From the NCBI GenBank assembly GCA_021810565.1, contig JAJZIM010000028.1, forward strand, positions 1 to 37,791: a stretch of 37,791 nucleotides of DNA. The letters are read 5' to 3'. The DNA comes from Bacillota bacterium (lineage in GTDB: Bacteria; Bacillota; Sulfobacillia; JAJZIM01). Below the pieces are notes generated by a model. The model saw only the letters and a list, made by a program, of their open reading frames with translations. It had not been told where the DNA came from and did not search any database. The translations under genes were made by a program, and so were the position numbers. Of this stretch, positions 1-37,791 are shown in pieces (the first letter of the stretch is position 1; each line of letters opens with the position of its first letter).

Positions 1-74
1 AAAAAATATTGGTCGTCGCAGTGAACCAACTCGTCAAATCCAGACGCCACAAGTTCCTGTAATGGGTAGCCCAT
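1..74 (-). CDS. Partial N-terminus of an unidentified protein, cut by the window edge
   Basis: A short frame opens at ATG 74-72 and runs off the left edge after 24 complete codons. An AAGGAG ribosome site lies about 12 bases upstream, and a TAA in the same frame just upstream fixes this start. The N-terminus contains FDELVHCDD, which loosely resembles the start of leucine/phenylalanine/valine dehydrogenases (for example YEQLVFCQD in Bacillus leucine dehydrogenase). That resemblance is from memory and covers few residues, so the function is only a suggestion. The base composition here is clearly lower in GC than in the operons to the right. Confidence 0.4.
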   Translation of the reverse strand, partial: MGYPLQELVASGFDELVHCDDQYF

Positions 75-178
75 CCATCCGCCTTACTCCTTGGCGAGGG
101 GCCACGACAGATGTGGGTAATGCTTAGATCTTAAACTTGGCAAAGCACGGCGGACGTTCTCCATCCTAGCCGAGGACA

Positions 179-451
179 TTAACGAACACCTCCAAATAAT
201 TCCCTGGTCTTATCGGTAATGCAGCTTTCGAAGGCATCACCTAGCCGTTCTTCGGCTCTCTCAAGAAGCGGCTCTAGACCAGGGAGGTGCATGGCAATAT
301 ATGCAATCTCAGCATTATCGGCTTCTGCCCGGCCTTCCCTCGCCCGCAACCCGCTCCTTTTCCCGGGCCTAATTCCCTGAAAAGAGGCAGCCTCCTGCCA
401 AATGCTGAAACGGGTCCGCCCAAAGCACCCCTGCCTCCGGTTCCACGTCAC
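179..451 (-). pseudogene. Possible remnant of a PRD-type transcriptional regulator
   Basis: This 90-codon frame is unconvincing in its first half. Its second half reads AEIAYIAMHL followed by a Glu/Arg-rich helix, which is the style of the conserved helix of PRD (PTS regulation domain) modules in LicT/BglG and LevR-type regulators. Only about 50 of the roughly 100 residues of a PRD are present, and no DNA- or RNA-binding domain is visible upstream. If the resemblance is real, this is a decayed C-terminal fragment lying between the end of cimA and the partial gene at the left edge. It could also be a chance open frame. Nothing else convincing is seen in 75-178 or 452-531. Confidence 0.3.
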
Positions 452-531
452 GCCTCGGGCGGCTCCAAAATTTCATCTTCGCACCGGCCCACCGCTCAGA
501 GAGCTACGGCCTGCCGCTCTTCAAGCCGCCG

Positions 532-2088
532 CTAGCTTCGAACCAGCAGCCCGTAGGAGAGGCTGTCCACCAACGCCTGCCAGCTGGCCTCCAGGATGTT
601 GGCCGACACCCCCACGGTGCTCCAGCTGTCGGCGTCGTCCTTGGACTCGATCAACACCCGCACCAAGGAGGCCGTCCCGTCCCGGCCCTCCAGCACCCGC
701 ACCTTGTAGTCCACCAGGTGGATGCGCTCCAGGGCGGGATAGAACTCCTGCAGGGCCTTGCGCAGCGCCCGGTCCAGGGCATGCACCGGCCCGTCGCCGT
801 CGGCGGCCGTGTGCACTACCTTCCCCGCCACCTCCACCTTCACCGAGGCCTCGCAGACCCCCCGTTCGTCCACCAGCACCCGGTAACCGTGGAGACGGAA
901 AAGCTCGGGCGTCTCGCCCAGGGTGCGCCGCACCAGCAACTCGAAGGAGGCCTCCGCCCCCTCGAACTGGTATCCGTGGTGCTCCAGCTCCTTGAGCCGG
1001 TCCAAGAGCTGTTGGGTGCGGGGGTCGTCCCGGCCCAGGTCCCAACCACCCTCTCGGGCCTTGTACAGCAGGTTGGAACGCCCCGCCAGCTCCGAGACCA
1101 GCACCCGCCGCTCCATCCCCAGCGCCTCCGGCGGCACGTGCTCGTAGAAGGTGGCATCCTTCAGCACCGCCCCCACGTGCAGGCCGGCCTTGTGGGAGAA
1201 GGCGTGGGAGCCCACGTAGGGCTGGGACTCGTCGAAGGACAGGTTGGCCAACTCGCTTACGAACCGGGCGGTGCCGGCCAGGCGGCGCAGCCGCTCCGGG
1301 GGAATGCAGGGGATGCCCAGCTTCAGGACCAGGTTGGGGATCACGGAGCACAGGTTGGCGTTGCCGCACCGCTCGCCGTACCCGTTGATGGTTCCCTGCA
1401 GTTGGGCTACCCCGTGCTGGGCCGCCACCAGGGAGTTGGCCACGGCCACCCCGGCGTCGTTGTGAGCATGGAAGGCCACGGCGGTGGAGAACGCCCCGCG
1501 CACCGCCGTTAGCACCGCCGGCAGCTCTCCCGGCAGCGTGCCGCCCCGGGTGTCGCACAGCACCAGCCAGTCCACCCCGCCTTCCACCGCCGCCTCCAGC
1601 ACCGCCATGGCGTAATCCGGGTCTTCCAGGTAGCCGTCGAAAAAGTGCTCGGCGTCGAAGAGCACCTCCCGCCCGGCCCGCTTCAAGAAGGCCACCGATT
1701 CCCGCACCATGCGCAGGTTCTCCTCCCGCGTCACCCCCAGCACCCGTTCCACCTGGGCCGCCCAGGCCTTGCCCACGATGGCCGCCGCGGGGGTCAGGGC
1801 CGCCACCAACTCCCGCAGGTTGGGATCCTCCTCGGCGCTCCGGCCGGCCCGGCAGGTGCTGCCGAAAGCCACCAAGCGCGCCCCCAGGTCCAGCTTGGCC
1901 GCCCGCCGAAAGAACTCCGCGTCCTTGGGATTCGAGCCCGGCCAGCCCCCTTCCACATAGTCGATGCCCAGCTCCCCCAGGCGCACGGCCACCCGCAATT
2001 TATCCTCCACCGAAAGAGAGATGCCCGTACCCTGGGTGCCGTCGCGCAGGGTGGTGTCGTAGATCAGGATCTTCTCGCCAGCTCCCAT
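532..2088 (-). CDS. cimA: (R)-citramalate synthase
   Basis: The 518-residue protein belongs to the HMGL/alpha-isopropylmalate synthase superfamily. The N-terminus has the catalytic DTTLRDGTQGTG stretch (residues about 11-22), followed by the TIM barrel with FHAHNDAGVAVANS and NGYGERCGN. The C-terminal 130 residues form a LeuA-type regulatory dimerisation domain. The DGTQG motif and the length of about 520 match the CimA branch (acetyl-CoA plus pyruvate to citramalate) rather than LeuA. The expected role is isoleucine synthesis from pyruvate, independent of threonine. ATG 2088 is preceded by GAGGAGG inside the end of the upstream fusion gene, and the two genes overlap by 25 bases, so translation is probably coupled. 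It is the last gene of the leftward arginine operon. Confidence 0.93.
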   Translation of the reverse strand: MGAGEKILIYDTTLRDGTQGTGISLSVEDKLRVAVRLGELGIDYVEGGWPGSNPKDAEFFRRAAKLDLGARLVAFGSTCRAGRSAEEDPNLRELVAALTPAAAIVGKAWAAQVERVLGVTREENLRMVRESVAFLKRAGREVLFDAEHFFDGYLEDPDYAMAVLEAAVEGGVDWLVLCDTRGGTLPGELPAVLTAVRGAFSTAVAFHAHNDAGVAVANSLVAAQHGVAQLQGTINGYGERCGNANLCSVIPNLVLKLGIPCIPPERLRRLAGTARFVSELANLSFDESQPYVGSHAFSHKAGLHVGAVLKDATFYEHVPPEALGMERRVLVSELAGRSNLLYKAREGGWDLGRDDPRTQQLLDRLKELEHHGYQFEGAEASFELLVRRTLGETPELFRLHGYRVLVDERGVCEASVKVEVAGKVVHTAADGDGPVHALDRALRKALQEFYPALERIHLVDYKVRVLEGRDGTASLVRVLIESKDDADSWSTVGVSANILEASWQALVDSLSYGLLVRS

Positions 2089-3344
2089 AGGGCGCGTGCC
2101 ACCTCCTCGATCTCCTCCCGATCCTCCAGCCCATCATACCACGCCCGAGGCAATGAGCAAGCACCGCCGTAGGCGCCGGCCAGCGCCCCGGCCATGGACG
2201 CGACGCTGTCCGTGTCCCCGCCGGCCTCCACCGCCCGGGTCAGCACCCCCGCCAGGTCCCCCGGGCTCAACAGGAAGCAATACAGGGCGGCGGGCAGCGT
2301 CTCCCGGACATCGCCGGAGGTGCCGATGCGCCCCAGGGCCGCCGCCGGCTCCAACCCCCAAAATTCCTCCACCCTCCGGATCCGCCCGGCCAGCTCCCGG
2401 TCCCAACCCCGGGCCACCTCGGCCGCCCCCTCCAGAAAGGAAGCCGCCTCCACCGTCGCCGTCGTCGCGGCCTCCCCCACCGCCCAGGCCATGGCCACCG
2501 CCCCCGCCACCGCCGCCGGGTGCTCGTGGGTCAGGCGGGCGGACTGGGCCGCCGAGGCCAAGAGGCGCGCGCCGTCCCGGGCGTACAGAAGGCCCAGGGG
2601 CGCCACCCGCATGGCCGCGCCGCAGCCGACCGAGGACACCCCCGAGGGGTAAGCGCCCCGGGCCAGGTTGCGGGCGGCCTGCAGGGAGGCCCGGCCCGCC
2701 CGCCGCGGTCCGCCCCGGTACCACTCGACCAGTTCCCCCGCCCAGGCCTCGGGTGCGAAGCCGCCCGCCGCCAGCAGGGAGCGGGCCAGGGCCAGGGTCT
2801 GCTGGGTGTCGTCGGTGTACTGCCCCGGCCCCAGGTCGCCTCCCGACAGGTAGTGGCGCACGCTACCCCAGCGCGCGCGGATCTCCTCCGCGGTCAGCCC
2901 CTCCACGGGCATGCCCAGAGCGTCCCCCGCGGCCGCCGCCAGCAGGCTGCCGGCAAAGCGCTCCTGGGGCGGCGGCACCCGCCGTGCGGGCGCCTCCCCC
3001 CGCAGGACATATCCCGCCCCGCCCCTCTCCCAGCGCAAGGGATTGCCCAGGTAGACCCAGGCCGGGCCGCCCCGCACCGGCACCCGGCGGCGCAGGTAGA
3101 GGGGCACCGCCTCCCGGGCTCCCTCGTAGCGGTCCAAGGCGGGAAGGTCCGCCGCCGCCAACTCCCACAGCCGCCCGCGCACCGTGCCGCCCGCAACGGG
3201 AAAGAGCACCGGGTAGCCCTGGTCGGTGGAGAAGACGGCGAATCCCTCCAGCACCGTCTCCCCCAGCGGCTTTGCCCCGTGCTCCACCACCCGCGCCAGC
3301 ACCGCGGCTTCCCGCAAGGTGCCGTAGGCGAAAAGACGGGCCAT
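2064..3344 (-). CDS. Fusion of gamma-glutamylcyclotransferase-like and ADP-ribosylglycohydrolase domains
   Basis: The 426-residue protein has two domains. Residues 1-115 look like the GGCT/AIG2 fold: an FAYGTLRE opening at 5-12 and DRYEG at 71-75, whose Glu74 would be the catalytic acid. Residues 128-426 look like a DraG/ARH ADP-ribosylglycohydrolase: ERFAGSLLAAAAGDALGMP, then YTDDTQ (176-181) and AGGDTDSVASMAG (374-386), the two Asp-rich Mg-binding motifs. The likely chemistries are release of 5-oxoproline or a related amide cleavage, and removal of ADP-ribose from a protein or small molecule. It starts 4 bases after argH ends, so it belongs to the same transcript. The fusion makes functional sense only if both act on one target, which is unknown. 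Confidence 0.85.
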   Translation of the reverse strand: MARLFAYGTLREAAVLARVVEHGAKPLGETVLEGFAVFSTDQGYPVLFPVAGGTVRGRLWELAAADLPALDRYEGAREAVPLYLRRRVPVRGGPAWVYLGNPLRWERGGAGYVLRGEAPARRVPPPQERFAGSLLAAAAGDALGMPVEGLTAEEIRARWGSVRHYLSGGDLGPGQYTDDTQQTLALARSLLAAGGFAPEAWAGELVEWYRGGPRRAGRASLQAARNLARGAYPSGVSSVGCGAAMRVAPLGLLYARDGARLLASAAQSARLTHEHPAAVAGAVAMAWAVGEAATTATVEAASFLEGAAEVARGWDRELAGRIRRVEEFWGLEPAAALGRIGTSGDVRETLPAALYCFLLSPGDLAGVLTRAVEAGGDTDSVASMAGALAGAYGGACSLPRAWYDGLEDREEIEEVARALWELARRS

Positions 3345-3348
3345 AGGC

Positions 3349-4721
<1,373 letters not shown>

Positions 4722-4725
<4 letters not shown>

Positions 4726-5912
4726 CGGCCGTGCACCCGCGAGCGCACCTCCAAGGGCAGGCCGAAGAGCCGGATGAAGCCGGCGGCGTCCTTCTGATCG
4801 TAGGAGGCATCCTCGCCGAAGGTGGCCAACTGCGGATCATAGAGGGACCGCGGCGAGCGAACCCCCGCCGGGTACACCCCGCCCCGGTACAGCTTCAGGC
4901 GCACGCTGCCCGTGACATCCCGCTGGGTCGCCGCCACGAAGGCGTCCAGGGCCTCCCGCAGGGGGGAGAACCACCACCCGTCGTAGACCAGGTCGGCGTA
5001 GCGCAGGGCCACCTGCTCCTTGTAGTGGGCGGTGGTGCGGTCCAGGGTCACGGCCTCCAGCTGTCGGTGCGCCTCCCACAGCAGGGTGCCCCCCGGGGTC
5101 TCGTACACCCCCCGGGACTTGATGCCCACCAGGCGGTTCTCCACCATGTCCACGGTGCCCACCCCGTGGGCGCCGCCCAGCTCGTTCAGCCGCTCCACGA
5201 GCTCTACCGGCCCCAGTTCCTCGCCGTCCACGCTCACCGGGGTGCCCTCCGAAAAGCCGATCTCCACGTGGGACGGTTGGGCGCTCGCCGCCTCGGGAAG
5301 GCAGGACAACTGCAGCACCTCGGCGGGCATCTCGCGGCTCGGGTCCTCCAGGATCCCACCCTCGTGGGACAGGTGCCAAAGGTTGCGGTCACGGCTGTAG
5401 GGGCTCTCCCGGGTGGCCGGCACGCTGATGCCGTGCCGGGCGGCGTAGTCCATGGCGTCCTCCCGGGAGCGGATCTCCCACTCGCGCCAGGGGGCGATGA
5501 TCTTGAGGTCCGGCGCCAGGGCGCGCACCGACACCTCGAAGCGCACCTGGTCGTTGCCCTTGCCCGTGGCCCCGTGGGCCACCGCCTGCGCCCCCTCGGC
5601 CCGGGCGATCTCCACCAGGTGCTTGGCGATGAGGGGCCGCGCCATGGAGGTGCCCAAAAGGTAGCGGCCCTCGTAGCGGGCCCCGGCCCGCAGCACCGGG
5701 AAAGCGTAGTCGGTCACGAACTCCCGGCGCAGATCCCGCAGGTGAAAACGCACCGCCCCCGAGGCCAAGGCCTTGGCTTTGAGGGGGGCCAGTTCCTCCC
5801 CTTGCCCCAGATCGGCGCAGAAGGCCACCACCTCGGCGTCGTGGCGCTCCCGCAGCCAGGGGATGATGATGGACGTGTCCAACCCGCCCGAATAGGCCAG
5901 CACCACTTTCAT
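4722..5912 (-). CDS. argG: Argininosuccinate synthase
   Basis: This 396-residue N-type PP-loop enzyme joins citrulline and aspartate with ATP to form argininosuccinate. It begins [14 protein letters not shown], with the PP-loop SGGLDTS at residues 8-14, and later has [13 protein letters not shown] and [18 protein letters not shown] 5912 is chosen because GAGGAGG lies 8 bases upstream, this start overlaps the argD stop as ATGA, and it gives the family N-terminus. The open frame extends much further upstream, but that part is antisense noise from argD. Confidence 0.96.
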
Positions 5913-7102
5913 GCGGATCCCTCCTCGGTCAACGCCTGGTCCAGGATCGAAAGCGCCCGGTCCACCTGGGCCTCCTCCACCACCAGGGGCGGCAGGAAGC
6001 GCAACACCCGCTCCTCGGTGCAGTTCACCACCAGGCCCCGGGAAAGGCAGGAGCACACCAGGGGGGCGCAGGGACGGTCCAACTCCATCCCCAACATCAG
6101 CCCCAGCCCGCGCACCTCCCGGACGGCCGCATACTTCGCCGCCAGGGCCTCGAGTCCCTGCCGCAGCCGCTCCCCCAGGGCCGCGGCCCGCCCCGGCAGA
6201 TCCTCCTCCTCCATAACCTCCAGCACCGCCAGGGCGGCCCCGGCCGCCAGGGGGTTTCCGCCGAAGGTGCTGCCGTGGTCCCCGGGCCGGAAGGCGTCGG
6301 CCACCTCGCCGCGCGCCAGCACCGCTCCGATGGGCACCCCGCCGCCCAAGGCCTTGGCCAGGAGCAGCACGTCGGGCTCGACGCCGGCGTGCTGGAAGGC
6401 GAACAGCCGGCCGGTGCGCCCCAGCCCGCATTGGATCTCGTCCAGGATCAAAAGCGCCCCGTGACGGTCGCAAAGCCGCCGGGCCAGGCGCAGGTAGTCC
6501 GGGCTCAGGGGATATACCCCCCCCTCCCCCTGGACCGGCTCCAAGAGCACCGCGGCCGTGTTCGGGCCCACCGCCGCCTCCAAGGCCGCGCCGTCCCCCG
6601 CCGCCACGTGGGTGAAACCGGGCACCAGCGGCTGGAAATCCCGGCCGTAGCGCTCCTGGCCGGTGGCGGACAGGGCGCCGAAGGTGCGCCCGTGGAAGGA
6701 GCGGGTCAGGCTGACGAACCCGGCGGCCGAGCGCCCCCGCTCCCGGGCATATTTCCGGGCCAGCTTCAGCCCGCCCTCCACCGCCTCGGCGCCGCTGTTG
6801 CAGAAGAAGGATTTCATGCCCCCGGTCAGGGACGCCAAGCGGCAGGCCAGCTCGGCCTGGGCGGCGATGTAGAAATGATTGGAGAGGTGCAGGAAACCCG
6901 CCGCGCGCTGCACCGCCGTCACCAGGCGCGGATGGCCGTGACCCAGCACGTTCACCCCCACCCCCGCCACGAAGTCCAGGTACTCCCGCCCCTCCCGGTC
7001 GAAGAGCACCGCTCCCTTCCCTCGGGTGAATACCACCTCCTGGGGCCGGTAGGTGGGCATCAGGCACCGCGCGTAACCGTCCTTGATCTCCTGATCGGTC
7101 AT
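5909..7102 (-). CDS. argD: Acetylornithine aminotransferase
   Basis: This 397-residue class-III PLP aminotransferase converts N-acetylglutamate semialdehyde and glutamate to N-acetylornithine and 2-oxoglutarate. Motifs include [15 protein letters not shown] (102-116), SFHGRT (135-140), [13 protein letters not shown] (219-231) and [15 protein letters not shown], with the expected PLP lysine at about residue 250. ATG 7102 is preceded by GGGAGGG and overlaps the TGA of the upstream J-domain gene by four bases. The closely related ornithine and succinylornithine transaminases cannot be separated by sequence alone, but the operon position supports argD. Confidence 0.94.
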
Positions 7103-7587
7103 CTTTCCCTTCCCTCCCGCTCCAAGGCCCAGCGCCAGGCCTCGTCCCACAAAAGCCGCTTGCGGTCCCAGGGCCTGGGACAGCCCCGGGCCGCGGCGGG
7201 CAGCTTCGCTCCCACCGCCACCGCCCCGCCCTCCTCTTCCCGGCACCAGACGCCGCCCTCCCGCCGGTAGGCGGCCTTGTCCACATAGATGGCGCGGAAG
7301 CGCCGCAGAGCCACCACCATCAGGTCGCCGTGGCGCACTATCGGGTCGGTGGTCTCCTGGACCCGGCGGGCCGCCAGATACGCCTGGGCCGTCGCCTGGT
7401 CCTCCAGCACCTCCCGGGCGCGGTTCAGCCGGCGCATGGCCGCGGTGTCCCCGCCCACATCGGGATGGTGGGCCTTGGCCGCCCGGCGGAAGGCCGCACG
7501 CACCTGGGGCGGGCTGGCCCCCTCCGCCACTCCCAACAGGGCGTGGTAGTCCTCCGCCAGATCCTCGGGATGCAACTTCGCGCTCAC
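7099..7587 (-). CDS. J-domain (DnaJ-like) protein inside the arginine operon
   Basis: The 162-residue protein starts with a compact J domain: [12 protein letters not shown] at 14-25 and helix II/III around [11 protein letters not shown], with the diagnostic HPD at 41-43. There is no Gly/Phe region, zinc-finger repeat or substrate-binding domain as in true DnaJ. The rest (about 70-162) is an uncharacterised basic, Trp-rich tail. The J domain should stimulate an Hsp70/DnaK ATPase, and the client is unknown. It lies between argB and argD and overlaps argD by ATGA, so it is co-translated with the arginine genes. The start is GTG 7587; TTG 7575 is an alternative with better spacing to GGAAGG. Confidence 0.8.
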
Positions 7588-7622
7588 CTTCCGCCGCGCC
7601 CCCCTCCCGGGTTCCGAATCCC

Positions 7623-7652
7623 ATTCTACGCCCGGGGGCGCCCTTTGGACAA
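7623..7652 (-). promoter_or_regulatory. Possible internal sigma-A promoter before the J-domain/argDGH genes
   Basis: In the gap after argB, the minus strand has TTGTCC (7652-7647) and TAGAAT (7628-7623) separated by 18 bases, which is a fair match to TTGACA/TATAAT. It would let the J-domain gene, argD, argG and argH be expressed separately from argCJB. GC-rich inverted repeats also lie in this gap. The call rests on sequence match alone. Confidence 0.45.
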
Positions 7653-7663
7653 CCGTCAGGCCT

Positions 7664-8545
7664 TCACGGCACCACCATGGTGCCCACGCCCCGGTCGGTG
7701 AACACCTCCAGCAGCAGGGAATGGGGCAGGCGCCCGTCGATGATGTGCACCCGGCCCACCCCCGCCCGGATGGCCCGGACGCAGGAGCGCACTTTGGGGA
7801 TCATGCCCCCCTCGATCACCCCGGCGGCGATGAGTTCCTCCGCCTGGTCCGCCGCCAGGGTGGAGATCAGGCTGTCAGGTTCAGAGCGGCGCCGCAGAAT
7901 CCCCTCCACGTCGGTGAGCAGCACCAGTTTGGCCGCCTGCAGCGCCGCCGCCAGCTCGCCGGCCACCGTGTCGGCGTTGAGGTTCCAGGCCTGGCCCTCC
8001 CCGTCCACCCCCACCGGGGCCACCACCGGCAGATACCCTGCCCCCACCAAGTCGGAAACCACCTCCGGCGCGACGCGCTCCACCTCCCCCACGTAGCCCA
8101 GGTCCCGCTCCCGCCCCGCCTGGTCCACCGGCCGGTAGGGGCGGGCCAAAAGCAGCCCCGCGTCGCGCCCGGACAGCCCCACCGCCCGCCCGCCCTGGAG
8201 GTTCAACGCCGAGACGATCTCCCGGTTGACCTTGCCGGTGAGCACCATCTCCACCACCTCCATGGTGGCCGCGTCGGTGACCCGCAGGCCGTCCACGAAG
8301 GCGCTTTTTAGGCCCAAAAGCTCAAGCTGCCGGGAGATCTCCGGCCCCCCGCCGTGGACCAGCACCGGGTTCATCCCCACGTAGCGCATGAGGATCAGGT
8401 CCTGCGCCACCTGACGGCGCAAGGATTCCTCCGTCATGGCCGCCCCGCCGTACTTCACCACCACCGTCTTGCCGTGGAAGCGGCGGATGTAGGGCAGGGC
8501 CTCCACCAGGATGCCGGCCTTCATTATCTCCGTCTGGGGCTGCAT
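7664..8545 (-). CDS. argB: Acetylglutamate kinase
   Basis: This 293-residue amino-acid kinase phosphorylates N-acetylglutamate. It shows VVVKYGGAAM (28-37), the substrate loop HGGGPEI (64-70), LSGRDAGLL and NLNADTVAGELA. The roughly 24-residue segment before the first beta strand resembles the N-terminal helix found in arginine-inhibited hexameric enzymes, so feedback inhibition by arginine is likely. ATG 8545 is chosen because it sits 11 bases after GGAGG. The upstream in-frame GTG 8557 lies directly against that ribosome site. The gene follows argJ closely. Confidence 0.95.
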   Translation of the reverse strand: MQPQTEIMKAGILVEALPYIRRFHGKTVVVKYGGAAMTEESLRRQVAQDLILMRYVGMNPVLVHGGGPEISRQLELLGLKSAFVDGLRVTDAATMEVVEMVLTGKVNREIVSALNLQGGRAVGLSGRDAGLLLARPYRPVDQAGRERDLGYVGEVERVAPEVVSDLVGAGYLPVVAPVGVDGEGQAWNLNADTVAGELAAALQAAKLVLLTDVEGILRRRSEPDSLISTLAADQAEELIAAGVIEGGMIPKVRSCVRAIRAGVGRVHIIDGRLPHSLLLEVFTDRGVGTMVVP

Positions 8546-8569
8546 CTCGCCCCTCACCTCCCCCCGGCG

Positions 8570-9775
8570 CTAGCTGCGGTAGGAAGCGTTGATCCGCACA
8601 TACTCGCAGCTCAAGTCGCAACCCCAGGCCGTGGCCTCCTCGGTGCCCGCGCCCAGGTCCGCCACGATCCGCACCGTGTCCCCCTCCAGGGCGGCGCGCG
8701 CCGCCGCCTCGTCGTAGTCCAGGGGCATGCCCCCCCGGACCACCGCCACCTCCCCCAGGGCGACCGCCAGCCGCTCGGGCTCCAGGTCCACCCCCGCGTA
8801 GCCCAGGGCCACCGCGACGCGTCCCCAGTTGGGATCCGCGCCGTGGACCGCCGCCTTGACCAAGGCCGAGGCGGCCACCGTCCGGGCCGCCTTGCGGGCC
8901 TGGTCGTAGCTCGCCGCCCCCCGCACCGTCACCTCCAAGAGCTTGGAGGCGCCCTCGCCGTCCCGGGCGATGCCCCGGGCCAATTCCCGGGCCACCTGCC
9001 CCACGGCCTCCCGGAAGGCGGGGAAATCCGGATGCTCCTCGGTCAGCTGTGCTCCCCCCGCCGCTCCGTTGGCCAAGAGGAGCACCAGGTCGTTGGGGCT
9101 GGTGTCGCCGTCCACGCTGACGCAGTTGAAGGACCGGTCCACGGCCCAGGCCAGGGCCGCGCGCAGGGCCGGAACCGCCACGGGGGCGTCGGTGGTCAAA
9201 AAGGCCAGCATGGTGGCCAGCTCGGGGTGGATCATCCCCGACCCCTTGGCCATCCCGCCCACCCGGAAGTGTCGCCCGGCCAGCTCCACGGCCACCGCCG
9301 CCTCCTTGGACACCGTGTCGGTGGTCAGGATGGCCCTGGCCGCCGCCGCGCCGCCTTCCCGGGACAAAAGCCCGGCCGCCCGGGGGATGCCCTCCTCCAG
9401 CGCCGCCAGGGGCAGGAACATGCCCACCACCCCCGTGGAGGCCACCCCCACCTGGGTCGGCGGGATGCCCAGGGCCGCCCCCGCCAGCTCGGCCATGCGC
9501 CGGGCGTCCGCCAGGCCCCGGTCCCCGGTGCAGGCGTTGGCGATGCCGCTGTTGGCCACCACCGCCCGCAGCCGTCCGTCCGCCAGGTGCTCCCGGGTCA
9601 CCGCCAGGGGCGCCGCCTGCACCCGGTTGGTGGTCATGAGCCCCGCCGCCGCGGCCGGTCGTCGGGAAAAGAGCAGCGCCAGGTCCTCCTTGCGCTGGCG
9701 GATGCCGCAGTAAACCCCGGCCGCCAGGAAATCCTCCGGGGCGGTAACCCCCCCGGGAACCGTCCGCAGCGCCAT
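8570..9775 (-). CDS. argJ: Glutamate N-acetyltransferase / ornithine acetyltransferase
   Basis: This 401-residue, self-cleaving Ntn-hydrolase-like enzyme transfers the acetyl group from N-acetylornithine to glutamate, giving the cyclic arginine pathway. Motifs include NSGIANACTG (75-84), GVASTGVVG (110-118) and GSGMIHPELATML (178-190). Autoproteolysis is expected between Ala187 and Thr188, whose Thr becomes the nucleophile. ATG 9775 has GGGGAGG upstream and gives the normal length. Whether it can also use acetyl-CoA (bifunctional type) cannot be read from the sequence, and no argA homologue is present in this window. Confidence 0.95.
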   Translation of the reverse strand: MALRTVPGGVTAPEDFLAAGVYCGIRQRKEDLALLFSRRPAAAAGLMTTNRVQAAPLAVTREHLADGRLRAVVANSGIANACTGDRGLADARRMAELAGAALGIPPTQVGVASTGVVGMFLPLAALEEGIPRAAGLLSREGGAAAARAILTTDTVSKEAAVAVELAGRHFRVGGMAKGSGMIHPELATMLAFLTTDAPVAVPALRAALAWAVDRSFNCVSVDGDTSPNDLVLLLANGAAGGAQLTEEHPDFPAFREAVGQVARELARGIARDGEGASKLLEVTVRGAASYDQARKAARTVAASALVKAAVHGADPNWGRVAVALGYAGVDLEPERLAVALGEVAVVRGGMPLDYDEAAARAALEGDTVRIVADLGAGTEEATAWGCDLSCEYVRINASYRS

Positions 9776-9795
9776 GCCGCCGCCTCCCCTCGTGC

Positions 9796-10827
9796 TCACG
9801 GATACAGGCCGGAAAGGGACAGCCCGGCCGTCTCGGGCAGGCCCAGGGCCAGGTTCAGGGCCTGGACCGCCTGGCCCGCCGCCCCCTTCCCCAGGTTGTC
9901 GATGCAGGCCACCACCACCGCCCGGCCGGTGCGCGGATCCACCCGCGGCGCCAGGTCGCAGCGGTTGGTGCCGGCCACCTCCTTGGTGGCGGGCAGGTCG
10001 TCGCGCACCCGCACGAAGGGGGCATCCCGGTAGAAATCCCGGTACACACCGGTCAGCCGCTCGGTGTCGGAGGGCCCCGTCAGGGCGGCGTAGAGAGTCG
10101 CCAGGATGCCCCGGCTCATGGGAACCAGGTGGGGCGTGAAGCTCAGGCGCACCGGCCGCCCCGCGAAGATGGCCAACTGCTGCTCCATCTCGGGGATATG
10201 CCGATGACGGCCCGCCACGGCGTAGGCGCGCACCCCGGCGTCCACCTCGCAGAAATGCACCTCCCGGGTGGCGGCGCGCCCCGCTCCGGATACCCCCGAC
10301 TTGGCGTCGGCCACCAGGGAGTCCGGATCCGCCAGCCCCCGCGCCAGAAGGGGCGCCGCCGCCAGGAGCACCGCCGTGGGATAGCAGCCGGGGCAGGCCA
10401 AAAGCCGCGCCCCCGGCAGCGTCGGGCGGGCCAGCTCGGGCAAGGCGTACACCGCCTGGGCCAAAAGCTCGGGGCTGGCGTGCTCCCGGCCATACCACTC
10501 CCGGTACTCTTTCGCCGCGCGCAGGCGAAAGTCCGCGCCCAGGTCCACCACCCGGGCACCCGCCGCCAAGAGGCGCGGCGCCTGCTCCATGGCCAGGCCG
10601 GGAGGCAGGGCCAGAAAGACCGTCCGCGCCCGCGCGGCCAAGGCCTCCGGAACGGGTTCCTCCAGCACCAGGTCCGACGCCAGGTGCGGCCACACCCGGT
10701 CCAGGCGCTGCCCCGCCGCGCTGCGGGAGGCGGCCGCCACCAGCCGCAGCCCGGGATGCCCGTGCAGGATGCGCAGCAGCTCCCCGCCGGCGTAGCCCGT
10801 GGCTCCCACCACCGCCACCTCGTGCAA
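9796..10827 (-). CDS. argC: N-acetyl-gamma-glutamyl-phosphate reductase
   Basis: The 343-residue NADPH-dependent reductase has the dinucleotide-binding GATGYAGGELLR (8-19) and the active-site cysteine in ACPGCYPTA (Cys148). It converts the ArgB product to the semialdehyde. TTG 10827 is preferred over ATG 10848: GGAGG lies 7 bases before the TTG, and the protein then begins MHEVAVVGATGYAG like its relatives. ATG 10848 would fall at about the transcription start of the promoter described here. This is the first gene of the operon. Confidence 0.94.
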   Translation of the reverse strand: MHEVAVVGATGYAGGELLRILHGHPGLRLVAAASRSAAGQRLDRVWPHLASDLVLEEPVPEALAARARTVFLALPPGLAMEQAPRLLAAGARVVDLGADFRLRAAKEYREWYGREHASPELLAQAVYALPELARPTLPGARLLACPGCYPTAVLLAAAPLLARGLADPDSLVADAKSGVSGAGRAATREVHFCEVDAGVRAYAVAGRHRHIPEMEQQLAIFAGRPVRLSFTPHLVPMSRGILATLYAALTGPSDTERLTGVYRDFYRDAPFVRVRDDLPATKEVAGTNRCDLAPRVDPRTGRAVVVACIDNLGKGAAGQAVQALNLALGLPETAGLSLSGLYP

Positions 10828-10850
10828 GCCCTCACCTCCGCAATGCATGG

Positions 10851-10879
10851 ATTATACAATCAACTGCATAAGTATGCAA
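10851..10879 (-). promoter_or_regulatory. Sigma-A promoter of the arginine operon
   Basis: On the minus strand, TTGCAT (10879-10874) and a perfect TATAAT (10856-10851) are separated by exactly 17 bases. Transcription would begin near 10844-10846, leaving a leader of about 20 bases before the TTG start of argC. The ARG-box-like palindrome overlaps the -35 element and spacer, which is the arrangement expected for repression. Confidence 0.8.
10865..10878. promoter_or_regulatory. ARG-box-like operator (ArgR/AhrC)
   Basis: The 14-base sequence TGCATAAGTATGCA is an inverted repeat (TGCATA, two bases, TATGCA). It resembles the ARG box of ArgR/AhrC proteins, whose core is TGAATA...TATTCA. It covers the -35 region of the argC promoter. 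A further TGCAT half site lies just downstream at 10845-10849. Arginine-dependent repression is inferred; no argR gene is in the window. Confidence 0.6.
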
Positions 10880-10888
10880 CAGCCTCGG

Positions 10889-12685
10889 CTAGCTCAGGCC
10901 CTCCAGCCGGTCCAAGGCCGCGGCGAAGGCGGCCAGGCACTCGGCCACGGGCTGCGGGTAGGCCATGTCCACTCCCGCCCCCCGCAGCAGTTCCACCGGG
11001 TAGTCGGAGCTGCCCCGTCCCAGAAAACCCAGGTAGCAGTCCCGGTCCGCCGCGTTCCCGGACAGGATCCGCCCGGCCAGGGCGGTGGCGGCGGAAAAGC
11101 CCGTGGCATACTTGTACACGTAGAAGGCGCTGTAGAAATGGGGGATGCGCGCCCACTCCAACTCGATGCCCTCGTCGGGCACCACCTCCGGACCGTGGTA
11201 GGCCGTCACCAGTTCCCGGTAGGCGCGGCGCAGGTAGTCGGGGGTTAGGGCGCCCCCCTGCTCCACCCAGGCGTGGATCGAGCGCTCGAACTCGGCGAAC
11301 ATCACCTGCCGAAAGACGGTGGTGCGAAACTGCTCCAGGTGGTGGTTGAGCAGGTAGCGGCGCATCGCGTCGTCCGCGGCCGTGTCCAAAAGGTGGTGCA
11401 GGAGCAAGGTCTCGTTGACCGTGGAGGCCACCTCGGCCACGAAGATGCTGTAGTCGGCGTACACGAAGGGCTGGCGCCGGGCGGACAGGTGGGTGTGCAG
11501 GGCGTGCCCCATCTCGTGGGCCAGGGTGAATACGTCGTGCAGGGTCCCCTGGTAGTTCAAGAGCACGTAGGGATGGACGCCGTAGGCGCCGCTGGAGTAG
11601 GCGCCGCTGGCCTTCCCGGCGTTCTCCGCCACATCTACCCATCCGGAGGCCAGTCCCTCGGCCAGCACCCGGGCATACTCCTCCCCCAGGGGCGCCATGC
11701 CTTCCCGCACCGTTTCCGCCGCCCGGGCATAGGGGATGGTCCGGTCCTGGGCCGGGAACAGGGGCACGTACAGGTCGTACATATGCAGCTCGTCCACCCC
11801 CAAGAGACGTCGGCGCAGGGCCAGGTAGCGGTGCAGTTGGGGCAGTTGAGCGTGGACGGCGTCGATGAGGTTGGCGTAGACCGCCTCCGGCACCCGGTCG
11901 GCGTCCAGGGCCGCCGCCAAGGCCCCCGGGTAGCGCCGCGCCCTCGCAAAGAAGGCGTCCTTCTTCACCGAGGAGTTCAAGAGCCCCGCGAAGGTGTTCA
12001 CGTTATGCCCGTAGGCGGCATACATGGCCTCGAAGGCCTCCCGGCGCACCCGGCGGTCCCGGCTCTCCATGAAGCGCAGGAAACGGCCGTGGGACAGGGC
12101 CACCTCCTGCCCCGCCTCGTCGCGCACCTGGGGAAAGGACAGGTCGGCATCGTTCAGCAGGCGGAAAACCGTGGCGGGGGCCATGGCCAGCTCACCGGCC
12201 TGGGCCAGCAGCTCCTCCTCCGCCGCCCCTCGCACGTGGGTCCGCAAGCGCTGAATGTCCTCCAATTTGTGCCGATACAGCTCCAGGCCGCTCTCCCGGG
12301 CCAGGAACTCCTCCAGCCGCTCGGGAGGGATATCCAGCACGGCCGGCGTGATGAAGGCCAGCGCCCCCTGGGCCGCCACCAAAAGGCTGCGGGCGCGTTC
12401 CAAAAGCCCCTGGTGGGCGGAATCGGTGCGGTCCTCGTCGTGGCGCAGGTGGGCGTAGACGAAGACCCGCTCCAGGCGCTCCCCCACCTCGTCCTGGAAG
12501 CGCAGGGCGGCCAACAGCGCCGCGGCGGACTTTCCCAAGTCCCGATGCGCCGGGGCCTTTTCCAGCTCCCGGCGCACCAGGGCGAAGTCCTCCTCCCAGT
12601 GCTCCTGGTCCGGGTACAGGTCCTCCACCCGCCAGCGCTCCTCGGACGGGATCGCCGCGCGGCGCGGCAGCTCGGATGCGGTCAT
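10889..12685 (-). CDS. pepF: Oligoendopeptidase F (M3B metallopeptidase)
   Basis: The 598-residue cytosolic zinc peptidase has the M3 motif HEMGH at 390-394 and a downstream FVAEVAST with the third zinc ligand Glu418. The length is typical of PepF. It cleaves short peptides of about 7-17 residues. ATG 12685 has GGGGGGAG upstream, and the open frame before it is an antisense shadow. It lies upstream of argC, but the strong argC promoter directly after its stop separates the two units. Confidence 0.93.
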   Translation of the reverse strand: MTASELPRRAAIPSEERWRVEDLYPDQEHWEEDFALVRRELEKAPAHRDLGKSAAALLAALRFQDEVGERLERVFVYAHLRHDEDRTDSAHQGLLERARSLLVAAQGALAFITPAVLDIPPERLEEFLARESGLELYRHKLEDIQRLRTHVRGAAEEELLAQAGELAMAPATVFRLLNDADLSFPQVRDEAGQEVALSHGRFLRFMESRDRRVRREAFEAMYAAYGHNVNTFAGLLNSSVKKDAFFARARRYPGALAAALDADRVPEAVYANLIDAVHAQLPQLHRYLALRRRLLGVDELHMYDLYVPLFPAQDRTIPYARAAETVREGMAPLGEEYARVLAEGLASGWVDVAENAGKASGAYSSGAYGVHPYVLLNYQGTLHDVFTLAHEMGHALHTHLSARRQPFVYADYSIFVAEVASTVNETLLLHHLLDTAADDAMRRYLLNHHLEQFRTTVFRQVMFAEFERSIHAWVEQGGALTPDYLRRAYRELVTAYHGPEVVPDEGIELEWARIPHFYSAFYVYKYATGFSAATALAGRILSGNAADRDCYLGFLGRGSSDYPVELLRGAGVDMAYPQPVAECLAAFAAALDRLEGLS

Positions 12686-12702
12686 GGGCTTTTCTCCCCC
12701 CA

Positions 12703-13020
12703 TCAACGTTTTGGACGCCTCCACTCCGAGGGCGGCGCCGCTACCTGCCGGATTCCCCGCAAGAGCCGCTCCCCCTCCCGGGTGATGGCGTAGTAGGTGT
12801 GGTTGCGGTGCTTGGTGCTCTTCAGCCGGCGGTGGTAGTAGCGGACGATGCGTCCCTCCACCCGCTCCACCAGGCCGGCCGCCGCCAGCCGCTCCAGGCA
12901 CTCCCGCATCTCGCCGAGCGGTGTCCCGAAACGGAAGGACAAGAGCTTGGCGTAGTCCGGTCCCAGGGCGCGCAGGTAGGACAGCACCCGCAGATCCAGC
13001 CCGTCCAGAGGGCGACTCAA
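12703..13020 (-). CDS. Winged-helix protein, DUF2250-like
   Basis: The protein (105 residues from TTG 13020) has a winged-helix pattern: LDLRVLSYLRALGPDYAKLL, then a recognition-helix region EMRECLERLAAAGLVERVEG, and a basic wing with RYYHRRLKSTKHRNHTYY ahead of ITREGERLLR. I recognise this as the DUF2250 type; its function is not known to me. The TTG overlaps the stop of the upstream gene as TTGA. An in-frame start at 13083 is possible but would overlap that gene by 67 bases. The pairing suggests it could regulate or bind RNA for the tRNA-editing-like neighbour, which is inference. Confidence 0.65.
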   Translation of the reverse strand: MSRPLDGLDLRVLSYLRALGPDYAKLLSFRFGTPLGEMRECLERLAAAGLVERVEGRIVRYYHRRLKSTKHRNHTYYAITREGERLLRGIRQVAAPPSEWRRPKR

Positions 13021-13421
13021 AGCTCCAGGGCCGCCTTGGCGCGGGGGTGTCCCAGCACCGCCAACTCCCAGGCGTTGCGCCACCCGAAGGGGGTGGCCCC
13101 CACCCGCAGGCCGCGCCGGCCAAGCTCCCGGGCCAACTCCTCCAGGACCTGCCGGGCAGCGGAGGCGTTCAGGGGGTCGGCGCAGAACAGGTGGGCGAAG
13201 GAGTGCAGCACGACCTCGCCCACGCCCAGATCAACCGCCCAGGCCGCCAGGGTGTCGGCGATGGAGGCCAACCGCGTCTCGTCTCCCGCCTGGGCCGCCG
13301 CAAACACCGCCATACACTCTCCCCACTCCCGGGGCGAGGCCGCCTCGGCGGCGGCACTGGCGGGCGCCTCCGGCCGACAGGCGAAGCGCGTCGCGTGGAA
13401 CAGGAGCACTCGCAACCGCAT
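13017..13421 (-). CDS. Freestanding threonyl-tRNA synthetase editing-domain homologue (archaeal type)
   Basis: This 134-residue protein aligns, from memory, with the N-terminal editing domain of archaeal ThrRS (tRNA-Thr_ED, a D-aminoacyl-tRNA deacylase-like fold). Shared features are the RVLLFHATRF start, the central VVLHSFAHLF strand/His, LGRRGLRVGATPFGW, and the final LGHPRAKA. No synthetase catalytic domain follows. The likely role is hydrolysis of mischarged (seryl) or D-aminoacyl-tRNA. The Lys after the FGY motif that I recall as important in the Pyrococcus protein appears here as Asn (FGWRNAW), so activity may differ. ATG 13421 is listed; TTG 13415 has better spacing to GGAGG and gives the family start MRVLL. 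Confidence 0.75.
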   Translation of the reverse strand: MRLRVLLFHATRFACRPEAPASAAAEAASPREWGECMAVFAAAQAGDETRLASIADTLAAWAVDLGVGEVVLHSFAHLFCADPLNASAARQVLEELARELGRRGLRVGATPFGWRNAWELAVLGHPRAKAALEL

Positions 13422-13447
13422 CCCCTCCGGCAGCTCACACTAGCCCG

Positions 13448-13453
13448 ATTATA
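13448..13453 (-). promoter_or_regulatory. Probable -10 element of the tRNA-editing/DUF2250/pepF unit
   Basis: The minus strand carries a perfect TATAAT about 27 bases upstream of ATG 13421. No good -35 is seen at 16-18 bases (the best is TGGCGC), so the promoter may need an activator or may be weak. Confidence 0.45.
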
Positions 13454-13491
13454 TCCCGAACGCCGCCGGTGCGCCAGGATGTGAGCGCCTC

Positions 13492-13503
13492 ATAATCGAT
13501 TAT
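13492..13503. promoter_or_regulatory. Perfect 12-bp palindrome in the divergent intergenic region
   Basis: ATAATCGATTAT is fully self-complementary. It lies in the AT-rich 13,440-13,640 gap, upstream of the promoters of both divergent units. It could be an operator for a dimeric regulator. No regulator is identified. Confidence 0.35.
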
Positions 13504-13534
13504 TTTCTGCAATATTCGGTGCCTGCTACCCGCC

Positions 13535-13563
13535 TTGACGGTTGCCGCGAATCATGCTAGCAT
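13535..13563 (+). promoter_or_regulatory. Sigma-A promoter of the DUF2231-like gene
   Basis: TTGACG (13535-13540) and TAGCAT (13558-13563) are separated by exactly 17 bases. The predicted start lies about 70 bases ahead of ATG 13641. Confidence 0.65.
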
Positions 13564-13640
13564 GGCTTCGTTTCGTGTGTTTTATGCAGATTCATGATCC
13601 TGTTATTAAATACCTATCCCTTTCCTGAAAGGATGAGCCT

Positions 13641-14210
13641 ATGCTGACCGCCCTAGAGAATGCCTGGGTGCGCTTCGGCGTGCGGGTCTTTCCTCCCACC
13701 ATCCATCCCATGATCATCCACTTTCCCATCGTGCTGCTCTACCTGACCTTCCTGGCGGACGTCGCCGCCCACCTATCCGGCCGTCCGCGGGACCGCTTCT
13801 TCGAGCGGATGGGCTTTCTGACCCTGTCCCTCTCCCTCGCGTCCATCGCGGCCGCCGGGGCGGCGGGGCTGATCTCGGAGCAATTCGTGCACTGGACCCC
13901 CGCCACCCGGGCCATCCTGTTCGCCCATCAGCGGGACGCGGTGCTCACCGGGGTTTTCGCCTTGGCCGCCTGGCTCATCCGCTGGTTCAGCCGCTACCCG
14001 CTACGCGCCTTCGCCCCGGAGCTGCCGCGGCGGCAATGGTCGGCCGCAGGCACCGGCCGGGGCCGGCTGACGGGGTGGTCCACCGCCTGCGTGCTGGGAG
14101 CGGTAGTGATGGTCAGCATCACGGGCACCCTGGGCGGGGCCATGGTTTACGCCCACGGCGCGGGGGTCGCCCACGACACGCTACGCTTCATCCCGCGACC
14201 GCTGCCATGA
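13641..14210 (+). CDS. DUF2231-like integral membrane protein
   Basis: The 189-residue hydrophobic protein has about four membrane segments. The N-terminal PPTIHPMIIHFPIVLLYLTF and the C-terminal GGAMVYAHGAGV match the pattern of DUF2231 proteins, whose conserved His residues in HP..IHFPI and Y.HG have been suggested to bind heme or metal. No biochemical role is established. An AAAGGA ribosome site lies 7 bases before the ATG. It is a single-gene unit with its own promoter, and the gene after it appears to have a separate -10. Confidence 0.75.
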   Translation: MLTALENAWVRFGVRVFPPTIHPMIIHFPIVLLYLTFLADVAAHLSGRPRDRFFERMGFLTLSLSLASIAAAGAAGLISEQFVHWTPATRAILFAHQRDAVLTGVFALAAWLIRWFSRYPLRAFAPELPRRQWSAAGTGRGRLTGWSTACVLGAVVMVSITGTLGGAMVYAHGAGVAHDTLRFIPRPLP

Positions 14211-14230
14211 CGGATCCTTCCCCCGCGTGG

Positions 14231-14236
14231 TATAAT
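14231..14236 (+). promoter_or_regulatory. Probable -10 element of the PP-loop gene
   Basis: A perfect TATAAT lies about 35 bases ahead of the TTG start. A weak -35 (ATGACG) lies 18 bases upstream. Confidence 0.5.
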
Positions 14237-14271
14237 CTCGAACAAACCGCGCTCCCCGGGAGGTGGGATCC

Positions 14272-15270
14272 TTGAAGGCTTTGGCCCTGGTTTCCGGAGG
14301 CCTGGACAGCACCCTGGCGGTCAAGGTGCTCCAGGAACAGGGCATCGAGGTGGCGGCCATCAACTTCACCAGCCCCTTCTGCCGCTGCAGCAACCACGCC
14401 GGCTGCGGGCACCTGGCCACCCACATGGCCCGCCAGCTGGGAGTGGAGCTGCAGATCGAGGCCTGCGGTGAGGACTACCTGCGGCTGGTGGAGCAACCGC
14501 GCTTCGGCTACGGGCGCCACCTCAACCCCTGCCTGGACTGCCGCATCTACAAGTTCAACCGGGCCAAGGAATACATGCGCCGCATCGGCGCCTCCTTCTT
14601 GGTCACCGGCGAGGTGCTGGGACAGCGCCCCAACAGCCAGCGCCGGGACGCCCTGCGCCTGATCGACCGGGAGACGGGCCTGGAGGGTCTGGTGCTGCGG
14701 CCCCTCTCCGCAGCCCTCCTGGAGCCTACCGTCCCCGAGCGGGAAGGTTGGGTGGACCGCGCCCGGCTCCTGGACATCCGGGGCCGCACCCGCACCCGCC
14801 AGATCGCCATGGCGGAGTCCTTCGGCCTGCGCGACTATCCCTGCCCCTCGGGGGGCTGCCTGCTCGCCGATGAGGGTTTCGCCCGGCGCGCCCGTGACTT
14901 CCTGCGCCACGGCGGCCACCTAACCGCCCGCACCGCCACCCTGCTGCAAACGGGACGCCACTTTCGCCTGTCTGACCACACGCTGGGAATCATCGGTCGG
15001 CGGGAGGCGGAGAACGCCGCCCTGGAGCAGTTGGCGGAGCCGGACGACTGGATCCTGCGGGTGCTGGAGCACCCCGGGCCCGTGGCGCTGGGCCGCGGCT
15101 GTGTGTCCGAGGCGGACCTGCAGCGCCTGGCCCGCATGGTGGTCCGCTACTCCGACACCCCCGCGGGAGAGGCGGCCTCGGTCAGCGCGGCTCTGCCCGC
15201 CGAAGAGGAGGAGCGCGTGCTCCGGACCACGGCCGCCCCTCAGACCGAGCTGGACGCCTGCCGCCTCTAG
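14272..15270 (+). CDS. PP-loop ATPase of the MnmA/ThiI-like tRNA-thiolation type
   Basis: The 332-residue protein has an N-terminal PP-loop SGGLDS (8-13) and several conserved cysteines: Cys37, Cys39 and Cys45, then CLDC (87-90), then CPSGGC (191-196). It also has TGEVLGQRPNSQ and LRPLSAALLEPT, typical of the family often annotated as a predicted tRNA 2-thiouridylate/4-thiouridine synthase. Unlike MnmA, it lacks the usual C-terminal beta-barrel order. Sulfur insertion into tRNA is the most likely role, and the cysteines may hold a metal or Fe-S cluster. TTG 14272 is chosen because GGGAGG lies 8 bases upstream; GTG 14263 overlaps that site. Confidence 0.75.
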   Translation: MKALALVSGGLDSTLAVKVLQEQGIEVAAINFTSPFCRCSNHAGCGHLATHMARQLGVELQIEACGEDYLRLVEQPRFGYGRHLNPCLDCRIYKFNRAKEYMRRIGASFLVTGEVLGQRPNSQRRDALRLIDRETGLEGLVLRPLSAALLEPTVPEREGWVDRARLLDIRGRTRTRQIAMAESFGLRDYPCPSGGCLLADEGFARRARDFLRHGGHLTARTATLLQTGRHFRLSDHTLGIIGRREAENAALEQLAEPDDWILRVLEHPGPVALGRGCVSEADLQRLARMVVRYSDTPAGEAASVSAALPAEEEERVLRTTAAPQTELDACRL

Positions 15271-15545
15271 GCGCTCCCGGGCGGCTGGCGCAGGGATCCC
15301 ACCCCGTAGCCCAGAACACTGCCCACCAAGGCGGCGATGACCTGGGAGTTGATGACATCCAGCATGCCCAGGAGCAGGATGGTCATGAGGCCCGCCACCA
15401 CCACCACGTAGTGCAGCACCAAGCCGCCCGAAAGCGGCGCGACGGCGTCGCTCGCGTCCCGCCGCAGGCGGTCGAAGACGAAAGGCGCCAGCACCAGGAG
15501 CAGGTACACCCCCAGACCGGCCGCCAGCAGGGCACCGCTCACCAT
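15267..15545 (-). CDS. Small membrane protein of unknown function
   Basis: A 92-residue protein from ATG 15545 with three hydrophobic stretches (about 3-20, 40-62 and 65-82), ending in a Pro/Gly-rich tail. GGAG lies 3 bases before the ATG, so the adjacent GTG 15542 is an equally good start. No family is recognised. Its stop codon and the stop of the convergent PP-loop gene are both contained in the tetranucleotide CTAG at 15267-15270. It lies downstream of the DedA-like gene and may share its transcript. Confidence 0.6.
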   Translation of the reverse strand: MVSGALLAAGLGVYLLLVLAPFVFDRLRRDASDAVAPLSGGLVLHYVVVVAGLMTILLLGMLDVINSQVIAALVGSVLGYGVGSLRQPPGSA

Positions 15546-15639
15546 GCGCTCCACCCCCCGGCAGCATATGCCGGGAAGCGGCGGAGGGTCTCCTGAGCGT
15601 GCGCCGAGGGCGACGGGCCGGCCCTGCCCCCTGTGCGGC

Positions 15640-16188
15640 CTACCGGCGTCGGGCCAGGACCCACACCAGGCCCGCCGCCAGCGCCAGTCCAAGGCTGGCC
15701 CAGGCCAGGGGTCCGGTCAGGAGGTTCAGGACCACGGGTCCCAAGAGCCGGACCAGCAAAGCCACCACGGCGAAGCGCGCCCCCCGGGACACCAGGGAGG
15801 TGGCGGCGAAAGGACCGAAGCCCATCCGGCAGGCTCCGGCGACCACCGTGCACACCTTGTAGGGAACGGGGGTGACCGCGGCGATGGCCACCGCCCAGAC
15901 ACCCCAACGGGCAAAGAAGACGTCCGCCTCCCGCACCCAGCGCCCCGGGAAGACGGCGGCCAGAAAACGACGGCCCCCCCATCGGCCCGCGCCCCAGCCG
16001 GTGGCCCCCCCCAATACTGAACCCAGAGTGGCCAGCAGCGTGTAGCGCACCGCCCCGCCGGGATCGGCCAGGACGAGCGGCACCAGGAGCACGTCCGGCG
16101 GCACCGGCAAAAACAAAGATTCGGCGAAGGCCAGCAGGAAGATCCCCCAGGCACCGTGGGCGGCGATGAAGGCGGCCCACCAAGCCAA
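15640..16188 (-). CDS. DedA/YqaA-family (VTT-domain) membrane protein
   Basis: The 182-residue membrane protein has the VTT/SNARE-associated pattern: FAESLFLPVPPDVLL near 21-35, a Gly-rich re-entrant segment LGSVLGGATGWGAGRWGG, then AVTPVPYKVCTVVAGACRM and a conserved Arg in SRGARF. The length suits the YqaA subgroup. Relatives are linked to membrane-potential maintenance and, in the larger DedA group, to undecaprenyl-phosphate or phospholipid translocation. The specific substrate is unknown. TTG 16188 follows GGAGG by 9 bases; no in-frame ATG gives a better start. Confidence 0.8.
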   Translation of the reverse strand: MAWWAAFIAAHGAWGIFLLAFAESLFLPVPPDVLLVPLVLADPGGAVRYTLLATLGSVLGGATGWGAGRWGGRRFLAAVFPGRWVREADVFFARWGVWAVAIAAVTPVPYKVCTVVAGACRMGFGPFAATSLVSRGARFAVVALLVRLLGPVVLNLLTGPLAWASLGLALAAGLVWVLARRR

Positions 16189-16297
16189 TGCCGCACCCCC
16201 TCCATCCAGCCTACGCCCGAGGGGCCGGCCCTAAGACCTCCGGAGCATATGCTGCGGCGGGCAGGCCATAGGCTGGGTTAGAGGTGGTGGCGGGCCT

Positions 16298-17017
16298 TTG
16301 CTGCTCTTGGTGTCGAAACGGCGCCTTTGCGCGGCCGCCCTGCTGGGGCTGGCCGCCCTCCTGCTGGCCCGCCTGGCGCCTGCCGCAGCGCCGTCCGCCT
16401 CCGGCCACCCCCAGGTCATCCGGCGCGTGCCCACCGCCGCGCGGGTGGTGGCCTTGACCTTCGACGACGGCCCCGATCCCGGCTACACCCCGGCCATTCT
16501 CACCCTACTCGAGCGCTACCACGCGCGGGCCACCTTCTTCGTGCTGGGACAGGAGGCGGTGCGCCATCCCGGACTGCTGCGGCGGATCACCGCCCAGGGC
16601 AGCGAGATCGGCCTGCATGGTTTCTCCCACCGGGCCTTCACCGCCTTGTCTGGCAGCCTCCTGGCCCGGGAACTCTCCCGCTCCCGCCAGGCGGTGCAAA
16701 GGGCCACCGGGACTGTCCCGGCGCTGGTGCGCCCGCCCTACGGCAAGGTCGACGGGAAGGTCCTGGCCGAGCTTGCCGCCCTGGGCTACCGCGCGGTCCT
16801 GTGGAGCACCGACACCCGGGACTGGCGGCGTCCCGGCTCCCGGGCCATCGCCCGCGCCGCCGTCCGGGACCTTTCCCCCGGAGAGATCCTCCTGTTTCAC
16901 GACGGGGGCGGGGACCGCTCCCAAACCCTGCAGGCGCTCAGCGTGTTGCTCCCCGACCTGGCCGAACGCGGCTACCGTTGCCTGACCGTCTCCCAAATGC
17001 TGCGCCGGGGCGGGTAG
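16298..17017 (+). CDS. Exported polysaccharide deacetylase (NodB homology, CE4)
   Basis: The 239-residue protein starts with a basic stretch and a hydrophobic signal or anchor (residues 7-33), followed by a full NodB domain. Motif 1 is TFDDGPD (54-60), motif 2 HGFSH (107-111, the two metal-binding His), motif 3 RPPYG (145-149), motif 4 WSTDTRDW (169-176) and motif 5 LFHDGGG (199-205). All catalytic and metal residues are present. Likely substrates are peptidoglycan or other N-acetylated wall or spore-cortex glycans (PdaA/PdaB-like). The listed start is TTG 16298 with GAGG somewhat distant; another nearby TTG or GTG is possible. Confidence 0.85.
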   Translation: MLLLVSKRRLCAAALLGLAALLLARLAPAAAPSASGHPQVIRRVPTAARVVALTFDDGPDPGYTPAILTLLERYHARATFFVLGQEAVRHPGLLRRITAQGSEIGLHGFSHRAFTALSGSLLARELSRSRQAVQRATGTVPALVRPPYGKVDGKVLAELAALGYRAVLWSTDTRDWRRPGSRAIARAAVRDLSPGEILLFHDGGGDRSQTLQALSVLLPDLAERGYRCLTVSQMLRRGG

Positions 17018-17031
17018 CGGCGGGAGGCCGC
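17017..17031. terminator. Small hairpin between convergent genes
   Basis: GCGGC, a five-base loop and GCCGC form a short stem between the ends of the deacetylase gene and the convergent 113-residue gene. No T tract follows on either strand, so a terminator role is uncertain. Confidence 0.25.
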
Positions 17032-17032
17032 C

Positions 17033-17374
17033 TCAGGGAGCCTTGGCCACCAGCTTGCCGCCGCCGCCCCGGGCGGCATATTTCCCCGGTGCTACTCCGA
17101 AGCCCCCCAGCCAGGTGGCCAGACGCTTGCCGCCCAGACGCCGGGTGGCGGAGCGCATCCGCCCCAGGCGGAAGGCTCCCTGGGGGTCGGCCCAGACCTG
17201 CACCTCCCCCGTCTCGTCGTCGTAAGCGCACACCACCCGCTCGGCGGCCTCCCCCAAGAGCCGCGCCCCCGGCCCGGACAGGAAGACTCCCTGCGGCGTG
17301 ATCCGCAGGTAGGGATCCTTCCTGCCTGGTCCTTGCTGCTTTAGTGCCTTTTTGCTCATGTACACGTGCAGCAT
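17033..17374 (-). CDS. Basic protein of unknown function
   Basis: The 113-residue protein starts at ATG 17374, which follows a strong AAAGGAGG by 7 bases; the longer open frame upstream has no ribosome site. It is rich in Lys, Arg and Gly, without membrane segments or cysteine pairs. The central part, YLRITPQGVFLSGPGARLLGE, suggests beta strands. No family is recognised. Its upstream region is AT-rich and contains several inverted repeats (see 17391-17410), so expression is probably regulated. Confidence 0.6.
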   Translation of the reverse strand: MLHVYMSKKALKQQGPGRKDPYLRITPQGVFLSGPGARLLGEAAERVVCAYDDETGEVQVWADPQGAFRLGRMRSATRRLGGKRLATWLGGFGVAPGKYAARGGGGKLVAKAP

Positions 17375-17390
17375 GAACATCCCTCCTTTG

Positions 17391-17410
17391 TATTGGCTTG
17401 TTCGCCAATA
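17391..17410. promoter_or_regulatory. Inverted repeat upstream of the 113-residue gene
   Basis: TATTGGC and GCCAATA flank a six-base centre. This perfect 7-bp inverted repeat lies just ahead of the ribosome site of the leftward gene. A second, looser repeat (TGCACA...TGTGCA) lies next to it. It could be an operator, or a hairpin in the 5' leader that affects translation. Confidence 0.45.
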
Positions 17411-17526
17411 CATGTTATGTGCAGCCTATGTGGTTCATATGCACAAACATCCCTGTATTTTCTGCGGTAGCCATTCTCCCCGCGCTCCATAACCTGTAGC
17501 GGCACCCGCCCTGCAGGAGGTATCCC

Positions 17527-18879
17527 ATGAAGCACGAACCGCTGGACGATCCGGCCGCCTCGGATCGGGAGGACGTGCTGCGCGCCCACGACCGCCGGCG
17601 CGTCATGCAGGCCCGGGGGGCGCCCGGACCGTGGCGACCCCTGCGGCTGGCCTGGCTCCTGGTGGGGCCGGGCATTCTGGTCATGCTGGGGGAAAACGAC
17701 GCCCCCAGCATGCTCTCCTACGCCGCCACGGGGGCCGACTTCGGCGTAGGCTTCTTCCTCCCTTTCGTGTTGGTCACCTTCGCCCTGGCCTTCCTGGTTC
17801 AGGAGATGACAGTGCGCCTGGGCGCCGTCAGCCACCGCGGCCACGCCCAGCTGATCTTCGAGCGCTTCGGCGGTTTTTGGGGCTGGCTGGCCATGGGCGA
17901 CCTGATCGTCGGCAATTTCCTTACCCTTGCCACCGAGTTTATCGGCGTGCGCGCCGGCCTGTCCTTCTTCGGCGTAAGTCCCATGCCCGGCGTGGCCGCG
18001 GGGCTCGGCGTGGTCACGGCGGCCCTCCTCTCCCGCCGCTACTGGACCTGGGAACGCCTGACGCTGGCATTCGCCCTCTTGAACCTGGTCTTCGTCCCCG
18101 CCGCGCTGCTCGCCCACCCTGATCCTCGGGGCATCGCCCACGCCCTGGCGACCTGGTCGCCCCTGCCCGACGGTCTTTCCCGCTCCACCCTGACCCTGCT
18201 TTTGGCCGACGTGGGAGCCACGGTCACGCCCTGGATGCTCTTCTTCCAGCAAAGCGCCACCGTGGACAAGGGACTCACAGCCCGAGACATCCCCCACGCC
18301 CGCATCGACACGGCCCTGGGGGCGCTCCTGGCCGCCGTAGGGGCCATGGCCGCCATCGTGGCCACCGCCCCCCTCTTCCACCACCTGAGCGCCGCGCAGT
18401 TTCAAGGGGCCGCCTTCGCCCAAGCCCTGGTGCCCGCGCTCGGCTGGACCGGCGCCGCCCTCTTCGCCTTGGGGATCCTGGAGGCCGGTCTGGTGGCTTC
18501 CATCACCATCTCCACCTCCTCGGCCTACGCCCTCGCCGAGGTGGTCCGCCGCCGGGGCAGCCTGAACGCAGGGGTGCGCCAAGCCCCGCTCTTCCGTGCC
18601 GTGCTGGTGGCGGGGGCTTTCCTGGCCGCCGCCCTGGTGCTCATCCCCGGCGCGCCGCTGGAATCCATCGTGCTGGTGATAAACGTCCTGGCCGTGCTCA
18701 CCATGCCGCCGGCCCTGGTCTTTCTGTACTTGCTGGTCAACGACCGGGAAATCATGGGCCGCCACGTCAACGGCGCCCTCCAGAACGTCCTGGTGGGCGC
18801 CGTGGTGGCCGCCTTGGTGGCCGCAGGTCTCCTCTACGGGTTGACTACGGTGCTGCCGGAAGGAGGAAGCCTGCCTTGA
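17527..18879 (+). CDS. NRAMP-related divalent-cation transporter with altered metal site
   Basis: The 450-residue membrane protein has about 11 membrane segments and the NRAMP layout. The first-helix region reads GPGILVMLGENDAPSM (47-62) where manganese/iron NRAMPs have GY.DPGN, and the sixth-helix region reads GATVTPWMLFFQQSA (230-244) where they have MPHN. Loss of the Met and His of the MPH motif is what I recall for the NRAMP-related magnesium transporters (NrMT) of Actinobacteria and Bacillota, so Mg2+ is a better guess than Mn2+. GGAGG lies 6 bases before the ATG. The next gene overlaps its stop. Confidence 0.8.
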   Translation: MKHEPLDDPAASDREDVLRAHDRRRVMQARGAPGPWRPLRLAWLLVGPGILVMLGENDAPSMLSYAATGADFGVGFFLPFVLVTFALAFLVQEMTVRLGAVSHRGHAQLIFERFGGFWGWLAMGDLIVGNFLTLATEFIGVRAGLSFFGVSPMPGVAAGLGVVTAALLSRRYWTWERLTLAFALLNLVFVPAALLAHPDPRGIAHALATWSPLPDGLSRSTLTLLLADVGATVTPWMLFFQQSATVDKGLTARDIPHARIDTALGALLAAVGAMAAIVATAPLFHHLSAAQFQGAAFAQALVPALGWTGAALFALGILEAGLVASITISTSSAYALAEVVRRRGSLNAGVRQAPLFRAVLVAGAFLAAALVLIPGAPLESIVLVINVLAVLTMPPALVFLYLLVNDREIMGRHVNGALQNVLVGAVVAALVAAGLLYGLTTVLPEGGSLP

Positions 18880-19058
18880 GCCGTAGCGGCAAACGGGATG
18901 AAGCGTTCTGGTCCGGGTTGGAGCCCGGGCAACGCCGGCGGCTACCCTTGGGACGCCGGCGGATTACCCGTGGCCTTCGGGTGCTCCTTTGGTGCCTGCG
19001 CCTGTACGTGCTCCTCATGCTGGCCCTGGTGGTCATCCGGGTGATGCGGACCTTTTGA
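18876..19058 (+). CDS. Small single-pass membrane protein coupled to the transporter
   Basis: A 60-residue protein: a very basic N-terminal half (residues 1-35, many Arg) and one hydrophobic helix (about 36-55) ending VIRVMRTF. The TTG start overlaps the transporter stop as TTGA, and GGAGG lies 9 bases upstream, so the gene is real and translationally coupled. An accessory or stabilising subunit of the NRAMP-like transporter is a reasonable inference. No homologous family is recognised. Confidence 0.6.
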   Translation: MSRSGKRDEAFWSGLEPGQRRRLPLGRRRITRGLRVLLWCLRLYVLLMLALVVIRVMRTF

Positions 19059-19078
19059 GCCCGCCGCCGGTGCCCCTC

Positions 19079-19678
19079 CTACAGCCCCGCGTCCTCCAGC
19101 ATCCCCTCCATCGCCGCCCAAAGCTCCCTTTGGACCTCCTCCGGTGGTCGCTCGTCGGACACCACCCGCCAACCGTGCCGGAGAGCCAGATCCAGATAGG
19201 CCCGCCGCACCGCCTCCAGCAGCGCGGTGTCGCCTTCATAGGCATCCCGCCGCCGATGGGCCATCCGTTCCTGCGCCAAGGCCACCGGAACGTCCAGCAC
19301 CACCACCAGATCCGGCAGGGGCAGCCCCCGGTCCAGGGATATCAGCCATTCCTCCGACCTTCCCCGAGCGATGCCGTAGGCCCAGCCGGAGGCGCAGTAG
19401 CGGTCCAGCAACACCACCTCGCCCCGGGACAGGGCGGCCTCGATCTGCGGCTGCACCTCCCGGCGATTGGCCGCGAAAAGCCGGTAGAGCTCGTCCGCCC
19501 CGCCGGGTGCCGCCGCTGCGTTCTGCAGCGCGGCCTTGATTTTGATCCCCGTGGGAGTCTCGTAGTCCGGGAAGTGGAATACCCGGGCCGGCAGGCCACG
19601 CCGGGCCAGGTTACGCGCCGAAAGCTCCGCCTGGGTGCTCTTCCCCGCCCCGTCCAAGCCCTCCAGGTTGATGATCAA
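19079..19678 (-). CDS. tmk: Thymidylate kinase
   Basis: The 199-residue P-loop kinase phosphorylates dTMP to dTDP. It has LEGLDGAGKST (5-15), FPDYETPTGIKIK (36-48) and LLDRYCASGWAYG (90-102, the DR[YH]...S motif). FPD..TP.G resembles the archaeal/eukaryotic-type enzymes rather than the RPGGT of most bacterial Tmk. TTG 19678 is chosen because GGGAGG lies about 10 bases upstream and the protein then begins MIINLEGLDGAGKS. The upstream open frame is a shadow of the divergent dehydrogenase gene. Confidence 0.85.
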   Translation of the reverse strand: MIINLEGLDGAGKSTQAELSARNLARRGLPARVFHFPDYETPTGIKIKAALQNAAAAPGGADELYRLFAANRREVQPQIEAALSRGEVVLLDRYCASGWAYGIARGRSEEWLISLDRGLPLPDLVVVLDVPVALAQERMAHRRRDAYEGDTALLEAVRRAYLDLALRHGWRVVSDERPPEEVQRELWAAMEGMLEDAGL

Positions 19679-19826
19679 TCCCCATCGCCCCTCCCGGGGC
19701 AGACTTCCACGCCGCCCGCCTTTCTCCTCCTTGGGGCCGGGTCCTCGTTTCCTCCGCACCCGGGAGCAGGATTCCCGGCCCGGTTTCCAGAAGGTTCTAT
19801 GTGCCCCATGAGATGAGAGGAGATGC

Positions 19827-20618
19827 ATGAACATGGACAATCCCTTCGACATCGCAGGCAAGCGGGCCGTGGTCACCGGTGGCGCGGCGGGAATCGGGTT
19901 CGGCATCGTGCAGCGCCTGGTCGCCGCCCGGGCCCGGGTGCTCATCGCGGACCTGGACGGTGCCGCAGCCCAGGCCGCCGTGGTCCGGTCGGGAGCCTCC
20001 CCCGGACAGGCGATGGGCATCGGCCTGGACATCGCCACGGAGGGTGCCCCCCAGGCCCTGCTCGACGCCGCCGTCGAGCACCTGGGCGCGGTGGACATCC
20101 TGGTCAACAACGCCGGCATCTATCCCTCGGTGCCCATGCTGGAGACCACCCCGGAGCTCTTCGATCGGGTGTATCGGGTGAACCTGCGCGGGGTGGCCTT
20201 CGCCTGCCAGGCCGCCGCCCGGCAGATGATCGCCCAGGGCGGCGGCGGCCGGATCATCAACATCGCCTCCATCGACAGCCTGCATCCCTCCTCGGTGGGG
20301 TTGGCGGCCTACGACGCCTCCAAGGGCGGCGTGTTGATGCTGACCAAGAACCTGGCGCTGGAGTTCGCCCCCCACGGCATCCTGGTCAACGCCATCGCCC
20401 CGGGCGGCATCCGCACCGAGGGCACCTCCCAGGTCCCAGCCGGAGTCTCCGCCGAAGCGTACGCCCAGCTCATGGAGTCCTTCACCAGCCGGATCCCCCT
20501 GGGCCGCTGGGGCATCCCGGACGACATCGCCAAGGTCGCCCTCTTCCTCGCTTCCCCGGCGGCCGACTACCTGACCGGCTCCCTGGTGGTGGTCGACGGC
20601 GGGCGGCTGCTGGGATGA
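19827..20618 (+). CDS. Short-chain dehydrogenase/reductase (classical SDR)
   Basis: The 263-residue Rossmann-fold oxidoreductase has the cofactor motif TGGAAGIG (17-24), Asp42 after the second strand (ADLD, favouring NAD), NNAG (94-97) and the catalytic Tyr162 and Lys166 in YDASK, with Ser near 148. The C-terminus VVDGGRLLG is typical. The substrate is unknown; sugar-alcohol, 3-oxoacyl and acetoin-like reductases all have this layout. ATG 19827 has AGGAG 4 bases upstream. It is divergent from tmk and convergent with the ykuS-like gene. Confidence 0.85.
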   Translation: MNMDNPFDIAGKRAVVTGGAAGIGFGIVQRLVAARARVLIADLDGAAAQAAVVRSGASPGQAMGIGLDIATEGAPQALLDAAVEHLGAVDILVNNAGIYPSVPMLETTPELFDRVYRVNLRGVAFACQAAARQMIAQGGGGRIINIASIDSLHPSSVGLAAYDASKGGVLMLTKNLALEFAPHGILVNAIAPGGIRTEGTSQVPAGVSAEAYAQLMESFTSRIPLGRWGIPDDIAKVALFLASPAADYLTGSLVVVDGGRLLG

Positions 20619-20622
20619 CGGC

Positions 20623-20644
20623 GCGGCGCCGCTGTCAGCGCCGC
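20623..20644. terminator. GC-rich hairpin between convergent genes
   Basis: GCGGCGC and GCGCCGC form a 7-bp stem around an eight-base loop, overlapping the 3' end of the YkuS-like gene. There is no T tract, so termination is only possible. Confidence 0.25.
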
Positions 20645-20907
20645 ACTACCCGCGCCCGCACCAGGGCCACCACCTCCCCGGGACGCAAGCCAGCGGCGTC
20701 GATCACCGGTGCCCTAAGCGCCGTATCCTCCCGGCCCAAAAAGCCGTCGTCCATGCCGCTCACCACCACCGCCTGGGCCCCCCGCCAGGCCTGCCCGTGC
20801 AGACCCACCACGGTGTAGCCCGCCGCGGCCAGGGCCCGGCGCACCGGCTCCAGGCCTTCCTCCACCGCCACCGGCCGGCCCGTTTCCGGCTCGGCCCGCT
20901 CCGACAT
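20635..20907 (-). CDS. YkuS family (UPF0180) protein
   Basis: This 90-residue protein has the UPF0180/YkuS pattern: VAVEEGLEPVRRALAAAGYTVV, then AVVVSGMDDGFLGREDT, then APVIDAAGLRPGEVV. Relatives occur in endospore formers and have no established function. The Gly-Met/Leu-Asp-Asp and APVI(N/D)A segments are the conserved parts. It lies just after the end of the gerB frame and on the same strand, so it may be the last gene of the ger operon. Confidence 0.8.
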   Translation of the reverse strand: MSERAEPETGRPVAVEEGLEPVRRALAAAGYTVVGLHGQAWRGAQAVVVSGMDDGFLGREDTALRAPVIDAAGLRPGEVVALVRARVVRR

Positions 20908-20944
20908 GCTGGTTCCCTCCCCTCCGGCCTAGTATGCCCGGATG

Positions 20945-22069
20945 CTAGGGCCCCACGCCCAAAAGCGCCTTCTGCAAGGCCAGCCGGCGGCGCTGCCGCA
21001 GGTACAAGAACCACAGCAGAGGAAACAACAGCCCGGCGAAGACGAAGATCCCCGGCGCCCACCAGCGGTACAACAGGAACAACACCGAGACGGAGCGCAG
21101 AAAGTGGGCCGACACCAGCCCCAAGATGGCGAAGAGGGGCACCAGGACCCGGTAATCGGCCAGGCCCAGCAGCTGGCCCGTGCCCAGCGCCAGGGCATAC
21201 ATCCCCAGCCCGAAGGTGAAGAGCATGTTGAACTGCCAGAGCATGAACAGCACGTAGGACAGCTGACTGACCGGCAGTTGGTGCCAGGTGAGGATGGAGA
21301 AATAGAGGATGGAGGGCTGGGCCAAGTGCTGCATCATGGGCACGCCGAAAGTCATGAGGGGCACGATCAGCGAGGCGGTGACCGGAATGCTCCCGAACAG
21401 CACGGCCAAGAGGCCCGTGCGCAGGGCCCGACCCTGCTGGCGCAGGGAAGGCAGCAGGAACAGGTAAAGCAAGAGGCAATGGTGCAGGGAGGCGGCCGCC
21501 CACAGGTAGGGGCTGCCCCAGTTCACCCCGCCCGGTCCCTCCAGGGGGGAAAGGTAGCCGGGATGAAAGTAGGGTGAGCCCAACAGCACCAGCGTCGCCA
21601 CCACCAGGCTCACCACCACCAGGAAAAAAGGGGCCAGGCGCGCCATCTTGGCCGGTCCCAGCACCGCCAGGTAGGAGCCGGCATAGACCAGGAGCAAGAG
21701 CACGGCCCAGGCCGGGGTGTGCACGAAGAAGATGGCGATGGTGTTGTCGGTGGCCACCCGCAGGTCCAAGGGGATGCCCAGGGCCAGGTAGAGCAGAAGC
21801 CCCGCTGCGGCCACCTTGCCCAGCACCGGCCCCAAGAGGAATTGGAAGTACCCCACCGGAGTCTGCCCGGGAAAGCGCATCGCCAGGGGCACGGTGATCC
21901 AAAGGATCAGCAAGCCCGCAACCAGGCTCACCAGCGCCACCATCCAGGCGGCGTAGCCTCCCGCCGCCGCCACGGCGAATTGCGGGAAGACGAAGACGGT
22001 GGTTCAAAAACAGACGATGGTGGTGAGAGCCGCCGCCTCCATGGGCGGCACCACTCCCCGGACGAACAT
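20945..22069 (-). pseudogene. GerB-type spore germination permease with an in-frame stop codon
   Basis: The frame encodes a roughly 370-residue, ten-helix permease of the endospore germination (GerAB/GerKB) family, related to APC transporters: for example FPGQTPVGYFQFLLGPVLGK and a GIPLDLRVATDNT stretch. ATG 22069 follows GGGGGTGA, but codon 22 is TGA (22006-22004), between IVCF and TTVFVFPQFAV in the first membrane helix. Both sides of the stop are in one frame, so this is a substitution, not an indel. The longest intact frame starts at GTG 21973 and lacks helix 1. It is either a real inactivation or a sequence error. Confidence 0.8.
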
Positions 22070-22093
22070 CCTTGCTCACCCCCTGGGATCTCT

Positions 22094-23203
22094 TTAGAAG
22101 ATGAACCCTTGGCGCACCTCGTTGACGCGCACGCGCACGGACACGTCCAGCTTCGGATATATCCTGCCCCACTCCCGCAGGAAAGGGCTATGGGGCTTTT
22201 GCTCCCGCAGCTTCTCCCGAAAGCCGATGGGATCGGTGTCCAGCTTTTGCAGCCGCGCCACCAGCCGGCGCATCCGCAGGCGCAGGGCCGAGGCCAAGAG
22301 GCTCTGGGCGCGGTCCGCCTGCGCCACCGTGCGCACTGACCGACCGGCCTCGGCCAGGTTCCCCCGCAGGCCCACGCGCACCCACAGGCGGGGCTCCCCC
22401 CGCCGCAGCCGCACTCCGTAGGTGGCCCGGCCCCCGATCACGCGCAGGCTCACCGTTGGAGGCCCCTGAGCGCTTACCTGGTAGTGGGGGTAGCCCCGGC
22501 GCACCAGATCGAAGGTGGCCGTCTCCCGGGGATCCAGCCACCCGGCGAACCGGCCGCCGCGGAAGAGGGCCAGGCCGTCCACCCGCAGGCCGTGGCGACC
22601 CACCGTCAGGCCGGGGGCAAAGGCGTCCCCGTCACCGAACCGGTGGCGCATGAACTGCCAGAGCATCACCCCCATGGCGGCCCCCGTCCGGTTTCCCTGC
22701 CGGGAGAACAGGGTGTACAGGTAGTGGCTGGGCAAGGACTCGGTGACCGCCTGGGCCTCCAGGATGCGGTCGGTGCCCTCCCGGGCCACCCCCACGTAGG
22801 CCATGGGAGGCAGCTTGACGTCCCGGAGCAGGGGATCCACTCGCCGCAGGCCCTCCCGGACCAGGCCCCGGCCCAGGACCACCACCTTGAGCAGCGAGTA
22901 GTCGAACAGGCGGTTGGACCGGTCCTCCATGGACTGCATGGCGGCCAGAAAAGTCCCGCCCCGCCCGGACAGCACCGTGAAGGGGGGAGTCCGCCCGCCG
23001 TTGCCGCCGCCGGCCGTGGTGCCCGGGGCCCCCGCGAAATACCGGGGCAGGAGCACCTGGGCGCGCACCGTCCATTCTCCGGCTCGGCGGTTCAAAGCCA
23101 GCATGGCCACCATGTTCCGATCGTCCACGGCGGTCATGTCCCAGCAGCCGCTGACCAAGAGCAGCATCCCCGCCAGCACGACGGCGAGACGCCCGGCCCT
23201 CAT
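22094..23203 (-). CDS. GerC-type germinant-receptor lipoprotein
   Basis: The 369-residue Ger(x)C family lipoprotein has a signal peptide ending in LLLVSGCWD, with the lipidated cysteine at 20, followed by the family hallmark of a Trp/Asp-rich N-terminus and DDRNMVAMLALN. It would be anchored on the outer face of the spore inner membrane as the C subunit of a nutrient receptor. Its ATG overlaps the gerA stop as ATGA. The open frame upstream of the ATG is a shadow. It is followed after about 25 bases by the gerB frame. Confidence 0.9.
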   Translation of the reverse strand: MRAGRLAVVLAGMLLLVSGCWDMTAVDDRNMVAMLALNRRAGEWTVRAQVLLPRYFAGAPGTTAGGGNGGRTPPFTVLSGRGGTFLAAMQSMEDRSNRLFDYSLLKVVVLGRGLVREGLRRVDPLLRDVKLPPMAYVGVAREGTDRILEAQAVTESLPSHYLYTLFSRQGNRTGAAMGVMLWQFMRHRFGDGDAFAPGLTVGRHGLRVDGLALFRGGRFAGWLDPRETATFDLVRRGYPHYQVSAQGPPTVSLRVIGGRATYGVRLRRGEPRLWVRVGLRGNLAEAGRSVRTVAQADRAQSLLASALRLRMRRLVARLQKLDTDPIGFREKLREQKPHSPFLREWGRIYPKLDVSVRVRVNEVRQGFIF

Positions 23204-24801
23204 CGGTCGCCTCCAGGGGGGCGGCGCAGCCGCAATTGCAAGGGGTGCAGGTGGCGGGCGCGCTCCTGGAGCCAGAACCAAGGCGTACGCAGGACGGTGT
23301 CCCGCTTGATGCCCTCCCAGTCGAAAGGGACCCACGGGGTCAGATAGGGCACTCCGAAAGACTCCACGCTGGACATATGCACCAGGAACAGGAACACGCC
23401 CATGGACATGCCCCAGAAGCCGAAGAGAGTGGTGAAGGCGATGATGCAATACTTGCTCATCCGCCAGGCCAGGCTCTGCTCATAGACCGGGAAGAGGAAG
23501 GAGCTGATGGCGGTGGAGGCCACCACCACCACCATGATGTCGCTGACCAGGCGCGCCCGGGCCGCCGCCTCCCCGATGATCAGTCCCCCCACCACCGTGG
23601 CCGCCGAGCCCACCTGGCTGGGCAATCGGATGGTGGCCTCGTTCAACATCTCCAGCATCACGTCCATGGTGATCACCTCCAGGAAGGGCGGGAAGGGCAC
23701 CCCCTCTCGGCTGGCGGCGATGGACATGGCCAGGGAGGTGTGCAAAAGGCCCGCGTTCATGGTGGTGATGGAGATGTACAGCCCCGGCAGCAAGAATACC
23801 ACCAGCAGGCCGAGGCAGCGAAAGATGCGCAGGTACAAGGAAACCAGCGGCATCTGGTAGAGATCCTCGCTGGCCTTCATGGTGTCCACGAAGGTGGCGG
23901 GAGCCAAGAGGGCGATGGGGGTGGTCTCCGTCAGGAGGACCACCTGCCCGTCCAAGAGGGCCTGCGCCGCCAGGTCCGGACGATCCGTGGACTTCATGAG
24001 GGGGAAGGGTGCCCAGCGCTCCTCGGTCAAAAGCTCCTCCAGCTGCTGCGTGGCCAGCATCCGGTCCACCTTGATCCGCTGCAGCTTGGCCTGGAGATCG
24101 GCAATCACCCGCGGGTTGGAAAGCCCATGGATGTAGAGCAGGGCCACGTCGGTGGAGCTCCTCTCCCCCAGGGTGAAAAGGCGCACCCGCAGGTCGGGGT
24201 CTCGGATGCGGCGGCGAAGCTGGCTCAGGTTCACCTCCAGGGTCTCGCTGAAGCCCTCCTGCGGTCCCTTGATGCTGCGCTCCCGTTTGGGGGTGCTGAT
24301 GGCCCGGGTGGGCCAGCCCTGCACCTGGAACACCAGGCCGCGGGTGAATCCTTGGGCCACCAGCACGGCGCTGCCGGCCAAGAGCTCCTGGGCCAGGCGC
24401 TCCGGTCGGTCCACCTCCCGCACCCCCAAGGCCGACAGGTCTCGCTCGGCCAGGGCGTGCAGATCGTCCGCTCCTCCGGCCCCGTAGAGCAGCTTCTCCA
24501 GCACGTGCTCCTCGAGCTGCTTCTTGTTCACCAGGGATTCGATGTAGAGGAGGGCGGCCGGCCGCCCCTGGGCACCGCCGATGGTGAAGCGACGGGTGCT
24601 CACGTCGTCGCTAGCCCCCACGGTGCCGGCGAGCTGGCCCAGCACCGCTTCCAGATCCCCCCGCGCCAACGGCCCCGGCAGGGCCAAAAGGATGCCGTCC
24701 ACCCGGGCGCTCAAGACCGCGCAGGCGTCCTGCAGGGCCATGGCCCGCTCCAGCACCGACCCCTCGGGAACGAAGGCCACGGATACGGTGGGATGCTCCA
24801 A
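23200..24801 (-). CDS. GerA-type germinant-receptor A subunit
   Basis: The 533-residue GerA-family protein has a large soluble N-terminal domain (about 1-315, containing DVALLYIHGLSNPRVI) and a C-terminal membrane domain. The latter has PLVSLYLRIFRCLGLLV, the conserved PGLYISITTMNAGLLHTSL and AASREGVPFPPFLEVITMD. This subunit forms the ligand-gated pore of nutrient receptors. TTG 24801 has GAGGTGA 7 bases upstream. It is the first gene of a gerA-gerC-gerB operon with a sporulation-type promoter candidate. Confidence 0.92.
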   Translation of the reverse strand: MEHPTVSVAFVPEGSVLERAMALQDACAVLSARVDGILLALPGPLARGDLEAVLGQLAGTVGASDDVSTRRFTIGGAQGRPAALLYIESLVNKKQLEEHVLEKLLYGAGGADDLHALAERDLSALGVREVDRPERLAQELLAGSAVLVAQGFTRGLVFQVQGWPTRAISTPKRERSIKGPQEGFSETLEVNLSQLRRRIRDPDLRVRLFTLGERSSTDVALLYIHGLSNPRVIADLQAKLQRIKVDRMLATQQLEELLTEERWAPFPLMKSTDRPDLAAQALLDGQVVLLTETTPIALLAPATFVDTMKASEDLYQMPLVSLYLRIFRCLGLLVVFLLPGLYISITTMNAGLLHTSLAMSIAASREGVPFPPFLEVITMDVMLEMLNEATIRLPSQVGSAATVVGGLIIGEAAARARLVSDIMVVVVASTAISSFLFPVYEQSLAWRMSKYCIIAFTTLFGFWGMSMGVFLFLVHMSSVESFGVPYLTPWVPFDWEGIKRDTVLRTPWFWLQERARHLHPLQLRLRRPPGGDR

Positions 24802-24820
24802 GCAGCTCTCACCTCGCCGC

Positions 24821-24850
24821 TAGTATGTTCCCTCGCCCCGCCGCCTATGG
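24821..24850 (-). promoter_or_regulatory. Possible sigma-G (forespore) promoter of the ger operon
   Basis: The minus strand has CATACTA (24827-24821), matching the sigma-G -10 consensus of Bacillus, and CCATA (24850-24846) at 18 bases, matching four of five positions of GHATR. Ger operons are typically sigma-G dependent. The caveat is that the leader would be only about 14 bases, so the ribosome site would sit at the 5' end. Confidence 0.45.
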
Positions 24851-24917
24851 CGGAAGAAAATGACGGCATGGGAAGGCCGCGACCCGGGCACCATCGCAAG
24901 GGAATGGGGGGAGCGGC

Positions 24918-25169
24918 ATGCGACGCAGGACACCGGCGGCCCTGTCCACGGCCCTGGCCGAAGCCCGAGGACTGCGGGACCGGCTGGCAGCGCTTGAACA
25001 CAGCCTGGCCGCCGCCCAGGAGGCCTTCTTCAGCGCCGGCAACTTCCGGGCCCTGGTCCGGGGCCTCCTTTGGGGAGTCGCCATCGGAATCTTGGGCGAG
25101 CTGCTCCTGGTGGCGGTGGTGCTGCCCCTCTTGACCCGGGGCGACACCTTGGGTCCCGGAGGATATTGA
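24918..25169 (+). CDS. Small membrane-anchored coiled-coil protein of the cytochrome cluster
   Basis: The 83-residue protein has an N-terminal Ala/Leu/Arg helix (about 9-38) with heptad-like spacing, then one membrane helix (about 47-73) and a short Gly-rich tail. GGGGGAG lies 5 bases before the ATG. It ends 4 bases before the tetraheme cytochrome gene, so it is the first gene of that operon. No family is recognised; an anchor or assembly role for the redox complex is inference. Confidence 0.6.
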   Translation: MRRRTPAALSTALAEARGLRDRLAALEHSLAAAQEAFFSAGNFRALVRGLLWGVAIGILGELLLVAVVLPLLTRGDTLGPGGY

Positions 25170-25173
25170 TCCC

Positions 25174-25734
25174 GTGCGCGCGGTGCGCCACGCCCTGTGC
25201 CTCGGAGGGGCCCTCTTGGGCGCCGGGCTCGCCGCCTATGCTCTAAGCGCCCTGCTGGCCTTCTCCCGTCCGACGGAGCCCTGGTTCTGCGGCAGCTGCC
25301 ACCAGATGCAGCCCCTCGTCCAGGCCTGGCAGCACTCCCCGCACGCCAAAGTCGCCTGCACCAGTTGCCACTCCCGCCCGGGCCTCATCGGCGCCCTGGC
25401 GGGCAACTTGGGCGCCGCCCGGGAGGTGGTGACCACCCTGACCGGAGCCTGGCGACGGATGCGGCCTATGCGCGCCCAGGTGAGCGACGACGCCTGCATC
25501 GCCTGCCACCGCCGGCCCATCCGCAACCGACAGGGGCGGGTGGCGGTGCCCGGCTGGCGCCAACGCATCGTCTACCGGGGTCGGCGCGTCAGCATGCACG
25601 GTCTGTATCGTCAGGGGTTCAAGTGCACCCAATGCCATAGCACGGTGGCGGAGGGCAACCTCGTGCCCCCCGCCAGCCGCACCTACCCCCACCTGCCCCC
25701 GGGGGCCGCCGCCTGGCTGGAGGGAACCCCCTGA
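25174..25734 (+). CDS. NapC/NirT-like tetraheme cytochrome c
   Basis: The 186-residue protein has one N-terminal membrane helix (about 7-30) and four CxxCH heme c sites: CGSCH (39-43), CTSCH (62-66), CIACH (108-112) and CTQCH (151-155). The order and spacing suit the NapC/NirT/NrfH family of membrane quinol dehydrogenases, which pass electrons to extracytoplasmic reductases. The start is GTG 25174 with GGAGG 11 bases upstream. The next gene begins on its stop codon (TGATG). No cytochrome maturation genes are in the window. Confidence 0.85.
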   Translation: MRAVRHALCLGGALLGAGLAAYALSALLAFSRPTEPWFCGSCHQMQPLVQAWQHSPHAKVACTSCHSRPGLIGALAGNLGAAREVVTTLTGAWRRMRPMRAQVSDDACIACHRRPIRNRQGRVAVPGWRQRIVYRGRRVSMHGLYRQGFKCTQCHSTVAEGNLVPPASRTYPHLPPGAAAWLEGTP

Positions 25735-27122
25735 TGCCCTTGGGTGAGATCCTGACCGGGGCCCTTGCCACCGCCCTCATCACCGCCTTGCTGCTCCTGG
25801 CGGGGGCCTTCCTCCTGGGCCGTGCCTTCGCTCGCCTGAGCCTGAACCACTTCTTTCGCGCGCAAATCAAGAACACCCTGGTGGAACTGTACTCCTCCTT
25901 GATGAGCACCCCGCCCTTGGAGGGGGTGAACATCAACCTGCGGGCGGAGACGGGACGGCCGGTGGAGCGCCCCATGGGTTCCCCCAAGAACTTCCCCGGC
26001 CTGGACGGCCTCCTCTTCGTGCCGGCCCAGCTGGCCCGCCTGCCGACCCCCGAGGACGTTCCCGTGGACCTCGCCACCGTCATTGGTCCCGGCGCTTCCC
26101 GTCCCCTGGTACTCTCCCTCCCCGTGCTGGTCAGCGGCATGGCCTACGGCTTCGCCCTCAGCGAGCGGGCCAAGCTGCCCATCGCCCGCGGCACGCGGCT
26201 GGCCGACACGGCCACCAACTCCGGCGAGGGCCCCCTATTACCCGCGGAGCGGCGGGAAGCGGCCAAGCTGGTGCTCCAGTACAACCGCGGCGGCTGGAGC
26301 CGCGACCCGGCCCTTTTGCGGCAGGCCGACATGCTGGAGATCCAGCTGGCCCAAGGATCGGAGGCCGCGACGAGCCGCCGCAAGGCGGCCGCGGACCTGC
26401 CGCCCCGCGCCCGGCGGCTCCTGGGCCTCTCTCCGGGGCAGACGGCGCTGATCCACTCCCGGCTGCCGGAGATGAACCGCCCGGCGGATCTCGTTCCCCT
26501 GGTGGCCTGGCTGCGGGAGACGGCTCCGGGCATTCCGGTGGGAGTGAAGCTGTGCGCCAGCGACCGACTGGAGGAGGACCTGGCCTGGGTCCTGGCCGCC
26601 GGTGCGGACGCGGTCACCGTCGACGGCGCCGAGGCCGGCACCGCCAACGCCCCGGTGACGGTCTCCGACGACTTCGGCCTGCCCCTGGTGTACGCCCTGC
26701 CCCGGGCCGCCCGCTTCCTGCGCGAGGCCGATCCCCTGCGGCGCGTGACCCTGATCGCCTCCGGGGGCCTGCGCGGCCCCTCCGACTTCCTGAAGGTCCT
26801 GGCCCTGGGCGCCCAGGCGGTGGCCATCGGCACGGCGGCCCTCATGGCCGTGTCCCACGGCCAGATCACCGACGCCCTGCCCTTCGAGCCGCCCACGGCC
26901 CTGGTCTTCGCCGACGGCGACCTGGCGCAACGCCTGGACGTGGAGCGAGGTGCCCGCGCCCTGGCCAACTTCCTGGAGAGCTGCCGGCAGGAACTTACCC
27001 TGGCCGTGCGCGCCCTGGGCAAGACCGCCATCCAGGCCGTGGACGCCTCCGACCTGTGCTGCCTGGACCCGGATCTCGCCGCTCTGGCGGAGGTGCGCCT
27101 GGCCACGGTGCCGCCACAGTGA
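25734..27122 (+). CDS. Membrane-anchored FMN-binding glutamate-synthase-like protein
   Basis: The 462-residue protein has an N-terminal membrane helix (8-31) and a TIM-barrel resembling the FMN domain of glutamate synthase: RLADTATNSGEGPLLPAER, VDGAEAGTANAP, IASGGLRGPSDFLKVLALGAQAVAIGTAAL, and a C-terminal helical part with RALANFLESCRQEL. The segment after the barrel, where GltB relatives carry the 3Fe-4S cysteines and CP.G(I/V).TQ, reads HGQITDALPFEPPTALV, so the cluster is missing. No glutamine amidotransferase domain is present. It may be an FMN oxidoreductase that exchanges electrons with the adjacent tetraheme cytochrome, and its substrate is unknown. Confidence 0.75.
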   Translation: MPLGEILTGALATALITALLLLAGAFLLGRAFARLSLNHFFRAQIKNTLVELYSSLMSTPPLEGVNINLRAETGRPVERPMGSPKNFPGLDGLLFVPAQLARLPTPEDVPVDLATVIGPGASRPLVLSLPVLVSGMAYGFALSERAKLPIARGTRLADTATNSGEGPLLPAERREAAKLVLQYNRGGWSRDPALLRQADMLEIQLAQGSEAATSRRKAAADLPPRARRLLGLSPGQTALIHSRLPEMNRPADLVPLVAWLRETAPGIPVGVKLCASDRLEEDLAWVLAAGADAVTVDGAEAGTANAPVTVSDDFGLPLVYALPRAARFLREADPLRRVTLIASGGLRGPSDFLKVLALGAQAVAIGTAALMAVSHGQITDALPFEPPTALVFADGDLAQRLDVERGARALANFLESCRQELTLAVRALGKTAIQAVDASDLCCLDPDLAALAEVRLATVPPQ

Positions 27123-27124
27123 GC

Positions 27125-28237
27125 CTAAAGCAGTCGGGTGGCCACCCGCTCGGCCGCGCGCTCCAGAAGTCTCGGCGCTTCCCGCATCGCCCGCTCCCGG
27201 TCCACCCCTTCCCCCACCAGGGGCAGGGCGGCCGTCAGGCCCAAGGGCAGGAGGGCCTGCCAGCCCCGGCCCAGGGAACCCACCACGGCCACCGCCGGCA
27301 CCCCCGCGCGCCGGGCCGAGCGGGCCACCTCGGCCACCGCCTTGCCCTGGGCGGTCTGGCCGTCCAGCCGTCCCTCCCCGGTGATGGCCAGATCGGCCCC
27401 GCTAAGTTGGTCCTCCAAACCGGCCGCCGCCGCCAGGAAGGCGGCTCCCCGCACCAAGCGCACCCGCGGCAGGAGGGCGGCCAGTCCCGCTCCCATGCCC
27501 CCGGCCGCGCCGGTCCCGGGATCCTCCGCCGAGCGGGCGCCGACCACGGCCGCGAAGCGCTCCAAGGCCGCCTCCAGCTCGTCCACCGCCGCCGAGTCAG
27601 CTCCTTTCTGGGGCGCGAATTGGCGGGCGGCGCCTCGCGGTCCTAAAAGCGGCGCGTCCACGTCGCACAAGAGCACCACCTCGGTGGCGGCCAGACGCGG
27701 GTCCAGGCCTTGTCGGTCGATGCGCTCCAGGCTACCCAGGGCTGCCCCGCCGGGGGGTAAGTCTCTGCCGTGGCGGTCCAGGAAGCGCATCCCCAGAGCA
27801 GTCAATGCCCCCGCTCCGGCGTCACAGGTGGCCGTGCCCCCCAGCCCCAGGAGGATGCGCCGACAGCCCCGGTCCAGGAGGAACTTTAGGAGCTCCCCGG
27901 TGCCGCGGCTGCTGGCAACCCGCGGATCCCGCAGCTCCCCCGGCAGCCGGGCCAACCCCGAGGCGGCCGCCGCCTCCAGCACCCCCGTGCCGTCGGACAG
28001 GACCGCCCCCTCGGCCAAGACCGGGCGACCGCGGGCGTCCGGGACAGGGAGGACGAACCGCCGCCCACCCCGGGCCGCCAGCAGGACCTGGACCGTGCCC
28101 TCCCCCCCGTCGGCCAGGGGCAAGCGCACCACCCGGGCCGCCCTCACCGCCCGGCACACCCCCCGGGCCAGGTGCCGGGCCACCGCCTGAGCGCTGAGGC
28201 TGCCCTTGAAGGCATTGGGGGCGATCACCACCTTCAA
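27125..28237 (-). CDS. Glycerate kinase (GarK/GlxK family)
   Basis: The 370-residue protein begins [16 protein letters not shown] and contains [41 protein letters not shown] and [11 protein letters not shown], which are the marks of the glycerate kinase type-1 family. It phosphorylates D-glycerate, giving 2-phosphoglycerate in this family. TTG 28237 is supported twice: GGAGG lies 10 bases upstream, and the TTG overlaps the stop of the reductase gene as TTGA. With that gene it forms a two-step route from hydroxypyruvate or glyoxylate-derived intermediates into glycolysis. Confidence 0.9.
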
Positions 28238-29217
28238 CCGTGCCAAGCCTCCGGGTTTAAAAGGTCCCGCGGCCGAGCGCCGGCCAGCCCGGCGCGCAGG
28301 TTCTCCACCGCCCGCAGGGCCATGCGGGTGCGGGTGGCCACCGTGGCGCTGCCCAGGTGCGGCAGGGCCACCACGTTGGGCAGCCCCAGCAGGGGATCGT
28401 CGGGAGCTATGGGCTCCTCCTCGAAGACGTCCAGGCCGGCGGCGAAGATCCGTCCCGCGCGCAGGGCCTCCAGGAGGGCTGTCTGATCGACCACCGCTCC
28501 CCGGGACGCGTTCACCAGTACCGCCGTGGGCTTCATCCGGGCCAACTCGGCGGGCCCGATGAGGTGGTGCGTGGCGGGAGTCAAAGGGCAGTGCAGGGAT
28601 ACAAAGTCGGCCTGCTCCAGGAGTTCGCCCAGGGATACGAACACCGCTCCCGTCTCGTCCTCCGCCTCCGGGTGGCGGCGGCTGGCGGTGTACAGGATGC
28701 GCATGTCGAAGCCCCGGGCGCGGCGGGCCACCGCCCGGCCGATCCGGCCCAGGCCCACGATGCCCAAGGTGGCCCCCCCCACCTCCTGGCCGGCCAGGAG
28801 CAGGGGCCGCCAGCCTTGCCAGTGGCCGCCCTCCAGCCAGTCCCGGCCCTCCCGGAAGCGGCGGGCCGCCGCTATCAGGAGACCAAAGGCCAGATCCGCC
28901 GTGGCCTCGGTGAGCACGTCCGGGGTGTTGGTGAGCAGCACCCCGTGGCGGGTGGCCGCCGCCAGGTCGAAGTTGTCGAAGCCCACGGCCAGGTTGGCCA
29001 CGATCTTTAGCCGCCCCGCCGCCGCCAAGAGCTCCTCGTCCACCCGGTCGGTCAGGAAGGTCAAAAGGCCCTGGGCCCGGGCGGCCTCCTCCAGCAGCCT
29101 CTCCCGGGAGAGGTTGTCCCCCTCCCACCAGCCCAGATCCAGCTCCGCCAGCTGCTCCATGGCCGGCGCCGGCAAAAGGCCGCTCACAAACACCCGCGGT
29201 GCCGACGGCACGCCCAT
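28234..29217 (-). CDS. D-2-hydroxyacid dehydrogenase, probable glyoxylate/hydroxypyruvate reductase
   Basis: The 327-residue NAD(P)-dependent enzyme has [14 protein letters not shown] (151-164), the catalytic Arg in NASRGAVVD (Arg239), the Glu in the GLDVFEEEP stretch and the His in LPHLGSAT (His287). The residues TASRR (178-182) after the second beta strand, rather than an Asp, suggest NADPH use. Hydroxypyruvate/glyoxylate is favoured by coupling to glycerate kinase. ATG 29217 is preferred to ATG 29226 because AAGGAG lies 9 bases before it and abuts the other. Confidence 0.88.
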
Positions 29218-29235
29218 TCGTACCATCTCCTTCCG

Positions 29236-29745
29236 TCACTGTTTGCGCCGTCGTTGGGCTCTCGCTCGCCAACCGCAAGGAGCTTCCTGGTGCCAGCGGG
29301 CATTTGCGTTGCGGGTCGTGTCGTAAAAGAAAAGCCCGCATTCCGGTCTGGCGCAGCGTTTGATCCGCCGGGAGTCGCACGCCGCTATCTCCACCAGGCA
29401 CCTAGCCGCCAGACCGGCCACCGGGTCCCGCCATCGCGGTTCTTCCGCGAGCTTGAGAGTTGCGGTAAGCCGTTTGACCCATCCGCAGCCGGCGGCGGCG
29501 TCGTTGATGCTTTCAAGGGCCGCGTCCGCAGGCCGGCCTCCTCCGACCATTGATTCCATCAAGGCCTCGACCACCTCCTGCAGCCGCCGAAGCCCGGAAA
29601 GCTTTAGCTCACCCTCCCATGCAAATCCCCAAGTTCTCAGAAAGCCTGCCGCCGAGACGGTGTCCTCCAACGGGTCTTCCGCTTGGGCGACCCGGGCTCC
29701 CGGCGGTCTGCGCGGCTTGCGGGCATTGGCCAGCGCCAACGTCAT
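29236..29745 (-). CDS. CGNR zinc-finger protein
   Basis: The 169-residue protein has an N-terminal helical ABATE-type region (MTLALANARKPRR, then EDPLEDTVSAAGFL) and a C-terminal zinc finger: RCARPECGLFFYDTTRNANA, then APCGWRARAQRRR. The cysteine layout and the CG.RA helix match CGNR proteins (here CGWR instead of CGNR), which are putative transcription regulators with a ligand-binding N-terminal part. The ATG has no good ribosome site and lies 20 bases after the monooxygenase stop, next to a palindrome, so coupling or a different start is possible. Confidence 0.7.
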   Translation of the reverse strand: MTLALANARKPRRPPGARVAQAEDPLEDTVSAAGFLRTWGFAWEGELKLSGLRRLQEVVEALMESMVGGGRPADAALESINDAAAGCGWVKRLTATLKLAEEPRWRDPVAGLAARCLVEIAACDSRRIKRCARPECGLFFYDTTRNANARWHQEAPCGWRARAQRRRKQ

Positions 29746-29764
29746 CCAGGGAACTGTTCCCCGG
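29746..29764. promoter_or_regulatory. Near-perfect 19-bp palindrome between the ABM and CGNR genes
   Basis: GGGAAC, one base and GTTCCC form a perfect inverted repeat, extended by CC/GG at the outer ends with one mismatch. It lies directly before the CGNR start codon. It could be an operator for the CGNR protein itself, or a hairpin that limits its translation. Confidence 0.4.
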
Positions 29765-29765
29765 C

Positions 29766-30068
29766 TCACTTGAAGTATGCATCTCGCAGCGCCATCACCC
29801 ATCGGCTGCGTTCTTCGGCCAAGAGCGGCGCCAGCCGAAGCACCATGGGCGATCCCGCATACAGCTCTTTGGTAGCGTCGGCCGCCTGACGGCTTTCCCA
29901 CCTGCTGACCACCAGGAGATGTCCATTTTGGTCGTCGTCCTGCAGGACCTCGTGAGCAAGATAGCCGGGGAAGCCGACCATGTCAGACCAGATCCGTTGG
30001 GTGAGGGCCAGGCCTTCCGCCTCGGTTCCCGCGCGCAGCCGCGTTTCCCAAACCACCCAAACCGCCAA
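29766..30068 (-). CDS. Antibiotic-biosynthesis-monooxygenase (ABM) domain protein
   Basis: A 100-residue, single-domain protein of the dimeric alpha/beta-barrel type: AVWVVWETRLRAG opening strand, FPGYLAHEVLQDD, LLVVSRWESRQAADATKEL, then a helix to the C-terminus. Such proteins include quinol monooxygenases, heme-degrading IsdG-like enzymes and many of unknown role; no specific residues decide here. TTG 30068 follows GGAGG by 9 bases. It is the first gene of a two-gene unit with the CGNR protein. Confidence 0.75.
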   Translation of the reverse strand: MAVWVVWETRLRAGTEAEGLALTQRIWSDMVGFPGYLAHEVLQDDDQNGHLLVVSRWESRQAADATKELYAGSPMVLRLAPLLAEERSRWVMALRDAYFK

Positions 30069-30103
30069 TTCCCGCCACCTCCCCATCGGCCCGTTCACGG
30101 CCT

Positions 30104-30132
30104 ATTGTATCATTTGCCCGTGAACCCAACAA
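30104..30132 (-). promoter_or_regulatory. Sigma-A promoter of the ABM/CGNR unit
   Basis: On the minus strand, TTGTTG (30132-30127) and TACAAT (30109-30104) are 17 bases apart, about 35 bases before TTG 30068. Confidence 0.6.
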
Positions 30133-30195
30133 GGCCGATCCTCCCCGCCGTTCCTTCCCGCATCCCGGTCCCCCGCTGCGCGACTCGTCGCGTCA

Positions 30196-30204
30196 TGGTA
30201 GAAT
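30196..30204 (+). promoter_or_regulatory. Possible extended -10 element of the MetE/UROD-like gene
   Basis: TGGTAGAAT resembles an extended -10 (TGnTATAAT) about 16 bases ahead of GTG 30220. No -35 match is seen. Confidence 0.35.
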
Positions 30205-30219
30205 ACCCGGAGAAAGGCG

Positions 30220-31251
30220 GTGGTGGACGTGGCGCGCAGCATGGCGGTGGGCAGCCTGCCCCAAAAAGATCCTCATGAGGCCTGGGAACTGTTCCTGCGC
30301 TACACCCCCGAGACCCTGGCCTGGCCGCAGCTGCCCCGGCGGGATCCCCGGGAGGACATGTTCGCCCAGTTCACCGAGGGCCTGCCCGCCCTCCTGCCGG
30401 GCCCGGGCCGGCGGGCCGACACCAGCTGGGAAGCCCTGGGTCCCGCCCTGGAGGACTTCTACGAGCGCTACCTGGCGGCGCAGGCCGACGACGAGGTCGC
30501 CCTGGACAGCTTCCGCATCAGCCGGGAGCACGCGGCGGGACTGCACCTGCTCCTGGACTCCCCCCTGCCGTCCACGGTGACGGAACTCAAGGGACAGATC
30601 ACCGGTCCCCTCTCCCTGGGGCTGGCCCTGCAGGATCAGGAGAGCCGCGCCGCCTATTACCACGAGGGGCTGCACGACGCCCTGGTCAAGGGGCTGGCCA
30701 TGAAGGCCCGCTGGCAGGCGAAGCAGCTTTCCGAGCGCGGCCTGCCGACCATCGTCTTCGTGGACGAGCCTTCCCTGGCCTACTACGGCGCCGCCGCCTT
30801 CGCCACCCTGGACGGTCCGCGAATCGTCCGGGACCTGGACGAGGTGGTGGAGGCCATCCACGCGGCGGGTGCCCGGGCGGGCATCCACTGCTGCGCCAAC
30901 ACCGACGGCTCCCTGGCCATGACCACCGCGGCGGATCTTCTGCACTTCGACGTCTACGACTACCCCGAGAACCTGCTGCTATATCCGAAAGAGTTGGAGG
31001 CCTTCCTGGCACGCGGCGGCACCATCTCCTGGGGCGTGGTGCCCAACCGGCTCACGGAGGACGACCCGACCACGCTTGCCCGGCGTCTGGCCGAACTGCG
31101 GGAGCACCTCGCCCGCCTGGGGGTGCCCTCCCCCGCCCTGCAGCCGGTCTACATCTCCACCTCCTGCGGTCTGGGCAGCCTGAGGGAGGAGGAAGCCGCC
31201 CCCGTGCTGGCCTTGGCCCAGGAGTTGGCCCGCTCTTTGGAGGAAGCTTGA
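30220..31251 (+). CDS. MetE/uroporphyrinogen-decarboxylase-like (B12-independent methyltransferase fold) protein
   Basis: The 343-residue protein has the fold of the C-terminal half of cobalamin-independent methionine synthase: AVGSLPQKDPHEAW at the start, ELKGQITGPLSLG (122-134), FVDEPSL (180-186), the zinc-type HCC (223-225) and STSCGLGSL (313-321). His223, Cys225 and Cys316 could bind zinc for thiol methylation. Stand-alone proteins of this kind include MetE-like methyltransferases with corrinoid or other methyl donors. It lacks the N-terminal half of MetE. GTG 30220 is listed; GTG 30223 or ATG 30241 are possible starts. Confidence 0.75.
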   Translation: MVDVARSMAVGSLPQKDPHEAWELFLRYTPETLAWPQLPRRDPREDMFAQFTEGLPALLPGPGRRADTSWEALGPALEDFYERYLAAQADDEVALDSFRISREHAAGLHLLLDSPLPSTVTELKGQITGPLSLGLALQDQESRAAYYHEGLHDALVKGLAMKARWQAKQLSERGLPTIVFVDEPSLAYYGAAAFATLDGPRIVRDLDEVVEAIHAAGARAGIHCCANTDGSLAMTTAADLLHFDVYDYPENLLLYPKELEAFLARGGTISWGVVPNRLTEDDPTTLARRLAELREHLARLGVPSPALQPVYISTSCGLGSLREEEAAPVLALAQELARSLEEA

Positions 31252-32006
31252 TCGCCCTGGCCTTCCTCTTCGCCGCCGGGACCCTCAGCGCCTTCTCCTC
31301 GGGACTATTGGGTATCGGCGGCGCCGTGGTCCTGATCCCGCTGCTGCTCTACCTCGGACCGACGGCCGGCGTGGCCATGGACGTGCATCGACTGACCTCC
31401 CTGAGCATGGTCTACGTGGCCGCGGCCGCAGCGTCCGGCTTCCTCGCCCACCGCCGCCACGGCGCCGTCCACGGCCCCCTGGTACGCTGGCTGGGCCTGG
31501 GCGTCGTGGCGGGTTCCCTGGCCGGCGGTCTGCTCCAGGCGCATCTGCCGCGGCTGGTCCTCCTCGGCGTCTTCGCGGTCCTGGCCGGAACAGCCGGGCT
31601 GTCCATGCTCTTTCCCCTGCGCGGTGAGTCTGAGAAGGTGCCTCCCGTCGCTCGGTTGCGAGCCCTGGCCGGCGCGTTGCCCGCCGGCTTCCTGGCGGCC
31701 ACGGCCGGGGTGGGGGGCGCCTCGGTGCTCCTGCCCTTCATGATCCGGATCCTTGGCGTTCCCACCCGCACCGCCATCGGGACCTCCCTGCCCCTGGTGC
31801 TGCTGGCCGGGGTGGGCGGAGTGCTCGGCCGCGCCGGAGCCGGGGAGATTCCGTGGCTGTGGACGGCCCCGGTACTGGCGGGAGCCGTCCCGGGGGCTTG
31901 GCTGGGCACCCTGACGAGCCGCCGCGTTAGCACCGCCTTCCTGCGCCGCGCCTTCGCCGGGGCGGTCCTGGCCCTGGCCGCCGGCATCCTCGCCTCCCTG
32001 CGCTAG
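31248..32006 (+). CDS. TauE/SafE (TSUP) family permease
   Basis: The 252-residue protein has about eight membrane helices and the TSUP repeat: SGLLGIGGAVVLIPLLLYL near 18-36 and AATAGVGGASVLLPFMI in the second half. Family members export or import sulfite, sulfonates and other organosulfur anions. The TTG start overlaps the stop of the upstream gene as TTGA with GGAGG just ahead, so the two genes are coupled. Linkage to a methionine-synthase-like protein supports a sulfur-metabolism role. The last plus-strand gene before the RHS array. Confidence 0.88.
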   Translation: MIALAFLFAAGTLSAFSSGLLGIGGAVVLIPLLLYLGPTAGVAMDVHRLTSLSMVYVAAAAASGFLAHRRHGAVHGPLVRWLGLGVVAGSLAGGLLQAHLPRLVLLGVFAVLAGTAGLSMLFPLRGESEKVPPVARLRALAGALPAGFLAATAGVGGASVLLPFMIRILGVPTRTAIGTSLPLVLLAGVGGVLGRAGAGEIPWLWTAPVLAGAVPGAWLGTLTSRRVSTAFLRRAFAGAVLALAAGILASLR

Positions 32007-32058
32007 CCGGAGTCTCCTGCCGCAACGTGACCGGTCAGGGTTGACCAAGACCACAGCA

Positions 32059-33045
32059 TCATCCCAGGCCGTCCTTCCGGCCTGCGGTGGATTCCATCCG
32101 CCCGTCATATTCCCCGCCGGTGAAGGTGAAGGGGTTTGGCACCGTACCCGTGGAGACAGGGTTGCCGAAGGCGTCGTAGCGGTAGGCGTCCACCACGCTT
32201 CCCGCGGCATCGGTCAGGGCCGTGGTGCTACCCAGCCCATCCTGGAGGTAGTAGTAGCTTTGCCCGCCCCGGGTCATCTCCAGGGCGCTGTCCGCGCGCA
32301 GCCCCGTGGTGTACACGGCGGCCAGGCTGTCCCCGTCATACTCCAGGTGGATGTTCGCCCCGTCGTACACATATCCCGTGGCCTGGCCCGCGGCGTCTAC
32401 CCCGATGCGCCGTCCCAGGGCGTCGTAGGCGTACGTGGTCGTGGTGCCGTCGGGGTAGTGGACAGCCAGCAGCTGGTGGTCCGCGTTCCACTCGAAGCTG
32501 GTTACCGCCCCGGTGGCGATGTCGGTGCGGCTCGTGAGGTTGCCAGAATTGTCGTAGGCGTAGGTGTAGGTGCCGTCCGAGGTCAGCCGGTCCGCCGCGT
32601 CGTAGGCATACTGGGCGCCGTTGGCGCTGGTCCGGTTGCCCGCCGGATCATAGGTGTACGTCGCATCGGTCAAGCCGGAGGCTGCCGGGTAGGTTGCCCC
32701 CGTGAGCCTCCCGGCGGCGTCGTAGGTGTAGGTGCTGGTGCCGGCAAGGCCGTTGCGCGACGTGCGCCGCCCCGCCGGGTCATGGGCGTAGCGCGACTCG
32801 GCCAGGGTGGTGGAGCCCAGGGAGGCGACACGACTGGTCAGTTCCCCCGCCTGGTCATATTGCAGAAGGTCGTCGACCCCGTTGGGGCGGGTGATGGACG
32901 TCAGCCGCTCCAGGGCGTCGTAGCCGAAGTGGAAGCTGCCCCCGGACGGATCCGTGAGGCTGGTCAGCAACCCGTCGGGGTTGTAGGCGTAGCCGGTGGT
33001 GCCCTCCGGGCCCGTCAGGGACAGGCGGTTGACGGTTAGGTCACA
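32059..33045 (-). pseudogene. RHS core fragment C, tip lost
   Basis: This is a displaced RHS/YD-repeat core with motifs such as GYDALERLTSITRPNG, YTYDAAGRLTGATY and YYYLQDGLGSTTALTD. It begins abruptly at about 33045 (VNRLSLTGPEGTT) without a start codon; the longest ORF is 32059-32970. At its 3' end the EYD segment differs from copy B by a one-base deletion, so the frame reads GRMESTAGRKDGLG and stops. The RYYDPGTGRFLSEDP boundary and any toxin tip are missing. It is probably a dead relic of an earlier toxin gene, but its DNA can still recombine with copies A and B. Confidence 0.8.
32086..33045 (-). repeat. RHS core long direct repeat, copy C
   Basis: About 0.95 kb is nearly identical at the DNA level to 34341-35300 and, over its first part, to 37041-37791. 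Long runs of bases are unchanged, with scattered substitutions. Confidence 0.85.
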
Positions 33046-33058
33046 TGCGTAGGCTTAC
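33034..33058 (-). other. Possible solo IS66-like end between immunity gene B and copy C
   Basis: Read on the minus strand this starts GTAAGC and continues with TGTGACC, similar in style to the ends of the element at 33639-33843. It lies 1 base after the stop of the AT-rich gene, exactly at the junction with RHS copy C. It may mark an excised or deleted IS66-type element. Weak evidence. Confidence 0.3.
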
Positions 33059-33059
33059 A

Positions 33060-33608
33060 TCAGAATAAGTGCATGTCTTCGACCGCAGGAATCTGCTTCA
33101 ATACTGCTACGCCTGTATCTAAAGCCCGATTTATCATAATATCCAAAGCATACATCGTAGCCTTTTCAAAAGCATAGGATGATGAACTAATTGTAGCATG
33201 CCTAGCATATAACACGTCAAAAGCAAGATAATGGCCAGAAAACTCAACCCTATTGAAATAATTTATTATTCCGTTTTTTACCCCAGGATAGAATTCACTT
33301 GGCAAGCCCAAATAAATGTCTCCATGACGATTATCATGTCTGAAAAATCCTTTGGTTGTATATATAGAGAGAGGAGATTCTGTGCGAGGCATAGGAATAT
33401 AATGCAATACCATTAAAATGCAGGCATAGTTTTGTTTAGCGCCATAGAATGACCATTCTACGCCGAACGTGAGCGACTTATTTATATGAAGGATAGGGCT
33501 TTTTGAAGGCAACGGAAAATATACATTATAAATACATCTTTTATTAACATCTTGAGATATTTCTTTGATATCTAATTCCTTAAGAGAGCCTAAGATCTTA
33601 AGCAACAT
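33060..33608 (-). CDS. AT-rich gene, candidate immunity protein for RHS tip B
   Basis: The 182-residue protein has no recognised family. It is soluble, with aromatic-rich strands (GVEWSFYGAKQNYAC, GDIYLGLPSEFYPG) and a C-terminal helix (ATMYALDIMINRAL). Base composition is strikingly unlike the surroundings (17 G/C in the 60 bases 33481-33540). ATG 33608 has AGGTG 6 bases upstream; GTG 33617 is an alternative. Before insertion of the 205-bp element, its start would have lain about 35 bases after the stop of tip B. Position directly after an RHS toxin tip is the basis for the immunity call. Confidence 0.6.
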   Translation of the reverse strand: MLLKILGSLKELDIKEISQDVNKRCIYNVYFPLPSKSPILHINKSLTFGVEWSFYGAKQNYACILMVLHYIPMPRTESPLSIYTTKGFFRHDNRHGDIYLGLPSEFYPGVKNGIINYFNRVEFSGHYLAFDVLYARHATISSSSYAFEKATMYALDIMINRALDTGVAVLKQIPAVEDMHLF

Positions 33609-33630
33609 ATACCACACCTACTTTTATTGC

Positions 33631-33638
33631 ATTGAAGC
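33631..33638. repeat. Target-site duplication, left copy
   Basis: ATTGAAGC directly abuts the left inverted repeat of the 205-bp element and is repeated exactly at 33844-33851 on the other side. Confidence 0.85.
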
Positions 33639-33843
33639 GTAAGCTTTCAGTGAACCCGGCCGTGGCTGCCTGCGGCTGTGAAAATATACGTCAGAGCTGC
33701 CAACTGGAAGCTGGTCGGGATTACTGAGGGCCGGGGCAAAAAGGGCCAGGAAAAGGGGAGAAAAGCCAAGCTTCCCCTCAAGTCGATTTATCTCTATCCC
33801 CTGACCAAGACCAAGTCGTAAACGCGGTTCACTGAAAGCTTAC
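33639..33843. mobile_element. 205-bp non-autonomous element with IS66-like ends
   Basis: The ends are perfect 18-bp inverted repeats: GTAAGCTTTCAGTGAACC at 33639-33656 and its exact complement at 33826-33843. The element is flanked by the 8-bp direct repeat ATTGAAGC. Termini beginning GTAA and 8-bp target duplications are the recognised features of the IS66 family. No transposase is encoded, only a 47-codon frame, so it would depend on a full-length relative elsewhere. The perfect repeats and duplication suggest recent insertion. It sits between RHS tip B and the AT-rich candidate immunity gene, and it lengthens their spacing from about 35 to about 245 bases. Confidence 0.85.
33678..33821 (+). 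CDS. 47-codon frame inside the mobile element
   Basis: A GTG-initiated frame encodes a basic peptide (KIYVRAANWKLV..., ending YLYPLTKTKS) filling most of the element. It is too short for any transposase and is not recognised. The composition is protein-like (strand-type start, Lys/Gly loop), so it may be a passenger fragment of a captured gene. There is no clear ribosome site. Confidence 0.25.
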   Translation: MKIYVRAANWKLVGITEGRGKKGQEKGRKAKLPLKSIYLYPLTKTKS

Positions 33844-33851
33844 ATTGAAGC
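33844..33851. repeat. Target-site duplication, right copy
   Basis: ATTGAAGC, identical to 33631-33638, lies 2 bases beyond the stop codon of RHS tip B. Confidence 0.85.
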
Positions 33852-33853
33852 AT

Positions 33854-35371
33854 TCATCTAATGCCATAGTACGCAAACCATGACGAGCTAAAAAATTGGG
33901 GATACTGCTGGATTACCGACGGGTGGTAAAGGTCAAATTCCCTTACGCCATATCTCGCAAGAGTTTCAGAGTGAGCTATATCTCGGGTGAGACCTCGCTT
34001 TACCAAGTTTGATTCGTAGAGTTCGTGTTGATAGAAGTTAATATCTTGTTGCGTTCTAAGACCTCCCTTTAATCGCTCGAGCATCACTCGATTATAGGGA
34101 TATTCTTCATCATATTCTAATTCAATCTCTTGCAAGTAATCACTAATGGCATTGAGCCCTTCATTGGTAACAACAGGCTCGATTTGTTGGATTCCCGCCG
34201 TTTCTTCATACTCAACGATATCAGTTCCGCTTGGATCTACGAAATCCACCGGATCGTTGCCAGCATAGGGATAAGGATTGAACGAAGGTGACGGGTCCTC
34301 GCTCAGGAACCTGCCCGTACCGGGGTCATAATACCTAGCCCGGTAGAAGTAGATTCCATCCTCCCCGTCATATTCCCTGCCCGTGAAGGTGAAGGGGTTC
34401 TCCACCGTCCCCGTAGAGACGGGGTTGCCGAAGGCATCGTAGCGGTAGCTGTCCACCACGCTGCCGGTTGCGTTTGTAAGTGCCGTGGTGCTCCCCAGGC
34501 CGTCCTGGAGGTAGTAGTAGCTTTGCCCGCCCCGGGTCATCTCCAGGACGCTGTCCGCGCGCAGCCCCGTGGTGTACACGGCGGCCAGGCTGCCCCCGTC
34601 ATACTCCAGGTGGATGTTCGCCCCGTCGTAGACGTAGCCCGTGGTCTGGCCCGCGGCGTCCACCCCGATGCGCCGTCCCAGGGCGTCGTAGGCGTCGGTG
34701 GTGGTGGCGCCGTCGGGATGGTGCACCGCCAGCAGCTGGTGCTGCGCGTTCCAATCGAACCTGGTTACCGCCCCCGTGGCGATGTCGGTGCGGCTGGTGA
34801 CGTTACCCGAGTCGTCGTAGGCGTAGGTGTAGGTGCCGTCCGATGTCAGGCGATCCGCCACGTCGTAGGTATACTGGGTGCCGTTGGCACTGATCCGGTT
34901 GCCCACTGGGTCGTAGGTGTACGTCGCATCGGTCAAGCCGGAGGCTGCAGGGTAGGTTGCCCCCGTGAGCCTGCCGGCGGCGTCGTAGGTGTACGTGCTG
35001 GTACCGGCAAGCCCGGTGCGCGACGTGCGCCGCCCCGCCGGGTCATAGGCGTAGCGCGACTCGGCCAGGGTGGCGGAACCCAGGGAGGCGACGCGGCTGG
35101 TCAGCTCCCCCGCCCGGTCATATTGCAAAAGGTCGTTGACGCCGTTGGGGCGGGTGATGGACGTCAGCCGCTCCAGGGCGTCATATCCGAAGCCGAAGCT
35201 GCCGCTCGACGGATCGGTGAGCGTCGTCAGCAGGCCGTCCGGGTTGTAGGCGCAGCCGGTGGTGCCCTCCGGCCCCGTCATGGACAGGCGATTGCCGGCC
35301 GGGTCGTAGGTGTACGACAGGGTCACCGTGGGCTGCGGCGCATACACGCTTCCCGTGGTGGTCTGAGACAC
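33854..35371 (-). CDS. Displaced RHS core with C-terminal tip B (orphan toxin module)
   Basis: The 505-codon open frame contains RHS/YD repeats, the conserved boundary RARYYDPGTGRFLSEDP and PVDFVDPSG, then a roughly 123-residue tip (33854-34225). The tip reads NAISDYLQEIELEYDEEYPY, LRTQQDINFYQHELYES, TRDIAHSETLARYGV, FDLYHPSVIQQYPQFF. I do not recognise a named toxin domain; the His-Glu and Ala-His pairs are candidate catalytic residues. The tip DNA is more AT-rich than the core, so it came from another donor. There is no ribosome site at GTG 35371, and the core upstream is broken, so the module is probably silent unless recombined into an expressed RHS gene. Confidence 0.7.
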   Translation of the reverse strand: MSQTTTGSVYAPQPTVTLSYTYDPAGNRLSMTGPEGTTGCAYNPDGLLTTLTDPSSGSFGFGYDALERLTSITRPNGVNDLLQYDRAGELTSRVASLGSATLAESRYAYDPAGRRTSRTGLAGTSTYTYDAAGRLTGATYPAASGLTDATYTYDPVGNRISANGTQYTYDVADRLTSDGTYTYAYDDSGNVTSRTDIATGAVTRFDWNAQHQLLAVHHPDGATTTDAYDALGRRIGVDAAGQTTGYVYDGANIHLEYDGGSLAAVYTTGLRADSVLEMTRGGQSYYYLQDGLGSTTALTNATGSVVDSYRYDAFGNPVSTGTVENPFTFTGREYDGEDGIYFYRARYYDPGTGRFLSEDPSPSFNPYPYAGNDPVDFVDPSGTDIVEYEETAGIQQIEPVVTNEGLNAISDYLQEIELEYDEEYPYNRVMLERLKGGLRTQQDINFYQHELYESNLVKRGLTRDIAHSETLARYGVREFDLYHPSVIQQYPQFFSSSWFAYYGIR

Positions 35372-35745
35372 GATGCGGCCGACGGCGTCGTAGGCGAATG
35401 CGATAGTGCCGTTGGCGTTGTCCGCCGACGTCAGCTAGCCCAAGGGGTCGTAGCCGTAGGTGTTCACCTCACCGTCCGGCAGGGTCTGCGAGATCAGCCG
35501 TCCGTCCGCGTCGTAGGCGTAGGTCACCGTCTGGCCGTCTCGGGTGGTCCTGGATGTCAGGTGGCCCGCGGCGTCGTAGGCGTAGGCGGCGATGTGGCCC
35601 AGGGGTTCGTGGCCGAGGTGAGGTCCCCCAGGGCATCGTAGGCGTAGGTCCAGGTGTGGCCGTTGGCGTCGGTGAAGGAGGTCAGGTGCCCCTCCGGATC
35701 GTAGCTGGAGGTCGTGGTGTCTCCCAAGGCAACGGAGTTGCTTTG
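34220..35745 (-). repeat. RHS core long direct repeat, copy B
   Basis: Near-identical to copy A (36930-37791) and copy C (32086-33045) over their shared length. Similarity to copy A at the DNA level falls sharply beyond the LSEDP codons (about 34220-34290), although the protein is still similar there. That marks the recombination boundary of the tip. Confidence 0.85.
35372..35745 (-). pseudogene. Broken upstream part of RHS copy B
   Basis: RHS repeats continue upstream of the open frame (TSADNANGTIAFAYDAVG, then TYGYDPLG and TYAYDADGRLISQ), but TAG at 35437-35435 interrupts PLG/LTS. Near 35602-35605 a run of four G (plus strand) is one base short of what the repeat frame needs. The first recognisable repeat is TTTSSYDPEGHLTSF at about 35690-35733, fused to the 3' end of the immunity gene of cassette A. 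No start codon or ribosome site precedes it, as expected for a displaced 3' cassette. Confidence 0.7.
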
Positions 35746-36482
35746 AGATCAAGCGCCTTGTTTATTCTTCTTTGCTGCATCAGGTCACTATCCGAATCGT
35801 TGTCAATGGGGTGCTCGGTGGCTTGTATGAGGAGCCCCTCGTCCAGCGTTTCCACCCGATACAAGCCGGCGCGGTGAATCCGCTCCATCCCTACCCTCTC
35901 CACATGCGCATGGTCTAAGAAATTCAGCCAATGAATCGTTGGCGGAAGATCCCTATCTTGATCCCAAGCGCCAAAACGTGAATCATTGCGTTTATTGATA
36001 ATCGCGCCCCAATACGGGCGGAAGGCTTTGACGCAGTCCCGGAACAAATCATAGGTGCGCGGAGAATCCAGCTTGCCCTCTTCCCAAAAATATATGGGAA
36101 AATTGATGCCGAGGCTGTTTCTGTGCGCGGTGGCTCCCACCGTCAACTGAACTCCACACATGGTGTCATTATCCATGGTGGTGAAGAACCATAGTCCGCT
36201 GCCGAATTCTGGGTGCTCCGTGATCGCCGTCTTTTTCTCCCCTTTCTCTATGTAGCGAAACACCGATCGGTTTCTTCCCTTCCTTTCCACCAGCCGCAGG
36301 TAGTGGTCGTGGTCGCAGGCGAACTGCTCGGCGTTCTTCTTGCCGCGTCCCACGATGTACCGGGGCGCAAAGGGCTCCCCGTAGCGGAAAAGCACCTGCA
36401 GCACCGCAAATCCGGGCTCCACGGACTCCTTGGCGGACGTGTCCGTGTGACGCAGCAAGGTCAAGCGGTGGGTTTGAGCCAT
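35682..36482 (-). CDS. Candidate immunity protein for the RHS Tox-REase-5-like tip
   Basis: The 266-residue soluble protein begins 9 bases after the toxin stop, with AGGAGG lying inside the toxin's last codons. It has WFFTTMDNDTMCGVQL, KAFRPYWGAIINKRND and PPTIHWLNFLDHAHVERVG, the style of Imm52-type immunity proteins, which I recall as partners of Tox-REase-5; the family name is tentative. It should bind and neutralise the nuclease in the cytoplasm. The last 19 or so residues (from ATPLPWETP) are translated from RHS copy B DNA in the wrong frame, so the natural C-terminus was replaced at the cassette junction. Confidence 0.65.
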   Translation of the reverse strand: MAQTHRLTLLRHTDTSAKESVEPGFAVLQVLFRYGEPFAPRYIVGRGKKNAEQFACDHDHYLRLVERKGRNRSVFRYIEKGEKKTAITEHPEFGSGLWFFTTMDNDTMCGVQLTVGATAHRNSLGINFPIYFWEEGKLDSPRTYDLFRDCVKAFRPYWGAIINKRNDSRFGAWDQDRDLPPTIHWLNFLDHAHVERVGMERIHRAGLYRVETLDEGLLIQATEHPIDNDSDSDLMQQRRINKALDLKATPLPWETPRPPATIRRGT

Positions 36483-36491
36483 CGGTACGTC

Positions 36492-37791
36492 TCATCCTCC
36501 TTGCATCGGCTCGTAGATCAGCTGGATGCGCAAAATTTCTGGTAATTTGCCCTTCGCAGCGTCGTCTAACAGGGCTCGGGTGGCGTTCAGGGAGGCCTGG
36601 TTGGAGAAGTACCACCTGATTGGCAGGCCGTTGGAGGCAGCCACTTGCCTCTTTGCCTGCTCCACGAGCGCCTCTGCTCCTTTGAACCAATCATAGAATT
36701 CTCCCTCCTTGTTCACGAAATTCGCGTAGTTATCCTTCGCCTCCACCAGCGTCCCATCCTGCATGCCGTCGAATTTCGTGCCGTTTTGCAACCACACCTT
36801 GCTGGTCCCGGTTATGTACTCCTGGTATGCTCTAGACGCCGCGCTCATGCTTTCATTGGCCTCTGCCCATCCACCCTGCGGCTCCTGCTCGACGAGGGTG
36901 GCATATTCGTCCGTCGTCTGGGCGCCGCTGGGATCGACATAGTCCACCGGGTCGTCCGCGGCGTAGGGGTAGGGGTTGTAGCTGGGCAGCGGATCCTCGC
37001 TCAGGAACCTGCCCACACCCGGGTCGTAGTACCTGGTCCGGTAGTAGTAGATTCCATCCGTCGAGTCATATTCCCTGCCGGTGAAGGTGAAGGGGTTCTC
37101 CACCGTTCCCGTGGAGACGGGATTGCCGAAGGCGTCGTAGCGGTAAGCGTCCACCACGGCGCCCGCGGCATCGGTCAGGGCCGTGGTGCTCCCCAGGCCG
37201 TCCTGGAGGTAGTAGTAGCTTTGCCCGCCGCGGGTCATCTCCAGGGCGCTGTCCGCGCGCAGCCCCGTGGTGTACACGGCGGCCAGGCTGCCCCCGTCAT
37301 ACTCCAGGTGGATGTTCGCCCCGTCGTACACGTATCCCGTGGCCCGGCCCGCGGCGTCTACCCCGATGCGCCGTCCCAGGGCGTCGTAGGCGTAGGTGGT
37401 CGTGGTGCCGTCAGGGTAGTGGACAGCCAGCAACTGGTGGTTCGCGTTCCACTCGAAGCTGATTACTGCCCCGGTGGCGATGTCGGTGCGGCTCGTGACG
37501 TTACCCGAGTCGTCGTAGGCGTAGATGTAGGTGCCGTCCGAGGTCAGCCGGTCCGCCGCGTCGTAGGCATACTGGACGCCGTCGGCGCTGGTCCGGTTGC
37601 CCACCGGATCGTAGGTGTACGTCGCATCGGTCAAGCCGGAAGCCGCCGGGTAGGTTGCCCCCGTGAGCCTGCCGGCGGCGTCGTAGGTGTAGGTGCTGGT
37701 GCCGGCAAGGCCGGTGCGCGACGTGCGCCGCCCCGCCGGGTCATAGGCGTAGCGCGACTCGGCCAGGGTGGCGGAACCCAGGGAGGCGACG
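36492..37791 (-). CDS. RHS-repeat protein with Tox-REase-5-like C-terminal nuclease tip (5' end outside window)
   Basis: The frame is open to the right edge (about 432 codons seen). It has YD repeats (YTYDAAGRLTGATY, YVYDGANIHLEYDGG, YYYLQDGLGSTTALTD), the RHS core end RTRYYDPGVGRFLSEDP and PVDYVDPSG, and then a roughly 143-residue tip. The tip has VWLQNGTKFDGMQDGTLVEA followed by Lys, a restriction-endonuclease-like pattern with an Asp and a Glu-x-Lys, plus WYFSNQ and LPEILRIQLIYEP. This fits Tox-REase-5. It would be delivered by an export system outside the window and cleave nucleic acid in rivals. This is the only cassette with an undamaged core in view. Confidence 0.82.
   Translation of the reverse strand, partial: VASLGSATLAESRYAYDPAGRRTSRTGLAGTSTYTYDAAGRLTGATYPAASGLTDATYTYDPVGNRTSADGVQYAYDAADRLTSDGTYIYAYDDSGNVTSRTDIATGAVISFEWNANHQLLAVHYPDGTTTTYAYDALGRRIGVDAAGRATGYVYDGANIHLEYDGGSLAAVYTTGLRADSALEMTRGGQSYYYLQDGLGSTTALTDAAGAVVDAYRYDAFGNPVSTGTVENPFTFTGREYDSTDGIYYYRTRYYDPGVGRFLSEDPLPSYNPYPYAADDPVDYVDPSGAQTTDEYATLVEQEPQGGWAEANESMSAASRAYQEYITGTSKVWLQNGTKFDGMQDGTLVEAKDNYANFVNKEGEFYDWFKGAEALVEQAKRQVAASNGLPIRWYFSNQASLNATRALLDDAAKGKLPEILRIQLIYEPMQGG
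36930..37791 (-). repeat. RHS core long direct repeat, copy A (continues beyond the edge)
   Basis: Near-identical to copies B and C. The repeat ends at the PVDYVDPSG codons, after which the tips diverge completely. Confidence 0.85.

Follow-up and report, generated by a model that had tools for sequence, protein, structure and literature searches.

A probable Rhs toxin locus end followed by orphan toxin/immunity modules in a high-GC, Spo0A-bearing member of the Bacillota

The window, by which we mean the complete 37,791-nucleotide stretch of DNA analysed, very likely (probability about 0.88) ends in a competition toxin locus of the Rhs (WapA-like) type, represented by its 3' part, with an array of orphan toxin/immunity modules behind it. 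It comprises the whole of contig C24 from a 3.18-Mb genome in 115 contigs that encodes Spo0A, and its G+C content is 70.5% over positions 1-31000. The array is located on the minus strand, so that its 5' end is the right end of the window (37791). From there, core A, a Tox-REase-5 tip, a TsiV-like gene, core B, tip B, a MITE, an AT-rich gene and core C follow one another in 5' to 3' direction, and past core C lies an unrelated TauE gene on the opposite strand. The features are:

36930..37791, minus strand: Rhs core A (RHS_repeat, Rhs_assc_core), truncated at its 5' side where the contig stops
36492..36929, minus strand: tip A, putative toxin domain of the Tox-REase-5 nuclease fold (PF15648, E 2.3e-13)
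35682..36482, minus strand: likely immunity gene A, weakly TsiV/DUF3396-like (PF11876 E 0.002, below cut-off)
~34240..~35744, minus strand: Rhs core B, an orphan that lacks a start signal, with a frameshift near 35600 and a TAG at 35437
33854..34239, minus strand: tip B, putative toxin domain without Pfam/NCBIfam model, motif FYxHExxE...AH...YHPxVI
33639..33843, minus strand: MITE of 205 bp with 18-bp terminal inverted repeats GTAAGCTTTCAGTGAACC and an 8-bp target duplication GCTTCAAT
33060..33608, minus strand: likely immunity gene B, AT-rich, open reading frame listed from GTG 33617
about 32059..33045, minus strand: Rhs core C, an orphan remnant that lacks start signal, tip and immunity gene and is frameshifted at its 3' end

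A whole-genome search placed the right boundary of C24 within core A. A second contig, C113, is likewise broken off within the Rhs core repeat; beyond the copies on these two contigs no further RHS repeats occur anywhere in the assembly, which also holds no full-length rhs gene. The 5' chassis is thus missing from the assembly, so that delivery, promoter and identity of the main gene lie out of view. As both contigs end inside the core, a gap in the assembly is the probable reason why a full-length chassis with secretion signal is absent, and our claim covers only the 3' part of the Rhs/WapA locus.

Core copies, decay and recombination

RHS_repeat/YD repeats are matched by cores A, B and C, and Rhs_assc_core by A and B. 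Both PF05593 and TIGR03696 scored above cut-off in A, B and a fourth copy on C113, while core C has kept the repeats and lost the end of the core domain. Over 726 shared in-frame bases, A and C are 94.4% identical, A and B 91.6%, and B and C 90.4%, with a dN/dS of 0.15-0.26 between the cores. The cores thus descend from functional chassis and are paralogues formerly under purifying selection. A first-pass annotation had described three near-identical cores on one strand; number and strand agree with our results, but at 90-94% identity the copies are less alike than that. It had named low core identity, or an own start and ribosome site for each copy, as evidence against a common array. Identity was 90.4-94.4%, and neither B nor C has an in-frame start preceded by a Shine-Dalgarno sequence, not even a four-base match at normal distance. 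That the copies are independent genes is ruled out by this core identity together with the missing starts.

Cores B and C exhibit the traits of orphan modules: both are partial, lie on the same strand and lack a translation start. Core C, which had correctly been placed directly after the neighbour of B and described as tipless, spans ~33045-~32084 as a core; its 3' end is frameshifted, and tip and immunity gene are both lost.

Contig C113 ends in the fourth core copy, which carries a SitA6-like (DUF2380) tip; behind this tip are two tandem SitI6/Imm11-like genes and then a DUF4272 gene (all within L004 8334-11476). After the DPSG boundary, the tips of A, B and the C113 copy are mutually unrelated. 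The C113 core itself is a mosaic, the first ~140 bases being B-like and the remainder A-like (maximum chi-square 28.4, permutation p 5e-5), which is direct evidence for recombination within the core. The mosaic tests on cores A and C were not significant. Displacement of the orphan tip/immunity modules by core recombination is well supported: B and C lack start signals and have decayed, homologous cores carry unrelated tips, the fourth core is a mosaic, and the same architecture recurs in a genome of the same class (G043:C8, see below).

We propose that cassettes of tip and immunity gene arrive with core sequence on either side and enter the resident core by recombination. The long chassis would thereby gain a new tip, while its former tip and immunity gene, together with the previous end of the core, would stay behind downstream. 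Lacking start signals, the orphan toxins are probably silent; the immunity genes, whose start sites are retained, may continue to confer protection from relatives that use the former toxins, and core homology would let an orphan tip return to the main gene.

Serial insertion of cassettes is not the only conceivable route, as the 3' end of rhs may have been duplicated in tandem before tips were exchanged in the copies. Duplication prior to recombination, by which the old immunity gene is kept, has been proposed for other systems (PMC3150448, PMC3967940), and the core fragments here do begin at different points, B and C differing in where they start within the core. However, outside the core the tips and immunity genes of the window bear no resemblance to one another, which duplication alone does not account for, and we regard this route as unlikely. 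Slightly less probable still is an import of the orphan modules as a ready-made block that never served as tips of the genome's own main rhs gene. Such an origin would fit the base composition of tip B and its partner (42% and 36% GC, compared to 71% for the window) and the fact that C is nearer to A than B is. It is disfavoured by the homology of cores B and C to core A and by their host-like GC content of 67-68%, and also because immunity gene A runs directly into core B: compared to a Desulfomonile homolog, its native end lies at ~35743 (the last few residues were compared by eye), and the last ~20 codons of the open reading frame are core B sequence read out of frame. An assembly artefact, i.e. 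a repeat collapse or chimera joining unrelated rhs ends, might be suspected from the MAG-like assembly and the two contigs ending inside the core, but is very improbable, because the 6-10% of sites at which the copies differ suffice to tell them apart, lesions and MITE are copy-specific, and the same architecture occurs in another genome (G043:C8).

Displacement by core recombination is therefore our preferred reading; the order of events is less firmly placed. The first-pass annotation took A-B-C as a record of successive replacements with A the newest. Replacement by recombination holds, whereas the order, including the recency of A, is only consistent with position and decay. Core divergence does not follow array position, and the fourth core with its different, SitA6-like tip complicates the matter. 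Because the contig breaks off within core A, module A could be an orphan as well; with the 5' chassis missing, the main-gene copy cannot be distinguished, so that we can but infer A to be the newest.

Toxin/immunity pairs of the array

The toxin and immunity roles of tips A and B and their partners are putative, being predicted from sequence. For module A, the expected Tox-REase-5-like tip and neighbouring gene were both recovered. Tip A is in a continuous reading frame with core A, and its PF15648 match exceeds the curated cut-off. The ATG of the adjacent TsiV-like gene is preceded by AGGAGG, and in a Desulfomonile MAG a homolog of this gene is located behind a Tox-REase-5 tip; it is likely the immunity partner of tip A.

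Module B was found as previously described, without start codon, adjoining the end of the gene of module A, and with an unrelated tip and an AT-rich neighbour. The start of this neighbour, immunity gene B, has a weak ribosome-site match. The MITE, whose ends are presumably IS66-like, separates tip B from the gene of its partner; the first-pass annotation had noted neither this element nor the fourth core nor the break of the contig within core A. A second copy was not found in this assembly, and its remnant reading frame gave no Pfam match.

No Pfam or NCBIfam model covers tip B or partner B. Homologs of tip B terminate WXG100, Rhs and spike-like proteins (one family, same phylum), and the pair of tip and partner occurs at nine further loci in two phyla on these three types of carrier. 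According to searches with a partner profile built from three sequences (window, G124 and a plasmid), the partner gene is positioned immediately behind the tip in 9/9 intact further loci; two of these had contributed to the profile, six others scored at E 3e-20 to 3e-56, and one match was weak (E 8e-4). Among plasmids, Methylosinus OB3b yielded the sole tip B homolog, which lies beside an Rhs piece, and viral contigs and phage records yielded none. On this plasmid (Methylosinus trichosporium pOB3b3, L061 2935-3869), the partner is annotated from an internal start at 3420; the match to the immunity family is given by a longer frame that begins at 3327. Structure predictions from single sequences were poor (mean pLDDT 47 for tip B and 34 for partner B). 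WXG100 proteins are absent from the host genome, which makes a WXG100-type T7SS route unlikely here. Tip B and its partner probably represent a toxin-immunity family pair that has not been described before, in which the motif HExxE...AH...YHP is conserved and which has been exchanged between phyla and between chassis of the Rhs, WXG100/T7SS and spike-like types; the pair appears to be unnamed so far.

Relatives and published arrays

Genome G043, a member of the same class, contains a contig (C8; L050 1-11891) with an array longer than the present one, in which three further core copies, differing in their downstream sequence, lie behind a long rhs end and share its strand, and two further contigs with two cores each. 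Such arrays are thus not peculiar to the genome studied here. On C8, one partner matches DUF7674, and none of the tips reaches the cut-off of any Pfam family. When genomes were scanned with core A, no close relative emerged, 60 relatives contained distant Rhs proteins only, and no genus or family relative displayed a before-and-after state.

The array is a further example of the published orphan Rhs/CdiA toxin-immunity arrays of E. coli, Salmonella and S. suis (WapA). It extends the known range of orphan Rhs modules to a high-GC, Spo0A-bearing lineage, and the mosaic core copy shows core recombination directly. As a by-product, a conserved putative toxin-immunity pair without Pfam/NCBIfam model emerged that is found on several delivery systems and can be simply tested.

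Published orphan modules differ in the extent of their core homology, lack initiation signals and are disrupted by IS elements, and their arrays comprise as many as eleven pairs (PMC3150448); the 'fossil record' model (PMC4927057) is the same reading as that of the first-pass annotation. The orphan cdiA-CT/cdiI and rhs-CT/rhsI arrays of E. coli EC869 and EC93, Yersinia and Dickeya (PMC3150448, PMC4927057) resemble the present one in their same-strand tandem tip/immunity modules, variable core lengths, missing start signals and disruption by mobile elements; they belong to another phylum and another chassis, and here the 5' part of the main gene is outside the view. The rhs locus of Salmonella Typhimurium, where recombination between main gene and orphan was shown in evolving populations (PMC3967940), shares an orphan tip with core homology able to recombine with the main gene, but has one orphan as opposed to two here, one of them tipless. 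The C113 tip and its two partner genes match the SitA6/SitI6 families of Myxococcus (TIGR02269 and TIGR02264) with scores below the equivalog cut-offs; in Myxococcus, the SitA6 toxin domain resides on a lipoprotein, whereas on C113 it is an Rhs tip. Within the Bacillota, the wapA loci of Streptococcus suis strain WUSS351 each contain two truncated duplications that carry toxin/immunity pairs of their own, which are interpreted as former pairs displaced in the downstream direction (PMC12704120). The statement that such arrays are not commonly described in high-GC Bacillota therefore needs narrowing, as the arrangement is published for this phylum, albeit in a low-GC host and with different tips.
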